64,000 nt of DNA from Blastococcus sp. TF02A-26. Its GTDB lineage: Bacteria > Actinomycetota > Actinomycetes > Mycobacteriales > Geodermatophilaceae. Location of the stretch: positions 186,001 to 250,000 of the forward strand of contig NZ_QOHG01000004.1 in the NCBI RefSeq assembly GCF_003319125.1, in the 5' to 3' direction. Of this stretch, positions 1 to 64,000 are shown in pieces; the first letter of the stretch is position 1, and each line of letters begins with the position of its first letter. Below the pieces are notes generated by a model. That model saw only the letters and a list, made by a program, of their open reading frames with translations. It was not told the DNA's origin and did not search any database. The position numbers and the translations under genes were made by a program.

Positions 1-454
1 ACTTGGTACCGGCCACGCCCACCGAGCAGGTGATGCCCTGCTCGTCGAAGACCCGCGCCCGGATGTACTCGCCGATCGCGGCGGCGTCCCCGAGCCGGCG
101 GCCGGCCCCGGAGACGTCGAGGAAGGCCTCGTCCAGCGACAGCGGCTCGACCAGCGGCGTGATCGACCGGAACAGCGCCATGACCGAGCGGGAGACCTCG
201 GCGTAGAGCGCGAGGTCCCCCGGCAGCACCGTGGCGGTGGGGCACAGCCGCAGTGCGCGGGCGGTGGGCATGGCGGCGTGCACCCCGTAGCGCCGCGCCT
301 CGTAGGTCGCCGAGGTGACCACCCCGCGGTTGCCGTGCCCGCCGACGATGACCGGCGTGCCGGCCAGCTCCGGGTGCCGGCGGACCTCGACGCTGGCGAA
401 GAAGGCGTCCATGTCGACGTGCAGCACGGTGCATCCCTCGGCACGCCCTGCCAC
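1..454 (-). CDS. dinB: DNA polymerase IV (Y family), N-terminal part, runs off the left edge
   Basis: Error-prone Y-family translesion polymerase. The visible 151 residues start at GTG 454 and cover the catalytic palm: [14 protein letters not shown] near residues 10-23 carries the first metal-binding Asp, [12 protein letters not shown] is the fingers motif, and SLDEAFLDV near residue 115 carries the second acidic pair. These catalytic acids mark a true DinB and not the inactive ImuB. The C-terminal part lies beyond base 1. A perfect LexA operator sits 21 bases upstream of the start, so the gene should be SOS induced. It is transcribed away from the acidic repeat ORF at 670. Confidence 0.93.
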
Positions 455-474
455 CGTGCCCACCCCCACTCCCC

Positions 475-490
475 TCGAACGCCTGTTCGA
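475..490. promoter_or_regulatory. LexA (SOS) box upstream of dinB
   Basis: TCGAACGCCTGTTCGA is a perfect inverted repeat of TCGAAC/GTTCGA with a 4-base spacer, the form known for actinobacterial LexA. It lies just upstream of the dinB start. The arms are identical to those of the second site at 11339-11354. Confidence 0.9.
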
Positions 491-669
491 TCCGTCGGGA
501 GGACGATACGGCCTGCCGGACACCCCCGGCGCGGCGGCGGCGTGTCGTGACACAGCTGTGCCCCGATCGGCGTAACCGCTGGTCCGGGGCGTGTGTGAGA
601 CGACGATCAGCGAGGTAAGGCAGCGTCGGCGGGCCGCTGTCCGGTGGCCCACGACCGATGGGAGCAGCA

Positions 670-975
670 ATGGCGCTCGACGACGACGACATGACCAGCG
701 TGGCCGACGGCGGTGCCGATGGTGGCGCGGACGGCGGCGCGGACGGCGGTGCCGACGGTGGCGCGGACGGCGGCGCGGGTCACGGCCCGGCCGACGGCGG
801 CGCCTCGGGTGGCGACGGCGGCGCCGACGGCGGCGCGGACAGCGGTGCCGGCGACGGCGGCGCGGACGGTGGCGCCGACAGCGGTGCCGGCCACGGCCCG
901 GCCGACGGTGGAGCCGGTGGCGGCGACGGTGGCGCCGACGGTGGAGCCGACGGCGGCGCGGACGGTTCGGCCTGA
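670..975 (+). CDS. acidic Gly-Ala-Asp tandem-repeat protein (hypothetical)
   Basis: A 101-residue ORF starting [15 protein letters not shown], followed by about 20 units of the tetrapeptide G-G-A-D with variants such as GHGPADGG and DSGAG. The start ATG 670 has GGGAG five bases upstream; an earlier in-frame ATG at 658 has no comparable site. The product would be highly acidic, disordered and free of Cys, Trp and aromatic residues. Its TGA stop (973-975) overlaps a CTG that opens the oxygenase frame. I do not recognise a function. It could be a substrate or partner of the oxygenase, or the first half of a frameshifted fusion. That the ORF is translated is likely from the coupling and the ribosome-binding site, but unproven. 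Confidence 0.6.
706..969 (+). repeat. 12-bp tandem repeat coding Gly-Gly-Ala-Asp
   Basis: Degenerate tandem copies of a unit like GACGGCGGTGCC run through this stretch, broken by GHGPADGG-coding interruptions near 778 and 892. A larger block (about 115 bases) appears duplicated, since both interruptions are followed by similar sequence. Such a tract can change length by slippage and can also cause assembly or frame errors. Confidence 0.85.
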
Positions 976-2252
976 GCCAGGACCCCGCCGGACGGGGCCG
1001 GCCGGTCGACGACCGGCCGGCCCTGCGCCGGTGCACCTCCCTCGACCCGCGGGTCTTCGCCGAGCGGTACTGGGCCCGCCGGCCGCTGCTGACCCGCGCC
1101 GCTGACACCGGGGCGGACTTCTCCGACCTGCTGGACCTGCCCGCGGTCGACGAGCTGCTGTCCCGCCGGGGGCTGCGGACGCCGTTCCTGCGCATCGCCA
1201 AGGACGGCGCCGTCGTCGACGCGAAGCGCTTCACCACCTCCGGCGGCGCCGGCGCCGAGGTCGCCGACCAGGTGTCGTCGGACTCGGTGCTGCGGCTGTT
1301 CGCCGAGGGCTCCACCGTCGTCCTGCAGGGGCTGCACCGGCTCTGGCCGCCGCTGTTCGAGTTCGCCGACCAGCTGGCCGCCGACCTGGGTCACCCCACG
1401 CAGGTCAACGCCTACGTGACCCCGCCGTCGTCACGGGGCTTCTCCGCCCACTACGACGTGCACGACGTCTTCGTGCTGCAGATCGCCGGCGAGAAGCACT
1501 GGCGCATCCACGCCCCGGTGCACCCGGACCCGCTGCGCTCCCAGCCGTGGGAGCAGCGCCGCGACGAGGTCGCCGCGGCCGCCGGGGGCGAGCCGGTGAT
1601 CGACGCCGTGCTGCGCCCTGGTGACGTCCTCTACCTCCCCCGCGGGTACCTGCACTCGGCGACCGCGCTGGGCGAGATCAGCGCCCACCTCACCGTCGGC
1701 GTGCACTCGGTGACCCGGTTCGCGGCGGCCGAGGCCGCCCTGGACGTGGTCCGGGAGCTCGCCGCCGACGACGCCGAGCTGCGCCGCTCGCTGCCGATGG
1801 GCGTGGACCTGGCCGACCCGGGGTCGACCGCCGACGACGTGGCCGCCGTCCTCGCCGGGCTGCGCGACTGGCTGGACCGGGTGGACCCCGCCGAGGTCGC
1901 CGACCGGGTGCGCGGGCGGACCTGGGCACAGGTCCGCCCGGAGCCGGTCTCCCCGCTGGCGCAGGCGACCGCGGCCGCCGGGCTGTCCCCCGACACCGTG
2001 CTCACGCTGCGCCGCCGGCTGCGCTGCCAGCTGCGCCAGCCCGCCGACGGCCGGGTCGCGCTCGTCGCCGGTCGGCGCCGGCACGAGTTCCCCGCAGCGA
2101 CGGGCCCCGCGCTGGCCGCTCTGCTCACGACCGGTGAGCTGAAGGTCGCCGACCTGCCGGGCCTCGACGCGGCCGACCAGCTGACCCTCGCGCGACGGCT
2201 GCTGACCGAGTCGATCGTGGTCGTGGCCGACGCGGGACTGCCTCCCGCGTGA
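972..2252 (+). CDS. JmjC/cupin-fold Fe(II)/2-oxoglutarate oxygenase, ribosomal-oxygenase-like
   Basis: Homology begins around [20 protein letters not shown] and continues to the stop at 2250. The metal triad is visible as His160-x-Asp162 in [13 protein letters not shown] and the distal His228 in [10 protein letters not shown], as in YcfD/RoxA-type protein hydroxylases. A winged-helix-like C-terminal half follows, as in that family. No ATG, GTG or TTG occurs in frame between the repeat tract and GTG 1272, which would delete the N-terminal domain. I therefore place the start at CTG 972, which overlaps the preceding TGA as CTGA. A -1 frameshift fusion with the repeat ORF is the alternative. The substrate is unknown. 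Confidence 0.72.
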
Positions 2253-2273
2253 GCCGCAGTGCACGATGAACCC

Positions 2274-3275
2274 GTGACGGCACGCGCGGGAGAGGACGGG
2301 GACACGACCGTTCCCGCCCCCCGCTCCCCCCGCCCGGCCGGGAAGCTCGACGACACCCGCTGCTCGGTGCGGGCGGCGAACCGGGGCGACTCCCCCGCCG
2401 CGACCGCCGCACCGGCCCAGCGCTGGGTGCTCGTGGAGCAGCCGGGTCCGTGGGGCCGCGACGCCCTGCTGCAGTCGCGGATCGACCCACTGGTGGCGGC
2501 GCGGCTGGCCCAGCGGGCCCGGGCAGAGGGCGTGCGGGTGCTGCTCATCCGGCGGCCGGACGCCCGCGCGGGCGAGACGGGGCGGCGCTGGGCGTACGTC
2601 GACGGCCGGCCGGGACGGCAGGGCACCTGGTGGTCGGTGCGGGAGTCCGACGCCGAGATCGCGGACGCGCCGTGGGACGGCAGCGTGGGCGAGCGCAGCG
2701 AGGAGCTGACCTATCTGGTCTGCAGCCACGGCGGGCACGACGCGTGCTGCGCCCTGCGCGGCCGGCCGGTGGCGCGGGGGCTGCTCGCCGCCGGTGCCGA
2801 CGTGTGGGAGTGCAGCCACCTGGGCGGGGACCGGTTCGCCGCCAACGTCGTCGTCCTGCCGCTGGGCGTCTACTACGGGCGGGTGCCCGACGACGGCGCG
2901 GAGCTGCTCGCCGCCCACGCGAAGGAGCAGGTGGCGCTCCCCTGGCTGCGCGGCCGCGCCGGGCTGCCGCCGGCGGTGCAGGCCGCCCAGCACCACGCGC
3001 GCGACCAGCTGGGGCTGCTCGGCGTCGACGACCTGCCGGCCCGCAGCGCGACCCGGCTGACCCCGGCCGGGCAGCCGGTCGAGCGCTGGGAGGTGACCCT
3101 CGCCGGGGCCGACGGCGACGTCGTCGTGACCGTGGAGTGCCGGCCCACCGACGAGGCGTTCCGGCTGACCTGCTCGGCGACGCACGAGGCGCACGCCCGG
3201 GTGTGGGACGTGCTGTCGACCGCCGTCTCCTCGGGCGGCCGGACGGTGACCTCGACGGAGCGCCGCCGGCTCTAG
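2274..3275 (+). CDS. sucrase/ferredoxin-like family protein
   Basis: About 333 residues. Recognised by the thioredoxin-like [2Fe-2S] ligand pattern VCSHGGHDACCALRGRP together with WECSHLGGDRFAAN, both hallmarks of the sucrase/ferredoxin-like family; a C-terminal domain of unknown role follows. The reaction is not known. GTG 2274 is preferred because CACGAT lies 7 bases upstream, a leaderless-type -10 position; GTG 2259 is an in-frame alternative. It starts within 25 bases of the oxygenase stop, so readthrough from that gene is possible. Its TAG stop shares the palindrome CTAG with the stop of the convergent gene. Confidence 0.85.
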   Translation: MTARAGEDGDTTVPAPRSPRPAGKLDDTRCSVRAANRGDSPAATAAPAQRWVLVEQPGPWGRDALLQSRIDPLVAARLAQRARAEGVRVLLIRRPDARAGETGRRWAYVDGRPGRQGTWWSVRESDAEIADAPWDGSVGERSEELTYLVCSHGGHDACCALRGRPVARGLLAAGADVWECSHLGGDRFAANVVVLPLGVYYGRVPDDGAELLAAHAKEQVALPWLRGRAGLPPAVQAAQHHARDQLGLLGVDDLPARSATRLTPAGQPVERWEVTLAGADGDVVVTVECRPTDEAFRLTCSATHEAHARVWDVLSTAVSSGGRTVTSTERRRL

Positions 3276-3736
3276 CGCTGCTTGCCCTCGCGGAAGAGGG
3301 CGACGGCCTTGTCGATCCGCCGCTGCCGGGTCTCGGGCGTCTTCGCGCCGGTGACCTGGTCGCAGTGGTAGCGCTGCAGGCTGTTGCTGAGCCCGGCGAA
3401 GAAGGCCCCGGCGGTGGGGTCGGCGGCCAGGGCGGTCGCCAGGTCGTGGGGCACCACGACCTCGCGCGGGGTGTCCGCGACGGTCAGCGTGACGGTGACC
3501 GGGTCCCCGCCGGCCAGACCGGTGGCCTTCCGGACGGCGGCGCTGACGCTGACCATCGCGGTGCCGCCCATGACCCCGACGGTGGTGCGGTACTCGTGGC
3601 CGTCGAGGTCGACCAGGACCGGGGGCCGCTTCCCCGCACCCAGTGCCTCGATCAGCTCGTCGGGCACCTCGATGCCGGTGTTGTTGCCGCGCGCGGCCAC
3701 GGTGGTCCGGAAGGTCACGCTCTTCGGCTCGGTCAC
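3272..3736 (-). CDS. DUF1905 / YdeI-OmpD-associated domain protein
   Basis: 154 residues. The N-terminal half (FRTTVAARGNNTGIEVPDEL) is a DUF1905-type beta barrel; the C-terminal half ending GLSNSLQRYHCDQVTGAKTPETRQRRIDKAVALFREGK is the YdeI-like 'bacteriocin-protection' tail. Function is not established; YdeI relatives are linked to peptide resistance. The start is GTG 3736 (VTEPKSVTF). It lies 16 bases downstream of the phosphatase-like gene on the same strand and may be cotranscribed. Its stop overlaps the convergent sucrase-like stop in CTAG. Confidence 0.8.
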   Translation of the reverse strand: MTEPKSVTFRTTVAARGNNTGIEVPDELIEALGAGKRPPVLVDLDGHEYRTTVGVMGGTAMVSVSAAVRKATGLAGGDPVTVTLTVADTPREVVVPHDLATALAADPTAGAFFAGLSNSLQRYHCDQVTGAKTPETRQRRIDKAVALFREGKQR

Positions 3737-3752
3737 GACGTCTCCTCGCGGG

Positions 3753-4928
3753 TCACTGCAGGGCTCGGCCGCGGGCGAGCAGCAGCGGGATCGCCAGCTC
3801 CACTCCGGTGAGCGAGCCGTGGTACGCCTCGAGCCTGCTCGGGCCGGGCTCCTGGCGGGTGGCGGTGAGCGCCCAGGTGCCCCGGGCCAGGGCGACGACG
3901 TCGCCCACCCGCTCGGCCAGGGCGTCGTCGACCGGCCCGAACACCCCCGAGGCGACGGCCTCCTCCCGGGAGACCACCCAGGCACGGTGGCCGAGGACGT
4001 CGCGCCAGCGGTGCAGCAGGTCGTCGGCCGCACCGGGGACGGCGTGCACGTAGCGGGCCCGCGGCTCGCCGGCCAGCAGCCGGACCCCGTCGAGGAGGTC
4101 GGGCTCGTCGTCGAGGTCGAACCGGGTGTGGACGGGGACGTCGAGCATGCCGTGGTCGGCGGTGACCAGGAGCGCGGCGTCGTCGGGGAGGCCGGCGAGG
4201 ACCTGCTCGACGAGCCGGTCGACCAGCGCCAGCTGCGCCCGCCAGGCCCGGGAGTCGACGCCGCGGACGTGGCCGGTGAGGTCCAGCTCCGGGGTGTAGC
4301 CGTAGGCCAGCGCGCGGGGGCCGGCCTCGAGGGCCTGCAGCAGCCCGGCGGCGAGGTCCCCGGCACCGACGGTGCCGGAGTACGCGGCGCCGCGGTAGGC
4401 GGCCTCGGAGAGGCCGGAGCCGCGGTAGGCGTAGGGCGCGACGGCGGTGACGGCGACGCCGGCGTCGGCGGCCTGCTCGAAGACCGTGCGGCGGGACTGC
4501 CAGTCGCGCGGGTCGGGGTCGTCGGCCCACTGCGTGTGGTTGAGCGCGCGGTCCTCGCCGGGGACCGCGGTGACGAAGCCGAGGACGCCGTGGCTGCCCG
4601 GCGGGAGGCCGGTGCCGAGCGTGGTGAGGCTGACCGGGGTGGTGCTCGGGCAGGGGGCGGAGAGGTCGCCGGCGGGGGTGGCGAGCGCGGCGAGGGTCGG
4701 CGCGATCGCGGCGTGCCGCCGGAGGAGGTCGGCGCCCAGCCCGTCGACGAGGAGGACGGCGACGCGGCGGGCCCCGGCCAGGGCACCGGTGAGGTCCAGC
4801 GGGTCGCCGGGCAGGTCGCCGCGGTGGACCGGCACACCGAGGGCGGCGGCCGCGCCGGGCAGGACGTCGGCCAGCGTGCCGCCGCCGTAGGCGGGGGCGG
4901 CCAGGTCGGCGGGCAGGGCTGTGGTCAC
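3753..4928 (-). CDS. alkaline-phosphatase-superfamily phosphodiesterase/nucleotide pyrophosphatase
   Basis: 391 residues with the metal-site layout of type I phosphodiesterases: VAVLLVDGLGADLL (first Asp), CPSTTPVSLTTLGTGL with the nucleophilic Thr, HGVLGF, and LLVTADHGMLDVP carrying the Asp-His pair near residue 245. No signal peptide is visible, so it is probably cytosolic. It starts at GTG 4928, 10 bases after the methyltransferase stop at 4939, suggesting cotranscription. The substrate cannot be read from the sequence. Confidence 0.85.
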   Translation of the reverse strand: MTTALPADLAAPAYGGGTLADVLPGAAAALGVPVHRGDLPGDPLDLTGALAGARRVAVLLVDGLGADLLRRHAAIAPTLAALATPAGDLSAPCPSTTPVSLTTLGTGLPPGSHGVLGFVTAVPGEDRALNHTQWADDPDPRDWQSRRTVFEQAADAGVAVTAVAPYAYRGSGLSEAAYRGAAYSGTVGAGDLAAGLLQALEAGPRALAYGYTPELDLTGHVRGVDSRAWRAQLALVDRLVEQVLAGLPDDAALLVTADHGMLDVPVHTRFDLDDEPDLLDGVRLLAGEPRARYVHAVPGAADDLLHRWRDVLGHRAWVVSREEAVASGVFGPVDDALAERVGDVVALARGTWALTATRQEPGPSRLEAYHGSLTGVELAIPLLLARGRALQ

Positions 4929-4938
4929 GGGTGGCGGC

Positions 4939-5688
4939 TCACCGACGACTGGCGAGGACGTGCAGGCCCGCGGCGACGTCCCGGTAGGGCGAGACCTCCG
5001 CCAGCCGCAGTTCCAGCCGGCGCACCCCGTCGGAGTCGGCGCCGGAGCTGGCGCCGAGGAGGTCGGCCACGACGGAGACGCCACGCCACTCCCCCGGCTC
5101 GAGACCGGCGTCGCGGACGAGGGCCAGCAGGTCCTCGGGCCCGAACCGACGGGCGGCCGGCCGGCTGCGGCCGGGCGCGGGGTCGCGGTCGTCGAGCAGG
5201 GCCTGCGCCTCGACCGGGTGGCCGGCCAGGGCCCGCGCGAGGACGGCGCCGGCGCGGTTGGCGGTGGCGACGCTGACCGTGCCGCCGGAGCGGACGGCGC
5301 GGGCGACCTCGCCGAGGGTGACGGCGGGGTCGTCGACGACCTCCAGCACGGCGTGGCACAGCGCGAGGTCGTAGTCCCCGGGCGTGCCGCCGAGGGGCAG
5401 CTCGTGCAACCGGTCGCCGTCGCCCTGGACGGCGTGCACGTTGCCACCGACGCCGGCGGTGTCGGCCCGGCGGCGGAGGGTGGCGAGGGCGTCGGCGCTG
5501 GGGTCGACGACGGTCACCTGGTGACCGAGCCGGGCCAGCGGGACGGCGAGGGTCCCGCTGCCGCCGCCGACGTCGAGGACCCGCAGCGGCGTCCCGCCCG
5601 CGACCAGCGGGTCCAGCGCGGCCCAGACAGCGGCGGTGCGGGCGGGCAGCTGCTCCCCGGCGGGCGTGGCGGAGGCGGAGGGCGGCAC
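4939..5688 (-). CDS. class I SAM-dependent methyltransferase
   Basis: 249 residues. Motif I is LRVLDVGGGSGTLAVPLA near residues 36-53, followed by VTVVDPSADAL (motif II acid) and DLALCHAVLEVVDDP (motif IV). Small-molecule methyltransferase of unknown substrate. The start GTG 5688 is supported by TAGGCT at 5696-5701 with a 7-base gap, the spacing of a leaderless promoter. That promoter lies in the wreck of the VOC gene immediately upstream. Confidence 0.85.
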   Translation of the reverse strand: MPPSASATPAGEQLPARTAAVWAALDPLVAGGTPLRVLDVGGGSGTLAVPLARLGHQVTVVDPSADALATLRRRADTAGVGGNVHAVQGDGDRLHELPLGGTPGDYDLALCHAVLEVVDDPAVTLGEVARAVRSGGTVSVATANRAGAVLARALAGHPVEAQALLDDRDPAPGRSRPAARRFGPEDLLALVRDAGLEPGEWRGVSVVADLLGASSGADSDGVRRLELRLAEVSPYRDVAAGLHVLASRR

Positions 5689-5695
5689 CCGTCGG

Positions 5696-5701
5696 AGCCT
5701 A
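5696..5701 (-). promoter_or_regulatory. leaderless -10 element for the methyltransferase
   Basis: TAGGCT on the minus strand ends 7 bases before GTG 5688. Confidence 0.55.
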
Positions 5702-5976
5702 GTGCCGCCGTCGCTGCTCGGGCCGGTACGGAGTCGGCGGCGCGCTCCAGGTCGGCGATGACGAGCTCGCGCATCGTGGGCATCGCCTGGACCGCGCGCT
5801 GGCGCCGGTCGGGGTCGGGGTCGGCCTGCAGCTCCATCAGGCGGGTGGGCACGACCTGCCAGGAGACGCCGAAGCGGGTCCTCGAGCCATCCGCACTGGC
5901 TCTCCTGGCCGCCGTCGGTGAGCCGGTCCCAGTAGTGGTCGTCGGAGGTTGGACGCCGGGGCGGCGCGGGACTCAT
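5702..5976 (-). pseudogene. remnant of a PhnB-like VOC family protein, 5'-truncated and frameshifted
   Basis: From ATG 5976 one frame reads SDDHYWDRLTDGGQESQCGW, the start of the second half of PhnB/VOC proteins. After WLED the same homology continues in the next frame as RFGVSWQVVPTRLMELQ and TMRELVIADLERAADS. An extra base in the GGG run at 5876-5878 (plus strand) explains the shift. The first half of the domain, about 80 residues, is absent and no native stop is preserved. The ATG overlaps the stop of the SGNH hydrolase (ATGA). Two independent lesions make this a decayed gene and not just a sequencing error. Confidence 0.8.
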
Positions 5977-6578
5977 CGCCCGCCGGCGAGCCACTCCTGC
6001 CAGTGCGGGCGGACGAGATCGGCCAGCAGCGCGTAGCCGGCGGCTCCGGGGTGGGCGCCGTCGCCGGCGGCGACCTGCCGCATCCAGGTCGGATCGGCGA
6101 CGAGCGTCCGGACGACGGGGACGTAGGGCACGCCGCGGTCGGTGCAGGTCCGGGCGAAGCGGTCGTCGAGGGCCGCGGTCCGCTCGTTGTGGTCCTCGTC
6201 GGCGACGGCCGGCGGGCCGACCACGAGCACCGGCCAGCCTCTGGTGGCGGCGCCGTCGAGGACCTCGCCGAGGGCGGCGACCGAGCGCGCGAGATCCAGC
6301 CGCCGGGCGCCGTCCTCCTCGGTCGTGTCGTTGACGCCCATGGAGAGGACGACGCGGGCCTCCCAGTCCCCGGTCAGCCGGGGCGCGCACTCGGCGGCCC
6401 ACCGGGCGGCGATCTCGGCGCTGGTCTGCCGCCGGACACCGAGGACGTAGCGGGTCAGCGGCAGGCCGGCGCCCTCGCTCGCGGCGGCCAGCCGGCCGGT
6501 CCAGCCCAGGTGCTCCGGGTCCCCGACCCCGGCCACGAAGGAGTCGCCGACGAAGCACACGCGCAGGTCCCGGGTCAC
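5973..6578 (-). CDS. SGNH/GDSL-family hydrolase
   Basis: 201 residues with the four SGNH blocks: FVGDSFVAGVG (nucleophile Ser in GDS near residue 12), block II Gly, SMGVNDTTEE (block III GxND), and DGAHPGAAGY (block V DxxH). Lipase/esterase or acyl-transferring activity on an unknown small substrate. No signal peptide. The start GTG 6578 lies 13 bases after the dnaE2 stop, so it may be the distal gene of the SOS operon. Confidence 0.85.
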   Translation of the reverse strand: MTRDLRVCFVGDSFVAGVGDPEHLGWTGRLAAASEGAGLPLTRYVLGVRRQTSAEIAARWAAECAPRLTGDWEARVVLSMGVNDTTEEDGARRLDLARSVAALGEVLDGAATRGWPVLVVGPPAVADEDHNERTAALDDRFARTCTDRGVPYVPVVRTLVADPTWMRQVAAGDGAHPGAAGYALLADLVRPHWQEWLAGGR

Positions 6579-6591
6579 ACGGTCATCCTGC

Positions 6592-9500
6592 TCAGTGGCC
6601 GCTGCTCCCCGGGCTGGAGTGCCACAGCTTCCGGGGTGCACTGGCCGCGGCGCGGCGGGCCGCGGTCCCGGCGTCCTCCCCTGCCGGCTTGATGTCGGCG
6701 TAGGGCGACATCCGGAAGCCGGTCGGGTGGACGAGCACCGGCTTGACCACCACCGGCCGCGAGCCGTGCGAGGCCGCAGCGCCGGCGATCGCCTGTTCGG
6801 TGTACTCGCCCGGCGCGGCCATCTGCTCGGCGACCGCCGCCAGCCCACCGGTCTCCCAGGACTCGTACAGCGCGGGCAGCTCCCACGCGCCGGTGGCCCG
6901 GATCGACACCCCGCGCGGGCCGGTGCGCCGCAGCACCCCGCGGATCACCAGCAGCCAGGAGTGGAAGACCGTCGCCGCGTAGGGGCCCTGCACGTCCTCG
7001 AAGAAGGTGGAGTCGGTGCAGCCGGTGCCGTCGTCGAGGGTCACGAACACCACGCGGCGGCCGGAGCGGATGGGCGGCGTCTGGGTGGCCACCTTCACGC
7101 CGGCGACGAGCACCTCCGACCCGCTGCGGCACCCCAGCAGTTCCCCGGCCGGCACCGCGCCGATGGCGGACAGGAAGCGGCGGTAGAAGTCGACGACGTG
7201 CCGGCTGGCGTCCAGGCCGAGCACCTCGAGCTCGGCGCGGACCAGCTCGGCGTCGGTGAACTCGGGCAGCCCGCTGCCGGCCGCCCAGCCGAGCGCGGTC
7301 TCCTCCGGCGCGACCCCCTCCTCCTCGGGCAGGTCGAGACCGAGCAGGTCGAGGCTCAGCTGGCCGACCGCACCGGCCCGCGCGCCGCTGCGGCTCCACC
7401 GGTCCAGCTCGCTGATCTGCAGCAGCAGGTCGCGGCGGGTGACCGCGGTGCGGCTGCGGGTGGGCCGGCCGGCCTCCCGGTCGCGCACGCCGAAGCCGTA
7501 GAGGGAGTCGAACCCGCCGGCCAGCACCAGCCGCTCGACGACCGGCCGGGACACCGAGGCGCGCTGCCAGAAGTCGTTGAGCGACCGGTACGGCTGACCG
7601 GCGACGACGCGGGCGACCTCGTCGTCGGAGATGCCCTTGACGTCGGCGAGGGCGAGCCGGATGCCGTGGCGGGAGGGGTCGGGCACCGACGGCGGCATCC
7701 ACTCCGGCCGGCGCCACGCCTGCAGAGGGGATCCGTCGGCGTCACCCCCCTCGATCTCCTCCGGGTCCACGCGCTCCACCCGGTAGGTGGCGCCGGAGGC
7801 GTTGACGTCCAGCCCCAGCACGCGGACGCCGAAGTTGCGGGCGTCGTCGAGGATCAGCCGCTTCGGGTACATGCCCGGGTCGTGGGTGAGCACCCCGGCG
7901 AGGAAGGCCGCGGTGTGGTGGGTCTTCAGCCAGGCCGACTGGTAGGTGGGCAGCGCGAAGGCCGCGGCGTGGGCCTTGCAGAAGCCGAACGAGCCGAAGG
8001 CGACCAGCACCTCCCACACCTTCTCGACGACCTCGACCGGATAGCGCTCCAGCGCCCGCGGCTTGAACCAGGTGCGCACCTCCTCGTGCAGGTCGCGGTC
8101 GCCCAGCGCCCGGCGCGCCTCGTCGGCCTGGGCGAGGTCGCAGCCGGTCATCTGGGCCACGATCTGCAGCACCTGCTCGTGGAAGACCACCACCCCGGCG
8201 GTCTGCTCCAGGTACGGGGCGAGGTCGGGGTGCGGGTAGACCGGGTCGCGCCAGCCGTTCCGGGCCATGAGGAACGGCGTCACCATGTCGCTCTTCACCG
8301 GGCCGGGCCGGAACAGCGAGATGTCGATGACGATGTCCTCGAACGACTCCGGCCCGAACTTGCCGACCAGCTCGCGCTGGCCGGGTGACTCGATCTGGAA
8401 CATGCCGAGGGTGCGGGTGCTCCGGATCAGCTCGAAGGTCGCCGGGTCGTCGCGCGGGATGGCGTCGATGTCGACGGTCTCGCCGTCGACCCGGGCCACC
8501 TCGTCCAGGGCGTGCGCGATCGCCGACTGCATCCGGATGCCGAGCAGGTCGAGCTTGAGCAGCCCGAGCTCCTCGACGTCGTCCTTGTCGAACTGGCTCA
8601 TCGGGTAGCCCAGGTAGCTGTTCTCCACCGGGGTGCGGTCGAGCAGCGTGGCGTCGGACAGCAGCACGCCACAGGGGTGCAGGGCGATGTGCCGGGGCAG
8701 CCCGTCGAGCCGGGCGACGAGGTCGAACAGCAGGTCCAGATCGCCGCTCCCGCCGGACCGCTTGGAGCCCATCCGGCTGGCCCGCAGTTCCGGGAGGTCC
8801 TTGAGTGCGGCGTGCACCTGGTTGGCCCGGATGTGCGGGAAGGCCTTGGCGACCGCGTCGACCTCGGCCGGGGGCAGACCCAGGGCGGCGCCGACGTCGC
8901 GGATGGCATGGCGCACCCGGTAGGTGTCCATCATGGAGATGCAGCTGACCCGCTCGGCGCCGAAGCGGTCGAGGACCGCGTCGTAGACCTCCATCCGGCG
9001 GGCGGACTCCACGTCGATGTCGATGTCGGGCAGCTGGTGGCGCAGCGGGGAGAGGAACCGCTCCATCAGCAGGCCGTAGCGGATCGGGTCGACGTCGGAG
9101 ATGCCCAGCAGGTAGGTGACCAGGCTGCCCGCGCCCGACCCGCGCGCCGCCGCCCGGACCCTCAGGCTCTTGATGAGGTCGACGACATCGGCGACGGTCA
9201 GGAAGTAGGAGGGGTAGCCCAGCTGCTCGATGACGGCGAGCTCGTCGGCCAGCCGTCTGCGCACCGTGCCGGTCGGCGCCATCCCGCGCCGGCCCATCCC
9301 CGCCTCGCAGCGGGCCCGCAGCACCTGCGCCGGGTCCAGGCCGGCCTCTGCGGGGGTGGTGACGACGTCCAGCTCCGGGTAGCGCACGGTGCCGATGCCG
9401 AGGTCCTCCTTGACGTCGACCACGCACTGCTCGGCCAGCCGGGCGGTGCGCTCGAGCAGCCGGGCCGCCGCGTCGCGGTCGGGGCCGACGAGGTCCTCGG

Positions 9501-10413
9501 CGACGTCGGCCATCTCCTTGCCCGACTTCAGGTAGCCCTCGGCGGTGCGCCGGTCGACGTGCCGCTGGTCGAGGGCGACCAGCCGGCGGGAGGCGTCGAG
9601 CACGTCGGCGGTGGGGGCGTCGAGGGCGTCGACGTAGCGGACGGCGTTGGTGAGCACCACCGGCACGCCGGTCTCGTCGGCGAACCGCAGCATCGCCTGC
9701 GCCCGGGAGCGGTCGCCGCGACCGCGGTGGTGCACGACCTCCAGCGCCAGCTGCCCCGGCCCGAACACCGCGCGCCAGGCCGAGAGCCGGGCAGCGGCCA
9801 CGTCGGCGCGGCCTGCGGTCAGGGCCCGGCCCACCGGGGAGTCCGGCCCCAGGAGGGCGACCAGCCCGAGCGGGTGCTCGGCGGCCAGGGCCAACGAGGC
9901 GACCGGCTCGCCGCGGGTGCCGCGCAGGTGGGTGGCGCTGGTGAGCCGGCACAGCGAGCGCCAACCGGCGCCGTTGCGGGCCAGGAAGGTGACCCGGGGC
10001 AGGCGCGGGTCCACGCTGGCCCCGCCGCGTGCCGGGGACCGGCGGCCACCCCGCCCCCGACCCTCACCCTCCAGTCGACCCTCGGACTCGGGCGGGAGAG
10101 GGCGGCGCGCACGGTGCCGCGCCCCCGCCACTCCGGACGGTCCGGCGCCGAGAGCGTGCGCGAGCGCCGGAGGGACGCTGCTGTCCACCGCGGGGGTGAC
10201 CGCCAGGTCGATCCCGAAGATCGGCCGGACGTCGGCCGCCCGGCAGGCCAGCGCGAACTTCACCGCGCCGTAGAGGCCGTCGCGGTCGGTGAGCGCGAGC
10301 GCTCCCATGCCGTGCTCGGCGGCGCGGGTGACCAGGTCGGCCGGGTGGTTGGCCCCGTAGCGCATGGAGTAGCCCGAGGCGGCGTGCAGGTGGACGAAGG
10401 GGTCGCTGCTCAC
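6592..10413 (-). CDS. dnaE2: error-prone DNA polymerase III alpha-type subunit
   Basis: 1273 residues. The PHP domain begins FVHLHAASGYSMRYGANHP; the C-family catalytic Asp residues are in PDIDID near residue 462 and LLKLDLLGI near 619; a helix-hairpin-helix and an OB fold follow. The length and the N-terminus match DnaE2/ImuC and not the replicative DnaE1, and the tau-binding tail is absent. It is the damage-induced mutator polymerase for lesion bypass. GTG 10413 overlaps the HEPN gene stop (GTGA). Oddity: a Glu/Arg/Gly-rich segment near residues 100-128 interrupts the PHP region. No imuB is visible in the operon. Confidence 0.94.
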   Translation of the reverse strand: MSSDPFVHLHAASGYSMRYGANHPADLVTRAAEHGMGALALTDRDGLYGAVKFALACRAADVRPIFGIDLAVTPAVDSSVPPALAHALGAGPSGVAGARHRARRPLPPESEGRLEGEGRGRGGRRSPARGGASVDPRLPRVTFLARNGAGWRSLCRLTSATHLRGTRGEPVASLALAAEHPLGLVALLGPDSPVGRALTAGRADVAAARLSAWRAVFGPGQLALEVVHHRGRGDRSRAQAMLRFADETGVPVVLTNAVRYVDALDAPTADVLDASRRLVALDQRHVDRRTAEGYLKSGKEMADVAEDLVGPDRDAAARLLERTARLAEQCVVDVKEDLGIGTVRYPELDVVTTPAEAGLDPAQVLRARCEAGMGRRGMAPTGTVRRRLADELAVIEQLGYPSYFLTVADVVDLIKSLRVRAAARGSGAGSLVTYLLGISDVDPIRYGLLMERFLSPLRHQLPDIDIDVESARRMEVYDAVLDRFGAERVSCISMMDTYRVRHAIRDVGAALGLPPAEVDAVAKAFPHIRANQVHAALKDLPELRASRMGSKRSGGSGDLDLLFDLVARLDGLPRHIALHPCGVLLSDATLLDRTPVENSYLGYPMSQFDKDDVEELGLLKLDLLGIRMQSAIAHALDEVARVDGETVDIDAIPRDDPATFELIRSTRTLGMFQIESPGQRELVGKFGPESFEDIVIDISLFRPGPVKSDMVTPFLMARNGWRDPVYPHPDLAPYLEQTAGVVVFHEQVLQIVAQMTGCDLAQADEARRALGDRDLHEEVRTWFKPRALERYPVEVVEKVWEVLVAFGSFGFCKAHAAAFALPTYQSAWLKTHHTAAFLAGVLTHDPGMYPKRLILDDARNFGVRVLGLDVNASGATYRVERVDPEEIEGGDADGSPLQAWRRPEWMPPSVPDPSRHGIRLALADVKGISDDEVARVVAGQPYRSLNDFWQRASVSRPVVERLVLAGGFDSLYGFGVRDREAGRPTRSRTAVTRRDLLLQISELDRWSRSGARAGAVGQLSLDLLGLDLPEEEGVAPEETALGWAAGSGLPEFTDAELVRAELEVLGLDASRHVVDFYRRFLSAIGAVPAGELLGCRSGSEVLVAGVKVATQTPPIRSGRRVVFVTLDDGTGCTDSTFFEDVQGPYAATVFHSWLLVIRGVLRRTGPRGVSIRATGAWELPALYESWETGGLAAVAEQMAAPGEYTEQAIAGAAASHGSRPVVVKPVLVHPTGFRMSPYADIKPAGEDAGTAARRAAASAPRKLWHSSPGSSGH

Positions 10414-10928
10414 CGCCGGGGGCTGCGGTACTGGGTGCCGCCGACCACCCGGGGCCGGGGAGCCGGCTCCGGGAGCTGGGTCAGACCGGCCTCGAGCACC
10501 CCGAGGAAGGCCTCGACGTCGCGGACCAGGTCGTCGGCCTCGCGCTCGGTGACCGCGTGGGACAGCCCGGCCTCGGCGGCGGCCCGCTTGGCGGCACCGG
10601 CGGCGAAGAAGGTGGCCCACTCCCCCAGCTCGGGCGCGACCTCGCCGAGCAGCACCCAGGCGCTGCGCGGCCGTCGACGTCTGCTCTCGGGACGGGTGCG
10701 GGCGGCCAGCATCGCCGCGGCACCCCGCAGCGCCGCCAGGTGCGCGGTGGCGTACCGCTCCCGCGGGTCGGTCGCGGCAGCGGCCTCGGCCAGCCCGCGC
10801 CGGGCCTGGTCGAGCAACCCGGCGGCGGCCGCCGGCACCGGCGGGGGCAGCGGCAACTGCTGGGCGGTGGCTCGGTCGTAGCGCCCGGCGGACCCTCGCT
10901 CGTAGGTCATGGCTCGCAGCGCGCCCAT
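10410..10928 (-). CDS. SAV_6107-type HEPN domain protein
   Basis: 172 residues, largely helical, e.g. LLDQARRGLAEAAAATDPRE and WATFFAAGAAKRAAAEAGL, the pattern of the HEPN-like family that often neighbours dnaE2 in actinomycetes. The biochemical role is unknown; other HEPN proteins are nucleases or nucleotide-binding. The start ATG 10928 shares one base with the TGA of the upstream gene (TGATG), and its stop overlaps dnaE2. Translation of all three genes is therefore coupled. A later in-frame ATG at 10910 (MTYERGSAG) is possible. Confidence 0.78.
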   Translation of the reverse strand: MGALRAMTYERGSAGRYDRATAQQLPLPPPVPAAAAGLLDQARRGLAEAAAATDPRERYATAHLAALRGAAAMLAARTRPESRRRRPRSAWVLLGEVAPELGEWATFFAAGAAKRAAAEAGLSHAVTEREADDLVRDVEAFLGVLEAGLTQLPEPAPRPRVVGGTQYRSPRR

Positions 10929-11248
10929 CAGTCGTGCACCCGCACGAGCGACCAGCGGTTCTCCGCCGCGTCCCACGACAGGTCGTAGACACCGGCGAAG
11001 CTCATCCGCGAGCGGCCGGCCCGCACCGCCTCCAGCCGCCACACCTCCCGCGAGGCCACCAGGTCACCCGAGGCGCCACCGGCGGTCGCACGCTGCCACC
11101 AGGCCGGGGTCTCCACCCACGAGTCGAGCAGCTCCCCGACGACATAGCGGGACTCCCCGCGCCAGAACTGGACCGGGCCGAGCGGGCCACGCTCGACCTG
11201 GACCTCCTCGCCCACCCGACCGCCGACCCCGCTCAGCACCCGGCCCAT
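10928..11248 (-). CDS. DUF6504-like protein, first gene of the SOS dnaE2 operon
   Basis: 106 residues with a compact Trp-rich fold: PVQFWRGESRYVVGELLDSW, TPAWWQR, REVWRLEA, VYDLSWDAAENRWSLVRVHD. This resembles the short DUF6504 proteins found next to Y-family polymerases and dnaE2. The function is unknown; the context suggests a mutasome accessory. ATG 11248 is preceded by GGGGAGAG at good spacing. A LexA box lies about 90 bases upstream. Confidence 0.78.
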   Translation of the reverse strand: MGRVLSGVGGRVGEEVQVERGPLGPVQFWRGESRYVVGELLDSWVETPAWWQRATAGGASGDLVASREVWRLEAVRAGRSRMSFAGVYDLSWDAAENRWSLVRVHD

Positions 11249-11338
11249 GTCACTCTCCCCACCGCTCGAACCCGGCGCGCCGGCCCGGACCGCGCCGGCC
11301 GGTGGGGAAGATCCGGCGGACGCGGGGAGCGACGCTGT

Positions 11339-11354
11339 TCGAACGCGTGTTCGA
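11339..11354. promoter_or_regulatory. LexA (SOS) box of the dnaE2 operon
   Basis: TCGAACGCGTGTTCGA is a perfect TCGAAC-N4-GTTCGA palindrome, extended by TT/AA-type flanks (GTTCGAAC...GTTCGAAC). It lies between the DUF222/HNH gene and the DUF6504-HEPN-dnaE2 operon, which reads away from it. The HNH gene ends toward it, so only the dnaE2 operon is a likely target. The rest of the 11249-11431 gap holds no gene that I can see. Confidence 0.92.
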
Positions 11355-11431
11355 ACACATCGAGTACACCCGACCGCTGCGACGCCGTCAAGCCGGACGC
11401 GCCCACCCTGGGGACACCGCGCATCGCCGGC

Positions 11432-12913
11432 TCACCCCTGCTGCTGTGGGTCGGGTGGGGCGGTCTCGTCGAGCCAGGGTGGGTCGGGTTCGGGGTCGTG
11501 CGCCCAGCCGGGTGGCCGGGTGGTGCGGGTGACCCCGGAGGGGGTGCGGACGACGAGTCGGCCGTCGGGCAGCAGGGTGAAGGCCCAGCCCCGGGCGAAG
11601 GTCTTGATGCGGTGGTGACGCCGGCACAGGCAGCAGAGGTTGGTGCAGGTGGTGGGTCCGCCGTCGGCGTGGGCGGTGACGTGGTCGATGTCGCAGGAGC
11701 CGGGGCGGCGTCGGCAGCCGGGCATGCGGCAGGTGCGGTCCCGGGTGGTGACGAGGCGGCGCTGGGCGGCGGAGGGCCGATAGGCCGAGGTCGGCGAGGG
11801 CAGCCGGAGCCCGGGCCCGTCGGTGAGGCCGGGATCGGCCCCGCGGCGGCGGACGCGGCGGCCGGTGCCGGTGGCGCGGGCGAGTTCGGCGCGGGTGGCG
11901 ACGGCGACGGTCTGGCCGGTGGCCGGCTCGTCGAGGGAGATGAGGATCGACCCTCCGGCCGGCGTCGGCTGCAGGTCGAGCAGGTCCAGCACCTCGCGGC
12001 ACTGGGCGGCGGTGATGATCTGCCCGTCCAGCTCGGCGGGCGGGGCGCCGGCGCCCCCGCGCAGGGTCGGGATGGCGGCGTGGAGGGTCAGGTGCGCGGT
12101 CACCGGCGGCCGGGAGGCGTCCCACGGCCGAAGGATCAGATCGAACGCGGTCATCGACCGGAGCAGCCCGATCGGCCGGTCGTCGCCGTCGGCCCGCGCC
12201 CAGTTCGCGTAGGTGCCGATCGCGTCGCGGGCGGCGTGGACCATCGGAAGGGGGCCCTCGATGACCAGCCGGCCCAGCCCGTCGGCGGTCCGCTCGACGT
12301 GCACGTCGGCCGTGCGCTCGGCCTCCCGGCGGCGACGGTCCTTCGCGGCGGCATCGGCCCGGTACAGGTGGTAGCGGGTGCGCTCGCGCAGGCGGGCGGG
12401 CTCCCACCCGGCTGCCCCGGGCAGCACGCGGGCCAGCACCGTGGCGGCGACCTCCTCGGAGGCGTCGCCGAGCAGGTCCAGCAGGACACGGACCTTGGCG
12501 ATGGTGAGGTCCCCGGCCCACAGCCCGCTCCAGGCCGGCGCCAGCTTCCCGGTCAAGAGCAGCGCTTCAACGGCGAGCCGGGAGGCCTCGTGCTCCGAGC
12601 AACCCCGGATCACCGCCAGCTCGGTCACGAAGTCATCGGAGACATCCGCCAGCCCCGCCGGCCGCGTCGTCCGCGCATCCGGGCCCGCCCCGCCGCGCGG
12701 CCCGAAGTCCGCGTCCCGGGACGGGCGCCGCCGGCGGGCCAGCTCGGTGATCACCGCCGCCTGCCGAGCGTGCTCCCGGGCCAGCCGCGCGTCGGTGGAC
12801 CAGATCTCGGCCGCCAGGTCCAGATCGGCCCACCGTGGTGAGACGACCTCCGACGGCAGCACCGGCACCGGCACGCCCGCCACCCGCGGGGGCGGCACGA
12901 CTCCGATCGACAC
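11432..12913 (-). CDS. DUF222 / HNH-endonuclease-domain protein (13E12 type)
   Basis: 493 residues. The N-terminal two thirds is the DUF222 helical region (VTELAVIRGCSEHEASRLAV, LPGAAGWEPARLRERTR). The C-terminal HNH nuclease spans about 395-440: DRTCRMPGCRRRPGSCDIDH then HADGGPTTCTNLCCLCRRHH, with two CxxC-like zinc pairs and the catalytic DIDH. These proteins occur in many copies in actinomycete genomes and have no settled role. Start GTG 12913 is supported by TAGCGT at 12920-12925. Probably a stand-alone gene. Confidence 0.9.
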   Translation of the reverse strand: MSIGVVPPPRVAGVPVPVLPSEVVSPRWADLDLAAEIWSTDARLAREHARQAAVITELARRRRPSRDADFGPRGGAGPDARTTRPAGLADVSDDFVTELAVIRGCSEHEASRLAVEALLLTGKLAPAWSGLWAGDLTIAKVRVLLDLLGDASEEVAATVLARVLPGAAGWEPARLRERTRYHLYRADAAAKDRRRREAERTADVHVERTADGLGRLVIEGPLPMVHAARDAIGTYANWARADGDDRPIGLLRSMTAFDLILRPWDASRPPVTAHLTLHAAIPTLRGGAGAPPAELDGQIITAAQCREVLDLLDLQPTPAGGSILISLDEPATGQTVAVATRAELARATGTGRRVRRRGADPGLTDGPGLRLPSPTSAYRPSAAQRRLVTTRDRTCRMPGCRRRPGSCDIDHVTAHADGGPTTCTNLCCLCRRHHRIKTFARGWAFTLLPDGRLVVRTPSGVTRTTRPPGWAHDPEPDPPWLDETAPPDPQQQG

Positions 12914-12919
12914 ACCCGC

Positions 12920-12925
12920 ACGCTA
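12920..12925 (-). promoter_or_regulatory. leaderless -10 element for the DUF222/HNH gene
   Basis: TAGCGT on the minus strand ends 6 bases before GTG 12913. Confidence 0.55.
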
Positions 12926-13016
12926 GGCCGGGGGTACGACAGTTCCCGCAGGTCAGGACGCGGATCGACGTCCCGGACTCCCCCGGTCGTCGGCGCCACC
13001 TGCCAGGATCCGCGCC

Positions 13017-13655
13017 GTGGACGAGACGACCGCCTGGACGACCATCGGCACCGAGCGACGAGCCCTCGCCGACCTGCTCGACACGCTCACGCCGGAGCAG
13101 TGGGCGACCCCGAGCCTGTGCGCCGGCTGGACGGTCCGGCACGTGGCCGCGCACCTGATGGTCGGCCCCACCGGCTCGATCCCCGGCTTCCTCCGCGCGC
13201 TGGTCCGCGGCCGGGGGTCCTTCGACCGCGCCAACCACCTGCTGGCCGACGCCCGCGCGCAGCTCCCGACCGCCACCCTCGTCGACGACCTCCGGGAGCA
13301 CGCCGACGACCGGTTCACCCCGCCGGGCATGGACTGGCACGCCCCGCTCACCGACCTGCTCGTGCACCGGCTCGACATCACCGTCCCGCTCGGCCTCGAC
13401 CACGGCCGGCCGCTCGACCCGTGGGCCGACGCCCTCGACCTCCTGACCAGCAAGCGGGCGACCCCGGCCTTCATCCCCCGGGGCCTGCCGCACCTGACCT
13501 ACGCCGCGACCGACGTCGACTGGTCGCGCGGGACCGGGGTCCGCGCCGAGGGCCCGGCCGAGGCGCTCGCCCTCGCGATCACCCGCCGCCCGGTACGCCT
13601 CGAGCAGCTCGGCGGCCCCGGCGGCCCGGCGCTGAAGACCTGGGCGCGCGGCTGA
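13017..13655 (+). CDS. maleylpyruvate-isomerase-family (mycothiol-dependent/DinB-like) protein
   Basis: 212 residues. The N-terminal four-helix MDMPI/DinB-like domain is visible: ERRALADLLDTLTPEQWATP, SLCAGWTVRHVAAHLMVG with the metal-type His, and DLLVHRLDI with a second His. Members use mycothiol or a bound metal in thiol transfer or isomerisation; the substrate is unknown here. CAGGAT sits 7 bases before GTG 13017, suggesting a leaderless start. Transcribed divergently from the HNH gene. Confidence 0.82.
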   Translation: MDETTAWTTIGTERRALADLLDTLTPEQWATPSLCAGWTVRHVAAHLMVGPTGSIPGFLRALVRGRGSFDRANHLLADARAQLPTATLVDDLREHADDRFTPPGMDWHAPLTDLLVHRLDITVPLGLDHGRPLDPWADALDLLTSKRATPAFIPRGLPHLTYAATDVDWSRGTGVRAEGPAEALALAITRRPVRLEQLGGPGGPALKTWARG

Positions 13656-13667
13656 GCCGCGCGCCGG

Positions 13668-14030
13668 TCACCACGCGGTGGTCGGCTGCAGCACCGCCTC
13701 GGTCAGCGCCTCCGTGCGGAAGTGCGTGAACTGCTGGTACTCGGGGTCGGCGACCATCCGGCTGAACGCCTCACGGCTGGGATAGCGCACCAGCAGGACC
13801 GCGTCCCACGCCTGCCCCTCCTCGGCGACCAGCGGGGTGGCGCCGTCGCCGGCGTAGACCACCTCGGCGCCGTACCGCCCCAGGAAGGTCTCCCGCAGCG
13901 CCGCGGCGTACCGCGCGTAGGACTCCCGGCCGCCCTCGGCGAACCGGAGCAGGTTGAGCATGACGACGGGGCCGCCGGGGTCCTCCTGGAGGAACCGCTT
14001 GAGGTCCGCGCCGCGCGGGTCGATGGCCAT
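13668..14030 (-). CDS. DUF1330 domain protein
   Basis: 120 residues of dimeric alpha/beta-barrel type: PVVMLNLLRFAEGGRESYARY, VVYAGDGATPLV, WDAVLLVRYPSREAFSRMV, YQQFTHFRTEALTEAVL. DUF1330 proteins have no assigned reaction; some resemble monooxygenase-like ferredoxin-fold enzymes. Start ATG 14030 follows TAGCGT (14037-14042) by 6 bases. Convergent with the MDMPI gene. Confidence 0.86.
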   Translation of the reverse strand: MAIDPRGADLKRFLQEDPGGPVVMLNLLRFAEGGRESYARYAAALRETFLGRYGAEVVYAGDGATPLVAEEGQAWDAVLLVRYPSREAFSRMVADPEYQQFTHFRTEALTEAVLQPTTAW

Positions 14031-14036
14031 GCCCGG

Positions 14037-14042
14037 ACGCTA
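14037..14042 (-). promoter_or_regulatory. leaderless -10 element for the DUF1330 gene
   Basis: TAGCGT on the minus strand ends 6 bases before ATG 14030. Confidence 0.55.
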
Positions 14043-14109
14043 GCGCGGGCCCCGCGGAGCAGGTCGCCCACCCGACCGAACCCCGGGAACGGGTGGGAGG
14101 ATCGCCGTC

Positions 14110-14628
14110 ATGCCTGCCGCCGACTCCCCCCGGGTGGCCGAGGTCGTCCGCCGGCTCCGCGAGGCCGGGGCCACCGGTGAGGTGCGCGAGCTCGCCGAGA
14201 ACGCCCGGACGGCGGCGCTGGCCGCGGCCCAGCTGGGCGTCCCGGTCGGGGCGATCGCCAACAGCCTCGTGTTCGACGTCGGGGGGAACCCGCTGCTGGT
14301 GCTCACCAGCGGCGCCCACCGCGTCGACACCCAGCAGGTCGCCCGGCTGCTCGGCGTCCCCGAGGTCCGGGTGGCGCGCGCCGACTTCGTCCGCGAGCAC
14401 ACCGGCCAGGCGATCGGCGGCGTCGCCCCGGTCGGCCACCCGGCGCCGATCGGCACGCTGGTCGACGTCGAACTGGCCCGCCACACCACGGTCTGGGCCG
14501 CCGCCGGGCACCCGCACACCGTCTTCCCGACCAGCTACGACGAGCTCCTCCGGCTCACCGACGGCACCCCCGCCGAGGTGGGTCCGGGGCCGGTGGAGAC
14601 GCTCTCCCCCGAGGCGGTACAGGCATGA
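14110..14628 (+). CDS. YbaK/EbsC-type aminoacyl-tRNA deacylase
   Basis: 172 residues matching the YbaK/ProX editing fold: LGVPVGAIANSLVFDVGGNPLLVLTSGAH, then FVREHTGQAIGGVAPVGHP (the GGxxP.GH loop) and a C-terminal AAGHPHTVFPTSYDELL. Such proteins hydrolyse mischarged tRNA, typically Cys- or Ala-tRNAPro. GGGAGG lies upstream of ATG 14110. The stop overlaps the next gene's start (ATGA at 14625-14628), so the pair is coupled. Confidence 0.88.
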   Translation: MPAADSPRVAEVVRRLREAGATGEVRELAENARTAALAAAQLGVPVGAIANSLVFDVGGNPLLVLTSGAHRVDTQQVARLLGVPEVRVARADFVREHTGQAIGGVAPVGHPAPIGTLVDVELARHTTVWAAAGHPHTVFPTSYDELLRLTDGTPAEVGPGPVETLSPEAVQA

Positions 14629-15230
14629 CCGGCACCAGGCCCGACACGCGCGTCACCGAGCTGTCGACCGGGTGGATCCGCGACCACATGCACGAGGCCC
14701 TCGCGATCTACGGCGCGGCCATGGGCTACTCGTCGTCGGTGGTCGCCGGCCGCTACGGCTACGCCATCCAGCACACCGAGCGCCCCGGCTTCCGCGCCGT
14801 CGGCGCGTTCAGCAGCACCGGAGACGCCGGCGCCGACGGGGAGCACCTCGTCGGCTTCGGCTACGGCTACGAGGTCGCCCCCGGCCAGTGGTGGCACGAC
14901 CAGGTCCGCGCCGCCCTCGACCGGCGGACGGCGAAGCGCTGGCTCCCGGGCGCCTTCGAGGTGTGCGAGCTGCACGTCCACCCCGACGCGCAGAGCCGCG
15001 GGCTGGGCCGCCGGCTGCTGCACGCGCTGGTGGCCGACCTGCCCAACCCGGTGGCCCTGCTCTCCACGCCCGACACCGACACCAAGGCCTTCCGGCTGTA
15101 CCACGCCGACGGCTTCGTCGACCTGGCCCGCAACCACCACTTCCCCGGCGACGCCCGCCCGTTCGCGATCCTCGGCGCGCACCTCCCGCTGCATCCGCGC
15201 CGTCCCGGCCCGACGAACGACCAGGTGTGA
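14625..15230 (+). CDS. GNAT-family N-acetyltransferase
   Basis: 201 residues. The acetyl-CoA pyrophosphate loop is HPDAQSRGLGRRLLHALV near residue 120 (Q/RxxGxG/A), preceded by CELHV and followed by DTKAFRLYHADGFVDL, typical GNAT motifs A and B. Acceptor unknown. It starts inside the deacylase stop and its own stop overlaps GTG 15227 of the carotenoid ketolase-like gene, so the carotenoid operon may be read through from here. Confidence 0.85.
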   Translation: MTGTRPDTRVTELSTGWIRDHMHEALAIYGAAMGYSSSVVAGRYGYAIQHTERPGFRAVGAFSSTGDAGADGEHLVGFGYGYEVAPGQWWHDQVRAALDRRTAKRWLPGAFEVCELHVHPDAQSRGLGRRLLHALVADLPNPVALLSTPDTDTKAFRLYHADGFVDLARNHHFPGDARPFAILGAHLPLHPRRPGPTNDQV

Positions 15231-16870
15231 CCCCCGCCGAACCGCCGTCCCCCTCGCCCGCCCTCGACGCCGTCGTCGTCGGCTCCGGCCACAACGGGCT
15301 CGTCGCCGCCTGCTACCTGGCCCGGGAGGGTCTGCGCGTCGAGGTGGTCGAGCGCGACGAGGTGCTCGGCGGGGCCGTGTCGACCGTCGAGCGCTGGCCC
15401 GGGGTCCGCGTCGACCGCGGGTCGAGCGCGCACGTGATCGTGCGGCACAGCGGCATCGTCGAGGAGCTGGACCTGGCCGCCTCCGGCCTGCGCTACGTCG
15501 ACTGCGACCCGTGGGGGTTCGCCCCCGCGCCCACCCCGGGCGACGACGGCCCCGACGGCCGGCCGCTGGTGTTCTCCGTCGACCTGGACGCCACCTGCGC
15601 CTCCATCGAGGGCGCCTGCGGTCCGGTCGACGCCGAGGCCTACCGCCGGTTCGTCGCCGAGTGGGGGCCGCGCAGCCGCGCCGTCGTCGCCTCGTTCGGC
15701 GGGCCGCCCAGCCCGGCGAAGCTGGTCCGCGCGTTCTGGCCGCTGGGCGCACCCCGCGACGGACGGCCACGCACCCCCGGCGGCGACCTCGCCGTCGACT
15801 TCCTCGGGTCCGGCGACGCGCTGCTGGACCGCTGGTTCACCAGCGAGCGGCTCAAGGCCGCCCTCGCCTGGTTCGGCGCGCAATCCGGACCGCCGATGAG
15901 CGAGCCCGGCACGGCGGCCATGGTCGGCTGGGTGGCGCTCCTGCACGACGTCCCCCCGGGCCACCCGGTCGGCGGCTCCGGCGGTCTGACCGCCGCGCTG
16001 CGCCGCCGGCTGGAGGCCGACGGCGGCCGGGTGTCCCTCGGGGACGCCGCCGAGGCGCTGCTCGTCGAGGACGGCCGCGTCGCCGGCGTGCGGACGGCGT
16101 CCGGGCGGGAGCTGCGCGCGCCGGTCGTCGTCTCCGCCTGCCACGTGCTGGCCACCCGGGACCTCGCCGGGGACGCCGCACCCGCGGCCCTCGCCGACGC
16201 CGCGCCGCCGCTGGGCAACGGCTTCGGCCTGGTGCTCCGCGCCCTGACCGACGCCCCGCCGTCCTACCCGGGCGTGCCCGACGAGCTGGCGCAGGGCGGG
16301 CTGCAGCTGCTGTGCACCGACCGCGCCCAGCTGGCCGCCGCGCACGGGGACTTCGCCGCCGGCCGCCTCCCGCGCGAGCCGGTCCCCCTGGTGATGTGCT
16401 TCTCGGCGACCGACGACACCCTCGCCCCGCCCGGGCAGCACGTGGTGACCGTCTGGGGGCAGTGGTACCCGTACGAGCTGGCCTCCGGCGCCGACTGGGA
16501 CGTCCTCGCCGAGCCGGCCGCCCGGCAGCTGCTCGCCGCGGTCGACCGGTACGCGCCCGGCTTCGCCGACTCCGTCCGCGAGCTGTACGTGCAGACCCCC
16601 GTGGCGCTGGAGCGCGAGTTGTCGCTCCTGCGTGGCAACGTGATGCACGTGGAGATGGGCCTGGCGAGCATGTTCTCGCTGCGCCCCACGCCCGCGCTCG
16701 CCGGTCAGCGGGTGCCCGGCCTGCCCGGCCTCTACCTGGCCGGCGCGTCGACGCACCCCGGCGGCGGGGTGTCGGGCAACTCGGGGCGGACGGCGGCGCG
16801 GCTGGTGCTGGCCGACCGCCGGCCGCTGGCCCGGGCCCGCCGGGCCGTGCTCGCCCGGGTGCGCCGGTGA
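15227..16870 (+). CDS. CrtO-like carotenoid ketolase / phytoene-desaturase-superfamily oxidoreductase
   Basis: 547 residues. FAD-binding Rossmann motif VVVGSGHNGLVAACYLAREG near residues 16-35 and ERDEVLGGAVSTVE, then a C-terminal GLYLAGASTHPGGGVSGNSG flavin motif typical of CrtI/CrtO proteins. It is closer in layout to CrtO ketolases than to the CrtI at 26962. It is followed without gaps by a CruF-like hydratase and a glycosyltransferase, so it should ketolate the ring end of a carotenoid. A desaturase or another retinol-type oxidase is the alternative. Confidence 0.75.
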   Translation: MTPAEPPSPSPALDAVVVGSGHNGLVAACYLAREGLRVEVVERDEVLGGAVSTVERWPGVRVDRGSSAHVIVRHSGIVEELDLAASGLRYVDCDPWGFAPAPTPGDDGPDGRPLVFSVDLDATCASIEGACGPVDAEAYRRFVAEWGPRSRAVVASFGGPPSPAKLVRAFWPLGAPRDGRPRTPGGDLAVDFLGSGDALLDRWFTSERLKAALAWFGAQSGPPMSEPGTAAMVGWVALLHDVPPGHPVGGSGGLTAALRRRLEADGGRVSLGDAAEALLVEDGRVAGVRTASGRELRAPVVVSACHVLATRDLAGDAAPAALADAAPPLGNGFGLVLRALTDAPPSYPGVPDELAQGGLQLLCTDRAQLAAAHGDFAAGRLPREPVPLVMCFSATDDTLAPPGQHVVTVWGQWYPYELASGADWDVLAEPAARQLLAAVDRYAPGFADSVRELYVQTPVALERELSLLRGNVMHVEMGLASMFSLRPTPALAGQRVPGLPGLYLAGASTHPGGGVSGNSGRTAARLVLADRRPLARARRAVLARVRR

Positions 16871-17670
16871 CGGCACCGCTGGTCGCCCGCGTCCGGAGCG
16901 CCGGTCCGCGCGCCGCCGTGCCCTGGGCGCTGACCGCGCTGCTGGTGCTGACCGCGATCACCTACCCGCTGACCGACGGCGACGCGCGGAACGTCGTGAG
17001 CTGGGCGATCGTGTTGCTGGGCGCGACCCTCTCGGTCACCCACGCGGCGCTCAGCCGGGGGCTGGGCACCGGCGCCGGCGTGCTGGCCCTGGTGGCCGTG
17101 GCGTCGGTCGTCTTCGAGTCGGTCGGCCTCGCCACCGGGTTCCCCTACGGCGAGTACACCTACAGCGACGTGCTGGGCCCGACCCTGCTGGGCGTGCCGT
17201 TCCTGGTGCCGCTGGCCTGGCTGATGATGGCCTGGCCGTCCTGGCTGCTGGGCCGGCTGCTGACCCGCGCCGTGCGGCCGGCACGTCGGCGTCCCGCCCG
17301 GGTCGCGGCCGCGGCGTTCGTGTTCGCCGCCTGGGACGTCGTCCTCGACCCGCAGATGGTGCAGGCCGGCTACTGGACGTGGGCCCACCCCTCCCCCGGC
17401 CTGCCCGGGATCGACACCGTGCCGCTGACCAACCTCGCCGGCTGGCTGCTCGCCGGGCTCGTGCTGATGGCCCTGCTCGACGTGCTGGTCGACCGCACCG
17501 CCGTCCCGCCGCGGATCGGCGACGGCGCACCGCTGCTGGCGCTCGCGTGGATGACCCTCGGCGGCGCCCTGGCCCACGCCGGGTGGCTCGACCTGCCCGG
17601 CTCCGCGGCGTGGGGCGTGCTGCTGGCGCTCCCCGTGCTGGTCGCGCTCGCCGTGCAGGCCCGCCGGTGA
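16867..17670 (+). CDS. carotenoid 1',2'-hydratase, CruF-like membrane protein
   Basis: 267 residues with about seven hydrophobic helices, including LLVLTAITYPLTD, GVLALVAVASVVFESVGLATG and PFLVPLAWLMMAWPSWLLG. The block GFPYGEYTYSDVLGP and the later AAWDVVLDPQMVQAGYWTW are hallmarks of the CruF/DUF422 carotenoid family. It adds water to the linear psi end of gamma-carotene or a similar carotenoid. GTGA overlaps link it to the genes on both sides. Confidence 0.86.
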   Translation: MTAPLVARVRSAGPRAAVPWALTALLVLTAITYPLTDGDARNVVSWAIVLLGATLSVTHAALSRGLGTGAGVLALVAVASVVFESVGLATGFPYGEYTYSDVLGPTLLGVPFLVPLAWLMMAWPSWLLGRLLTRAVRPARRRPARVAAAAFVFAAWDVVLDPQMVQAGYWTWAHPSPGLPGIDTVPLTNLAGWLLAGLVLMALLDVLVDRTAVPPRIGDGAPLLALAWMTLGGALAHAGWLDLPGSAAWGVLLALPVLVALAVQARR

Positions 17671-18770
17671 GCGGACGGCTGGTCCGCGGGCTGTCGGCTG
17701 CGGCGGTGGTCACGGCGGCGCACGCGGCGGTCAACGTGCGGCTGCTGCGCCGGCCCCCCGAGCGGCACCCGCCGGTGATGCGGCCGGTGACCGTCGTGCT
17801 GCCGGTCCGCGACGAGGAGCGGCACGTCGGCGAGTGCCTGGCCGCGGTGCTGGCGCAGCGCGGCGTCCCCGACCTGACCGTCGTCGTGGTGGACGACGGC
17901 TCCACCGACGGCACCGCCGACGTCGTCCTCGGCATCGAGGACCCGCGCGTCCGGCTGGTGACGGCCCCGCCTCCTCCGCCCGGGTGGCTCGGCAAGCCGC
18001 ACGCCTGCGCCACGGGGGTCGCCGAGGTGCCGGCCGACCCCGACGGGGTGCTGGTCTTCCTCGACGCGGACGTGCGGCTGTTCCCCGACGCCCTCGCCCG
18101 CGCCGTCGCCGTCCTCGACGCGCACGGCCTGGACCTCGTCTCGCCCTGGCCGCGGCCGCTCGCCGGGACGCTCCCCGAACGGCTGGTGCAGCCCCTCTCC
18201 CCCTGGCTGTGGGCGACGACGCTGCCGCTGCGGCTGGCCGAGCGCTCCCCGCGGCCGTCGCTGACCGCGGCCAACGGCCAGTTCCTGGTGATGACCGTGC
18301 CGGCCTACCTGGCCGCCGGCGGGCACGCCGCCGTCCGCGGCGAGGTGCTGGAGGACGTCGCCCTGGCCCGGGCGGTCAAGCGGGCCGGCGGGCGGGCGGT
18401 GCCGGTGGCCGGCGCCGAGCTCGCCGCCTGCCGGATGTACGACGGGTGGACGGCGCTGTCGGCCGGCTACGCGAAGTCGCTGTGGGCCGCGGTCGGCGGA
18501 TCCCCCACGGCGAGCGTCACGGCCGCGGCGGTGCTGAGCGCCGTCGGCGTCGTCCCGGCGGTGGCCGCGCTGCGCGGCTCGCGCGCCGGACTGGTCGGCT
18601 ACGCGGCCGGCGTGGCCGGACGGGCGGTGAGCGCCGCGGCGACCGGCAGCCGGGTGTGGCCCGACGCCCTGGCCCACCCGCTGTCGATGCTGGCGTTCGA
18701 CGTGCTGCTCGCCCGCTCGGTCGCCGGCCACCGCCGCGGCACGCTCACCTGGCGCGGCCGGTCGGTGTGA
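17667..18770 (+). CDS. family 2 glycosyltransferase, carotenoid-type
   Basis: 367 residues. An N-terminal hydrophobic helix is followed by the GT-A core: VTVVLPVRDEERHVGECLAA, VVVVDDGSTDGTADVV, the DxD motif in VFLDADVRLF near residue 133, and EVLEDVALARAVKRAGG (EDxxL). The C-terminal part is membrane associated. CrtQ/CruC-like glycosyltransferases of this type modify carotenoid hydroxyls. It is coupled to the CruF-like gene by GTGA, so a 1'-hydroxyl is the likely acceptor. Confidence 0.8.
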   Translation: MSGRLVRGLSAAAVVTAAHAAVNVRLLRRPPERHPPVMRPVTVVLPVRDEERHVGECLAAVLAQRGVPDLTVVVVDDGSTDGTADVVLGIEDPRVRLVTAPPPPPGWLGKPHACATGVAEVPADPDGVLVFLDADVRLFPDALARAVAVLDAHGLDLVSPWPRPLAGTLPERLVQPLSPWLWATTLPLRLAERSPRPSLTAANGQFLVMTVPAYLAAGGHAAVRGEVLEDVALARAVKRAGGRAVPVAGAELAACRMYDGWTALSAGYAKSLWAAVGGSPTASVTAAAVLSAVGVVPAVAALRGSRAGLVGYAAGVAGRAVSAAATGSRVWPDALAHPLSMLAFDVLLARSVAGHRRGTLTWRGRSV

Positions 18771-18816
18771 TGTCCCCGCGCGCGCCCGGCGACGGACGGT
18801 GACCGAGGATGACCCG

Positions 18817-19467
18817 GTGACCGAGCAGCGCGAACGGACCACCTTCGACCCGACGGAGATGGGAGCGGGGCGCTTCTACCGGGTGCTGAACTCGGTGGTG
18901 GTGCCGCGGCCGATCGCCTGGGTCTGCAGCCGCTCCGCCGAGGGCGTGCACAACCTGGCACCGCACTCCTTCTACACGGTGGCGTGCGTGGCCCCGCCGG
19001 TCGTGCAGTTCACCTCGGTCGGCCGCAAGGACTCGCTGAACAACGTCGAGGCGACCGGCGACTTCACGATCAACCTGACGCCCGAGCCGCTGTTCGAGCA
19101 GGTCAACGCCACCGGCACCGACTTCCCGCCGGACCACAGCGAGGCCGAGCACACCGGCGTGCGGCTCGAGCCCAGCGAGCGGGTGGCCGCGATGCGGGTC
19201 GCCGAGTCGCCGGTGTCGATCGAGTGCACGCTGCACTCCACCGTGCGGCTGGGCGACAGCACCGTGGTGTTCGGCCGGGTCCAGTTCGTCACCGCGTGGA
19301 GCAGCGCCGTGCGCGACGGCCGGCCCCGCATCGAGGAGCTCCGGCCGCTGGCCCGGCTCGGCGGCAACGAGTGGTCGACGATCGGCGAGGTCCTGGAGAT
19401 CCCCCGGATCCCCTATCGCGACTGGGCCGAGGACCCCTCGATCGGCGAGCGCGTCCGTGACCGCTGA
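18817..19467 (+). CDS. flavin reductase / FMN-binding split-barrel protein
   Basis: 216 residues. Split-barrel features: FYRVLNSVVVPRPIAWVCSR, NLAPHSFYTVACVAPPVVQF, KDSLNNVEATGDFTINL, all typical of the flavin-reductase-like family (reductase partner of two-component monooxygenases or ferric reductases). GTG 18817 is chosen because GAGGA lies 7 bases upstream; GTG 18799 is in frame. No monooxygenase partner is adjacent. Convergent with adenosine kinase. Confidence 0.87.
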   Translation: MTEQRERTTFDPTEMGAGRFYRVLNSVVVPRPIAWVCSRSAEGVHNLAPHSFYTVACVAPPVVQFTSVGRKDSLNNVEATGDFTINLTPEPLFEQVNATGTDFPPDHSEAEHTGVRLEPSERVAAMRVAESPVSIECTLHSTVRLGDSTVVFGRVQFVTAWSSAVRDGRPRIEELRPLARLGGNEWSTIGEVLEIPRIPYRDWAEDPSIGERVRDR

Positions 19468-19470
19468 CGC

Positions 19471-20448
19471 TCAGCCGGGCAGGTGCTCGGCGATCTCCGC
19501 GGCGGCGTCCTCGCCGAAGGCCTCGGCGAAGCGGGCCAGGAACGGCTCGCGCACCAGCTCGTACTCCTGGGTGCCGATGACCTCGACGGCCTCGGTGGCC
19601 ACGGCCGACCCGAGCTGGGTGCTGCGCTCGACCGACAGCCCCCAGGCGCGGCCGGCGATGAACCCGGCACGGAGGGCGTCGCCGCCGCCGGTGGGCTCGA
19701 CCGGCTTGGTCTCCGGGACCGCCGCGACCTCGATCGGGTCCGCGCCGGCCGAGCGGACCAGGACGCCGTCCGCCGCCCGGGTGGTGACCCACAGACCCAC
19801 GCGGTCGAGCACCTCGGCGTCGGTCCAGCCGGTCTTCTGCAGCAGCAGGTGGGACTCGTACTCGTTGGTGAACAACAGCTCCGCGCCCTCGACCAGATCG
19901 CGGATCATCGCGCCGTCGGCCCAGGCCAGCTGCTGGCTGGGGTCGGCGGCGAAGGGGTAGCCGCGCTGCCGGCACTCCTTCGTGTGCCGGACCATCGCCG
20001 TGGGGTCGTTGGGGCCGATGACGACCAGGTCGATCGTGCCGACCCGATCCACCACGGGTGCCAGCTCGATCTCGCAGGCCTCGGCCATGGCGCCCGAGTA
20101 GAACGACGCGATCTGGTTGTTGACCTGGTCGGTGGTGCACACGAAGCGCGCGGTGTGCTTGAACTCCGACCAGTGCACGCTCGCGGTGTCGACGCCGTTG
20201 CGGTTGAGCCAGGCCTCGTAGTCGGCGAAGTCGCTGCCGACCGCCCCGACGAGGACGGGGCCCACGCCCAGCAACCCCAGGCCGTACGCCATGTTGGCGC
20301 CCGCCCCGCCGCGGTGCTGGACGAGGTCGTCGACGAGGAAGGAGAGCGAGACGTTCTCCATCTGCCCCTCGACGAACTGCTCGGTGAACTTCCCCGGGAA
20401 GGTCATGAGGTGGTCGGTGGCGATGGAGCCGGTGACGGCGACGGGCAC
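19471..20448 (-). CDS. adenosine kinase, PfkB family (Rv2202c-type)
   Basis: 325 residues. The N-terminus AVTGSIATDHLMTFPGKF followed by SLSFLVDDLVQHRGGAGANMAYGLGLLG closely resembles the mycobacterial adenosine kinase AdoK. The PfkB signature 2 is VEPTGGGDALRAGFIAGR, with the catalytic Asp and the anion hole. It phosphorylates adenosine to AMP in purine salvage. GAGGAGC lies upstream of GTG 20448. TACTCT near 20503-20508 on the minus strand could be its -10. Confidence 0.88.
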   Translation of the reverse strand: MPVAVTGSIATDHLMTFPGKFTEQFVEGQMENVSLSFLVDDLVQHRGGAGANMAYGLGLLGVGPVLVGAVGSDFADYEAWLNRNGVDTASVHWSEFKHTARFVCTTDQVNNQIASFYSGAMAEACEIELAPVVDRVGTIDLVVIGPNDPTAMVRHTKECRQRGYPFAADPSQQLAWADGAMIRDLVEGAELLFTNEYESHLLLQKTGWTDAEVLDRVGLWVTTRAADGVLVRSAGADPIEVAAVPETKPVEPTGGGDALRAGFIAGRAWGLSVERSTQLGSAVATEAVEVIGTQEYELVREPFLARFAEAFGEDAAAEIAEHLPG

Positions 20449-20515
20449 GAGCGCTCCTCGGGCTGGGACACCAGCGCCGGCGGCGCGGGATCGGGCCCGA
20501 CAAGAGTAGGAGTAC

Positions 20516-21184
20516 TCAGTCCGGGAGTGCCCGGCGGATGGCGCGGCCGAGCTGGGCGACGGCCACGACGCCGAGCAGCGCACCCACCGCCGTGCCCGTG
20601 GTGACCACCACGTCGGCGAGGTCGCCGGCGGCCGACACGACGCCGGCACCTCCCAGTGTCATGCCGGTCATGGCCACGCGGGTGGGCCGCTCCCACACCG
20701 AGATGTCCCCGGTCTCGTCGACCCCGGCCTGACCGGCACGCGCGCGCAGGTAGTCCGGCAGCCAGCACAGCGCCCCGAAGACGACGGCCAGCCAGCCCGG
20801 CGCGCCCCCGACCCACAGCGCGATCGCGTACGCCGCCTCGGTCAGCCGGTCGACGGCGGAGTCGAGCACGTAGCCGCGGCGGGAGGCGCGACCGGTGGCG
20901 ATGGCCAGCGCCCCGTCCAGGGAGTCCAGCAGCCCGGAGAGGCCCACGAGGAGGCCCGCCGCGACCAGCCAGTACCCGCCGGCGACCGCCGGCCCGACCG
21001 CGGCCGCCGCGACCAGCAGCCCGACCGCCGTCGCCACCAGCGGCGACACCCGTGCCACCGGGCGGGCCAGCGTGTAGGCGGCGGTCAGCCAGCCACGGAC
21101 CAGCCCGCTCGCGGCCGGGTCGGTGCCGCCGTGCCAGCGGGACCACTCGGCGAGGTACTCGTCACGGCTCAGCACGCCCGGCAC
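20516..21184 (-). CDS. CDP-alcohol phosphatidyltransferase-family membrane protein
   Basis: 222 residues with about six membrane helices. The family signature DGxxAR-like motif is LLDSLDGALAIATGRASRRG followed by YVLDSAVDR near residues 88-115, with the Asp residues that hold the metal and CDP. It transfers a phospho-alcohol group to make a phospholipid; headgroup unknown. GTG 21184 is the assigned start; GTG 21175 is also in frame. Its Gly-for-Arg change in the DGALA core is a slight deviation from the usual DGxxAR. Confidence 0.83.
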   Translation of the reverse strand: MPGVLSRDEYLAEWSRWHGGTDPAASGLVRGWLTAAYTLARPVARVSPLVATAVGLLVAAAAVGPAVAGGYWLVAAGLLVGLSGLLDSLDGALAIATGRASRRGYVLDSAVDRLTEAAYAIALWVGGAPGWLAVVFGALCWLPDYLRARAGQAGVDETGDISVWERPTRVAMTGMTLGGAGVVSAAGDLADVVVTTGTAVGALLGVVAVAQLGRAIRRALPD

Positions 21185-21203
21185 CCCACGCCGTCAGTCT
21201 CTC

Positions 21204-22013
21204 CTAGCTGGTGACGTCCTTGGTGCTGAACCGTGCCCACGCCGCGGCCAGCAGCACCCCGACGTACACGCCCTGCAGCGCCAGCCCGCGGCTGACGTCG
21301 CGCCACGGGATGGGATCGCGGAACAGGTCCACGAAGGCCAGCCAGTACCGGGTGGGCAGGTAGGGCGCGATCGGCGACGCCGCGTCGAGGGTGAAGAGCA
21401 GCGAGGAGCCGACCAGCACGGCCAGCGCACCCAGCGCCGCGGCGAGCGGCGAGTCGGTCAGCGTGGAGAAGAACAGCCCGAACGCGGCGACGCCGAGCAT
21501 GGAGACGGTGACGTAGCCGATGGCCAGCAGCGTCCGGCCCGACAGCTGCTCGGCGGTGAGGGTGGTGCCGGAGACCGACGTCCCCCCGACCGGCTGCGCC
21601 TCGAACAGGAGGCTGCCCAGCAGGTGGCCCACGGCCGCGACCGCGACGACGGCCACGAGGACGAAGGCCATGACGGCGACGAGCTTGGCGACGAGCAGCC
21701 GGGTGCGCCCCGCCGGGCGGGCCAGCAGGTAGCGCAGCGTGCCGGCCTGCGCCTCCCCCGCCACCGCGTCCCCGGACACCACGGCGACGGCGATCGGGAG
21801 GAACAGCGGGAGCACGATCGCCAGCGCCGCGAGCGGGAACAGCGCCCCGTTGGTCAGGACGGCGGACAGGAACGGCGGACCCTCGCCCGGCCGGGGCGCC
21901 AGGTCGGTCAGCGCCAGGAGCGCGGCTACCAGCACCGGCAGCGAGTTGAGGACGGCGATGGTCGCCCACGTGCGCGGCCGGCCGAACAGCTTCCGCAGCT
22001 CGACGCCGATCAC
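21204..22013 (-). CDS. ABC transporter permease (ABC-2 type)
   Basis: 269 residues starting VIGVELRKLFGRPRTW, the usual N-terminus of ABC-2 permeases, with six hydrophobic segments such as LFPLAALAIVLPLFLPIAVAVV and LLVAKLVAVMAFVLVAVVAVAA. Works with the ATPase encoded immediately upstream; GTG 22013 overlaps that gene's TGA. Cargo unknown; this type often exports lipids, drugs or peptides. Confidence 0.9.
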   Translation of the reverse strand: MIGVELRKLFGRPRTWATIAVLNSLPVLVAALLALTDLAPRPGEGPPFLSAVLTNGALFPLAALAIVLPLFLPIAVAVVSGDAVAGEAQAGTLRYLLARPAGRTRLLVAKLVAVMAFVLVAVVAVAAVGHLLGSLLFEAQPVGGTSVSGTTLTAEQLSGRTLLAIGYVTVSMLGVAAFGLFFSTLTDSPLAAALGALAVLVGSSLLFTLDAASPIAPYLPTRYWLAFVDLFRDPIPWRDVSRGLALQGVYVGVLLAAAWARFSTKDVTS

Positions 22014-22939
22014 CGCCGCCGTCCCGGGGCGTCCACCCGGTCGGCGCTGGTCCTCGCCGCCGCCAGGACCACCTGCTCGAGGCTCGGCCGGTCCACCGCC
22101 AGGCCGAACACCGGCACGCCCGCGGCGACGAGCCGGGCGTTGACCTCCGCCGGGTCCTCGCCGCGCACCAGCACCCGCCCGCCGTCGACCGACAGCACCC
22201 GGCCGTCGAGCACCGCGCGCACCCGCTCGGGCGCCGGGGTGTCGACGACGGTGGCGCCGGTCGGCGCGGTGAGGCCGGCCAGCTCGTCCCGGAGCACCAG
22301 CCGGCCGCGGTCGAGGACGCCGACCCGGGTGCACAGCTGCTCGACCTCGGCCAGCAGGTGGCTGGAGAGGAAGACCGTCGTCCCGGTGCGGTTGAGGTCC
22401 AGCAGCAGTCCGCGGATCTCGGTGATCCCCTGCGGGTCCAGGCCGTTGGTCGGCTCGTCGAGCACCAGCAGCTCCGGACGGCGCAGCAGCGCGGCGCCGA
22501 GCCCCAGGCGCTGGCGCATGCCCAGGGAGTAGGCCCGCACCGGTCGCCGTGCCACCCCGCCGAGACCGACCTGGTCCAGCACGTCGGCGATCCGCCGCCG
22601 GCGGGTGCGGCGGGTCCCGCCCGGGCCGGCGGCGTCCAGCAGCGACAGGTTGGCCGGACCCGACAGGTGGCCGTGGAACGCCGGCCCCTCGATGAGCGCC
22701 CCCACCCGGGGCAGGACCCGCCGGGCCGCGCGGGGCATCCGCTCGCCGAGCAGCTCCACCTCCCCGCGGGTGGGCGTCACGAGGCCGAGGAGCATCCGCA
22801 CCGTCGTCGTCTTCCCGGAGCCGTTCGCCCCGAGGAAGCCGTAGACGTCCCCGGCCCGGACGTCGAGGTCGATGCCGTCGACGGCGACGACCCGGCCGTA
22901 GCGCTTGGCCAGCCCGGAGGTGTGCAGGACGGCGCTCAC
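22010..22939 (-). CDS. ABC transporter ATP-binding protein
   Basis: 309 residues. Walker A GANGSGKTT near residue 38, signature YSLGMRQRLGLGAALL, Walker B LLVLDEPTNGLDP and the switch His in FLSSHLL. The C-terminal extension after the nucleotide-binding domain is typical of DrrA/CcmA-like exporters. GTGA overlaps link it to the lipid-binding protein gene before it and the permease after it. Confidence 0.93.
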   Translation of the reverse strand: MSAVLHTSGLAKRYGRVVAVDGIDLDVRAGDVYGFLGANGSGKTTTVRMLLGLVTPTRGEVELLGERMPRAARRVLPRVGALIEGPAFHGHLSGPANLSLLDAAGPGGTRRTRRRRIADVLDQVGLGGVARRPVRAYSLGMRQRLGLGAALLRRPELLVLDEPTNGLDPQGITEIRGLLLDLNRTGTTVFLSSHLLAEVEQLCTRVGVLDRGRLVLRDELAGLTAPTGATVVDTPAPERVRAVLDGRVLSVDGGRVLVRGEDPAEVNARLVAAGVPVFGLAVDRPSLEQVVLAAARTSADRVDAPGRRR

Positions 22940-24042
22940 GACGGGCCGCCGGTGAGCTCCCCGGCGGCGGTCTCCAGCGCATCCGGGCCGACGGTCCCGA
23001 TCAGCAGCCGGCTCTCGTCCCCGACCGGGCGCAGCACCATCAGACCCAGCGGACCGGCCGCGACCCGGGTGCCGAGCTCGTCGACGACCGCCTCGGGCTC
23101 CCCGGCCAGCGCCCGCCGGATGGCCGCGGTCTGGCCGACCGGCAGCGGGACGACGGCCAGCACCGTCACCCCCCGGCCGTAGAGGTGGATCCCGCTGGGG
23201 ACGCCGGAAGCCGGCCGCGGCGGGAGCCCGGCGAGCGTCTCGGGCAGGTCCGGCCGCGGGAGCCCCCGCTGGGCCACGGCGACCAGCCCCTCGACGTCGG
23301 GCGCGGGCCGGACCTCCGCGCCCGGCGGCGGGTCGAAGGCCACGACCGACGCCGACGGGCGGGTGAGCTCGAGGTCGAGGAACCGGGTGTCCAGCGAGGC
23401 CTGCCCCGCGCCGTCGGCGACGACCTCCACCTGCACCGGCAGGCCGGTGTCCGGCTCGACCCACACGTCGACCCGCGCGACCGAGGCGGCGTCCTCGGCG
23501 GGCACCAGCCGGACGCCCAGCGCGTCGGTGCCGGCGATGCGGCGGGCGCCGATGCGGCCGAGCTCGCCGTCGGCGGCCTCCGAGAGCACCCGTCGGCCCA
23601 GCGTCGAGGGCAGCAGGTCGACCGGCCGCGGCAGCGCGATGAGCGTGGGCTCGGCACGGGTGGCCGTGTTCGACTCGTAGTCCCAGGTCCACGAGCCGGT
23701 CGGGTCCTGGTGGAGGTCGGTCTCGCCGGCCGCGGTGACGACGTCGACCCGGTGGTCGTCGGCGGCGCGCCACCAGACGCGCATCGACGTCCGGTCGCTG
23801 AACAGGTCCGCGACCTGCGGCAGCTCCTCCGACACCGGCAGCGCGAGGCCACCGGCGGAGACCGCGTAGCCGGAGAACCCGACGCCCGCGCTGGCCAGGA
23901 CCGCGGCGCGGAGGTCGGCGGCGGACACGTCCCGGTCGTCGGCCGGCAGCGCGCGCAGCACCAGCGGGAGGGCGACCAGCCCGGCGACCAGGGCCGCCAC
24001 CACGCACCAGCGGGCCGCCGCCCCCGATCCGCGCCCGGCCAC
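22936..24042 (-). CDS. RseB/LolA-like membrane-anchored protein
   Basis: 368 residues. A signal anchor (CVVAALVAGLVALPLVLRAL, residues 13-32) is followed by a LolA/MucB-type beta sheet region: DLRAAVLASAGVGFSGYAVS, MRVWWRAADDHRVDVV, SWTWDYESNTATR, VDVWVEPDTGLPVQVEV. Outside the membrane, such domains bind lipid or sense envelope state. As first gene of the ABC operon it may feed or sense the exporter. TACCGT at 24049-24054 with 6 bases to GTG 24042 supports a leaderless start. Confidence 0.8.
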   Translation of the reverse strand: MAGRGSGAAARWCVVAALVAGLVALPLVLRALPADDRDVSAADLRAAVLASAGVGFSGYAVSAGGLALPVSEELPQVADLFSDRTSMRVWWRAADDHRVDVVTAAGETDLHQDPTGSWTWDYESNTATRAEPTLIALPRPVDLLPSTLGRRVLSEAADGELGRIGARRIAGTDALGVRLVPAEDAASVARVDVWVEPDTGLPVQVEVVADGAGQASLDTRFLDLELTRPSASVVAFDPPPGAEVRPAPDVEGLVAVAQRGLPRPDLPETLAGLPPRPASGVPSGIHLYGRGVTVLAVVPLPVGQTAAIRRALAGEPEAVVDELGTRVAAGPLGLMVLRPVGDESRLLIGTVGPDALETAAGELTGGPS

Positions 24043-24048
24043 GCTCCC

Positions 24049-24054
24049 ACGGTA
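24049..24054 (-). promoter_or_regulatory. leaderless -10 element for the RseB-like/ABC operon
   Basis: TACCGT on the minus strand ends 6 bases before GTG 24042. Confidence 0.55.
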
Positions 24055-24084
24055 GGCGCGTCGAGGCGTGGGTAGGGGCCGGTC

Positions 24085-24720
24085 ATGGCCCCGTCCAACA
24101 CCGATGCCGCCGTCGTCGACGTGCTCCGCCGGGTCGACCGGCTCACCGCTCCCCTGGTGCGCCGCCTCGGCCGTCCACCCGCACTGCCGCAGGCCGAGCG
24201 CGACGAGTGGTGGGCCGACCGGGTCTCCCGGATCGCCGCCGGGGTCTCCGCCGTGCCGCGACTGGCCGGCAAGCTGGCCGACCTGCTGCCGCTGCAGAAC
24301 ACCGTCGGGGCGGCCGCCCAGTCCGTCGTCGTCCTGGGCGTCGCCGGGGAGCACGGCATCACCGACCCCGCCGAGCGGGTCTCCCTGCTGGCCCGCGTGC
24401 TGCTCGACCGCGACCTGCCCGCCGAGCGCGTGCGGCCGCTGCTCGACCGGGCGCGGGGCGCCTACACCGACGCCGCCCTCGGTGCCCGGGACGACCGCGC
24501 GGGGCTGCGCGGAGCGGCCCGCACCCTGTGGCGGGCGGCCCGGCTGCTCGGCCGGATCGACGACGCCCTCGACGCCCGCCCGAAGGGCCGGCTCGGCGCC
24601 CGGGCGCTGTCCAACCTCCCGGTCGTCGGTGTGCTCGGCGGCTACGCCGCGGAGCGGGAGGGGCTGCGCCGGGCCGCCGGTCGTGCCGCGGCGCTGGCCG
24701 ACCGCGCGGTCGTCAGCTGA
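24085..24720 (+). CDS. hypothetical protein, EcsC-like helical features
   Basis: 211 residues, Ala/Leu/Arg-rich and helical, without clear membrane spans. Segments such as [20 protein letters not shown] and the C-terminal [21 protein letters not shown] resemble EcsC-type proteins, but I cannot name a function. ATG 24085 is divergent from the RseB-like gene. Its last codons overlap the end of metF on the other strand within GTCAGCTGAC. Confidence 0.6.
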
Positions 24721-25636
24721 CGGCGTCCAGGGACGGGGGGAGCGGCGCGACGGGCACCAGGTTGCCGTACACCTCACGGGTCGCCGTGGACCGGTTCATG
24801 GTGATGAAGTGGATGCCGGGGACCCCCTCGTCGAGCAGGGTCCGGCACATCGCCGTCGCCACCTCGACGCCGTAGGCGCGCACGGCCGCCTTGTCCTCGG
24901 GCCGGTCGCCGTCGAGCTCGGCGAACCGCGCCGCCAGCTCCTCGGGGAAGGCCTGCCCGGACAGCTGCACGATCCGGGCGATCTGCCGGGCGTTGGTCAC
25001 CGGCATGACCCCGGCGATGATCGGCACGTCGCAGCCGGCGGCGGCGACCCGGTCGCGCATCCGCAGGTAGTCCTCGGTGCGGAAGAACATCTGGGTGATC
25101 GCGTAGTCGGCGCCGGCCCGGCACTTGGCCACGAACATCTCCACGTCGGTGTCGAAGTCCGGTGACCGGGGGTGCCGCTCCGGGAAGGCGGCGACGCCCA
25201 CCGAGAAGTCGCCCATCGACCGGATCAGCTCGACCAGCTCGGCGGCGTAGCTCAGCCCCTCGGGGTGGGCGATCCACTCCGCCTGCGGGTCCGCGCCGGG
25301 CGGGTCGCCGCGCAGCGCCAGGAGGTTGCGCACGCCCGCGGCGGCGAGCCGGCTCACCACGTGGCGCAGCTCGGCCGTGCTGTGGTCGACGGCGGTCAGG
25401 TGCGCCAGCGGCGTCATCGTCGTCTCGGTGGCGATCCGCTCGGTGACCGAGACGGTGCCCTCCCGGGTGCTGCCGCCGGCGCCGTAGGTCACCGAGACGA
25501 ACGACGGGCGCAGCCGCTCGAGCTCGCGCAGCGCGGTCCACAGCTGCTGCTCGCCCTCGGGGGTCTTGGGCGGGAAGAACTCGAAGGACCACGTGGGCGT
25601 GCCCTCGGCGAGCAGCTCGCGAACGGTCCGGGTCAT
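24713..25636 (-). CDS. metF: 5,10-methylenetetrahydrofolate reductase
   Basis: 307 residues. The N-terminus [17 protein letters not shown] holds the catalytic Glu19; [25 protein letters not shown] and [20 protein letters not shown] are the FAD and folate-site blocks, and QMFFRTEDY and [11 protein letters not shown] complete the barrel. It reduces methylene-THF to methyl-THF for methionine synthesis. Start ATG 25636 lies 8 bases after a good -10 (TATCCT). Divergent from crtE, as metF-like and idsA2 are in mycobacteria. Confidence 0.94.
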
Positions 25637-25644
25637 GGGCACCG

Positions 25645-25650
25645 AGGATA
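25645..25650 (-). promoter_or_regulatory. leaderless -10 element for metF
   Basis: TATCCT on the minus strand ends 8 bases before ATG 25636. Confidence 0.6.
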
Positions 25651-25745
25651 CGGCGGTGCGCCGGAGGCTCCGGCCCGACACCGGTGCATCCGCCCGGCGG
25701 CCTCGTCCGGAAGAGCGGTACGCACCGGCACGAGGAGGCCCGACG

Positions 25746-26960
25746 ATGACCCCGCACCCGTTCCCCCGCCCGGCAGATCGGCAGCGCGCCACCCCGTGGG
25801 GCGATACTGACGCGGTGATCACCGGCCCGGAGCGCCGCCGGCCCGCGCCCCCGCCGCCGGTGCCGCTCAGCAGCTCCCCCCTGGAGAGCGCCGACCTCCC
25901 GCGCATCCGCAGCGCGGTCGCCGCCGCGCTGTCGGGGTTCCTCGAGGAGCAGCGCGCCGTCCTCACCGGCATGGACGCCTCGCTCGGCTCCGTGGTCGAC
26001 GAGGTCACCGCCGTGGCCGACGGCGGCAAGCGGCTGCGCCCGGCCTTCGCCTACTGGGGCTGGCGCGGCGCGGTCGAGGCCGTCTCCGGTCCGGCGGAGG
26101 ACGACGCCGCGGTGCTGCGGGCCGTCGCCGCGCTGGAGTTCGTGCACGCCAGCGCGCTGGTGCACGACGACGTCATGGACGGCGCGCTCACCCGCCGCGG
26201 CCGCCCGGCCACCCACATCGGGTTCGCCGCCCGGCACGCGGGCGACGGCCTCTCCGGCGACGGCGCCCTCTTCGGCGTCGGCGCGGCGATCCTCGTCGGC
26301 GACCTGGCCCTGGTCTGGTCCGACGAGCTGCTGCGCCGCTCCGGCATCTCCCCCGCCGCGCTGGCCCGCGCCCGGTCGGTGTGGGACACCATGCGCACCG
26401 AGGTCACCGCCGGGCAGTACCTGGACCTGCTCCGCGCGGCGGGCGGCCTGCCCGGCGCCGACGGCGCCCTGACGGTGGCCCGCTACAAGAGCGCCGGCTA
26501 CACCGTGCAGCGGCCGCTGCAGCTGGGCGCCGCCCTCGCCGGCGCGGGGCCGCGCGCCGCCGAGGTCTACACCGCGATCGGCCTGCCGCTGGGCGAGGCG
26601 TTCCAGCTGCGCGACGACGTCCTGGGCGTCTTCGGCGACCCCGTCGTCATGGGCAAGTCCGCCGACGACGACCTGCGCGAGGGCAAGCGGACCCTGCTGG
26701 TGGCCCTCGCCGAGGAGGCCGCCGACGACGCCGGCCGCCGGCTGCTCACCGAGTGCCTGGGGAACCCGGGCTGCGACGCCGCCGACCTCGACGCCCTGCG
26801 CGCGCTCATGGAGAGCACCGGTGCCCGCGCCCGCGTCGAGCAGCGGATCGCCGAGCAGACCGCCCGCGCCCGCGCCGCCATCGCCGAGGCCCCGATCGCC
26901 GAGGAGGCCCGCGCCGCGCTCGACGCGCTCGCGGTGGCCGCGACCTCGCGTACCGCCTGA
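25746..26960 (+). CDS. crtE: geranylgeranyl diphosphate synthase (polyprenyl synthetase)
   Basis: 404 residues. The first Asp-rich motif is [15 protein letters not shown] near residue 138, the second [12 protein letters not shown] near 290, with GGKRLRPAF before them. It condenses IPP units to C20-PP, the carotenoid precursor. ATG 25746 has GAGGAGG with a 7-base spacer. Inside, GATACT (25803-25808) lies 6 bases before an in-frame GTG 25815, which would give a 381-residue protein closer to the family length; both starts may be used. It is the first gene of crtE-crtI-crtB. Confidence 0.9.
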
Positions 26961-26961
26961 G

Positions 26962-28458
26962 GTGCGCACCGTCCCCGGACGCACCGACCGCGTCGTCGTC
27001 GTCGGCGCGGGCCTGGCCGGGCTCTCCGCCGCGCTGCGGCTGCGCGGCGCCGGCCGCGAGGTCACCGTGGTGGAGCGCGGCCCCGGCCCGGGCGGCCGCG
27101 CCGGCGTGGTGACCGACCGCGGCTACACGCTGGACACCGGCCCGTCGGTGTTCACCGCGCCCGAGCTGGTCGCCGACGCCCTGGCCGCCGTCGGTGAGCG
27201 GCTGGAGGACCGGCTGGAACTGGTGCGGCTGCGCACCTCCTACCGGGCGCAGTACGCCGACGGCTCGCACCTGGACGTGCACGCCGACCCCGACGCCTTC
27301 GCCGCCGAGGTGGAGGCGCTGTGCGGCCCGGCGGAGGCCACCGCGCTGCGCGCCTACCTGGCCGACCTCGCCGAGCTGTACCGGCTGCAGCTGCGCACCT
27401 TCATCGACCGCAACCTCGACTCCCCGCTGGACCTGGTGGGCCCCGAGCTGCTGCAGCTGGCCCGCCGCGGCGGCTTCGGCCGGCTGTCGGCGCACGTGGA
27501 GAGCTACTTCACCGACGACCGGCTGCGCCGGCTGTTCAGCTTCCAGGCGTTGTACGCCGGCGTCTCGCCGTACCGCGCCATCGCCGCCTACGCGGTGATC
27601 GCCCAGCTCGACATCGGCGCCGGCGTCTGGCACCCGGTGGGCGGGATCGGCGCCGTCCCCCGGGCGATGGCCGCCGCGGCCGCCGACGCCGGGGTCGCGT
27701 TCCGCTACGGCACGTCCGTCGACCGGCTCGACGTCGCCGGCCGGCGGGTCACCGGTCTCGTGCTGGACGACGGCGAGCGGCTGCCCGCCGACGCCGTCGT
27801 GGTCACCACCGACGCCCCGCACACGCTCGTGCCCGGGCTGCGCGGGCCGCGGCGACCGGTGTACTCCCCCAGCTGCGTCGCGCTGCACCTCGGCGTCGGC
27901 GCCGAGCTGCCCGGGACGGCGCACCACACGATCAGCTTCGGGCAGTCGTGGCGGCAGGTGTTCGACGAGCTCACCCGCGACGGCCGGCCGATGAGCGACC
28001 CCAGCCTGCTGATCAGCGCACCGTCGGTCACCGACCGGTCCCTGGCCCCCGACTCCGCGGACGGACGACAGGGCCAGGTGCTCAGCGTCGTCGCGCCCAC
28101 CCCGAACCTCGACCCCCGCAGCGGCGGCAACCCCGACCTGGACTGGACGGCGCTGGCGCCCCGCTACCGCGAGGAGTTGCTGGCCACGCTGGAGGCGCGC
28201 GGGTACACCGGGGTGTCCGACGCGATCGAGGTGGAGCACATGGACACCCCGCTGACCTGGGCCGAGCAGGGCATGGCCGCCGGCACGCCGTTCGCGCTCG
28301 CGCACACCTTCGGCCAGACCGGCCCCTTCCGGCCGTCGACGCTGCCGCGGCGGGGACCGGAGAACGTCGTCCTCGCCGGGTCGTCGGTGCAGCCCGGCGT
28401 CGGCGTGCCCATGGTCGTGATCAGCGGCCGGCTGGCCGCGGAACGGATCACCGGATGA
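26962..28458 (+). CDS. crtI: phytoene desaturase
   Basis: 498 residues. FAD motif VVVVGAGLAGLSAALRLRGAG near residue 10 followed by ERGPGPGGRAGVV and GYTLDTGPSVFT; the C-terminal bacterial-type phytoene dehydrogenase signature is NVVLAGSSVQPGVGVPMVVISG. Desaturates phytoene, normally to lycopene. GTG 26962 is one base after the crtE stop, and its TGA overlaps the crtB ATG. Confidence 0.93.
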   Translation: MRTVPGRTDRVVVVGAGLAGLSAALRLRGAGREVTVVERGPGPGGRAGVVTDRGYTLDTGPSVFTAPELVADALAAVGERLEDRLELVRLRTSYRAQYADGSHLDVHADPDAFAAEVEALCGPAEATALRAYLADLAELYRLQLRTFIDRNLDSPLDLVGPELLQLARRGGFGRLSAHVESYFTDDRLRRLFSFQALYAGVSPYRAIAAYAVIAQLDIGAGVWHPVGGIGAVPRAMAAAAADAGVAFRYGTSVDRLDVAGRRVTGLVLDDGERLPADAVVVTTDAPHTLVPGLRGPRRPVYSPSCVALHLGVGAELPGTAHHTISFGQSWRQVFDELTRDGRPMSDPSLLISAPSVTDRSLAPDSADGRQGQVLSVVAPTPNLDPRSGGNPDLDWTALAPRYREELLATLEARGYTGVSDAIEVEHMDTPLTWAEQGMAAGTPFALAHTFGQTGPFRPSTLPRRGPENVVLAGSSVQPGVGVPMVVISGRLAAERITG

Positions 28459-29408
28459 CCGTCCTCGAACCGCCACCGACGCGGGAGCAGCAGCAGGCGC
28501 AGCTCACCGAGGCCTACCGGCACTGCGCCGCGATCGCCGCCGAGCACGGCAAGAGCTACCACCTCGCGACCCGGCTCCTGACCGCCGACCGCCGGCCCGC
28601 CGTGCACGCCCTGTACGCCGCCGCGCGCGTCGCCGACGACCTCGTCGACCACCCCGGCGCCGATCCCGAGCGCGACCTCGGCGACTGGTCCCGCGCGGTG
28701 CTCGCCGAGCTGGAGGCCGGCTGGTCGGGCGATCCGGTGCGGCTCGCGCTGGTGCACACCTACCGCCGGTACGCCATCCCGGTCGAGCACCTCGTCGACT
28801 TCCTCGCCGCGATGACCAGCGATCTGACGATCGCCGGCTATGACTCCCTCGACGCCCTCGACCGGTACATGTGGGGTTCGGCGTCGGTGATCGGCCTGCA
28901 GGTCCTGCCGGTGCTCGGCACCGCCCCCGGCGTCCTGCGCGAGGAGGCCGCGCCGCACGCCATCGCCCTGGGCGAGGCGTTCCAGCTGACCAACTTCCTC
29001 CGCGACGTGGCCGAGGACGTCGACCGCGGCCGGGTCTACCTGCCCGCCGACCTGATGGCCGCGCACGGGGTCACCCGCGAGCAGTTGGCCGAGAAGCGGC
29101 ACGACGCCCGGTTCGAGGCGCTGATGCGGGAGATGGTCGCGATCGTCCGCCGCCGCTACGACGACGCCGCCCCGGGCACCCCGCTGCTGGCGCCGGAGTC
29201 CCGCGACTGCGTGCGGGCGGCCACCGACCTGTACGGCGGGATCCTCACCGAGATCGAGCGCGCGGACTACCGGGTGCTCGACCGGCGGGTGTCGGTGTCC
29301 AAGCCGCGTCGCCTCGCGGTGTTCGCCCGCCGGTTGACCGCCGCCCAGCTGGCGAGGGTCAAGGTGACCATGGCGAAGCCGAAGAGCAGGTCCTCCACCG
29401 GGGCGTAG
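28455..29408 (+). CDS. crtB: phytoene synthase
   Basis: 317 residues. The two squalene/phytoene synthase Asp motifs are visible: ARVADDLVDHPG (near residue 58) and NFLRDVAEDVDRGRVYLP (near 178). Joins two GGPP to phytoene. ATG 28455 overlaps the crtI stop (ATGA). The last 47 codons run antisense over the end of the lycopene cyclase subunit gene; the C-terminal tail after RRLTAAQLARV has a different character and may be dispensable. Confidence 0.93.
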   Translation: MTVLEPPPTREQQQAQLTEAYRHCAAIAAEHGKSYHLATRLLTADRRPAVHALYAAARVADDLVDHPGADPERDLGDWSRAVLAELEAGWSGDPVRLALVHTYRRYAIPVEHLVDFLAAMTSDLTIAGYDSLDALDRYMWGSASVIGLQVLPVLGTAPGVLREEAAPHAIALGEAFQLTNFLRDVAEDVDRGRVYLPADLMAAHGVTREQLAEKRHDARFEALMREMVAIVRRRYDDAAPGTPLLAPESRDCVRAATDLYGGILTEIERADYRVLDRRVSVSKPRRLAVFARRLTAAQLARVKVTMAKPKSRSSTGA

Positions 29409-29614
29409 GCGATCCGCGGCCCCCAGATGGTGTCCTCGTCGTAGACGACGACGTCCCGGCCGGTGAGCACGCCGTTCATGAGCAGCTGGAACGTCACGAT
29501 GATCGCGTAGGCCACCCAGAACACCCGCCGGGTCACCATCCGGGTGCGGTAGACGGCGAGATCCACGACCAGCACGCCGACGACGGCGATCACCGCCAGG
29601 GTCGAGTAGCTCAT
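29267..29614 (-). CDS. lycopene cyclase domain subunit (CrtYd/CrtYf-like)
   Basis: 115 residues with three hydrophobic helices: VIAVVGVLVVDLAVY, VFWVAYAIIVTFQLLMNG, DLLFGFAMVTLTLASWAAV. The motif AYAPVEDLLFGF is the conserved active-site block of heterodimeric cyclases. It pairs with the next subunit to close one or both ends of lycopene. ATG 29614 overlaps that gene's stop (ATGA). Its final 142 bases lie under crtB on the other strand. Confidence 0.86.
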   Translation of the reverse strand: MSYSTLAVIAVVGVLVVDLAVYRTRMVTRRVFWVAYAIIVTFQLLMNGVLTGRDVVVYDEDTIWGPRIAYAPVEDLLFGFAMVTLTLASWAAVNRRANTARRRGLDTDTRRSSTR

Positions 29615-29961
29615 CGCCCGGTCCCCGCCTCCTCCGCCGGGTAGCCGGCGTCCCAGCCGGTCACCTTGCGCACCGCCTCCAGCGCCAGCACGGAGCAGAG
29701 CGGGACGACGAGGAAGAACAGCACCTCCTCGACCGGGATGCCCCCGGGCAGCCGGACGTCGAGGGTGAGCGACGAGGAGTAGTCCCAGTGGCCCTGCGCG
29801 ATCGCGTACAGCACCCACACGACGAAGACCGAGAACTCCGGCAGCACCGCGACCAGCAGCCGGCGCCAGCGGGCGTACACCCGCACGCGCAGCAGCAGCT
29901 CCAGCGGTGCGGTGACCACGAGGCAGCCGACGAGCAGCGCCAGGTACGTCAGCGGGCCCAC
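29611..29961 (-). CDS. lycopene cyclase domain subunit (CrtYc/CrtYe-like)
   Basis: 116 residues, three membrane helices (YLALLVGCLVVTAPLELLL, EFSVFVVWVLYAIAQG, VLFFLVVPLCSVLALEAV) and the motif GGIPVEEVLFFLVVP shared by CrtYc-type subunits. Forms the heterodimer with the product of 29267-29614. GTG 29961 has no obvious ribosome-binding site; it lies 40 bases after the HTH gene on the same strand and may be cotranscribed with it. Confidence 0.86.
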   Translation of the reverse strand: MGPLTYLALLVGCLVVTAPLELLLRVRVYARWRRLLVAVLPEFSVFVVWVLYAIAQGHWDYSSSLTLDVRLPGGIPVEEVLFFLVVPLCSVLALEAVRKVTGWDAGYPAEEAGTGR

Positions 29962-30001
29962 GGGAGGAGCTTCTGCCCGCCGGACCGGCCCGGATGCACG
30001 C

Positions 30002-30325
30002 TCAGAAGGCCAGGGCCTGGGCGCGGCGGGTGACCTCGGTGTGCCGGTCGTCCCGCAGCGCCTGCACCGGGGTGCCCGGGAGCGTGTCGTCCTCCCGGAA
30101 GAGCCACTCGAAGGCCTCGTCGTCGCGGAAGCCGCCGTCCTTGAGGACCGTCAGCAGACCCGGCAGGTGCCGCAGGACCTGGCCGTCCTGGAGGAAGTCC
30201 GCCGGGATGCGGCTGTTGCCGCTGCCCGGCACGGCCATCAGCTTGTACTCGCGCAGCAGCTGCCGGACCCGGTTGGGCGAGACCCCCAGGACCTCGGCCA
30301 CCTCCGCGGCGGTGAGCGTCTCCAT
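30002..30325 (-). CDS. Rv2175c-type HTH DNA-binding protein
   Basis: 107 residues. The N-terminal winged helix METLTAAEVAEVLGVSPNRVRQLL is followed by GSGNSRIPADFLQDG and FRDDEAFEWLFREDD, matching Rv2175c, a DNA-binding substrate of the PknL kinase in M. tuberculosis. A PASTA kinase gene lies 1.7 kb away here as well. The Thr near the N-terminus (LTAAE) fits a phosphorylation site. TAGGCT lies 8 bases before ATG 30325. Confidence 0.85.
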   Translation of the reverse strand: METLTAAEVAEVLGVSPNRVRQLLREYKLMAVPGSGNSRIPADFLQDGQVLRHLPGLLTVLKDGGFRDDEAFEWLFREDDTLPGTPVQALRDDRHTEVTRRAQALAF

Positions 30326-30333
30326 GGGCTGGA

Positions 30334-30339
30334 AGCCTA
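30334..30339 (-). promoter_or_regulatory. leaderless -10 element for the Rv2175c-like gene
   Basis: TAGGCT on the minus strand ends 8 bases before ATG 30325; divergent from the glyA promoter. Confidence 0.55.
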
Positions 30340-30354
30340 TGGCGCGGTCCCCGG

Positions 30355-30360
30355 TAGCAT
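30355..30360 (+). promoter_or_regulatory. -10 element of the glyA riboswitch transcript
   Basis: TAGCAT places transcription start near 30367, exactly where the riboswitch fold begins. Confidence 0.55.
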
Positions 30361-30366
30361 CGGCGG

Positions 30367-30446
30367 CGGGCCGTGACTGGCGCATCGAGGTGGAGCCGAC
30401 CACCGGGGAGCGGCCCTGCACACCCCCGCCGGGCGCCTGGGCACAC
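30367..30446 (+). ncRNA. ZTP (pfl) riboswitch upstream of glyA
   Basis: The two conserved halves of the pfl motif are present: GGGCCGTGACTGGCGC at about 30368-30383 and ACCACCGGGGAGCGGCC at 30399-30414, with the 3' CCGCCGGGCGCCTGGGCA at 30427-30444. They are spaced as in ZTP/ZMP-sensing RNAs, which control one-carbon and purine genes. glyA starts 31 bases downstream behind CAGGAG, so control of translation or early termination is possible. High ZTP (folate stress) should raise glyA. Confidence 0.87.
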
Positions 30447-30477
30447 ACTCCGACGAGACCCCGCGCAGGAGCCCGCC

Positions 30478-31932
30478 ATGACGCACGCCACCCCCTTCGA
30501 CGCCACCGCCGCCAGCACCGCCTACAAGGCGGCCCTGGAGGTCATCTCCTCGGTCGAGCCGCGGGTCGCCGACGCGATCACCAGCGAGCTGGCCGACCAG
30601 CGGGCCTCGCTGAAGCTGATCGCCAGCGAGAACTACGCCAGCCCCGCCGTGCTGCTGACCATGGGCAACTGGTTCAGCGACAAGTACGCCGAGGGCACCG
30701 TCGGGCACCGCTTCTACGCCGGCTGCCAGAACGTCGACACCGTCGAGGCGCTGGCCGCCGAGCACGCCCGCGAGCTGTTCGGTGCCCCCTACGCCTACGT
30801 CCAGCCGCACTCGGGCATCGACGCCAACCTCGTCGCCTTCTGGGCGGTCCTGGCCACCCGCGTCGAGTCCCCGGCGCTGGAGCGGGCCGGCGTCCGGCAC
30901 GTCAACGACCTCACCGACGAGGACTGGACGACGCTGCGCCGCGCGCTCGGCGACCAGCGGATGCTCGGCATGAGCCTGGACGCCGGCGGCCACCTCACGC
31001 ACGGCTTCCGCCCCAACATCAGCGGCAAGATGTTCGCCCAGTCCTCCTACGGCACCGACCCGGCCACCGGGATGCTGGACTACGACGCCGTCCGGGCCCG
31101 CGCCCGGGAGTTCAAGCCGCTGATCATGATGGCCGGCTACTCCGCCTACCCGCGCCGGGTGGACTTCGCGAAGATGCGCGAGATCGCCGACGAGGTGGGC
31201 GCCACGCTCGTCGTCGACATGGCCCACTTCGCCGGGCTGGTCGCCGGCAAGCTCTTCACCGGCGACCTCGACCCGGTGCCGCACGCCCACGTGGTCACCA
31301 GCACCAGCCACAAGTCGCTGCGCGGCCCGCGCGGCGGCTTCGTCCTCGCCCAGCCCGAGTACGCCGACGCCGTCGACCGCGGCTGCCCGATGGTGCTCGG
31401 CGGGCCGCTCCCCCACGTCATGGCCGCCAAGGCCGTCGCCTTCGCCGAGGCCCGCCGCCCGGAGTTCGCCGGCTACGCGCAGGCCGTCGCCGACAACGCG
31501 AAGAGCCTGGCCGAGGGCCTGTCCCGCCGCGGCGCGACCCTGGTCACCGGCGGCACCGACAACCACCTGGTGCTCATCGACGTGACCTCCTTCGGGCTGA
31601 CCGGCCGGCAGGCGGAGTCGGCGCTGCTCGACGCCGGCATCGTCACCAACCGCAACGCCGTCCCGGCCGACCCCAACGGCGCCTGGTACACCTCCGGCGT
31701 CCGGATCGGCACCCCGGCGCTCACCAGCCGCGGCTTCGGCGCGACCGAGTTCGACCGGGTCGCCGAGCTCATCACCGACGTCCTCTCCGCGACCTCCCCG
31801 ACCGCCACCCGCGACGGCAGCCCCTCCAAGGCCAAGTACGCGATGGACGAGGGGCTGGCGGACAAGACCCGCGCCGCGGCGGCCGAGCTGCTCGCCGCCC
31901 ACCCGCTCTACCCGGGCCTCGACCTGGCCTGA
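30478..31932 (+). CDS. glyA: serine hydroxymethyltransferase, long form
   Basis: 484 residues, about 60 longer than the common form. [34 protein letters not shown] and [13 protein letters not shown] are SHMT blocks; the PLP lysine is Lys279 in [14 protein letters not shown]. The extra length includes an insert near [19 protein letters not shown] (about residues 140-160). Interconverts serine and glycine with tetrahydrofolate. CAGGAG precedes ATG 30478 by 6 bases. A strong hairpin follows the stop. Confidence 0.94.
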
Positions 31933-31940
31933 GGCCGGCG

Positions 31941-31974
31941 GCGGTCCCACCGTCGGCGTTGCCGGTGGGACTGC
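31941..31974 (+). terminator. hairpin terminator after glyA
   Basis: GCGGTCCCACCG (31941-31952) pairs with CGGTGGGACTGC (31963-31974) around a 10-base loop, 12 pairs with one G-T. No U tract, as is common in high-G+C actinomycetes. Confidence 0.7.
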
Positions 31975-32031
31975 TGCTCCGGCCGGGACCGGCTCCGGCG
32001 CGTGGAGGGCCGTCCCGGCCGTCGGCGCTCC

Positions 32032-32037
32032 TACACT
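32032..32037 (+). promoter_or_regulatory. leaderless -10 element for pknL
   Basis: TACACT ends 7 bases before GTG 32045. Confidence 0.6.
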
Positions 32038-32044
32038 CGGGCCC

Positions 32045-34039
32045 GTGGACACCACCGTGACCGACCCCGTGGTGGGGCTGGTCCTCGAGGGGCGCTACCG
32101 CCTCGAGGAGCGGCTCGCCCGCGGCGGGATGTCCACGGTCTACGCCGCCACCGACCTGCGCCTGGACCGCACGGTCGCGGTCAAGGTCATGGCCGAGCAC
32201 CTGAAGCACGACCCGTCGTTCGTCGACCGGTTCACCCGCGAGGCCCGCGCCGCGGCGATGCTCAGCCACCCGAACGTCGTCAGCGTCAGCGACCAGGGCA
32301 GCGACCAGGGGCTGGTGTTCCTGGTCATGGAGCTCGTCCGCGGCCGCACGCTGCGCGACCTGCTGCAGGCCCGCGGCCGGCTGACCGTCGCCGAGGCCTT
32401 CGCCGTCCTCGAGCCGGTCCTGTCCGGCCTGGCCGCCGCCCACCGCGCCGGCATCGTGCACCGCGACATCAAGCCCGAGAACGTGCTCATCGGGCACGAC
32501 GGCGTGGTGAAGGTCGCCGACTTCGGCCTGGCCCGTGCCGTCGCCGGTACCGGGCAGACCAGCCACACCGGTGGCGTGCTCATCGGCACCGTCGCCTACC
32601 TCTCCCCCGAGCAGCTCGAGCGCGGCAGGGCCGACGCCCGCAGCGACGTCTACGCCGCGGGCATCGTGCTGTTCGAGATGCTCACCGGGCACCCGCCCTT
32701 CGGCGGCGACACCCCGCTGGCGGTGGCCTACCAGCACGTCCACCACGACGTGCCGACGCCGTCGGAGGAGGTCCCCGGTCTCGCGTGGCAGGTGGACGAG
32801 CTGGTCGCCCGCACCACCCGCCGCGACCCCGTCGTCCGCCCGCTGGACGCCGGCGCCTTCCTCGCCGACCTCGAGGACGTCCGCTCCGACGTCGGCATCC
32901 CGCGGGTGCCCGTGCCGACCGGCCGCAGCTCCGCCGGGCCGGACACGATCCGCCCGACCAACCGGCCGCGCACCACCTCGCCGCAGCGGCACCCCAGCGC
33001 CCCGGGCGACGGCACCGAGGTGCTCGGCGCCAGCAGCCGGCGCAGCGGGTCCCGCACCAGCATGCTGCCCGGGATGGGCGCCGGCCCCACCACCGACGTC
33101 GCCGGTGCCCGACCCGCCCCGCCGCGCCCCCGCCCCGGCGTGCCCGACCACATCCGCCGCCGTCGCGCCCGCTTCGCCGTCGCCATCGTCCTGCTGTTGG
33201 CGATCACCGTCGGCGCGGTCGGCTGGTGGTTCGGTTCCGGCCGGTGGACGACGGTGCCCGAGCTCGTGGGCCTGGACCGCGAGGCGGCCATCGGCCAGCT
33301 CCAGGAGGCCGGGCTCGAGGTGGGCAGCGTCGAGGAGGTCTTCGACGAGGTCGTCCCCGTCGACCAGGTCATGTCCGCCGACCCCGAGGGTGGCGACGCG
33401 ATCCGCGGCACCGACGTCGACCTCGTCGTCTCCAAGGGCCCCGAGCGGTTCGCCGTCGACCCGGCCCTGGTGAACCGGCCGATCGACGAGGTCCGCGCGG
33501 CACTGGCCGAGGCGGAGCTGCCGCTCACCTTCACCGAGGTGCTGGACTACGACAACGACGTGCCGGAGGGCAACGTCACCGGCTTCGACCCGCAGCCGGG
33601 CACCCAGCTGGCCCGCGACACCGCGGTCACCGTCTACGTCAGCCGCGGACCTGCACCGGTCGCCGTCCCGGCCCTGATCGGCGTCGCCGCGGCCGATGCA
33701 CGCGCCACCCTCGAGCAGCTGGAGTTCGTGGTCGAGGAGACGACCGGGCAGAGCTCCGAGGTGGAGATCGGCGAGGTCATGGCCGTGGACCCGCCGGCGG
33801 GTCAGGAGGCGCCGTTCGGGTCCACCGTCACCATCCAGGTGTCCGACGGGCTGCCCCAGGTCACCGTCCCCGACGTCGTCGGCGACGACGTGGACGACGC
33901 GACCGAGGAGCTCGAGGCGCTGGGGCTGCGGGTGGAGGTGCAGACCTTCATCGCCGGATCGACGGTCCGCCGGCAGAGCCCCGGCGCCGGCGACGTCGTC
34001 CGGTGGGGCGACACGATCTACCTCCTGGTCATCGCCTGA
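32045..34039 (+). CDS. pknL: PASTA-domain Ser/Thr protein kinase
   Basis: 664 residues. Kinase domain about 13-275: Gly loop LARGGMSTVYAA, VAVKVM lysine, IVHRDIKPEN near 137, VADFGLA, and GTVAYLSPEQL. A Pro/Arg/Ser-rich linker, one membrane helix (VAIVLLLAITVGAVGWWFG, about 379-397) and four PASTA repeats to the C-terminus follow, e.g. TVPELVGLDREAAIGQLQEA and VTVPDVVGDDVDDATEELEA. The outside domain should sense cell-wall fragments. By locus it is PknL. A leaderless -10 supports GTG 32045. Confidence 0.92.
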   Translation: MDTTVTDPVVGLVLEGRYRLEERLARGGMSTVYAATDLRLDRTVAVKVMAEHLKHDPSFVDRFTREARAAAMLSHPNVVSVSDQGSDQGLVFLVMELVRGRTLRDLLQARGRLTVAEAFAVLEPVLSGLAAAHRAGIVHRDIKPENVLIGHDGVVKVADFGLARAVAGTGQTSHTGGVLIGTVAYLSPEQLERGRADARSDVYAAGIVLFEMLTGHPPFGGDTPLAVAYQHVHHDVPTPSEEVPGLAWQVDELVARTTRRDPVVRPLDAGAFLADLEDVRSDVGIPRVPVPTGRSSAGPDTIRPTNRPRTTSPQRHPSAPGDGTEVLGASSRRSGSRTSMLPGMGAGPTTDVAGARPAPPRPRPGVPDHIRRRRARFAVAIVLLLAITVGAVGWWFGSGRWTTVPELVGLDREAAIGQLQEAGLEVGSVEEVFDEVVPVDQVMSADPEGGDAIRGTDVDLVVSKGPERFAVDPALVNRPIDEVRAALAEAELPLTFTEVLDYDNDVPEGNVTGFDPQPGTQLARDTAVTVYVSRGPAPVAVPALIGVAAADARATLEQLEFVVEETTGQSSEVEIGEVMAVDPPAGQEAPFGSTVTIQVSDGLPQVTVPDVVGDDVDDATEELEALGLRVEVQTFIAGSTVRRQSPGAGDVVRWGDTIYLLVIA

Positions 34040-34040
34040 C

Positions 34041-34949
34041 GTGAGTTCCCCCCGCGTCGCGCCGCCGATCGGCGCGCACATCCAGATCAAGGGCGGCCTG
34101 GCCAAGGGCGGGCTGCCCTACACCGACGCCACCGGCGCCCGCGCCGTGCAGGTCTTCGTCGGCAACCCGCGCGGCTGGAAGCTGACCGCGGGCACCCCGG
34201 CGCAGGACGCCGCCTTCACCGCCGGCTGCGCCGAGCGCGGCGTGCCGTCGTTCATCCACACGCCGTTCCTGGTCAACGTCGGCTCCCCGACCGAGGCCAC
34301 CGTCGAGGCGTCGATCGCCAGCATCGCGCACAACCTCGCCCGCGGCGCCGAGCTCGGCTGCGCCGGGGTCGTGGTGCACGCCGGGTCGGCGGTCGGCGAG
34401 GACCGCTACGAGGCGGCGCTGGGGCAGCTGCACGAGCGGCTGCTGCCGGTGCTCGACGCCGCCCCCGCCGACGGTCCCCGCCTGCTGATCGAGCCGACGG
34501 CCGGTGGCGGGAAGTCCCTCGCCGCGACCGTCGAGGACCTGGGCCCGTACCTCGCGGCGCTGGACATGCACCCGCTGGTCGGCGTCTGCTTCGACACCTG
34601 CCACGCGTGGGCGGCCGGGCACGACCTGGCCGCCCCCGGCGGGATGACCGCCACCCTCGACGCCCTCGAGGCCGCCGTCGGCCCGGGCCGGCTGGGCCTG
34701 GTGCACGCCAACGACTCCCTCGACGGCTGCGGCTCCAAGCGGGACCGGCACACCACCATCGGCGAGGGGTCGATCGGGGTGGCCCCGTTCGCGGAGCTGC
34801 TCGCGCACCCGTCGACGTCCGGCGTCCCGGTCGTCGTCGAGACGCCGAGCGAGCTCGACGGCACGCCCTGGGGCGGGCACGCGCGCGACATCGCCCTGCT
34901 CTGCTCGCTGCGCGACGGCACCGGCGCCGCGGACGACGCAGCCGCCTGA
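34041..34949 (+). CDS. nfo: endonuclease IV (AP endonuclease)
   Basis: 302 residues of the AP_endonuc_2 TIM barrel: PPIGAHIQIKGGLAKG, AVQVFVGNPRGWK, VVVHAGSAVG, LIEPTAGGGKSL, VGVCFDTCHAWAAGHD and LVHANDSLDGCGSKRDRH carry the three-zinc ligands. Incises DNA at abasic sites in base-excision repair. GTG 34041 is one base after the pknL stop, so the two genes are very likely cotranscribed. Confidence 0.92.
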   Translation: MSSPRVAPPIGAHIQIKGGLAKGGLPYTDATGARAVQVFVGNPRGWKLTAGTPAQDAAFTAGCAERGVPSFIHTPFLVNVGSPTEATVEASIASIAHNLARGAELGCAGVVVHAGSAVGEDRYEAALGQLHERLLPVLDAAPADGPRLLIEPTAGGGKSLAATVEDLGPYLAALDMHPLVGVCFDTCHAWAAGHDLAAPGGMTATLDALEAAVGPGRLGLVHANDSLDGCGSKRDRHTTIGEGSIGVAPFAELLAHPSTSGVPVVVETPSELDGTPWGGHARDIALLCSLRDGTGAADDAAA

Positions 34950-34983
34950 CGAGGAACACCGGCTGTGGCCCTTGGCACACAGG

Positions 34984-35002
34984 CAAGGCTGAGCTAACTT
35001 AG
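34984..35002. promoter_or_regulatory. candidate IdeR/DtxR iron box upstream of bfd
   Basis: CAAGGCTGAGCTAACTTAG matches 12 of 19 positions of the iron-box consensus TTAGGTTAGGCTAACCTAA, with the right half AGCTAACTTA best preserved. It lies 36 bases before the bfd start. Confidence 0.5.
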
Positions 35003-35037
35003 GGCTGCCTTCCCGTCCTGCACCCAGGAGCGCGCCC

Positions 35038-35235
35038 GTGTACGTCTGCATCTGCTACGCCGTCACCGAGACCGAGCTGACGGGCGTCCTCGCGGCGGGT
35101 GCGCGCAGCGAGGAGGAGGTCGGCGACGCCTGCGGTGCCGGCACCGGGTGCGGCAGCTGCCTCGACCGGATCTGCGACCGCCTCCGCGCCGTCGACCCGC
35201 TGCACGGCCTCGGCGTCGCTGCGCCGGCCGCCTGA
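35038..35235 (+). CDS. bfd: bacterioferritin-associated ferredoxin-like [2Fe-2S] protein
   Basis: 65 residues. Ligands Cys4-x-Cys6 (VCICYAV) and Cys38-xx-Cys41 (GCGSC) match Bfd, whose [2Fe-2S] cluster passes electrons to bacterioferritin to release stored iron; an extra Cys32 is present. CAGGAG lies 7 bases before GTG 35038. The bacterioferritin gene follows 108 bases downstream, and both have IdeR-like sites upstream. Confidence 0.88.
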   Translation: MYVCICYAVTETELTGVLAAGARSEEEVGDACGAGTGCGSCLDRICDRLRAVDPLHGLGVAAPAA

Positions 35236-35248
35236 TCCGGGCAAAACC

Positions 35249-35267
35249 GCAGGTGAGCCTGCCCTTG
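35249..35267. promoter_or_regulatory. candidate IdeR/DtxR iron box upstream of bfr
   Basis: GCAGGTGAGCCTGCCCTTG keeps AGGT-AGCCT--CCT of the 19-base iron-box consensus (about 12 matches) and is itself an imperfect palindrome, 76 bases before the bfr start. Confidence 0.5.
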
Positions 35268-35343
35268 CCAAGGGTGACCTGAAGAGGTGGCACCCCCGCG
35301 GCTCCGGCTAGCCTCGACGCAGCCGGACCCCAGGAGGACCCCC

Positions 35344-35832
35344 ATGCAAGGCGACGCCCGAGTCATCCAGATGCTCAACGAGCAGCTCACCAGCGAGCTG
35401 ACCGCGATCAACCAGTACTTCCTGCACGCGAAGATGCAGGAGAACTGGGGCTACAACAAGCTCGCCGCGTACACCCGCAAGGAGTCCATCGAGGAGATGG
35501 TCCACGCGGAGCGCATCACCGAGCGCATCCTCTTCCTCGAGGGCCTGCCGAACTACCAGAAGCTGCTGGCGCTGCGCATCGGCCAGACCGTCCGCGAGCA
35601 GTTCGAGGCCGACATGGCCATCGAGCTCGAGGTCGTCGAGCGCCTGCGCCCGGCCGCGGCCTACTGCGACGAGGTCGGTGACCGGGTCACCAAGAACCTC
35701 TTCGAGGAGATCCTCGCCAACGAGGAGGAGCACATCGACTACCTCGAGACCCAGCTCCACCTGATGGACACCATCGGCGAGCAGCTCTACCTGGCCGGCC
35801 AGATCGACCACCCCACCACCGGCTCGAACTGA
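35344..35832 (+). CDS. bfr: bacterioferritin
   Basis: 162 residues, the standard length. Ferroxidase ligands Glu18, Glu51, His54, Glu94, Glu127 and His130 are all in place (LTSELTAINQYF, EEMVHAERITERI, NEEEHIDYLE), and Met52 is the heme-binding Met. Forms a 24-subunit iron-storage shell. AGGAGG precedes ATG 35344. Followed by a strong terminator. IdeR-like sequence upstream suggests iron control. Confidence 0.95.
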   Translation: MQGDARVIQMLNEQLTSELTAINQYFLHAKMQENWGYNKLAAYTRKESIEEMVHAERITERILFLEGLPNYQKLLALRIGQTVREQFEADMAIELEVVERLRPAAAYCDEVGDRVTKNLFEEILANEEEHIDYLETQLHLMDTIGEQLYLAGQIDHPTTGSN

Positions 35833-35838
35833 CCGACC

Positions 35839-35882
35839 GCCGACGGGCCCGCACCTCTCCCCCGGGGTGCGGGCCCGTCGGC
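35839..35882 (+). terminator. 17-bp perfect hairpin terminator after bfr
   Basis: GCCGACGGGCCCGCACC (35839-35855) and GGTGCGGGCCCGTCGGC (35866-35882) are perfect inverted arms with a 10-base loop, starting 6 bases after the bfr stop. One of the strongest hairpins in the window; no U tract. Confidence 0.85.
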
Positions 35883-35902
35883 GTCTGCGAGGAGGCAGGT
35901 CC

Positions 35903-36364
35903 GTGACCGACGTCCGGTTGGGTGCGCCCGGCGTGGCAGCGGCCGGTGAGCTGCTCACCCTGCAGCGCGCCGCGTACGTGACCGAGGCGCAGCTGTACGA
36001 CGACGTCCGGCTGCCCGCGCTCGTCCAGGCCCTCGACGAGCTCGCCGCCGAGCTGGCCACGGCCCGCTGCACCGGCGCGTGGCTGGACGGCCGCCTGGTC
36101 GGCGCGGTCCGCACCCGCGAGGACGACGGCGTCCTGCACGTCGGCCGCCTCGTCGTCGCCCCGGACCTGCAGGGCCGGGGCATCGGCAGCCGGCTGCTCC
36201 GGGCCGCGGAGGAGGGCACCGAGGCGGGGACGGCGGCGCTGTTCACCGGCCACCTGAGCACGGCCAACATCCGGCTCTACGAGCGCAACGGGTACCGCGA
36301 GCACCGCCGCGAGCAGGTCCACCCCGGGCTCGCGCTGGTGCACCTCACCAAGCCCCTGCGCTGA
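35903..36364 (+). CDS. GNAT-family N-acetyltransferase
   Basis: 153 residues. LHVGRLVVAPDLQGRGIGSRLLRAAEEG holds the acetyl-CoA loop (QGRGIG) and FTGHLSTANIRLYERNGYRE the C-terminal motif B. Acceptor unknown. GGAGG lies 8 bases before GTG 35903, just past the bfr terminator. Convergent with the broken endonuclease-family gene. Confidence 0.86.
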   Translation: MTDVRLGAPGVAAAGELLTLQRAAYVTEAQLYDDVRLPALVQALDELAAELATARCTGAWLDGRLVGAVRTREDDGVLHVGRLVVAPDLQGRGIGSRLLRAAEEGTEAGTAALFTGHLSTANIRLYERNGYREHRREQVHPGLALVHLTKPLR

Positions 36365-36370
36365 GGCCGC

Positions 36371-37068
36371 TCAGGGCTGGACGAGGTCTGGCAGCACGCC
36401 GAAGTGGTCGCTCGGCCGGACGCCGTCCAGGGTCGGCTCGTCGGTGCCGGTGAGCGGGTTGCGGGGGTCGACGGTAGCCCCGCCATCGGCGCCGTGGACG
36501 GACTCCCCGCAGTTGCGGTAGGCCGTGCTCCGCCCGGCGGGGGACTGCAGCCCGGTGAGGAACCGGTGGCTCGCCGATGCCGGCTCGGCGTTCAGGTCAC
36601 CGCCGAGGACGACGTGCGCCGGCTCGTCGCCGACGAGGGCGTCGATGCCTGCAGCCACGGCGACCGCGTGCAGTTCCTGCTCCGGCTCCGCTGCCCGCGA
36701 CCAGGACGGCCCATGGCTCACGACCACCAGCCGGCCGAACGCCGGGGGCGCCTCGAGCTCGGCGACCACCGCACCGCACGCCCAGTCCGCGGTCCGCGGC
36801 GTCAGGTGCAGGTCCACCTCGTGCACCGCCCGGATCGGCCAGCGGCTGGCCACGCTGGCGCCCGGGTGGGCACCGTCGCCGACCAGACCGGCCGCCTGGT
36901 GGACGACGTGGTGGTCGGGCAGGACCTCGGCCGCGGAGTCCACGCCCTCCCCACGACCGCCTCCTGGAGGAGGACCACGTCGGGGTCGAGCGCGGTCAGA
37001 GCCCGACGCAGCACCCGCGCACGCCTCGACCGCTCCGCGTGCCGGGCGAAGAGGTGGAGGGTGAGCAC
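36371..37068 (-). pseudogene. endonuclease/exonuclease/phosphatase family gene with a frameshift
   Basis: One frame gives VLTLHLFARHAERSRRARVL then LDPDVVLLQEAVVG, the start of the family with the catalytic Glu. The homology then jumps frame to VDSAAEVLPDHHVVHQAAGL, RLVVVSHGPSW, HVVLGGDLNAEPAS (catalytic DxN) and VRPSDHFGVLPDL (SDH) up to the stop at 36371. The shift falls at the CCCC run 36949-36952; one extra base there would rejoin GEGVDSAA. All catalytic motifs survive, so this is either a recent mutation or a sequencing error. Confidence 0.75.
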
Positions 37069-37177
37069 CCCCGGGTCTGCCGCTGCCACGGCCGCCAGGC
37101 TGCCGCGGCCGCCGTCCGCCCGCCGCTCGGACTCAGCGGGCGAGCCGTCGCGCTGAGCCGGCAGGCGGGCGCGTGAA

Positions 37178-37232
37178 CGTTGTCCCAGTACCGGCCATCC
37201 GCTGACACGTCCTGGCCGGTGGCGGGACAACG
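37178..37232. repeat. imperfect palindromic element after the threonine aldolase gene
   Basis: CGTTGTCCC (37178-37186) and GGGACAACG (37224-37232) frame an inner pair CCGGCCA/TGGCCGG, giving a two-part stem of 16 pairs around a 15-base loop. It could terminate the aroG-ltaE transcript. A 12-base direct repeat TCAGCGGGCGAG lies on either side at 37133-37144 and 37241-37252, so a small inserted element is also possible. No gene is seen in 37069-37240. Confidence 0.6.
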
Positions 37233-37240
37233 CCTCCACG

Positions 37241-38268
37241 TCAGCGGGCGAGGATCCCGCCGAGCACCTTCGCGGCGCGCTGGATCCCGGCGCGGTCGAC
37301 GTACAGGTGGGTGACCAGGCGCACCCGGCGGGGCCCGACCTGGGACACGAGCACGCCCTCGGCCTTGGCCGCCTCGGCGACCAGCGGTGCGGGGACGTCG
37401 TCGAGCACGACCATGTTCGTCTCGACCGTCGCCGGGTCGACCCCGAGCAGCTCTGCCAGCAGCCGCGCGTGCTCGTGGTCCTCGGCCATCCGCGGCAGGT
37501 GCGCGTCCAGCGCATAGGTGCACGCCGCGGCGAGGACGCCGACCTGGCGCATCCCGCCGCCGAGGCGCTTGCGCCACAGCCGCGCGGTGGCGATCCGCTC
37601 GGCCGAGGCGACCAGCACCGAGCCGACGGGCGTCCCCAGCCCCTTGGAGAAGCAGACCGAGGCGGTGTCGGCCAGCCGCCCGTAGGTCGACAGCTCGACG
37701 CCGGAGGCGACGGAGGCGTTCCAGATGCGGGCGCCGTCGAGGTGGACGGCGACGCCGGCCTCCCGGGACCACTCCCACAGCCGGCGCAGCTCGTCCAGCG
37801 GCTGGACCCGGCCGAAGCCGCGGTTGTGCGTGTTCTCCACGGCGATCGCGGCGGTGGCGGTCAGGTGCCAGTCGTCGCGCGGCCGGACCTGGGCGATCAG
37901 CGCGCCGGCGTCGAGCAGACCCCGGTCGGAGACGACGGTGCGGGTGGAGATGCCGAACACCGCGGCCGCGGCACCCATCTCGTAGGTGACCACGTGCGCG
38001 TCGGCGTCGCAGAGCACCTCCTGACCCGGCTCGCAGACCAGGCGCATGCCGATCTGGTTGCCCATCGTCCCCGAGGGCACGAACAACGCCGCCTCGTGGC
38101 CGAACAGCGCCGCCACCCGCTCCTCGAGCGCGGTGACCGCCGGGTCCTCCCCGTAGACGTCGTCGCCGACCTCCGCCTCGGCCATCGCCCGGCGCATGCC
38201 GGGCGTCGGCCGGGTGACGGTGTCCGAACGCAGGTCGACGAGATCGGCAGGGCGGGCCGGGTGGACCA

Positions 38269-38269
<1 letters not shown>
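37241..38269 (-). CDS. low-specificity L-threonine aldolase (beta-eliminating lyase family)
   Basis: 342 residues. [52 protein letters not shown] and [13 protein letters not shown] are threonine-aldolase blocks; the PLP lysine is in [14 protein letters not shown] near residue 205. Cleaves threonine to glycine and acetaldehyde, linking to the glycine made by glyA. GTG 38269 shares one base with the aroG stop (TAGTG), so the two are coupled. Confidence 0.9.
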
Positions 38270-39705
<1,436 letters not shown>

Positions 39706-39781
39706 TCACATCCGGTCCCCAACTGCCGAGGACCACCTCGGGCGGCTCCCGCCCGGACGAACGGCACGGAGGACAGAGGAC

Positions 39782-41905
39782 ATGCGCACGACCGCGCTCC
39801 TGGACCGGAGCATCCGCGCCAAGGTGGTCGCCCTCGCCATCGGCAGCGTGCTGGTGACGGGGACGGCCATGGCCGGGGTCAGCGCCTGGCAGAGCAGCCG
39901 TTTCGCGGCCACGGCCGAGGACGACGTCGCGGACCTGGTCGACGAGGACATCTCGCGCACGGCCGACGGCGTGTACGACGTCGTCGCGACCCAGGGCGCC
40001 TCGACCCAGGCCATGGTCGACACCAGCCTCGCCGTCGCCCTGTCGGTCCTCCAGCAGAGCGGCGGGTTCGGCCTGGGCACCGGATCGGTCCGCTGGGAGG
40101 CCAAGGACCAGCTGACGAACGAGGTCACGCCGCTGGACCTGCCGCGGGCGATGGTCGGCGGCCAGTGGCTGGGCCAGAACGCCGACCCGGCCGTGCCCAC
40201 CCCGCTGGTCGACCAGGTGCGCGACCTCGTCGGCGGCACCGCGACGGTGTTCCAGCGGATGCCGTCGGGCGACATGCTGCGCGTCGCCACCAACGTGCTC
40301 GGCACGACGGGCAACCGCGCCATCGGCACCTACATCCCGGCCACCAAGCCCGACGGGTCGCCGAACCCGGTCGTCGCCGCCGTCTCCGCCGGGCAGACCT
40401 TCCGCGGGAACGCCTTCGTCGTCGGCTCCTGGTACGTCAGCGCGTACACGCCGCTGCTGGACCGCGCCGGCCAGGTCGTCGGCATGCTCTACGTCGGCGT
40501 CCAGCAGCAGAACATCCCCGCCCTGCGGGAGAGCATCGAGCAGACCGCGGTCGGCGAGCACGGCCACGTCGAGGTCCTGGGCGGCACCGGTGACCGGGCC
40601 GGCGTGGTCCAGATCAGCCCCGGTGGTACCCGCGACGGCGAGGCGGAGCTCGAGCGCACCGACGCAGCCGGCGCCCCCTACGTGCAGCGCGTCGTCGAGG
40701 CCGCGGTGGGCCTGCAGCCCGGCGAGCAGGCGACCGTCCGCTACGACGACCCCGACGCCGGCCCCACCACGGCCAAGGTCTCCTACTACGCGCCGTGGGA
40801 CTGGGTGATCGTCACGATCGCGCGCGACGCGGACTTCGCCGCCCCGACCGAGCACCTGGCCGACGGCCGGTCCGCGATGCTGACCGCACTGCTCGTCGCC
40901 GTCGTCCTGGTCGCCCTCCTCGGCGCCGTCGTCGCCGCCCGGCTGGGCTCGCGGCTCACCCGCCCGCTGCAGCAGCTCAGCGAGCGCATGGCCGAGATCG
41001 CCGACGGCGACGCCGACCTGACCCAGCGGGTCCCGGTCGTGCGCGACGACGAGGTCGGCCGGCTCTCCGCGGCGTTCAACCGGTTCGTGGAGAAGGTCGC
41101 CGGGACCGTGCGGGACATCGGCGGGTGCGCGCAGCGGATCGCGTCCTCGGCCTCCGGCGTGGCCGCCGTCGCCGACGGTCTGGCGACGCGGGCCGTGCAG
41201 AGCCGCGACCAGGCCGGCCAGGCGCACGCCGCGGCCGGCGAGATCAGCGCGAGCGTGACCGCCGCCGCGGCCGCGGCCGAGCAGATGGGCGCCTCCATCG
41301 CCGAGATCTCCCGCAGCGCCGCCGACGCCGCCGGGGTGGGGCGGCAGGCCGCCGTCCTCGCGCAGGAGACCGAGGTCTCGATCTCCGCCCTGGGCACCAG
41401 CTCGGCCGAGATCGGCGACGTCGTCCGGGTCATCGCCGCGGTGGCCGAGCAGACGAACCTGCTGGCGCTCAACGCCACCATCGAGGCCGCCCGCGCCGGC
41501 GACGCCGGCAAGGGCTTCGCGGTGGTCGCCCACGAGGTCAAGGAACTGGCCCAGGAGGCGTCCCGGGCCAGCGAGGACATCGCCCGCCGGGTGCAGGCCA
41601 TCCAGGGCGACACCGCCGGCGCCGTCGAGTCGATCGCCCGGATCGCCGGGGTCGTGCACACCATCAACGACCACCAGACGACCATCGCCAGCGCCGTGGA
41701 GGAGCAGACGGCGACCACCCGCGAGCTCAGCCGCAGCGTGGCCGTCGCCGCCGAGGGCACCGGCACCGTCGCCAGCACGCTCACCACCGTCAGCGCCGAC
41801 GCCGTGGACAGTGCGGCCGACGTCGACCGGGCGCGCGCCGCAGCGGTGGAGCTCGACGGGCTCTCCCGGGAGCTCACCCGGCTGCTCGGGGTCTTCACGG
41901 TCTGA
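39782..41905 (+). CDS. methyl-accepting chemotaxis protein with Cache-type sensor
   Basis: 707 residues. First membrane helix about 15-34 ([19 protein letters not shown]), an outside sensor about 35-362 of Cache type ([36 protein letters not shown]), second helix about 366-388, HAMP about 389-440 ([19 protein letters not shown]), and a signalling domain with the hairpin tip [29 protein letters not shown] split near residue 555. Signals to CheA/CheW, not encoded here. Repeats of A/Q/E-type methylation sites are plausible. AGAGGAC precedes ATG 39782. Confidence 0.93.
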
Positions 41906-41913
41906 GTGGCGGT

Positions 41914-41929
41914 CCGGGAAGCATCCCGG
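41914..41929 (+). terminator. short hairpin after the chemoreceptor gene
   Basis: CCGGGA-AGCA-TCCCGG, a 6-pair stem starting 8 bases after the stop and 24 bases before the next start. Weak; may be chance. Confidence 0.35.
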
Positions 41930-41952
41930 CGGGTCGCGGGTTGCTGGCCCGC

Positions 41953-42843
41953 ATGACTCCCGCAAACGGCCCCATCGCGGTCACCGGCGCCACCGGCGGC
42001 CTCGGCCGGAGGGTCGCCGAACGGCTGTCGGCCGCCGGCGTCGACCTCCGGCTGGTGGTGCGCGACGCCGGCCGGTCGCGGTTCCTGCCCGGCTCCGAGG
42101 TCGTGGAGAACCCGGGCGGCTACGCCGACGGCGACGGGTTCGCCGCGGCCCTCGACGGGGTGCACACCCTGTACCTGGTCTCGGCCGCCGAGGCCGTGGA
42201 CCGGGTGGAGCAGCACCGCACCGCCGTCGCCGCGGCGGCCCGCGCCGGGGTGCGGCGGGTGGTCTACACGTCGTTCCTGGGCGCCGCGCCGGACTCGGTG
42301 TTCACCCTCGGCCGGCACCACGCCGCCACCGAGGAGGCCCTCGCCGCCTCGGGCATGGCGTGGACGGCGCTGCGGCACTCGCTGTACGCCGACTTCGTCC
42401 CCGCCCTGGCGGTGCGGTCCGACGGCGGGGCGGTCATCGCCGGCCCGGCGGGCGACGGACGGGCCAGCTTCGTGTCCCGCGACGACTGCGCCGACGTCGC
42501 CGCCGCGGTGCTGCTCGACGACTCCGGCGCGCTGGACGGGCGCGCGGTCGGCGTCACCGGCCCGGCGGCGGTGTCCCTGGCGGAGGCGGCCGCCGTGCTC
42601 ACCGAGGTGAGCGGGATCCCGGTCGCCTACCGCGAGGAGACCGTCGAGGAGGCGTGGGCGAGCCGCCGGCCCTCCGGGCACCCGGACTGGGAGATCGAGG
42701 GCTGGATCAGCAGCTACACGTCGATCGCGGCCGGCGAGATGGCCGCGGTGACCGACGCCGTCCCCTCCCTCACCGGCCACCCGGCGCGGTCGCTGGCCGA
42801 CCAGCTCCGCGCCCACCCCGGCGACTTCGCTCACCTGCGCTAG
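41953..42843 (+). CDS. NmrA/QOR2-like NAD(P)H-binding protein
   Basis: 296 residues. The atypical-SDR cofactor motif is IAVTGATGGLGRRVAERL; RRVVYTSFLGAAPDSVFTLGRHHAATEEAL and WTALRHSLYADFVPAL resemble the quinone oxidoreductase 2 (YtfG) and NmrA group. Probably a small-molecule reductase. ATG 41953. Its TAG stop lies in CTAG shared with the convergent exoribonuclease gene. Confidence 0.86.
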   Translation: MTPANGPIAVTGATGGLGRRVAERLSAAGVDLRLVVRDAGRSRFLPGSEVVENPGGYADGDGFAAALDGVHTLYLVSAAEAVDRVEQHRTAVAAAARAGVRRVVYTSFLGAAPDSVFTLGRHHAATEEALAASGMAWTALRHSLYADFVPALAVRSDGGAVIAGPAGDGRASFVSRDDCADVAAAVLLDDSGALDGRAVGVTGPAAVSLAEAAAVLTEVSGIPVAYREETVEEAWASRRPSGHPDWEIEGWISSYTSIAAGEMAAVTDAVPSLTGHPARSLADQLRAHPGDFAHLR

Positions 42844-43325
42844 GCGCGCGCGGCCTCGATGGCCTGCCACCGGGCCAGGTTGTAGCGGGCGTCGACCAGG
42901 GCGTCGTGGGTCCCGGCGGGCTTGGGCGGCAGCGGCGGCTGGCCGGCGTCGTCCCAGCGCTGGCGCAGCTCGCGGGTGAACCGCGGGATGGCCCGGGGCA
43001 GCGCCGGCATGGCGCCCCACAGCTGGGCGAGCGCGACGTGGTCGTAGGCGGCGAACCACGCCCAGAGCTCGACCTCCTCCCCCGGCCCGGTCAGGAAGGC
43101 CAGCAGGTCGTCGCGGATCTGCCGGCGGCTGCGCCAGGCCCGGTCCGACGGCGGGGGCAGCTGGTCGAGGACGTTGCGGCGCACCCACGGGATGGCCTTG
43201 CGGTCGTCGAACTCGGTGCTGACGGCGTAGAACTCCCGCCCCGTCTCGTCCACGACGCCGATGGAGACCAGGTCGATCGTCGTCCCGTCCTCGATGAACT
43301 CGGTGTCGTAGAAGAAGCGCCGCAC
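42840..43325 (-). CDS. Rv2179c-type 3'-5' exoribonuclease (DEDD family)
   Basis: 161 residues. VRRFFYDTEFIEDG carries the first DE pair of DEDD nucleases, AWFAAYDHVALAQLWG the second Asp, and THDALVDARYNLARW the last Asp region. Closely follows Rv2179c, described as a 3' exoribonuclease. GTG 43325 is chosen over GTG 43334 because TACCGT ends 7 bases before it and the shorter N-terminus matches the family. Its neighbour two genes away is aroG, as in mycobacteria. Confidence 0.88.
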   Translation of the reverse strand: MRRFFYDTEFIEDGTTIDLVSIGVVDETGREFYAVSTEFDDRKAIPWVRRNVLDQLPPPSDRAWRSRRQIRDDLLAFLTGPGEEVELWAWFAAYDHVALAQLWGAMPALPRAIPRFTRELRQRWDDAGQPPLPPKPAGTHDALVDARYNLARWQAIEAARA

Positions 43326-43332
43326 GGCGACC

Positions 43333-43338
43333 ACGGTA
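43333..43338 (-). promoter_or_regulatory. leaderless -10 element for the exoribonuclease
   Basis: TACCGT on the minus strand ends 7 bases before GTG 43325. Confidence 0.55.
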
Positions 43339-43370
43339 GGTCGCTGCCCATGGGGTCGACTCCGCGCCCC

Positions 43371-43412
43371 GCTCCGCTCCTCGCTCGTTCCTCGCTGCGA
43401 TGCTCACGGAGC
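43371..43412. repeat. candidate REP-like element with CTCGCT units
   Basis: A stretch with GCTCCG and CGGAGC at its two ends and internal repeats of CTCGCT (GCTCCTCGCTCG, TTCCTCGCTGCG). Its composition differs from the coding sequence around it. It lies between the divergent exoribonuclease and glycerol kinase genes. Seen once here; a dispersed repeat is an inference. Confidence 0.4.
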
Positions 43413-43427
43413 TGTCGTCTCCCGGGT

Positions 43428-43433
43428 TAGGTT
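43428..43433 (+). promoter_or_regulatory. leaderless -10 element for glpK
   Basis: TAGGTT ends 7 bases before ATG 43441. Confidence 0.6.
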
Positions 43434-43440
43434 CGCCCTC

Positions 43441-44916
43441 ATGCCGGTGCTGGCGATCGACGCAGGGACGACCGGGGTGACCGCCCTGGTCGTGGGTGAG
43501 GACGGCGGCCTGCTCTCGCGCGGCTACCGCGAGTTCGCGCAGCTGTTCCCGCGCCCCGGGTGGGTGGAGCACGAGCCCGAGGACATCTGGACCGCGACGC
43601 TGGCTGCCTGCCGCGAGGCCCTCGCCGGAACCGGGCAGCAGCCGACGTGCGTGGGGATCACCGACCAGCGGGAGACCGCCGTCGTCTGGGACCGCCGCAC
43701 CGGCCGCTCCCCCCGCCCGGCCATCGTCTGGCAGGACCGCCGGACCACCGGCGTCTGCGACCGGCTGCGCGACGCCGGACACGAGCCGCGGGTGGCCGAG
43801 CTGACCGGCCTGCGCCTGGACCCGTACTTCACCGGCACCAAGTACTGCTGGCTCGCCGCCGAGGAGCCCCGGCTGTGGGAGGGCGTCCGCGACGGGTCGC
43901 TCGCGCTGGGCACGGTCGACTCCTACCTCGTGCACCGGCTGACCGGCGGCGCCGCGCACGTCACCGACCCGAGCAACGCCAGCCGGACGCTGCTGTTCGA
44001 CCTCGTCGCCGGCGACTGGTCCGACGAGCTGTGCGAGCTGTTCGAGGTCCCGCGGTCGGCGCTGCCCGAGGTGGTGCCCAGCTCGGGCGTCGTCGGCACC
44101 ACCGACGCCGACGCGTTCCTCGGTCTGGAACTGCCGATCGCCGGGATCGCCGGCGACCAGCAGGCCGCCCTGTTCGGCCAGGCCTGCTACTCCCCCGGCG
44201 ACAGCAAGTGCACCTACGGCACCGGCTCCTTCGTGCTCACCAACACCGGGACGACGCCGGTGCGCTCGGAGGCCGGCCTGCTCACCACCGTGGCCTGGGA
44301 CGTCGGCGACGGCCTGGTCTACGCCCTCGAGGGCTCCATCTTCGTGACCGGTGCCGCCGTCCAGTGGCTGCGCGACGGCCTGGGGCTGATCGACTCCGCC
44401 GCCGAGATCGAGGGGCTGGCGCGCACGGTGCCCGACTCCGGTGACCTGGTCTTCGTCCCGGCGCTGACCGGCATGGGCGCCCCGCACTGGGACCCGCACG
44501 CCCGCGGGGCGATCGTCGGGATCACCCGCGGCACGACCCGGGCGCACCTGGCCCGGGCCACGCTGGAGGCGATCGCGTTCGAGGTGCGCGACGTCGTCGA
44601 CGTCATGGTCACCGAGGCCGGGCTCGAGGTCCCGGAGCTGTCGGCCGACGGCGGTGCCAGCGCCAACGACCTGCTGCTGCAGCTGCAGGCCGACCAGCTC
44701 GCCGTCCCGGTCCGCCGGCCGCGGGTGACCGAGACGACGGCACTCGGCGCGGCCTTCCTCGCGGGGCTGGGCACGGGCGTGTGGAGCAGCCAGGACGAGC
44801 TCGCCGCGACCTGGGCCCTGGACCGCCGGTTCGAGCCGGAGCCGGGCCGCCGCGACGACGGCCGGCACGAGCGCTGGCGGGAGGCGCTCGGCCGCGCCGG
44901 GCACTGGACCTCCTGA
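43441..44916 (+). CDS. glpK: glycerol kinase-type FGGY carbohydrate kinase
   Basis: 491 residues. LAIDAGTTGVTALVV is the phosphate-1 motif; GITDQRETAVVWDRRTG, PAIVWQDRRT and DPYFTGTKYCWL follow glycerol kinase closely; GDQQAALFGQACYSPGDSKCTYGTGSF and LSADGGASANDLLLQ are the FGGY signatures. Phosphorylates glycerol. No glpF or glpD is adjacent. ATG 43441 has a leaderless -10. Confidence 0.9.
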   Translation: MPVLAIDAGTTGVTALVVGEDGGLLSRGYREFAQLFPRPGWVEHEPEDIWTATLAACREALAGTGQQPTCVGITDQRETAVVWDRRTGRSPRPAIVWQDRRTTGVCDRLRDAGHEPRVAELTGLRLDPYFTGTKYCWLAAEEPRLWEGVRDGSLALGTVDSYLVHRLTGGAAHVTDPSNASRTLLFDLVAGDWSDELCELFEVPRSALPEVVPSSGVVGTTDADAFLGLELPIAGIAGDQQAALFGQACYSPGDSKCTYGTGSFVLTNTGTTPVRSEAGLLTTVAWDVGDGLVYALEGSIFVTGAAVQWLRDGLGLIDSAAEIEGLARTVPDSGDLVFVPALTGMGAPHWDPHARGAIVGITRGTTRAHLARATLEAIAFEVRDVVDVMVTEAGLEVPELSADGGASANDLLLQLQADQLAVPVRRPRVTETTALGAAFLAGLGTGVWSSQDELAATWALDRRFEPEPGRRDDGRHERWREALGRAGHWTS

Positions 44917-44928
44917 GGGAGCAGCGGG

Positions 44929-45315
44929 TCAGCCCGCGGGGGTCAGCTCGCACGCGGCGGGCGTGCCGCCGTCGACGTGGGTCAGGGTCGCGGCGATCAC
45001 CGCGTCCATCCGGTCGCGCGTGGCGATGAGGTCGCGCGCCTGCTGGTCGATGCGGTCCCGCTCGGCGGTCAGCCGCGCGACCATCTCGGGGGTGGCGCGA
45101 CCCGTGTGCACGCACGGCAGGAGATCGACGATGGCGCGGCTGGACAGGCCGGCGGCGTAGAGCAGCTGGATCCACCGCACCCGGTCGACGGCGCCGTCGG
45201 AGTAGTGCCGCTGCCCGCTCGCACTGCGCTCGGCCTCCAGCAGCCCCTGCTCCTCGTAGTAGCGCAGCGCCCGCACGCTCACCCCGGACGCCGCCGCGAC
45301 CTCACCGATCCGCAC
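44929..45315 (-). CDS. MerR-family transcriptional regulator
   Basis: 128 residues. N-terminal MerR winged helix RIGEVAAASGVSVRALRYYEEQGLL, QRHYSDGAVDRVRWIQLLYAAG, then a coiled-coil dimer helix (EMVARLTAERDRIDQQARDLI). The tail has two Cys but no metal motif, so the effector is unknown. GTG 45315. Divergent from an SDR gene with a long palindrome between them, the expected operator. Confidence 0.9.
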   Translation of the reverse strand: MRIGEVAAASGVSVRALRYYEEQGLLEAERSASGQRHYSDGAVDRVRWIQLLYAAGLSSRAIVDLLPCVHTGRATPEMVARLTAERDRIDQQARDLIATRDRMDAVIAATLTHVDGGTPAACELTPAG

Positions 45316-45345
45316 GCCCGGCCTCCTGTGACCAGTCCCACCATT

Positions 45346-45369
45346 GACCCTGACGTCAACGTGAGGGTC
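45346..45369. promoter_or_regulatory. MerR-type operator between the regulator and SDR genes
   Basis: GACCCTGACGT (45346-45356) and ACGTGAGGGTC (45359-45369) are inverted arms with one mismatch and a CA centre. TTGACC (45344-45349) overlaps the left arm as a -35, so the palindrome occupies the promoter spacer of the SDR gene, the usual MerR geometry. Confidence 0.78.
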
Positions 45370-45402
45370 GACCCTACGTGTCCCGAACGAGAGAGGACAC
45401 CC

Positions 45403-46107
45403 ATGGAGATCACCGGATCGGTCGCACTGGTCACCGGCGCCAACCGCGGCATCGGCCGGCAGTTCGCCCGGCAGCTGCTCGAACGCGGCGCGGCCAAGGT
45501 CTACGCCACCGCCCGCCGGCCCGAGCTCGTCGACCTGCCCGGCGTCGAGACGCTGCGGCTCGACGTCACCGACCCCGACTCGATCGCCGCCGCCGCGGCC
45601 GCCGCGGACGACGTCACCCTGCTGGTCAACAACGCCGGCATCACCACCGGGACGAACCTGGTCACCGGCGACCTGGCCGAGATCCGGCGCGAGCTGGACA
45701 CCCACTTCTTCGGCGCTCTCGGCATGGTGCGGGCCTTCGCGCCGACGCTCGCGGCACGCGGCGGCGGAGCCGTCGTGAACGTGCTGTCGGCGCTGTCCTG
45801 GTTCGCCGTCGACGGCGCGAACGCCTACCACGTAGCCAAGGCCGCCGAGTGGGCGCTGACCAACGGCGTCCGGCTCGAGCTGGCCGGCCAGGGAACGCTG
45901 GTCACCGGGGTCCACCTCGGCGCCGCCGACACCGACATGATGGCCGGCTACGACGGGCCGATGACCGATCCGGCGGACGTCGTCCGCGCCGCGCTGGACG
46001 GCGTGGAGAAGCGGCAGCTCGAGGTGCTCGTCGACGACTGGAGCGCCGAGGTCAAGGCCGCCCTGGCCGCCGACCCCGCCACTTTCTACGGACGGCTCCC
46101 GGCCTGA
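45403..46107 (+). CDS. short-chain dehydrogenase/reductase
   Basis: 234 residues. Cofactor motif ALVTGANRGIGRQFARQL, LLVNNAGI, and a C-terminal DTDMMAG. The catalytic area is VVNVLSALSWFAVDGANAYHVAKAAEW: Ser and the YxxxK motif (YHVAK) are present. Substrate unknown. GAGAGGA lies upstream of ATG 45403. Probably activated by the MerR regulator next to it. A strong terminator follows. Confidence 0.9.
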   Translation: MEITGSVALVTGANRGIGRQFARQLLERGAAKVYATARRPELVDLPGVETLRLDVTDPDSIAAAAAAADDVTLLVNNAGITTGTNLVTGDLAEIRRELDTHFFGALGMVRAFAPTLAARGGGAVVNVLSALSWFAVDGANAYHVAKAAEWALTNGVRLELAGQGTLVTGVHLGAADTDMMAGYDGPMTDPADVVRAALDGVEKRQLEVLVDDWSAEVKAALAADPATFYGRLPA

Positions 46108-46112
46108 TCCCG

Positions 46113-46144
46113 GCCCGGCGGCTGCACGACCGCAGCCGCCGGGC
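46113..46144 (+). terminator. 13-bp hairpin terminator after the SDR gene
   Basis: GCCCGGCGGCTGC and GCAGCCGCCGGGC are perfect arms around the loop ACGACC, starting 5 bases after the stop. Confidence 0.82.
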
Positions 46145-46191
46145 ACCCGTCAGATCGCACACAGGAGATGTTCGGGAGAACAGGCCACGTG

Positions 46192-46197
46192 TACGGT
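46192..46197 (+). promoter_or_regulatory. leaderless -10 element for the DeoR-family gene
   Basis: TACGGT ends 6 bases before ATG 46204. It is embedded in GTACGGTAC, a small palindrome that could be an autoregulatory site. Confidence 0.5.
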
Positions 46198-46203
46198 ACG
46201 GCC

Positions 46204-46962
46204 ATGGACAGCGCCACCCGCCACAAGGCGATCCTCGACCGCCTGCGACGTGACGGGCGGGTGGACGTCACCGTGCTGGCGGGCGCCCTGGGCGCCTCCG
46301 ACATGACGATCCGCCGCGACCTCGACGTCCTCGCCCAGGGCGGGGTGCTGCGCCGGGTCCGTGGCGGCGCGATCAGCCTGCTCAAGCGTGGCGAAGAGCT
46401 CCCCTTCGCGCTGCGCGAGGTGGAGGCCTCCGACGCGAAGCGACGCATGGGTGCCGCGGTGGCCGGCCTCCTGCAGGACGGCGAGGCGGTCGTCCTCGAC
46501 GGCGGGACGACGGGCCTCGCGGTCGCCCACGCCGTCTCCGGGCGCCGGCTGACCGTCATGCCCCTGTCGCTGCACCAGCTGCCGCCGCTGTCCGCCGACC
46601 CCGCCACGACCCTCCTGGTGCCGGGCGGGACCGCACGGTTCGGGGAGGGCGGGCTCGTCGGGCCGATGACCGAGGCGGCGCTGCGCGGGATGCGGTTCGA
46701 CACCGTCGTCCTGACCTGCTGCGGCTTCTCGGTGGCCGACGGCGTCATGGCCCACGACCTGCAGGAGGCCGCGGTGAAGCGTGCGGCCGTGGAGTCGTCG
46801 AACCGCGTCGTCCTGGTGGCCGAGGCCGCCAAGTTCGCCCGCTCCGCCCTCGTCGTGGTCTGCTCCACCGCCTCCATCGACACCGTCGTGACGGATGTGG
46901 GAGCCCCCGACGACGCGGTCGCGGAGCTGACCGCGGCCGGCGTCCAGGCCATCCGCGCCTGA
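46204..46962 (+). CDS. DeoR/GlpR-family transcriptional regulator
   Basis: 252 residues. N-terminal HTH RHKAILDRLRRDGRVDVTVLAGALGASDMTIRRDLDVLAQGG, then RRVRGGAI and a DeoRC sensor domain (DGEAVVLDGGTTGLAVAHAV, VPGGTARFGEGGLVGPMTEA, FDTVVLTCCGFSVADGVMAHD). Senses a sugar phosphate in this family. Followed after 44 bases by an MFS transporter, its likely target. Confidence 0.9.
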   Translation: MDSATRHKAILDRLRRDGRVDVTVLAGALGASDMTIRRDLDVLAQGGVLRRVRGGAISLLKRGEELPFALREVEASDAKRRMGAAVAGLLQDGEAVVLDGGTTGLAVAHAVSGRRLTVMPLSLHQLPPLSADPATTLLVPGGTARFGEGGLVGPMTEAALRGMRFDTVVLTCCGFSVADGVMAHDLQEAAVKRAAVESSNRVVLVAEAAKFARSALVVVCSTASIDTVVTDVGAPDDAVAELTAAGVQAIRA

Positions 46963-47006
46963 GCCCTCCCGCTCCCCCGCCGACGCCACCCCGAGGACCT
47001 CCCCGC

Positions 47007-48218
47007 ATGTCGTCCGACCTCGCTCCCGTCCCCTCCCAGCTGCGCCGCGCCCGGGTCGCCGTCGCCGCGTGCTTCTTCCTCGACGCGGTCTTCTACGCCA
47101 ACGTGGTGCCCCGCCTCCCGGACATCAAGGCCGAACTGGGGCTGAGCAACGCCTCGCTCGGGGCGGCCCTGGCGGCCATGCCGCTGGGCGCCCTGCTGGC
47201 CGCGCTGTCCTCCGCCGCGCTGATCCGCCGGTTCACGTCCGCCCGGGTGGCGACCTGGGGGCTGGCTCTCCTGGGCATCGCCCTGTTCGGCGTGGCGGTG
47301 GCGCCGAGCTGGGCGGCTCTCGCGGCCGCACTGCTCGTCGCCGGGGCGCTCGACGCGGTCATCGACGTCGCCCAGAACGCGCACGGCCTGCGCGTGCAGC
47401 GGCTCTACCGGCGGTCGATCCTCAACGCCTTCCACGCCTACTGGAGCATCGGCGCGGTCTGCGGCGGTCTGCTCGGCTCGGTGGCGGCCGGTCTCGAGGT
47501 GCCGCTTCCCGTGCACCTCGCGACCTCCGCGGTGCTCTTCGGTCTCGTCGCGGGAGCCGCCTCCCGGGCGATGCTGCCCGGCGACGACGACGCCGACCGC
47601 GACCCCGAGCCGGAGCCGGCCGCCGGCTCCGCCGCCAGGGCCGTCCGGCGGACCGCCGTCCTGGCCATGGCGGCGCTGGGCGTGCTGGGTGTGTGCGGCG
47701 CGATCGTCGAGGACGCCGGGGCCTCGTGGAGCGCTCTCTACCTGCGCACCGAGCTGGGCGCGGGTGCCGCGCTGGCGGGACTCGGGTTCGTCGCGCTGCA
47801 GGGCGCGATGACGATCGGCCGGCTCACCGGCGACCGGGTCGTCGACCGCTTCGGGCAGCGCCGCGTGGCCCAGGCGGGCGGGGCCGTCATCGCCGTGGGC
47901 ATGGGTCTGGCACTGGCGCTCCCCTCGGTGCCGAGCACCCTGGCCGGCTTCGCCCTGGCGGGACTGGGCGTCGCCACCCTCATCCCGGCGGTCTACCACG
48001 CCGCTGACGAGCTGCCCGGGCTGCGCCGGGGCACCGGGTTGGCGGTCGTCAACTGGCTGCTCCGCATCGGCTTCCTGCTCTCGCCCCCGGTGATCGGCGT
48101 CCTGGCCGACGCCGCCGGGCTGCGGATCGCGCTGCTGGCCGTGGTGGTCGCCGGGCTGGGATCGCTGCTGCTCGGCGGGGTCCTCCGCGCCCGCGTGGGG
48201 CCGCCGGTCGCACCCTGA
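47007..48218 (+). CDS. MFS transporter (fucose-permease/YbjJ-like)
   Basis: 403 residues with about twelve membrane helices. VAACFFLDAVFYANVVPRLPDIKAELGLSNASLG and the loop RRFTSARVATWG are MFS features; a short acidic loop (DDDADRDPEPEPAA) joins the two halves. Layout resembles YbjJ/FucP-like carriers. Substrate probably a sugar or sugar-like compound sensed by the upstream DeoR regulator. GAGGA lies before ATG 47007. Confidence 0.87.
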   Translation: MSSDLAPVPSQLRRARVAVAACFFLDAVFYANVVPRLPDIKAELGLSNASLGAALAAMPLGALLAALSSAALIRRFTSARVATWGLALLGIALFGVAVAPSWAALAAALLVAGALDAVIDVAQNAHGLRVQRLYRRSILNAFHAYWSIGAVCGGLLGSVAAGLEVPLPVHLATSAVLFGLVAGAASRAMLPGDDDADRDPEPEPAAGSAARAVRRTAVLAMAALGVLGVCGAIVEDAGASWSALYLRTELGAGAALAGLGFVALQGAMTIGRLTGDRVVDRFGQRRVAQAGGAVIAVGMGLALALPSVPSTLAGFALAGLGVATLIPAVYHAADELPGLRRGTGLAVVNWLLRIGFLLSPPVIGVLADAAGLRIALLAVVVAGLGSLLLGGVLRARVGPPVAP

Positions 48219-48310
48219 GCGGCTCGTCCTCGACCGGCACCCACACCGCTGCTACGTTCCGCGCTGAACACGGCTCAGTGTCGAGTCGTCCGACGCACGG
48301 GGAGTGCGCA

Positions 48311-49819
48311 GTGAGACGTCTCGTCCTCGCCCTGGGGTGCCTCGCCGTGGTCGCGACCGGGTGCACCGGCACCGACGACGACGGGAGCGACGACGCCGCG
48401 CAGACCTCCGCCCCCAGCGCCGCGCCGCGCACCCCCACCGTCGCCGAGGCCACGGTCTCCGAGCCGCTCCCCGACGGGTTCACCCTCGCCTCGAACCCGA
48501 CCATCGACTACGCCGCCCAGGGCTACGAGCAGGTCGAGTACCTGCTGTCGGGCACGGCCACGGCCTACAGCCCGACCGGGGAGCTCTCCCCCGACGGCGA
48601 CTGGAGCGTCGAGCCGTCGTCGGAAGCGGCCTACACGACCCGGGTCGTCGTCACCCGGCCCACCGACGCCGGCGACTTCAACGGCACCGCCGTCGTGGAG
48701 TGGCTCAACGTCTCCGGCGGGGTCGACGCCTCGCCGGACCTCATGCTCACCCACGTCGAGCTGCTCCGGCGCGGCTACGTGCACGTGGCGGTGTCCGCGC
48801 AGCAGACCGGCCTCGACGCGACGAGGAACGCCGACCCGGAGCGGTACTCCGAGCTCTCCCACCCGGGCGACAGCTACTCCTACGACATGTACTCCCAGGC
48901 CGGGCAGGCCGTGCGCCTCGAGGCGGACACCCTGCTCGCCGGGCTGGAGCCCGAGCGGGTGCTGGCCATCGGCGCGTCCCAGTCGGCCTTCCGGCTGCTC
49001 ACCTACGTCAACGCGGTGCACCCGCTGGTCGGCGTCTTCGACGGCTTCCTCGTGCACAGCCGCTTCGGCGCCGGCGCCGCGCTCTCCCAGGCCCCGCTGC
49101 CGCAGGTCGACGCCCCGACGCCGACCCGGCTGCGGGAGGACCTCGACGTCCCGGTGCTGGTGTTCCAGACCGAGACGGACGCCCAGGCACTGCAGGCGCG
49201 CCAGGAGGACAGCGACGTCTACCGGCTGTGGGAGGTCGCCGGGACGGCGCACTTCGACATGTACGGCCTGGCCACCGGAGCCGGCGACACCGGGGACGCC
49301 GCGGGCGTCGCCGCGTGGTTCGAGGACATGCGGAACCCGAGCACGAACGCGGTCTCCGTCCTCACCTGCGCGCTGCCGGTCAACGCCGGCCCGCAGACCT
49401 ACGTGCTCCGGGCCGCGCTGGCCGCCCTGGACGAGTGGGTGCGCACCGGTACCCCGCCGCCGAGCGCCCCCCGCCTGGAGACGGTCAGCACCGACCCGGC
49501 CGCCCCGGAGTACGCCCTCGACGAGCAGGGCATCGTCCGCGGCGGCATCCGCACGCCCGCCGTCGACGCGCCGGTCGCCCGGCTGAGCGGCCTGGGTCAG
49601 CCCGCGGGCGAGCCCGACCAGCTGCAGCGCTTCTGCCGGCTGTTCGGCACCACGGTGCCGTTGACCACCGAGGAGCTGACGGCGCTCTACGGCGACCACG
49701 ACGGCTTCGTCTCGGCCTGGGTCGAGGCGGTCGACGCCGCCGAGGCGGACGGCTACCTGCTCCCCGAGGACGCCGAGCTGCTCCGCGACGTGGCCGAGCA
49801 GGCGGCAGTTCCTGCGTGA
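48311..49819 (+). CDS. secreted lipoprotein with alpha/beta-hydrolase domain
   Basis: 502 residues. Signal peptide RRLVLALGCLAVVATGC with a lipobox-type Cys18, then a Thr/Ser/Asp linker. The large alpha/beta hydrolase domain has LAIGASQSAFRLLTYVNAV (nucleophile elbow GASQSA), DVYRLWEVAGTAHFDMYG with the likely catalytic His, and RVVVTRPTDAGDFNGTAVVEWLNVSGG, typical of the 'alpha/beta hydrolase domain' group (PF20091-like). Acts outside the membrane on an unknown ester or lactone. GGGGAG precedes GTG 48311; TACGTT at 48253 may be its -10. Confidence 0.85.
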   Translation: MRRLVLALGCLAVVATGCTGTDDDGSDDAAQTSAPSAAPRTPTVAEATVSEPLPDGFTLASNPTIDYAAQGYEQVEYLLSGTATAYSPTGELSPDGDWSVEPSSEAAYTTRVVVTRPTDAGDFNGTAVVEWLNVSGGVDASPDLMLTHVELLRRGYVHVAVSAQQTGLDATRNADPERYSELSHPGDSYSYDMYSQAGQAVRLEADTLLAGLEPERVLAIGASQSAFRLLTYVNAVHPLVGVFDGFLVHSRFGAGAALSQAPLPQVDAPTPTRLREDLDVPVLVFQTETDAQALQARQEDSDVYRLWEVAGTAHFDMYGLATGAGDTGDAAGVAAWFEDMRNPSTNAVSVLTCALPVNAGPQTYVLRAALAALDEWVRTGTPPPSAPRLETVSTDPAAPEYALDEQGIVRGGIRTPAVDAPVARLSGLGQPAGEPDQLQRFCRLFGTTVPLTTEELTALYGDHDGFVSAWVEAVDAAEADGYLLPEDAELLRDVAEQAAVPA

Positions 49820-49880
49820 GGCCCGCTCGCAGGGGCCCGGCTCGAGCGTGCGAGGGCCGGGGGGTGAGGGGGTCCTTGCA

Positions 49881-51176
49881 TCAGACGGCGGTGACGGGCG
49901 CCTTGTCCTCGGTGCCGTGCACCTGTCGGGCGCGCCGGGCCCGCCGCCGGTCCAGCCAGAGCATCACCGGGCCGGCCGAGACCCCGTGCACGACGACCGA
50001 GCCCAGCACGACCAGGACGGTGACCCGCCAGAGCTGCTCGGCGCCGGGGATGTCGGCCTCCTCCAGGCCGTAGGCGAGGTAGTACAGCGATCCGACCCCG
50101 CGGACGCCGAAGAAGGCGATCGCGTTGCGCTCCCAGCGGCCGGTGTCCCCGCCCAGCTGGGCCAGCCAGCCGGTGACCGGCCGGACGACGAGCAGGAAGA
50201 CCGCGGCGAAGACGAACTCCTCCCAGCCGACGCCGGACAGCACCCCGCGCGCGACAGCGCCGCCCACCAGCACGAGGACGACGACGGTGAGCAGCCGCTC
50301 GAGCTGCTCGACGTAGGCGTGCAGCACCTGGTGCCGGCCGTGCGCCCGCTCGGCGGCGCGCACCGTGCAGGCGCAGACGAACACCGCGACGAAGCCGTAC
50401 CCACCGATGAGCTCGGCGAGGCCGTAGGCCAGCGCGATGCCGGCCAGCGCGATGAACCCCTCGGCCCGTTCCGCCAGCCCGACCCGCTCGGCGGGCCGGG
50501 AGAAGAACAGCGCACGCAGCCCCCAGCCCACGGCGATGCCCGTCCCGATCCCGGCGGCGAGCCGCCACAGGACGTCGACCAGGAGCCACTCCCCCAGCCA
50601 GCCCCCGGGAGCCAGCCCCGCCGCCGCGACGGCGATGGCGGCGTAGGTGAAGGGGAAGGCCAGCCCGTCGTTGAGACCCGCCTCCGAGGTCAGCGCGAAC
50701 CGGGCCTCGTCCTCGCTCTCCACGTCCTCGGTGGGCTCGGCGACCTGCACCTCGCTCGCCAGGACCGGGTCGGTGGGCGCGAGCGCGGCCGCCAGCAGCA
50801 TCGCCGCCGCCGCGCCCAGGCCGAGCAGCCAGCTCCCGAGCAGCGCCATGGCGACGATGGACAGGGGCATCGTGATCGCGAGCAGCCGCCAGGTCGTCGA
50901 CCAGCGCCGCCAGCCCAGCGGGCGGTCCAGCGCGAGACCGGCCCCCATGAGCGAGACGAGGACGACGAGCTCGGTGAGGTGCACCGTGACGGTGCCGTGC
51001 TCCAGGGGGTCGGGCGAGGGCAGGTCCCCGGCGAGCGCGAAGCCGAGCACCCCGATCCCGACGAAGACCATCGGCATGGACAGCGGCGCCCGGCTGAGCA
51101 CCCGCGGCAGGAGGGCGGCCAGGAGCGTCGCGACCCCCGCCGCGGCGTACGCCAGGCCGGTGGGGTCCACGGTCAC
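49881..51176 (-). CDS. cation:proton antiporter (Na+/H+ exchanger family)
   Basis: 431 residues, about twelve membrane helices. LAAALAPTDPVLASEVQV carries the TDP motif and EAGLNDGLAFPFTYAAIAV the ND-type ion site of CPA1 exchangers; AIAFFGVRGVGSLYYLAY is the conserved late helix with Arg. Exports Na+ or K+ for H+. GTG 51176 has CACACT 6 bases upstream. Cotranscription with neighbours is not evident. 49820-49880 holds a bulged inverted repeat (GCTCGCA/TGCGAG) that may terminate transcription from both sides. Confidence 0.9.
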   Translation of the reverse strand: MTVDPTGLAYAAAGVATLLAALLPRVLSRAPLSMPMVFVGIGVLGFALAGDLPSPDPLEHGTVTVHLTELVVLVSLMGAGLALDRPLGWRRWSTTWRLLAITMPLSIVAMALLGSWLLGLGAAAAMLLAAALAPTDPVLASEVQVAEPTEDVESEDEARFALTSEAGLNDGLAFPFTYAAIAVAAAGLAPGGWLGEWLLVDVLWRLAAGIGTGIAVGWGLRALFFSRPAERVGLAERAEGFIALAGIALAYGLAELIGGYGFVAVFVCACTVRAAERAHGRHQVLHAYVEQLERLLTVVVLVLVGGAVARGVLSGVGWEEFVFAAVFLLVVRPVTGWLAQLGGDTGRWERNAIAFFGVRGVGSLYYLAYGLEEADIPGAEQLWRVTVLVVLGSVVVHGVSAGPVMLWLDRRRARRARQVHGTEDKAPVTAV

Positions 51177-51223
51177 GCGTCCAGTGTGTTGGACGCAACC
51201 CGTCCCGGCCCGGCGAGCGGCTC

Positions 51224-52129
51224 CTACGCGGAGGGTCGCTGCCCGCCGACCGACGAGCTGCCGAACTCCCGGCCCTGCAGCGCCTCGATGTCGCGCTCGA
51301 GCTGCGGCACCGCCGTCGCCGCGATGCGGGACATCAGCTTCTCGGAGATCGCCCCGGTGACCACCTGGCGCAGCGCGGCGACCGAGCCGACCGAGCGGGG
51401 CACGAACACCCGGCGACCGCGGGTCTCCAGGTTGTCGGCCAGCGCCTGCGCGCAGGCCTCCACCGAGGTGAAGGCGCCCAGCGGCCCGGGCAGCCGCTTG
51501 CGGGTCTCGGCGAAGGTCGGCAGGGCCGCCTCGGTGTCGCGGACCATGTCGGTGTCGATCCAGGTGGGGTGGGCGCTCGCGACGGTGACGCCGCGGTGGG
51601 CGACCTCCAGCCGCAGCGCGTCGCCGAACCGCTCCACGCCCGCCTTCGACGCGCAGTAGGCGCTCATGCCGGGGAGCACGGTGAACGCGGCGGCGGAGCT
51701 GATCAGGAGCACGTGCCCCCTGCGCTTCGCGATCTCGGGCAGCGCCGCGTGAGCCGTGAGCATCGTGCCGATCAGGTTGACCTCGATCGTCCGCGCCAGG
51801 GCGTGCGCGGAGCTGGTCATCACCGTCGTCAGCGGCGCGATGCCGGCGTTGGCGACGACGATGTCGAGCCCGCCGAAGGTGTCGACCACCCGCTGCACCG
51901 CCGTCTCCAGCGCGGCCGGGTCGGTCACGTCGCACTCCACCCACAGGTGCTCGGGCCCGAGCTCGTCGGCCACCTGGGCCAGCAGCTCGGGCTCCAGGCC
52001 CGCGAGCGCGACGCGGGCGCCCCGCGCGGCGGCCTTGCGGGCCAGCGCCGCACCGATGCCACGGGCTGCGCCGGTGATCAGCACGGTCGTGCCGGCGAGG
52101 GGCGTGCGCGTGCGGGACAGAAGCGCCAT
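51224..52129 (-). CDS. short-chain dehydrogenase/reductase of the Baeyer-Villiger module
   Basis: 301 residues. VLITGAARGIGAALARKAAARG (cofactor), DIVVANAGIAPLT, VLLISSAAAFTVLPGMSAYCASKAGVERF with catalytic Ser and YCASK. The extended C-terminus (ISEKLMSRIAATAVPQLERDIEAL) resembles SDRs next to FMO genes, such as SadH of the mymA operon. Likely alcohol-to-ketone oxidation feeding the monooxygenase. ATG 52129; divergent from it across two palindromes. Confidence 0.88.
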   Translation of the reverse strand: MALLSRTRTPLAGTTVLITGAARGIGAALARKAAARGARVALAGLEPELLAQVADELGPEHLWVECDVTDPAALETAVQRVVDTFGGLDIVVANAGIAPLTTVMTSSAHALARTIEVNLIGTMLTAHAALPEIAKRRGHVLLISSAAAFTVLPGMSAYCASKAGVERFGDALRLEVAHRGVTVASAHPTWIDTDMVRDTEAALPTFAETRKRLPGPLGAFTSVEACAQALADNLETRGRRVFVPRSVGSVAALRQVVTGAISEKLMSRIAATAVPQLERDIEALQGREFGSSSVGGQRPSA

Positions 52130-52170
52130 CGGGGACTCCAGGGCGGTCGGCGGGAACGCGGTGCACTCGT

Positions 52171-52187
52171 GTTGAGCACTGCTCAAC
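52171..52187. promoter_or_regulatory. palindromic TetR-type operator
   Basis: GTTGAGCACTGCTCAAC is a perfect 8+1+8 inverted repeat between the divergent SDR and monooxygenase genes. A TetR gene closes the operon, so it is the candidate binder. Confidence 0.72.
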
Positions 52188-52209
52188 AGCCGTTGTAGCT
52201 TCTTGACCG

Positions 52210-52220
52210 TTGCTCAGCAA
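52210..52220. promoter_or_regulatory. second, shorter palindrome in the same promoter region
   Basis: TTGCTCAGCAA is a 5+1+5 inverted repeat sharing the core TGCTCA with the site at 52171-52187. It lies next to TTGACC (52203-52208), a possible -35 of the monooxygenase gene. Confidence 0.5.
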
Positions 52221-52243
52221 GCCGAGGACGGGAGCTCCCCACG

Positions 52244-53770
52244 GTGACCAGCACGCTCGAGAACCGGCCCGACACCGACGGCGCCGTGCGGACGGTGCGG
52301 GTGGCGATCATCGGGACCGGCTTCGCCGGCCTGGGGATGGCCATCGCCCTGCGCCGCCGCGGGGAGGACGACGTCGTCCTCCTCGAACGCGCCGACGACG
52401 TCGGCGGCACCTGGCGGGACAACCACTACCCGGGTGCGGCCTGCGACGTGCAGTCCAACCTCTACTCGTTCTCCTTCGCCCCGAACCCGGACTGGCCGCG
52501 GTCCTACTCGGAGCAGCCGGAGATTCAGGCCTACCTGCTGGCCACGGCCGACCGGTACGGCATCCGCGAGAAGTGCGTCTTCGGCGCCGAGGTCACCGGC
52601 GCCCGGTGGGACGACGCCGCCCGCCAGTGGGTGGTCTCCACGACCGCCGGCGAGTTCCGCGCGACCGTGCTGGTCTCGGCGGCCGGCGCGCTGGCCGACC
52701 CCACCTACCCCGACATCCCCGGGCTGGACTCGTTCGCCGGCACCGTCATGCACTCCGCCCGGTGGGACGCCGACCACGACCTCACCGGTGAGCGCGTCGC
52801 CGTCATCGGCACCGGCGCCTCGGCCATCCAGATCGTCCCGGCGATCCAGCCGCAGGTCGACAGCATCGCCGTCTACCAGCGGACCCCGCCCTGGATCGTG
52901 CCGCGCACCGACCACCCGGTGAAGCCGTGGATGCAGCGCCTCTACCGCTGGCTGCCCGGCTTCCAGAAGCTGGTCCGCGCCTTCCTCTACGTCGTCCGCG
53001 AGTTCCTCGTCGTCGGCATGGCCAAGCGCCGGCGGTTCCTCCAGCCGGTCGGGAGGCTGGCCAAGGCCCACCTGACCCGCCAGGTCCGCGACCCGAAGCT
53101 GCGGGCGGCGCTGACGCCGGACTACACGATCGGCTGCAAGCGGATCCTCATCAGCAACGACTACTACCCGGCGGTGTCGGCGCCCAACGCCGAGCTCGTG
53201 ACCGCGGGGATCGCGGAGATCCGGCCGCACTCGATCGTCACCCGTGACGGCCTGGAGCGCCCCACCGACACCCTCGTCCTGGCCACCGGCTTCCACGTCA
53301 CGGACCTGCCGATCGCCGAGCGGATCACCGGCCGCGAGGGCCGCACGCTGGCCGAGGTGTGGGCCGACGGGATGGTGAGCAACCGCAGCACCACCGTGGC
53401 CGGCTTCCCGAACCTGTTCCTGCTGGTCGGGCCGAACGTCGGCGTCGGCCACACGTCGATGGTCTACATGATCGAGTCGCAGATCGCCTACGTCGACGAC
53501 GCCCTGCAGACCATGGCCGCCGAGGGCCTCGCGGTGCTGGAGACGACGCCGGAGGCCCAGCGGGCGTACCGGGAGCTGATCGCCGCCAAGTCGAAGAACA
53601 CCGTCTGGCTCGCCGGCGGCTGTGCCTCCTGGTACCTGGACTCCCACGGGCACAACACCACCCTGTGGCCGGACTTCACCTTTCGGTTCCGGCGGATGAC
53701 CCGGCGGCTGGACCGCGAGAACTACGTCGGCACCCCGGCGGCCGAGCGCACCCCGGAGGTGGCGGCGTGA
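52244..53770 (+). CDS. flavin-containing Baeyer-Villiger-type monooxygenase
   Basis: 508 residues. FAD motif VAIIGTGFAGLGMAIALRRRG near residue 20, ADDVGGTWRDNHYPGAACDV, the Baeyer-Villiger fingerprint FAGTVMHSARW near 164-174, and the NADPH motif VAVIGTGASAIQIVPAI. DTLVLATGFHV is the ATG motif. Converts a ketone to an ester or lactone with NADPH and O2. GGGAG precedes GTG 52244; its TGA overlaps the hydrolase GTG. Confidence 0.92.
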   Translation: MTSTLENRPDTDGAVRTVRVAIIGTGFAGLGMAIALRRRGEDDVVLLERADDVGGTWRDNHYPGAACDVQSNLYSFSFAPNPDWPRSYSEQPEIQAYLLATADRYGIREKCVFGAEVTGARWDDAARQWVVSTTAGEFRATVLVSAAGALADPTYPDIPGLDSFAGTVMHSARWDADHDLTGERVAVIGTGASAIQIVPAIQPQVDSIAVYQRTPPWIVPRTDHPVKPWMQRLYRWLPGFQKLVRAFLYVVREFLVVGMAKRRRFLQPVGRLAKAHLTRQVRDPKLRAALTPDYTIGCKRILISNDYYPAVSAPNAELVTAGIAEIRPHSIVTRDGLERPTDTLVLATGFHVTDLPIAERITGREGRTLAEVWADGMVSNRSTTVAGFPNLFLLVGPNVGVGHTSMVYMIESQIAYVDDALQTMAAEGLAVLETTPEAQRAYRELIAAKSKNTVWLAGGCASWYLDSHGHNTTLWPDFTFRFRRMTRRLDRENYVGTPAAERTPEVAA

Positions 53771-54717
53771 CCAGCACGCAGACCCGTGAGCGGCGGACGG
53801 CCGCCGTCCGCACCGACGACGGCGCGGTCCTGCACGCCACGATCGACGGCTCCGACGACGCCCCCGTCACCCTGGTCCTCGCCCACGGCTGGACCCTGTC
53901 GCAGGCCTCCTGGGACGACCCGGTCGGGGAGCTCGTCCCGCGGATCGCCGCCGGCGAGCTCCGCCTGGTGCGCTACGACCAGCGCGGCCACGGCCGGTCG
54001 ACCTGGGCTCCCGGCGACGACGACCCGGCCGCGGTGACCATCGACCGGCTCGGCCTGGACATGGGCTGCGTGCTCGACCAGATCGCCCCGCGCGGGCCCG
54101 TGGTCGTCGCCGGCCACTCGATGGGCGGCATGACGATCATGTGCCTGGCCGCCGCCCGGCCGGAGCTGTTCGGGAACCGCGTGCGCGGCACGCTGCTGGT
54201 GTCGACGTCGGCCGGCGAGCTCGGCCCACCAGCGGGCACCGCCAAGGAGAAGCTGGCCCGCCGCTTCGCGCCCGGGCTGGTCGCCGTGGCCGTGGGCGGT
54301 GCCCGGGTCATCGAGGGGCTGCGGAAGCTGACCCCGCCGGGGAGCCGGCAGCACCAGAAGATCGTCCGCGGGCTGCTCTACGGCGCCGACGCGACCGACG
54401 AGATGGTCCGCGAGGGCGCGGAGATCATGCACGCCACGACCGTGCGGGCCTTCGCGGTCTTCTACCCGGCGCTCGGCGACCACGACAAGCGCACCGAGCT
54501 CGCCGCGCTGGCCCGCGTGCCGGTGGAGATCCTCGTCGGCACCAGCGACAAGCTCACGCCGGTGCAGCACAGCCGGAAGCTCGCCGAGTCGCTCCCGGAC
54601 GCCGTCCTGCACGTCGAGCCGCGCACCGGCCACATGCTCCTGCAGGAGCGGCCGCAGCTGGTCGTCGACGCCCTCGGCCGGCTGCTCACCGCCGCGGCCG
54701 ACCGGGTCGCCGCCTGA
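53767..54717 (+). CDS. alpha/beta hydrolase coupled to the monooxygenase
   Basis: 316 residues. Oxyanion HGW in VLAHGWTLSQASWDD, nucleophile in VVVAGHSMGGMTIMC, acid in EILVGTSDKLTPV, and His in PRTGHMLLQE. Should hydrolyse the ester or lactone made by the Baeyer-Villiger enzyme. The GTGA overlap with that gene and the following TetR gene define a three-gene operon. Confidence 0.9.
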   Translation: MTSTQTRERRTAAVRTDDGAVLHATIDGSDDAPVTLVLAHGWTLSQASWDDPVGELVPRIAAGELRLVRYDQRGHGRSTWAPGDDDPAAVTIDRLGLDMGCVLDQIAPRGPVVVAGHSMGGMTIMCLAAARPELFGNRVRGTLLVSTSAGELGPPAGTAKEKLARRFAPGLVAVAVGGARVIEGLRKLTPPGSRQHQKIVRGLLYGADATDEMVREGAEIMHATTVRAFAVFYPALGDHDKRTELAALARVPVEILVGTSDKLTPVQHSRKLAESLPDAVLHVEPRTGHMLLQERPQLVVDALGRLLTAAADRVAA

Positions 54718-54728
54718 GCGGGGACGCC

Positions 54729-55310
54729 GTGGTCGCCGCTCCTCCCCCGCCGCGCGCCCGCCGGTCGGCCGGGGACCGGCGTGCCCAGCTCGTGGCGATC
54801 GGGCTGGAGCTGCTGCCGGGGACCCCGGTGCAGGAGCTCACCATCGACGAGGTGGCCCGGCGGGCCGGCATCAGCCGCAGCCTGCTGTTCCACTACTTCG
54901 CCACCAAGCGCGACTACTACACGGCGGTGACGCGAGCGGCCGCCGACGTCCTGCTGGAGCACCTGTCCCCCCGCCCGGGACTGCCGGCCGACGAGCAGGC
55001 CACCGGCATGCTCGAGCGCTACGTCGGCTGGGTGGAGACCTACCGGGACGCGCACCTGTCGTTCGTCCGCGGCGCGGCGGCCGGCGACCCGTGGGTCGCC
55101 GAGATCTACGAGCAGACCCGCGAGCAGCTGGTCGACCTGTCGCTCACCGCGCTGGGCCTGCCCGACGACCCGCGCCGGCGTCAGCTGCTGCGGGCGTGGT
55201 TCGCCTTCACCGAGGAGCTCGTCGACCAGTGGGTCCGCGAGCCCACGATGGAGCGCACCGAGCTCGTCGACCTGCTCCGCGCGTTCCTCGACCGGCTGAC
55301 GGAGCCCTGA
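54729..55310 (+). CDS. TetR-family regulator
   Basis: 193 residues. HTH about 18-65: RRAQLVAIGLELLPGTP, LTIDEVARRAGISRSLLFHYFATKRDYYTAV. The rest is a helical ligand domain. GTG 54729 lies 11 bases after the hydrolase stop. Most likely represses the divergent SDR and monooxygenase promoters through the palindrome at 52171-52187. Confidence 0.9.
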   Translation: MVAAPPPPRARRSAGDRRAQLVAIGLELLPGTPVQELTIDEVARRAGISRSLLFHYFATKRDYYTAVTRAAADVLLEHLSPRPGLPADEQATGMLERYVGWVETYRDAHLSFVRGAAAGDPWVAEIYEQTREQLVDLSLTALGLPDDPRRRQLLRAWFAFTEELVDQWVREPTMERTELVDLLRAFLDRLTEP

Positions 55311-55326
55311 GCCCCCGTCGGTACAG

Positions 55327-56091
55327 CTAGCTGGCGAGGGTCTCGGGGGCCCGGTCGGCGGCCTCGGTCGCCGGCGGCTGCAGGCGGCTGACCGCCTCCG
55401 ACGCGCTGACCCCGGTGGTGTCCATCGACTTCTTCACCTGGGCGCCGTAGACGTCGACGTACTCCTGGCCGGACAGCGTCATGACCTCGTACATGATCTC
55501 GTCGGTCACCGAGCGCTCGACGAAGCGGTCGCCGGCCAGCCCCTCGTAACGGCTGAAGTCCAGCGGGCGGCCGAACTTCACGCACACCTTCGGCAGGTGC
55601 CGGCCGATGACGGGCATGTTCCGCTCCTGGTAGATCATCGCGACCGGCACGACGGGCACGCCGGTCTCCAGCGCCATGCGGGCGACGCCGATCTTCCCGC
55701 GGTACAGCCGGCCGTCCGGCGAGCGCGTCCCCTCCGGGTAGATCCCCAGCAGCTTGCCGTCCTGCAGGATGCGGACACCGGTGCGGATCGCGTCCTCGGC
55801 CGCCGACGCGCTGGACCGGTCGATGGGCACCTGGCCCGCGCCGGAGAAGAACGCCCGCTGCAGGAAGCCCTTGACGCCCGTCCCGGTGAAGTACTCCGCC
55901 TTGGCCAGGAACGTCACCCGCCGGCGCAGCTGCAGGGGCATGAAGACCCAGTCCGCGGCGGAGAGGTGGTTGCTCGCCAGGATCGCCGCCCCGGCGCGGG
56001 GCACGTTCTCCACCCCGTGGGCCTCGGGCCGGCAGGCCAGAGTCACCCACGGGCCGATGCCCACGAACTTGAGGAACCAGTAGAACAACAC
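55327..56091 (-). CDS. 1-acyl-sn-glycerol-3-phosphate acyltransferase family (Rv2182c-type)
   Basis: 254 residues. The acyltransferase HX4D motif is SNHLSAADW (His41, Asp46), and LLGIYPEGTRSPDGRLYRG near 115 the EGTR block. Transfers an acyl chain to lysophosphatidate or a glycolipid at the membrane. GTG 56091 is preceded by GAGGGAGG, and TAGTCT at 56111-56116 is a likely -10. Same place as Rv2182c relative to the genes to the right. Confidence 0.9.
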   Translation of the reverse strand: MLFYWFLKFVGIGPWVTLACRPEAHGVENVPRAGAAILASNHLSAADWVFMPLQLRRRVTFLAKAEYFTGTGVKGFLQRAFFSGAGQVPIDRSSASAAEDAIRTGVRILQDGKLLGIYPEGTRSPDGRLYRGKIGVARMALETGVPVVPVAMIYQERNMPVIGRHLPKVCVKFGRPLDFSRYEGLAGDRFVERSVTDEIMYEVMTLSGQEYVDVYGAQVKKSMDTTGVSASEAVSRLQPPATEAADRAPETLAS

Positions 56092-56202
56092 GCCTCCCTC
56101 GCCGGACTGTCAGACTAGGGAGCCGCGCGGCGGAAGGACAATCCGCCCGTCCCCGTACCGCGACCGCTGCCGGGCCCGGCGGCCCGCACGCCGAGGAGAT
56201 CC

Positions 56203-57009
56203 GTGCCACCCACCCCGTCCGCCAGCGGCCCGTCGACCGTCGTCCCCGGCGCGGAGCCCTTCGCCTTCGCCGGCGGGCCGGACGGCGGCGGCACCGGCGT
56301 CCTGCTGCTCCACGGCTTCACCGGGTCGCCGTTCAGCATGCGTCCCTGGGGGGAGCACCTGGCCGCCGCGGGCTTCGCCGTCCGCGCCCCGCTGCTGCCC
56401 GGGCACGGCACCCGCTGGCAGGACGCGAACCTGACCACCGAGCAGGACTGGGTCGCCGCGGTCACCGGCGCGCTCGACGAGCTGCGCGCCGAGTGCGACC
56501 GGGTGGTCGTCGCCGGCCTGTCGATGGGCGGCACGCTGGCGATCCGGCTGGCCGAGCTGCGGCCCGACGACGTCGCCGCGCTGGTGCTGGTCAACCCGTC
56601 GCTGCTGACCGAGCGGCTGGACGCCAAGCTGCTGCCGCTGCTGGCCCGGCTGACGCCGCGCTGGAAGGCCATCGCCAACGACATCAAGAAGCCCGGTGTC
56701 GACGAGCGGGCCTACGCCACGCTGCCCACCCGGGCGGTGCTGGGGCTGCGCCGGCTGTGGACGGCGACCCGTGCCGACCTCGCCCGCGTGACCGCCCCGC
56801 TGCTGGTCTTCCGCAGCGTCACCGACCACGTCGTCGAGCCGGCCTCGGTGCGGGTGCTCCTCGCCGGGGTGGGCAGCACCGACGCCACCGAGGTCCTGCT
56901 GGAGGACAGCTACCACGTGGCGACGCTCGACAACGACGCGCCGATGATCTTCGACCGGACGGTCGCGTGGCTGCGCGAGCGGTTCCCGGCGCCGGGAGCC
57001 GGCTCGTGA
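56203..57009 (+). CDS. alpha/beta hydrolase, Est30/monoacylglycerol-lipase-like
   Basis: 268 residues. GVLLLHGFTGSPFSMRPW carries the oxyanion HGFTG, VVVAGLSMGGTLAIRL the nucleophile Ser in GLSMGG, VTDHVVEP the acid and LEDSYHVATLDND the His. This matches carboxylesterase/monoacylglycerol-lipase type enzymes. GAGGAG precedes GTG 56203. Its TGA overlaps the next gene's GTG. Divergent from the acyltransferase, hinting at shared lipid turnover. Confidence 0.9.
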   Translation: MPPTPSASGPSTVVPGAEPFAFAGGPDGGGTGVLLLHGFTGSPFSMRPWGEHLAAAGFAVRAPLLPGHGTRWQDANLTTEQDWVAAVTGALDELRAECDRVVVAGLSMGGTLAIRLAELRPDDVAALVLVNPSLLTERLDAKLLPLLARLTPRWKAIANDIKKPGVDERAYATLPTRAVLGLRRLWTATRADLARVTAPLLVFRSVTDHVVEPASVRVLLAGVGSTDATEVLLEDSYHVATLDNDAPMIFDRTVAWLRERFPAPGAGS

Positions 57010-57701
57010 CCGGGCCGCGCCGCGGCCGGGGGCGGCGGGACAACGGCCTGGACGCCGCGCTCTGGTCGCCGCTGCGCGACGTCGACCCGCGCGTGGGCGA
57101 GCACCTGCTCGACGTCCTGCGCGAGGCCGGGATCCCCGCCTACCTGGAACCGGCCACCGACGTCGGCCCCTACACCCGCACGGTCTTCCTCCCCAGCCCG
57201 CCCAGCGACCGGTTGTTCGTCGACCGGACCCGGGTCCGCGAGGGCCGGGAGCTGGTCGAGCAGCACGCGGACGAGCACCCGCCGGCGCCCGCGCGGCCGG
57301 CGCCCCGGCGCGAGGTCGACGAGGACGCCGAGTGGGCGCGGATCGTGTCGGCCTTCGAGGCGGAGAACGGCCGGGTCCCCGTCAACCTCCCGCCGGCCGA
57401 CCGCCCGCCCGCCGACCTGCCCCCGCCGACGCCGCACGAGGTGCCGGTCCTCGACCGGCCCGACGAGCACTTCGAGCCCCCGCCGGCCCCGCCGGTCGGG
57501 CTGCCCTCGCCGCACGTCCTCTACGCCGCCCTGCTCATCGCCGCCGGTGCGCTGCTGGTGGTCGCGCCGGGCGTGCTCGGGCTGACCCTCGACGTCGGCC
57601 TCGTCCTGGGGGTGGCGGCCGTCGTCGGCGGTGTCGCGCTGCTGGTGTCCCGGATGCGCGAGCGCTCCGTCGAGGACGGCGACGACGGGGCCGTGGTCTA
57701 A
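57006..57701 (+). CDS. conserved hypothetical membrane protein with a basic N-terminus
   Basis: 231 residues. A soluble part (LWSPLRDVDPRVGEHLLDVLREAGIPAYLEP) resembles actinomycete proteins that sit in this neighbourhood (Rv2183c position). A Pro-rich region (about 110-165) leads to two membrane helices near the C-terminus (VLYAALLIAAGALLVVAPGVLG and VGLVLGVAAVVGGVALLVS). Function unknown. GTGA overlap with the hydrolase. Its TAA overlaps the stop of the convergent glucokinase. Confidence 0.75.
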   Translation: MTGPRRGRGRRDNGLDAALWSPLRDVDPRVGEHLLDVLREAGIPAYLEPATDVGPYTRTVFLPSPPSDRLFVDRTRVREGRELVEQHADEHPPAPARPAPRREVDEDAEWARIVSAFEAENGRVPVNLPPADRPPADLPPPTPHEVPVLDRPDEHFEPPPAPPVGLPSPHVLYAALLIAAGALLVVAPGVLGLTLDVGLVLGVAAVVGGVALLVSRMRERSVEDGDDGAVV

Positions 57702-58678
57702 CCGGGGACGGTCTCCGACCGCGCGAGGTCGGCGGCGCCGACCAGGCCGGCCTGCGGGCCCAGCGCGGCGGCCACCACCTCGGGCCCGGGACGGAACCCC
57801 CGTCCGGGCAGCGCCCGCTGCAGCCGCTCGCGGGCCGGCCCCAGGACCGCCTCGCCGAGCGCGCTGACGCCGCCCCCGATGACGACGACGTCGGGGTCCA
57901 GGACCGCCGACAGGTCGGCGATGCCCTGGCCCAGCCAGTGCCCGACCTCCGCGACCAGCTCGCGGGCCAGCGCGTCCCCCTCCGCGGCCGCCTGCGCGAC
58001 GACCTCGCCGGTGAGCTCGGCGGCCCCGCCCGGGACCCGCTCCAGCAGCCCGGCCGCCACCGCCGGCGAGTTGTGCGCGATCTCCCGGGCGGTCTGGACG
58101 AGGGCGGTGCCGCTGGCGTACTGCTCCCAGCAGCCCCGGTTGCCGCAGGCGCACAACCGGCCGTCGGGCACCACCCGCATGTGCCCCCACTCCCCCGCCA
58201 CACCGTGCGCGCCACGCTGGAGCCGGCCGTCGAGCACGATGCCCCCGCCGATCCCGGTGCCGAGCGTGATCACCAGCGCCAGCTGCGCTCCCCGCGCGGC
58301 TCCGAAGCGGTACTCCGCCCACGCGGCGGCATCGGCGTCGTTGCCCACCCACAGCGGCAGCTCGAGGCGCCGGCCCAGGTCGCGCCGCAGCGCGGTGTTC
58401 CGCCAGGCCAGGTGCGGGCTGAACAGCACGGTGTCGCCGCTGCGGTCGAACCAGCCGGCCGCGCCGACCCCCACGCCCACCGGCGCCTCGTCGGCGGCGC
58501 CGGTGAGCTCCTCGACCACCGCGACGATCGCGTCCTCGGTCTCCACCGGGGACCCCCCGGGCGTGCCGCGCCGTGCCGTGCGGAGCACCGCCCCGTCGGC
58601 GGTGACCAGCCCTCCGGCGACCTTCGTGCCGCCGATGTCGACCCCGACGGCGGGCCCCGCCGGGTCGGGCCGCGTCAC
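57698..58678 (-). CDS. ROK-family glucokinase
   Basis: 326 residues. VGVDIGGTKVAGGLV is the phosphate motif, NDADAAAWAEYRFGAARG the sugar-binding/catalytic Asp block, LVITLGTGIGGGIVLDG, and the ROK zinc site HMRVVPDGRLCACGNRGCWEQ split across the His and three Cys. Phosphorylates glucose. GTG 58678 follows the small Cys protein gene by 2 bases, so it is in the same operon. Confidence 0.91.
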   Translation of the reverse strand: MTRPDPAGPAVGVDIGGTKVAGGLVTADGAVLRTARRGTPGGSPVETEDAIVAVVEELTGAADEAPVGVGVGAAGWFDRSGDTVLFSPHLAWRNTALRRDLGRRLELPLWVGNDADAAAWAEYRFGAARGAQLALVITLGTGIGGGIVLDGRLQRGAHGVAGEWGHMRVVPDGRLCACGNRGCWEQYASGTALVQTAREIAHNSPAVAAGLLERVPGGAAELTGEVVAQAAAEGDALARELVAEVGHWLGQGIADLSAVLDPDVVVIGGGVSALGEAVLGPARERLQRALPGRGFRPGPEVVAAALGPQAGLVGAADLARSETVPG

Positions 58679-58680
58679 CG

Positions 58681-59019
58681 TCAGGCGATCTCGATGTGCT
58701 GCACCGCCGGGCCCGAGGGGGTCTCGTCGGGCCCGGCCTCGGGAGCGGTCCCGGCCGGGGCCGGCGGCTCGGCCAGGGTGCGCAGCGCGGCGGCCGCCGA
58801 GGAGAGCGCGTCGGCCAGCGCCGCGGTGAGCTCCGGCCGCTCCCCGCGCAGCACCGCGACCGCCTGGCACAGCGGGCACCAGCGGCAGTCGGCGGCGTGC
58901 TCGGCGCCGGTCTCCCCGGCCGGGTGCTCGGACGGCGCCGCGGCACCGGCGGCGAGGGTCTGTCCCAGCCCGGCCACCAGCCGCCGCGCCTGGTCGAGCC
59001 AGTCGTTGCCCGGAGTCAT
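58681..59019 (-). CDS. small Cys-motif protein (hypothetical)
   Basis: 112 residues. A CRWCPLC motif (CxxCxxC) after HAADC near residues 45-52 suggests a bound metal or disulfide; the rest is Ala-rich helix and a Pro/Gly tail. Conserved in this position in related operons as far as I recall, but no function is known. ATG 59019 overlaps the ATPase stop (ATGA). WhiB was considered and does not fit the spacing. Confidence 0.68.
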   Translation of the reverse strand: MTPGNDWLDQARRLVAGLGQTLAAGAAAPSEHPAGETGAEHAADCRWCPLCQAVAVLRGERPELTAALADALSSAAAALRTLAEPPAPAGTAPEAGPDETPSGPAVQHIEIA

Positions 59020-60155
59020 GCGGTGCTCCCCTCGGCGGCCAGCAGGTCGGCCGGCCACTGCTGCGGATCGGGTGCGAAGTCGATGACGAGGCGTGCCCCG
59101 GCGGTACCGGCGTCGACCAGCGAGCCGCCGGTGACCAGGCAGCGACGCAGCAGCGCGTCCAGCCGCAGCGACCGGCGGGCACCGCCCACGGTGAGCACGA
59201 GGTCGTCGTCCCACCGGGTCAGCCCGAGGGCACCGCGGCGGGCGAAGGGCAGCGGGACGGCGAGCTGCCAGCCACCGGCCACCCGCACCGGCGCGGGGAC
59301 CTCGAGCCCGTGCGGGGGCTCCGGCTCGTCGCCGGTCAGGAGGGCGGCCAGGTCGTCGGCGTCCGCAGGGGTGCAGGCCCGCTCCGGCACCCGGGCCACG
59401 GGGGCCAGGTCGGCGAGCGCCGTCAGGGCGCCGGCCTGCTCGGCCGTCCGGGCCGCCCACCACTCGCCGGCCCCGTCCTCCGGCAGCACCCGCACGTGGA
59501 CGGCGACCGGCCGCTGGCCGTGCAGCGCCAGGACCGGGAGGGCGTCGCGCACCGCCTCGACCGACGCGGCCCGCGGGGTCGTCACCAGGCGCACCTCGGT
59601 GCTCGCCGGGTCGCCGAGGTCGACCCGGGACAGCAGCCGCTCGACCACCGGCACGGCCGACAGGACGGCGTCCACCGGGCCGGAGCGGACGGCTCCGGTG
59701 CGCACCGCGGCGGTCCGCACCGCACCGAGCATCCGCAGCCGGGTGGGCAGGGCCTGGCCGAGCCACCAGCGCAGCGCTCCGGGCAGCGCCAGCAGCGCGA
59801 GCGCGGCGTCCAGGGGGCCGGCGTCGAGGACCACGACGTCGGCCTCGACGCGGGCGAGCTCCGCCAGCAGCGCCACCTCGGCGGCACCGGGCGGCGCGAC
59901 GACGGAGCTGGCCGGCGGCAGCGCGAGGTCGGGCAGGGCACCGGACAGCGCCGGGCCGACCGATCCCCACAGCTCCTCGAAGCCCTGCTGCGGGTCGGGG
60001 ACGACGATCCGCAGCCCTTCGACCTCCCCGACGTCCACCGGTCGCCGCGAGACCAGGGCGGTGCTGCGACCGGCGCGGGCGGCACGGACGGCCAGGGCCG
60101 CCGACAGGGTGGAGGTCCCGGCCCCGCCGGGGCCGGTGACGAGCAGGGTGGTCAC
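59016..60155 (-). CDS. ArsA/Get3-like ATPase (Rv2184c-type) with a non-canonical P-loop
   Basis: 379 residues. The N-terminal LLVTGPGGAGTSTLSAALAV sits where deviant Walker A (GKGGVGKT) is expected, but both lysines are absent: Pro9 and Thr14. Later blocks AELARVEADVVVLDAGPLDAA (switch/Walker B region) and VRLVTTPRAASVEAVRDAL fit the ArsA/anion-transporting ATPase fold. May bind nucleotide weakly or be a structural homologue. Gap of 6 bases from the SRPBCC gene. Confidence 0.75.
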   Translation of the reverse strand: MTTLLVTGPGGAGTSTLSAALAVRAARAGRSTALVSRRPVDVGEVEGLRIVVPDPQQGFEELWGSVGPALSGALPDLALPPASSVVAPPGAAEVALLAELARVEADVVVLDAGPLDAALALLALPGALRWWLGQALPTRLRMLGAVRTAAVRTGAVRSGPVDAVLSAVPVVERLLSRVDLGDPASTEVRLVTTPRAASVEAVRDALPVLALHGQRPVAVHVRVLPEDGAGEWWAARTAEQAGALTALADLAPVARVPERACTPADADDLAALLTGDEPEPPHGLEVPAPVRVAGGWQLAVPLPFARRGALGLTRWDDDLVLTVGGARRSLRLDALLRRCLVTGGSLVDAGTAGARLVIDFAPDPQQWPADLLAAEGSTA

Positions 60156-60161
60156 GCCGGA

Positions 60162-60593
60162 TCAGCCCTCGACGCGCTTCTTGAGCTCCTTGAGCGCGGT
60201 GTCGAGGATGACCTTCTCCGCCTTGCGCTTGATCATCCCGAGCATGGGGATGGAGAGGTCGATGGTGATGGCGTAGGTGACGTCGGTGCGGCCGTCGGAC
60301 TCGACGAGCGTGTACGAGCCCTCCTGGCGCTTCTGCATCTGGCCCTTGACGAGGGTCCAGGAGACGCGGCGGTCGCCCTCCCACGTGTAGTCGAGGACGT
60401 AGTCGTCCTTGACCGCACCGGCGTCGAGCACGAAGTGCACCCGCTTGGCCCGCCCGTCGGGGCCGGTCTCGAGCACCTCGACCCGCTTGGCGGCCCCGAC
60501 CCACGTGGGGTAGGCGTCGAAGTCGGCGATGACCGCCATCACGTCGGCAGCGGGCGCCTCGACGACGATCGACTGGGTGGACTGGTCGGCCAT
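60162..60593 (-). CDS. SRPBCC/polyketide-cyclase-like protein (Rv2185c-type)
   Basis: 143 residues of START-like fold: SIVVEAPAADVMAVIADFDAYPTWVG, RVHFVLDAGAVKDDYVLDY, SWTLVKGQMQKRQEGSY, YAITIDLSIPMLGMIKRKAE. Binds a lipid or aromatic ligand in this fold; ligand unknown. First gene of the operon to glucokinase. TAGCCT lies 7 bases before ATG 60593. Confidence 0.9.
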   Translation of the reverse strand: MADQSTQSIVVEAPAADVMAVIADFDAYPTWVGAAKRVEVLETGPDGRAKRVHFVLDAGAVKDDYVLDYTWEGDRRVSWTLVKGQMQKRQEGSYTLVESDGRTDVTYAITIDLSIPMLGMIKRKAEKVILDTALKELKKRVEG

Positions 60594-60600
60594 GCGGAGC

Positions 60601-60606
60601 AGGCTA
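60601..60606 (-). promoter_or_regulatory. leaderless -10 element for the SRPBCC operon
   Basis: TAGCCT on the minus strand ends 7 bases before ATG 60593. Confidence 0.6.
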
Positions 60607-60754
60607 ACCGCTCCGGCGTCCCCTGCCCCGGTGGGACGCCCGCCTCAGCTACTCACCGGTAGCCCCCAGAGGATAGATTTGCAGGCCAGACGTCCCGACC
60701 GGGGCGCACCGGGCGACGGTGCCCGGAGCCCGGTACGGGGAGAGAGGACCAGGC

Positions 60755-62548
60755 GTGCGCGAGTTCAGCGTCCCGGCGACGACCGAGGTGGGGCCGGACG
60801 AGGCCCTGACCGACATGCTGGCGGAGAACGTCTCCCTGCACGGGGACGAGGTCGGCCTGCGCATCCAGCGGGACGGCCGCTGGGAGGACGTGACCTGGCG
60901 GGAGTTCGGCGAGCAGGTTCGCGGCGTCGCCAAGGGCCTGATCGCCGCGGGCGTCCAGGCCGGCGACCGCGTGGCCCTGCAGGCCAAGACCCGGTACGAG
61001 TGGACGGTCCTGGACTTCGCGATCTGGACGGCCGGAGCGGTCGTCGTCCCGGTCTACGAGACCTCGAGCGCCGACCAGGTGGCCTGGATCCTCTCCGACT
61101 CCGGCGCGACCGCCATGGTCGTGGAGAAGGGCGAGCACGCCTCGGCGGTGGACTCCGTCCGCGACCAGGCGCCCGCCCTCGGCCCGGTCTACGTCATCGA
61201 GGACGACGCCCTCGGCACGCTCACCGCCGCCGGGGCCGACGTGCCCGACAACGAGCTGGACGCCCGCCGGGCGACCCTGGACGCCGACAGCCTCGCGACG
61301 CTGATCTACACCAGCGGCACCACCGGCCGGCCGAAGGGCTGCGAGCTCACGCACCGCAACTTCCTGTTCGAGATCGGCAACGGCATGAGCCTGCTGGGCC
61401 GGTTCATGAACGTGCAGGGCTCCCTGCTGCTGTTCATCCCGCTCGCGCACGTCCTCGCCCGCGTGCTGCAGGTCGGCGCCATCAAGACCCGCACGGTCAT
61501 CGGCCACACCCCGGACGTGAAGAACCTCGTCGAGGACCTCGGCGCCTTCAAGCCGACGTTCGTGCTGGCCGTCCCGCGCGTCTTCGAGAAGGTCTACAAC
61601 CAGGCCAAGGCGAAGGCCGAGGGCGACGGCAAGGGCAAGATCTTCGACAAGGCGGCGCAGGTCGCCATCGACTGGTCCCGCGCGCAGGACACCGGCGGCC
61701 CGGGCCTGGCGCTGCGCGCCCAGCACGCGCTGTTCGACAAGCTCGTCTACGGCAAGCTGCGCGCCGCGCTCGGTGGCCAGTGCCTCGGGGCGATCTCCGG
61801 CGGCGCGCCGCTCGGCGAGCGGCTGGGCCACTTCTTCCGCGGCATCGGCGTCCCGGTGTTCGAGGGCTACGGCCTCACCGAGACGACGGCGGCCGCGGCG
61901 GTCAACCACGACGACGCGCTGCGCATCGGCACGGTCGGCCGGCCGCTGCCCGGGGTGGCGTTCGCGATCGCCGACGACGGCGAGATCCTCATCCGCGGCG
62001 GCGTGGTCATGCGCGGGTACTGGAAGAACGAGCAGGCCACCAGCGAGGCCATCGACGCCGACGGCTGGTTCCACAGCGGTGACATCGGCGAGATCGACGC
62101 CGACGGCTTCGTGAAGATCACCGGCCGCAAGAAGGAGATCCTCGTGACCGCGGGCGGCAAGAACGTCGCCCCCGCCGTCCTGGAGGACCGGCTCCGCGCG
62201 CACCGGCTGGTCAGCCAGTGCATCGTCGTCGGCGACCAGCGGCCCTTCATCGGGGCCCTGATCACCCTCGACGAGGAGGCGCTCCCCCAGTGGCTCGAGT
62301 CCAAGGGGAAGCCGGCCGACAGCAAGCTCGCCGACCTGGTCGACGACGCCGACGTGAAGGCGGAGATCGACGCCGCGGTGGCCGACGCCAACAAGGCGGT
62401 CTCGCAGGCCGAGGCGATCAAGAAGTACAAGGTGCTGACGACCGACTTCACCGAGGACAACGGGATGCTCACCCCGAGCCTCAAGCTGAAGCGCAACGTG
62501 GTGCTCAAGGAGTTCGACGGCGAGGTCGAGTCGCTCTACACGCGATGA
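60755..62548 (+). CDS. long-chain fatty-acid-CoA ligase (FadD15-like)
   Basis: 597 residues. AMP-binding motif IYTSGTTGRPKGCELTH near 184, VFEGYGLTETTAAAAV near 370, WFHSGDIGEIDADGFVKITG and RKKEILVTAGGKNVAP, the FadD15/FAA1 C-terminal pattern. Activates fatty acids as CoA thioesters for lipid synthesis or breakdown. AGAGAGGA precedes GTG 60755. Divergent from the SRPBCC operon, as Rv2187 is from its neighbours. Confidence 0.93.
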   Translation: MREFSVPATTEVGPDEALTDMLAENVSLHGDEVGLRIQRDGRWEDVTWREFGEQVRGVAKGLIAAGVQAGDRVALQAKTRYEWTVLDFAIWTAGAVVVPVYETSSADQVAWILSDSGATAMVVEKGEHASAVDSVRDQAPALGPVYVIEDDALGTLTAAGADVPDNELDARRATLDADSLATLIYTSGTTGRPKGCELTHRNFLFEIGNGMSLLGRFMNVQGSLLLFIPLAHVLARVLQVGAIKTRTVIGHTPDVKNLVEDLGAFKPTFVLAVPRVFEKVYNQAKAKAEGDGKGKIFDKAAQVAIDWSRAQDTGGPGLALRAQHALFDKLVYGKLRAALGGQCLGAISGGAPLGERLGHFFRGIGVPVFEGYGLTETTAAAAVNHDDALRIGTVGRPLPGVAFAIADDGEILIRGGVVMRGYWKNEQATSEAIDADGWFHSGDIGEIDADGFVKITGRKKEILVTAGGKNVAPAVLEDRLRAHRLVSQCIVVGDQRPFIGALITLDEEALPQWLESKGKPADSKLADLVDDADVKAEIDAAVADANKAVSQAEAIKKYKVLTTDFTEDNGMLTPSLKLKRNVVLKEFDGEVESLYTR

Positions 62549-62566
62549 GGACCCGCTCGCCACGGG

Positions 62567-62594
62567 GGCCCGCTCCGCACCCGCGGAGCGGGCC
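62567..62594. terminator. bidirectional hairpin between convergent fadD15-like and pimB-like genes
   Basis: GGCCCGCTCCGC (62567-62578) and GCGGAGCGGGCC (62583-62594) are perfect 12-base arms around ACCC, 18 bases after one stop and directly abutting the other. Confidence 0.8.
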
Positions 62595-63728
62595 TCAGTG
62601 CGTTCCCGGGTCGAGCAGGTCGGCGAAGGTCTCGGCGATCCGGGTCCAGGACCAGCGCTCCTCCACCCAGGAGCGCCCGGCCCGCCCCATCGCGCGGGCG
62701 CGCGCCGGGTCGTCGAGCAGCGCGGCGACCGTGTCGGCCACGGCCTCCGGCGAGCGGGGGTCGGGCACGACGGAGCCGGTGACGCCGTCCCGCACGGCCT
62801 CCGGTGCCCCGCCGGAGGTGCCGGCCACGACGGGCAGGCCGCACGCCGCCGCCTCGAGGTAGACCATGCCGAGCCCCTCGACGTCGAGCCCGCCGCGCCG
62901 GGTCCGGCAGGGCATGGCGAAGACGTCGCCGGCGGCGTAGTGCTCCGGCAGCCGGTCCGGCGGCACGGGCCCGGTGAGGACGACGGAGCCCTCCAGGCCG
63001 CGCGCGGCCACCGCACGCCGCAGCGCGGACTCCTGCGGCCCGCCGCCCACCAGCAGCAGCCGGGCGCCCGGGTGCCGGGCCAGCACCCGGGACCAGCCGG
63101 CGACGAGGACGTCCTGCCCCTTGCGCGGGACGAGCCGCGAGACGCACACGACCACGGGGGCGTCCCCCAGGCCGTGCCGCTCGCGGACGGCGCTGCCGTC
63201 GACCGCCGGGGAGAAGACCTCGACGTCGACGCCCGGGGACAGCTGCGCCAGCCGGCCCCGGCCACCGAGCGCCGGTTCCAGCCGGCTCCGGGTGTAGTCG
63301 CTGATGTAGGTCACGACGTCGAGGTCGGCGGCGATCCGGCGCATCAGCTGCCGTCCACCCGGCACGGCGACCCAGCCGGTCTCGTGGCCGTGGGTGATGC
63401 CCAGCTGGTGCCGCACGCCGGCCGAGCGCAGCGCGGGCGCGAGCAGGCCCAGCGGGGCGGCCGCCCCGTAGACCGCGCGGTCGCAGCCGTGGCGGCGCGC
63501 GAGGTCGACGGCCGCGCGGGCGGTCGCGCGGGTCGGCAGCAGCATCGCGGTGGGACGGCGGACCACCGGGTACGGCAGTGCGGCGTCGTGGGCCTCCCAG
63601 CCGGGAGAGCGGGAGGCCAGCACCACCAGCGACTCCGGCGGGCGGCGGGCCAGCAGCGCCGCGACGAAGGTCTGGATGCCGCCCTGGCGGGGTGGGAAGT
63701 CGTTGGTCACGACGAGCGTCCGGCTCAC
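62595..63728 (-). CDS. family 4 glycosyltransferase, PimB'-like mannosyltransferase
   Basis: 377 residues, GT-B fold. VTNDFPPRQGGIQTFVAALL is the N-terminal GT4 loop; VCVSRLVPRKGQDVLVAG, LLLVGGGPQESALRRAV and the nucleotide-sugar block LGMVYLEAAACGLPVVAGTSGG (ExxACGLP) near 285 complete it. By family and locus it should add the second mannose to phosphatidylinositol mannosides at the inner membrane. GTG 63728 overlaps the protease gene stop. Confidence 0.9.
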   Translation of the reverse strand: MSRTLVVTNDFPPRQGGIQTFVAALLARRPPESLVVLASRSPGWEAHDAALPYPVVRRPTAMLLPTRATARAAVDLARRHGCDRAVYGAAAPLGLLAPALRSAGVRHQLGITHGHETGWVAVPGGRQLMRRIAADLDVVTYISDYTRSRLEPALGGRGRLAQLSPGVDVEVFSPAVDGSAVRERHGLGDAPVVVCVSRLVPRKGQDVLVAGWSRVLARHPGARLLLVGGGPQESALRRAVAARGLEGSVVLTGPVPPDRLPEHYAAGDVFAMPCRTRRGGLDVEGLGMVYLEAAACGLPVVAGTSGGAPEAVRDGVTGSVVPDPRSPEAVADTVAALLDDPARARAMGRAGRSWVEERWSWTRIAETFADLLDPGTH

Positions 63729-64000
63729 CGCTCCCCCGCCCGCAGCCAGTCCTCGGCGAACGCGACCCGCTGGGCCTTGGTCGGGTGGGACCCGAAGAAC
63801 CACCGCCACGCCGCCGGGGGGTCGGGATCGGACAGGTTGGTGGTCGCCAGCCGCTCCTGCATCCGGATGAAGGCCTCCGCGTCGTTGGTGAGGTCGAGGG
63901 CGTGCAGGTCGGCGCGGGCCTCCACCTGCCGGGAGACCAGGTTCTGCACCGGGGTGGCCAGCAGCGTGCCGGCGGAGACCAGGAGCAGCAGCAGCGGCAC
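63725..64000 (-). CDS. M48-family metalloprotease, C-terminal part, runs off the right edge
   Basis: The last 91 residues of a membrane metalloprotease. The piece TPVQNLVSRQVEARADLHAL follows a hydrophobic helix (LLLLLVSAGTLLA) and carries the ExxAD zinc-ligand motif (EARAD) of M48 proteases; LTNDAEAFIRMQERLATTNLSDPDPP and FFGSHPTKAQRVA are the usual tail. The HExxH half and the start lie beyond base 64000. The TGA overlaps GTG of the mannosyltransferase gene. Confidence 0.85.
   Translation of the reverse strand: MPLLLLLVSAGTLLATPVQNLVSRQVEARADLHALDLTNDAEAFIRMQERLATTNLSDPDPPAAWRWFFGSHPTKAQRVAFAEDWLRAGER

Follow-up and report, generated by a model that had tools for sequence, protein, structure and literature searches.

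The window, by which we mean the whole analysed stretch of 64,000 nt (Blastococcus sp. TF02A-26, GCF_003319125.1, NZ_QOHG01000004.1, positions 186,001-250,000, forward strand), contains three successive genes that rather probably form a RiPP-like cassette for peptide modification, in which a JmjC-type oxygenase would hydroxylate a small repeat peptide, most likely at its Asp residues. All three plus-strand ORFs noted in a preliminary description of this DNA are indeed present (Table 1). Comparison of genomes strongly supports a functional link between the three genes, as their adjacency is conserved, even in divergent cassettes whose Asp repeat is a different one. The cassette appears to pair an enzyme with its own substrate and occurs in nearly every genome examined from one bacterial family. 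As enzyme and substrate would be encoded together, the substrate question, which often stalls work on JmjC enzymes, becomes directly testable. A hydroxylated repeat would represent a ribosomal peptide not yet described, which may play a part in metal or oxygen physiology. The cassette also bears on human NO66 and MINA53, the nearest solved relatives of the bacterial enzymes.

Table 1. Features of the cassette, with positions in the window
Feature	Position	Strand	Details
GGGAG, likely ribosome binding site of the peptide	660..664	+	direct reading
Gly-Ala-Asp repeat peptide, 101 aa	670..975	+	leader (10 protein letters not shown), GGAD units, DGGADGSA end
Leader region, motif hydrophobic-x-DDD-M-x-S/T	670..702	+	
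12-nt (4-aa) tandem repeat, the peptide core	703..965	+	Tandem Repeats Finder, period 12, 21.7 copies
JmjC-type Fe(II)/2OG oxygenase, NO66-like	972..2252	+	PF08007 E 9e-29; predicted model
H160-Y-D162, metal triad	1449..1457	+	H160 and D162 invariant in 155/155 aligned rows
H228, third metal ligand	1653..1655	+	invariant in 155/155 rows; aligned with NO66
C-terminal winged-helix domain, RRE-like fold, proposed leader-binding site	1947..2249	+	model pLDDT 84.9
Suc_Fer-like (sucrase/ferredoxin-like) protein, predicted [2Fe-2S]	2259..3275	+	PF06999 E 2e-17

The length of 101 residues given before for the repeat polypeptide is right when the frame is read from ATG 670 to the stop at 973-975, but the span start at 591 does not hold for the peptide and reflects no more than the mechanically defined opening of the oxygenase frame. 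With 43 G, 22 A, and 22 D and a net charge of -22, the peptide is encoded by the sole ORF of at least 35 aa with a G+A+D fraction above 0.55 on both strands of the 64 kb. Units lying 12 nt apart agree at codon positions 1/2/3 with values of 0.84/0.76/0.51 in the window and 0.70/0.67/0.47 in loci whose oxygenase is at least 45% identical. As codons for Gly, Ala, and Asp invariably start with G, position 1 carries no information, and the coding argument rests on position 2 versus position 3. At the level of codon usage, the peptide frame thus shows a coding pattern. An artefact of GC-rich DNA was ruled out by codon positions 2 and 3, the ribosome-binding site, and the orthologues: when 12 loci were compared upstream of the peptide, a purine-rich stretch was found at the same place as GGGAG, and the start MALDD or a close variant is common to most relatives. 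The window peptide belongs to no known family in Pfam or NCBIfam (E up to 1), and no family was found for three other repeat peptides in Pfam and four in NCBIfam (E up to 10).

Co-occurrence of the repeat ORF and the oxygenase in relatives, which had been set beforehand as a check, was clearly observed. Among 296 genomes of the class, all 73 matches to a peptide profile (in 41 genomes) were directly upstream of a close oxygenase, and the 247 class genomes without a close oxygenase gave no match; this profile had been built from peptides found beside oxygenases, its rows came from 13 of the 41 matched genomes with the other 28 giving none, and it was scored on no more than 21 first-look candidates from each genome. 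When loci from three match lists were read (the best 30; the best 30 plus 40 chosen; the best 80), a repeat ORF was directly upstream in 143 of the 145 loci that had an oxygenase at least 45% identical and at least 600 bp of upstream sequence; loci taken from genomes and from named contigs overlap, with 138 distinct sequences among 155 peptides, and the relatives are not independent. The start codons of the peptides were assigned by a script, which left a few peptides too short (for example, L055 and L124). The loci L025 and L038, missed in the first count, as well as the misses L109, L115, L116, L117, L119, L126, and L130, are cut off by a contig end no more than 182 bp away from the oxygenase match, and the peptide of L033 is present once another choice of start codon is allowed. 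The G+A+D criterion in combination with a leader-like start was passed by 138 of 167 upstream stretches, compared with 1 of 167 on the reverse strand and none of 176 downstream stretches.

In the family of the window, the oxygenase was present in 92 and the peptide in 89 of 93 genomes. The cassette occurs in many actinobacterial families, and a phylum-wide draw gave the peptide in 10 of 296 genomes, every one in the class of the window. On plasmids, tblastn searches with the oxygenase resulted in distant matches only (best identity 36.8%). As a point against a RiPP-like route, no protease or transporter was recognised by eye near the cassette in the crude and incomplete neighbour lists of seven loci, which is unlike most secreted RiPPs, although a gene located elsewhere might take over this task.

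As ATG, GTG, and TTG are absent near the conserved start of the oxygenase, translation of its frame probably begins at CTG 972, which overlaps the TGA of the peptide gene (CTGA). Of the 144 peptide-bearing loci whose oxygenase is at least 45% identical, 86 have an overlap of the CTGA type. A start at GTG 591 was rejected, as the 127 codons at 591-971 correspond to the upstream region and then to the peptide gene out of frame. The HxD...H triad had been described as intact, and this is borne out by the 155-row oxygenase alignment, which includes the window two times, under its own name and as L009. Pfam, the model, and the alignment agree on the JmjC double-stranded beta-helix that contains this triad, and the model (pLDDT 85.8) includes a middle (dimerisation) region and a C-terminal winged helix, as in NO66. 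The likeness to NO66 (RIOX1) and MINA53 (RIOX2) covers the whole length of the predicted fold: NO66 aligned with Z 27.7-29.3 over 383-393 residues at 24-25% identity (4y4r over residues 13-423 with Z 29.3), and MINA53 with Z up to 27.7. YcfD/RoxA and the YcfD-like protein of R. marinus belong to the same ROX family, but they reached only Z 18.7-20.2 and profile E-values of 7e-8 (E. coli) and 7.9e-14 (R. marinus), compared with 2.5e-32 for NO66, and their substrate is ribosomal protein L16, which is subject to arginyl hydroxylation according to the entry titles. FIH as the nearest homologue was rejected, with Z up to 13.5. The former placement in the FIH/YcfD class therefore has to give way to NO66 and MINA53 as the nearest solved relatives. 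Unlike these two, the cassette is bacterial, a dedicated repeat peptide adjoins the enzyme, and His is not in every core.

The repeat peptides are divided into a conserved leader and a variable core, and the precursor gene adjoins that of the modifying enzyme, both of which are RiPP traits. Cassettes with divergent oxygenases have a different Asp repeat (TDGD) with the same leader motif ahead, which means that the core can change wholly (from GGAD to TDGD/DATD) with Asp and the leader motif kept. When the core was taken as the residues after the first 12 from the script-chosen start, D, G, and A were found in all 138 distinct cores and Cys in none, and N was missing from 110 of them. About eighteen Asp residues at regular intervals in the core of the window peptide are candidate sites. 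In the clade assessment, L164 was wrongly labelled as GAD. A point against Asp hydroxylation is that NO66 and MINA53 are histidine hydroxylases, as stated in the structure titles, and at least one His is present in 112 of the 138 cores, often as GGHDGG. Nevertheless, we regard it as unlikely that the same cassette hydroxylates His or another repeat residue instead of Asp, as 26 cores are His-free, including those of 10 of the 11 TDG-type peptides, which have kept their oxygenase and Suc_Fer neighbours, and as the window peptide contains 22 Asp versus 2 His.

The C-terminal domain of the predicted oxygenase model resembles RiPP recognition elements (RREs), and we propose that it may bind the leader. 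With VIA-align, PqqD (5sxy) scored Z 7.8 and several RRE domains Z 5.7-6.7, and non-RRE chains (KICSTOR-GATOR1, the carbamoyltransferases GdmN/NovN, PKMT) scored like the RREs. Foldseek gave RRE chains with E 0.24 or worse, which is not significant, and Pfam found no PqqD match in 44 sequences. Where the oxygenase has the full C-terminal domain, 122 of 142 peptides carry the strict leader motif (GAD-type: 112 of 131; TDG-type: 10 of 11); the motif occurs in none of the 12 peptides whose oxygenase has a deletion in this domain, defined as the lack of at least 6 of the residues 397-407, this correlation being based on one clade of 12. L165, with a broken oxygenase gene, was omitted from this comparison and from the tree.

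The peptide had been suggested to be either a substrate or a regulator of the oxygenase, and the role as a substrate is the better supported of the two by the conserved leader, the changing cores, the RRE-like domain, and published JmjC hydroxylases of RiPPs. We consider it quite improbable that the peptide is a regulator, acting as a decoy or pseudo-substrate that would bind the oxygenase and either inhibit or stabilise it, with the true target elsewhere, for example a ribosomal protein. The ROX-family fold of the enzyme, a translational overlap that would couple the production of peptide and oxygenase, and the near-universal presence in the family, like that of a housekeeping enzyme, are in line with such a role, but, by argument only, a core of about 20 units, its wholesale change with Asp kept, and the RiPP-style leader/core architecture would suit a multi-site substrate better.

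In the preferred reading as a hydroxylation cassette, the small peptide would be translated first, and its leader (hydrophobic-x-DDD-M/I-x-S/T) would be bound by the RRE-like C-terminal winged helix of the oxygenase. Side chains of the repeat would then be hydroxylated by the NO66-like JmjC domain, most likely the Asp at every fourth residue to beta-hydroxy-Asp, with the oxygenase advancing from unit to unit. A dedicated partner would be the Suc_Fer-like [2Fe-2S] protein, most likely as an electron donor that keeps the iron of the oxygenase reduced or that reduces a metal held by the product. This product would be an acidic hydroxy-Asp polymer suited to intracellular metal-ion binding, and it would serve in housekeeping and not as an antibiotic, with metal binding as the weakest step of the explanation. 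We mention only tentatively a housekeeping metal-handling polymer, with beta-hydroxyaspartates and a [2Fe-2S] protein that would load it with iron or another metal, reduce this metal, or release it. Were this true, the amount of modified polymer would report oxygen, iron, and 2-oxoglutarate, and human NO66 and MINA53 would share their fold and a leader-type domain with peptide-tailoring enzymes. We know of no counterpart to an intracellular peptide metal buffer of such kind. The extreme composition, the net charge of the peptides (median -20), and the housekeeping distribution would also fit a structural or stress protein, such as a disordered acidic protectant or a calcium binder, whose properties are tuned by the oxygenase and the Suc_Fer protein, but this very unlikely alternative implies the same chemistry as the hydroxylation cassette and differs in purpose only. 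It is hardly credible that an ordinary ribosomal oxygenase simply lies next to an unrelated or untranslated repeat ORF, as the PF08007 match, the structural similarity to NO66/YcfD, and two close oxygenases that have no repeat peptide (L149 and L151) are opposed by a genomic context that points to another substrate, by the conserved adjacency in the profile matches and loci described above, and by the codon-position pattern with the conserved ribosome-binding site and leader.

With regard to known systems, Xia et al. are said to have reported a macrocyclisation by 2OG-dioxygenases in RiPPs (JACS, 2025). BipG/BpmG and PbsQ are described as JmjC/cupin-like oxygenases that hydroxylate a ribosomal precursor peptide (PMC12707348, PMC12257519). 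Their target is Orn made from Arg, whereas the likely target in the cassette is Asp, and biphenomycin-like clusters carry MNIO, B12-rSAM, arginase, and protease genes; a repeat precursor and a Suc_Fer protein, both present in the cassette, are not mentioned in the passages on these enzymes. PF08007 proteins with RRE-like domains, as well as bacterial homologues with about 30% identity whose surroundings are RiPP-like, have been described by Bregman et al. (2025; PMC12710340), with no repeat precursor, Suc_Fer protein, or product named there (section 6). Searches of the open-access literature found no description of the cassette, no paper containing the peptide strings, and nothing useful as to an existing name of such peptides.

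The third protein, previously termed ferredoxin-like with a [2Fe-2S] cluster, can be specified as Suc_Fer-like by its PF06999 match (64.3 bits versus a curated cut-off of 34.9), with the cluster itself being predicted. By sequence, no relative was found among solved structures. In the 154 peptide loci with room for it, a Suc_Fer gene follows in 141 cases; among 14 loci that have upstream sequence without a repeat peptide, it follows in none. Of the 144 GAD-type loci with room, 13 have no adjacent Suc_Fer gene (L174, which has a hybrid core, was counted as GAD-type), and a PF06999 match is absent altogether from three of seven genomes of GAD-type loci without adjacent Suc_Fer, and the protein is therefore dispensable. 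C155, C163, C164, and H187 are invariant in 149 of 149 rows. Apd1 belongs to PF06999 as well. Like Apd1, the Suc_Fer protein of the window has an invariant Cys pair in Cx8C spacing and an invariant His; unlike Apd1, it has D191, which is not a conserved column, at what is presumably the position of the second His, judged by the Apd1 spacing. Apd1 itself has been described as a 2Cys2His thioredoxin-like ferredoxin (PMC11126956). The Suc_Fer-like ORF has an alternative start at the in-frame GTG 2274.

Three successive plus-strand ORFs, the first encoding a 101-aa repeat peptide, had been claimed in the preliminary description, and all three were found in the window.

Cassette genes in the window
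Feature	Position	Strand	Basis
Repeat peptide, 101 aa	670-975 (ATG 670)	+	ORF reading
Oxygenase frame	end 2252 (probable start CTG 972)	+	ORF reading
Third ORF (Suc_Fer)	2259-3275	+	ORF reading

The peptide contains 43 Gly, 22 Ala, 22 Asp, 5 Ser, and 2 His, has no Cys, and ends with DGGADGSA. Its gene holds 21.7 copies of a 12-nt unit with 70% matches (Tandem Repeats Finder). Units 12 nt apart agree at codon positions 1/2/3 with 0.84/0.76/0.51 in the window and 0.70/0.67/0.47 across loci with oxygenases at least 45% identical. As Gly, Ala, and Asp codons all start with G, position 1 is weakly informative, and comparison of position 2 with position 3 shows that repeat-unit changes concentrate at silent sites. 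The ATG is preceded by GGGAG, and the stop codon TGA shares bases with a CTG that is in frame with the oxygenase. This CTGA overlap was found in 86 of 144 peptide-bearing loci (oxygenase at least 45% identical), the others having ATG or GTG at the peptide end or just past it. A divergent minus-strand neighbor (about 1-445) resembles by eye a Y-family DNA polymerase (DinB/ImuB type), and a similar ORF occurs in locus L067, so that both promoters may lie in the sequence ahead of position 670.

Co-occurrence of peptide and oxygenase in relatives, the lack of which had been named earlier as refuting the idea, was borne out by 73 of 73 profile matches and by 143 of 145 loci read (oxygenase at least 45% identical, at least 600 bp of upstream sequence). 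The oxygenase was found in 45 of 59 relatives' genomes, and the peptide lay upstream in 28 of the 30 best relative loci, the two exceptions (L025 and L038) being contig ends. In the GTDB collection, the peptide was present in 73 of the best 80 of more than 560 candidate loci; at the other seven, the contig ends at most 182 bp from the oxygenase match. Genera among these best 80 include Geodermatophilus, Blastococcus, Modestobacter, Klenkia, Actinokineospora, Umezawaea, Actinoplanes (Paractinoplanes), Kribbella, Saccharopolyspora, Motilibacter, and Allobranchiibius.

For a peptide-only search, profile A2, made from 25 peptide N-termini, was applied to 296 genomes of the class Actinomycetes (E <= 1e-6; at most 21 first-look candidates scored per genome). 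It gave 73 matches in 41 genomes, 13 of which had supplied profile rows and 28 of which had not. All 73 lay on the same strand directly upstream of a close oxygenase (250 bits or more), with a gap of -1 to 446 bp, and no match at this threshold occurred in the 247 class genomes without a close oxygenase. A close oxygenase is present in 49 genomes, eight of which gave no match at E <= 1e-6: G076 and G224 have another Asp repeat instead, the GAD repeats of G080, G082, G212, and G319 do not reach the threshold, and G125 and G304 are without such a repeat. As a chance control, a strict criterion was passed by 138/167 upstream stretches, by 1/167 on the reverse strand, and by 0/176 downstream stretches.

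Several individual loci deserve mention. L149 and L151 (genus g81, family f43) have close oxygenases (47% identical) without a repeat peptide or adjacent Suc_Fer, which is encoded elsewhere in both genomes; a short acidic upstream ORF ends with DDPELxGADLxEDQ...GPTxEPGA, and the oxygenase substrate may have been replaced. In L165 (genome G305), the oxygenase matched as two pieces in different frames next to an intact repeat peptide, reflecting either a broken gene or a sequencing error. In the repeat peptide of Geodermatophilus ruber (L078, 2615-3004), the repeats are interrupted by a non-repetitive stretch, LIDKVRDKVRDVIGGD, which might fold as an amphipathic helix. L082 (SPQJ01000046.1), titled Bacillus sp. 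AZ43 and flagged as unverified organism, has a Geodermatophilaceae-type cassette (oxygenase 79% identical), so that the assembly is either mislabelled or contaminated.

Among Geodermatophilaceae genomes at least 95% complete, 92/93 have the oxygenase and 89/93 the peptide (E <= 1e-3). G009 has neither, and G628, G637, and G659 have the oxygenase without a peptide at this threshold. By eye, four peptide matches lie on contigs other than that of the oxygenase: those in G019:C23 and G018:C224 sit at contig edges and probably reflect a gene split across contigs, and those in G024 and G635 are weak (E 1.3e-4 and 1.5e-4). A phylum-wide draw gave the peptide in 10/296 genomes, every one in the same class. 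The distribution is thus an inherited housekeeping pattern within the family, rather than that of a sporadic antibiotic, and is patchy across the class.

The AlphaFold2 model of the oxygenase (residues 1-426, mean pLDDT 85.8) is most similar to NO66 (Z 27.7-29.3) and MINA53 (up to 27.7), with weaker matches to YcfD and its R. marinus relative (18.7-20.2), B. subtilis YxbC (about 18.8), and FIH (up to 13.5). Profile comparison with PDB sequences gave the same leaders, NO66 (2.5e-32) and MINA53 (6e-27), followed by R. marinus YcfD-like protein (7.9e-14), YxbC (4.6e-10), and E. coli YcfD (7e-8). In this profile comparison with solved structures, human NO66/MINA53 are much stronger matches to the actinobacterial group than the bacterial YcfD proteins are. 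The HxD...H triad, described earlier as intact, is invariant as H160, D162, and H228 in 155 rows.

A separate model of the C-terminal domain (pLDDT 84.9) best matches the NO66/MINA53 winged helix (Z 10.0-11.8). It also matches PqqD (5sxy; Z 7.8, 81 residues, 2.3 A, 20% identity) and, at Z 5.7-6.7, the RiPP leader-binding domains of TbiB1 with leader, PbtF, MccB, TigE, ThcOx, McbB, TruD, and MibB, values below 8 being ones that, by the tool's warning, may mean merely a common arrangement. Chains without a RiPP recognition element (RRE) score among them (KICSTOR-GATOR1 6.8, carbamoyltransferases GdmN/NovN 5.9-6.5, PKMT 5.0-5.4), Foldseek E values for RRE chains were 0.24 or worse, and Pfam gave no PqqD match in 44 sequences. 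In favor of the RRE-like reading, PF08007 JmjC proteins are reported to be able to bear RRE-like domains, with bacterial homologues in RiPP-like contexts (Bregman et al., 2025, PMC12710340).

The peptides divide into an N-terminal leader (hydrophobic-x-DDD-M-x-S/T) and a repeat core. Eleven divergent cassettes (L163, L164, L166-L168, L171-L174, L180, and L185; oxygenase 34-43% identical) have DADGTDGDATDTTDGD-like repeats (TDG-type) in place of GGAD, the core of L173 being a mix of EGPADS and DGDATDG. The leader motif is kept in them (LSDDDMTT, LNDDDMET, LGDDEITT), and 10/11 match the strict expression. On the oxygenase tree (85 rows), core labels, including one wrong label (L164), need 6 changes versus a shuffled mean of 23. 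JmjC enzymes are known to hydroxylate Asn, Asp, His, Arg, Lys, and Orn. Asp is the only one of these targets found in every core: all 138 distinct cores contain Asp, Gly, and Ala, whereas His is absent from 26 and Asn from 110. Of the GAD-type oxygenases, twelve are missing six or more of residues 397-407, and none of their 12 peptides has the strict leader motif, versus 122/142 with a full C-terminal domain; most of the 20 misses there have a looser form by eye. Leader and C-terminal domain change together here, possibly in one event, as the twelve lie in one clade.

The three genes are linked: the next gene on the same strand encodes a Suc_Fer homologue in 131/144 GAD-type loci with room and in 10/10 loci sorted as TDG-type. 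An adjacent Suc_Fer was found in 0/14 loci with readable upstream sequence and without a repeat peptide; nine more loci without a found peptide, the contig-end cases, do have it. Seven genomes have a Suc_Fer-less GAD cassette, with a PF06999 gene elsewhere in four and none in three. The third protein presumably belongs to the same family as yeast Apd1, and its Cys155, Cys163, Cys164, and His187 are invariant (149 rows). The [2Fe-2S] cluster of Apd1 is described as bound via 2Cys2His (PMC11126956).

The linkage of the three genes, the coding pattern, the predicted fold, and the leader/core division are established here, whereas we infer the chemistry and purpose of the cassette. The C-terminal domain of the oxygenase would bind the leader, the JmjC domain would hydroxylate the repeated Asp of the core, and the predicted [2Fe-2S] protein would assist. 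We propose that the modified peptide would bind metal, since siderophores use beta-hydroxyaspartate to ligate iron and since the third protein is predicted to carry an iron-sulphur cluster. A ribosomal peptide with an adjacent oxygenase bearing an RRE-like domain is an already known kind. The present cassette, which combines a repeat precursor with a Suc_Fer partner and is nearly universal in one family, was not found described in the open-access literature searched. If the product is a housekeeping metal polymer, it would go beyond the known kind.

More distant JmjC genes have other settings. In family f29 (L169, L175, L176, L177, and L181-L184; 30-36% identical), they are preceded by a conserved 35-37-aa ORF of the MDPIEVEVEDLAEVTSRDITAGGDSDGTDSSSDFI type and, by eye, by a prolyl-oligopeptidase-like gene, with no adjoining Suc_Fer at the eight loci; this has the look of an additional RiPP family whose core includes Asp. 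In L178, YcaO-like and TfuA-like neighbors were seen by eye upstream of the JmjC gene, which looks like another RiPP-type setting of a distant JmjC enzyme.
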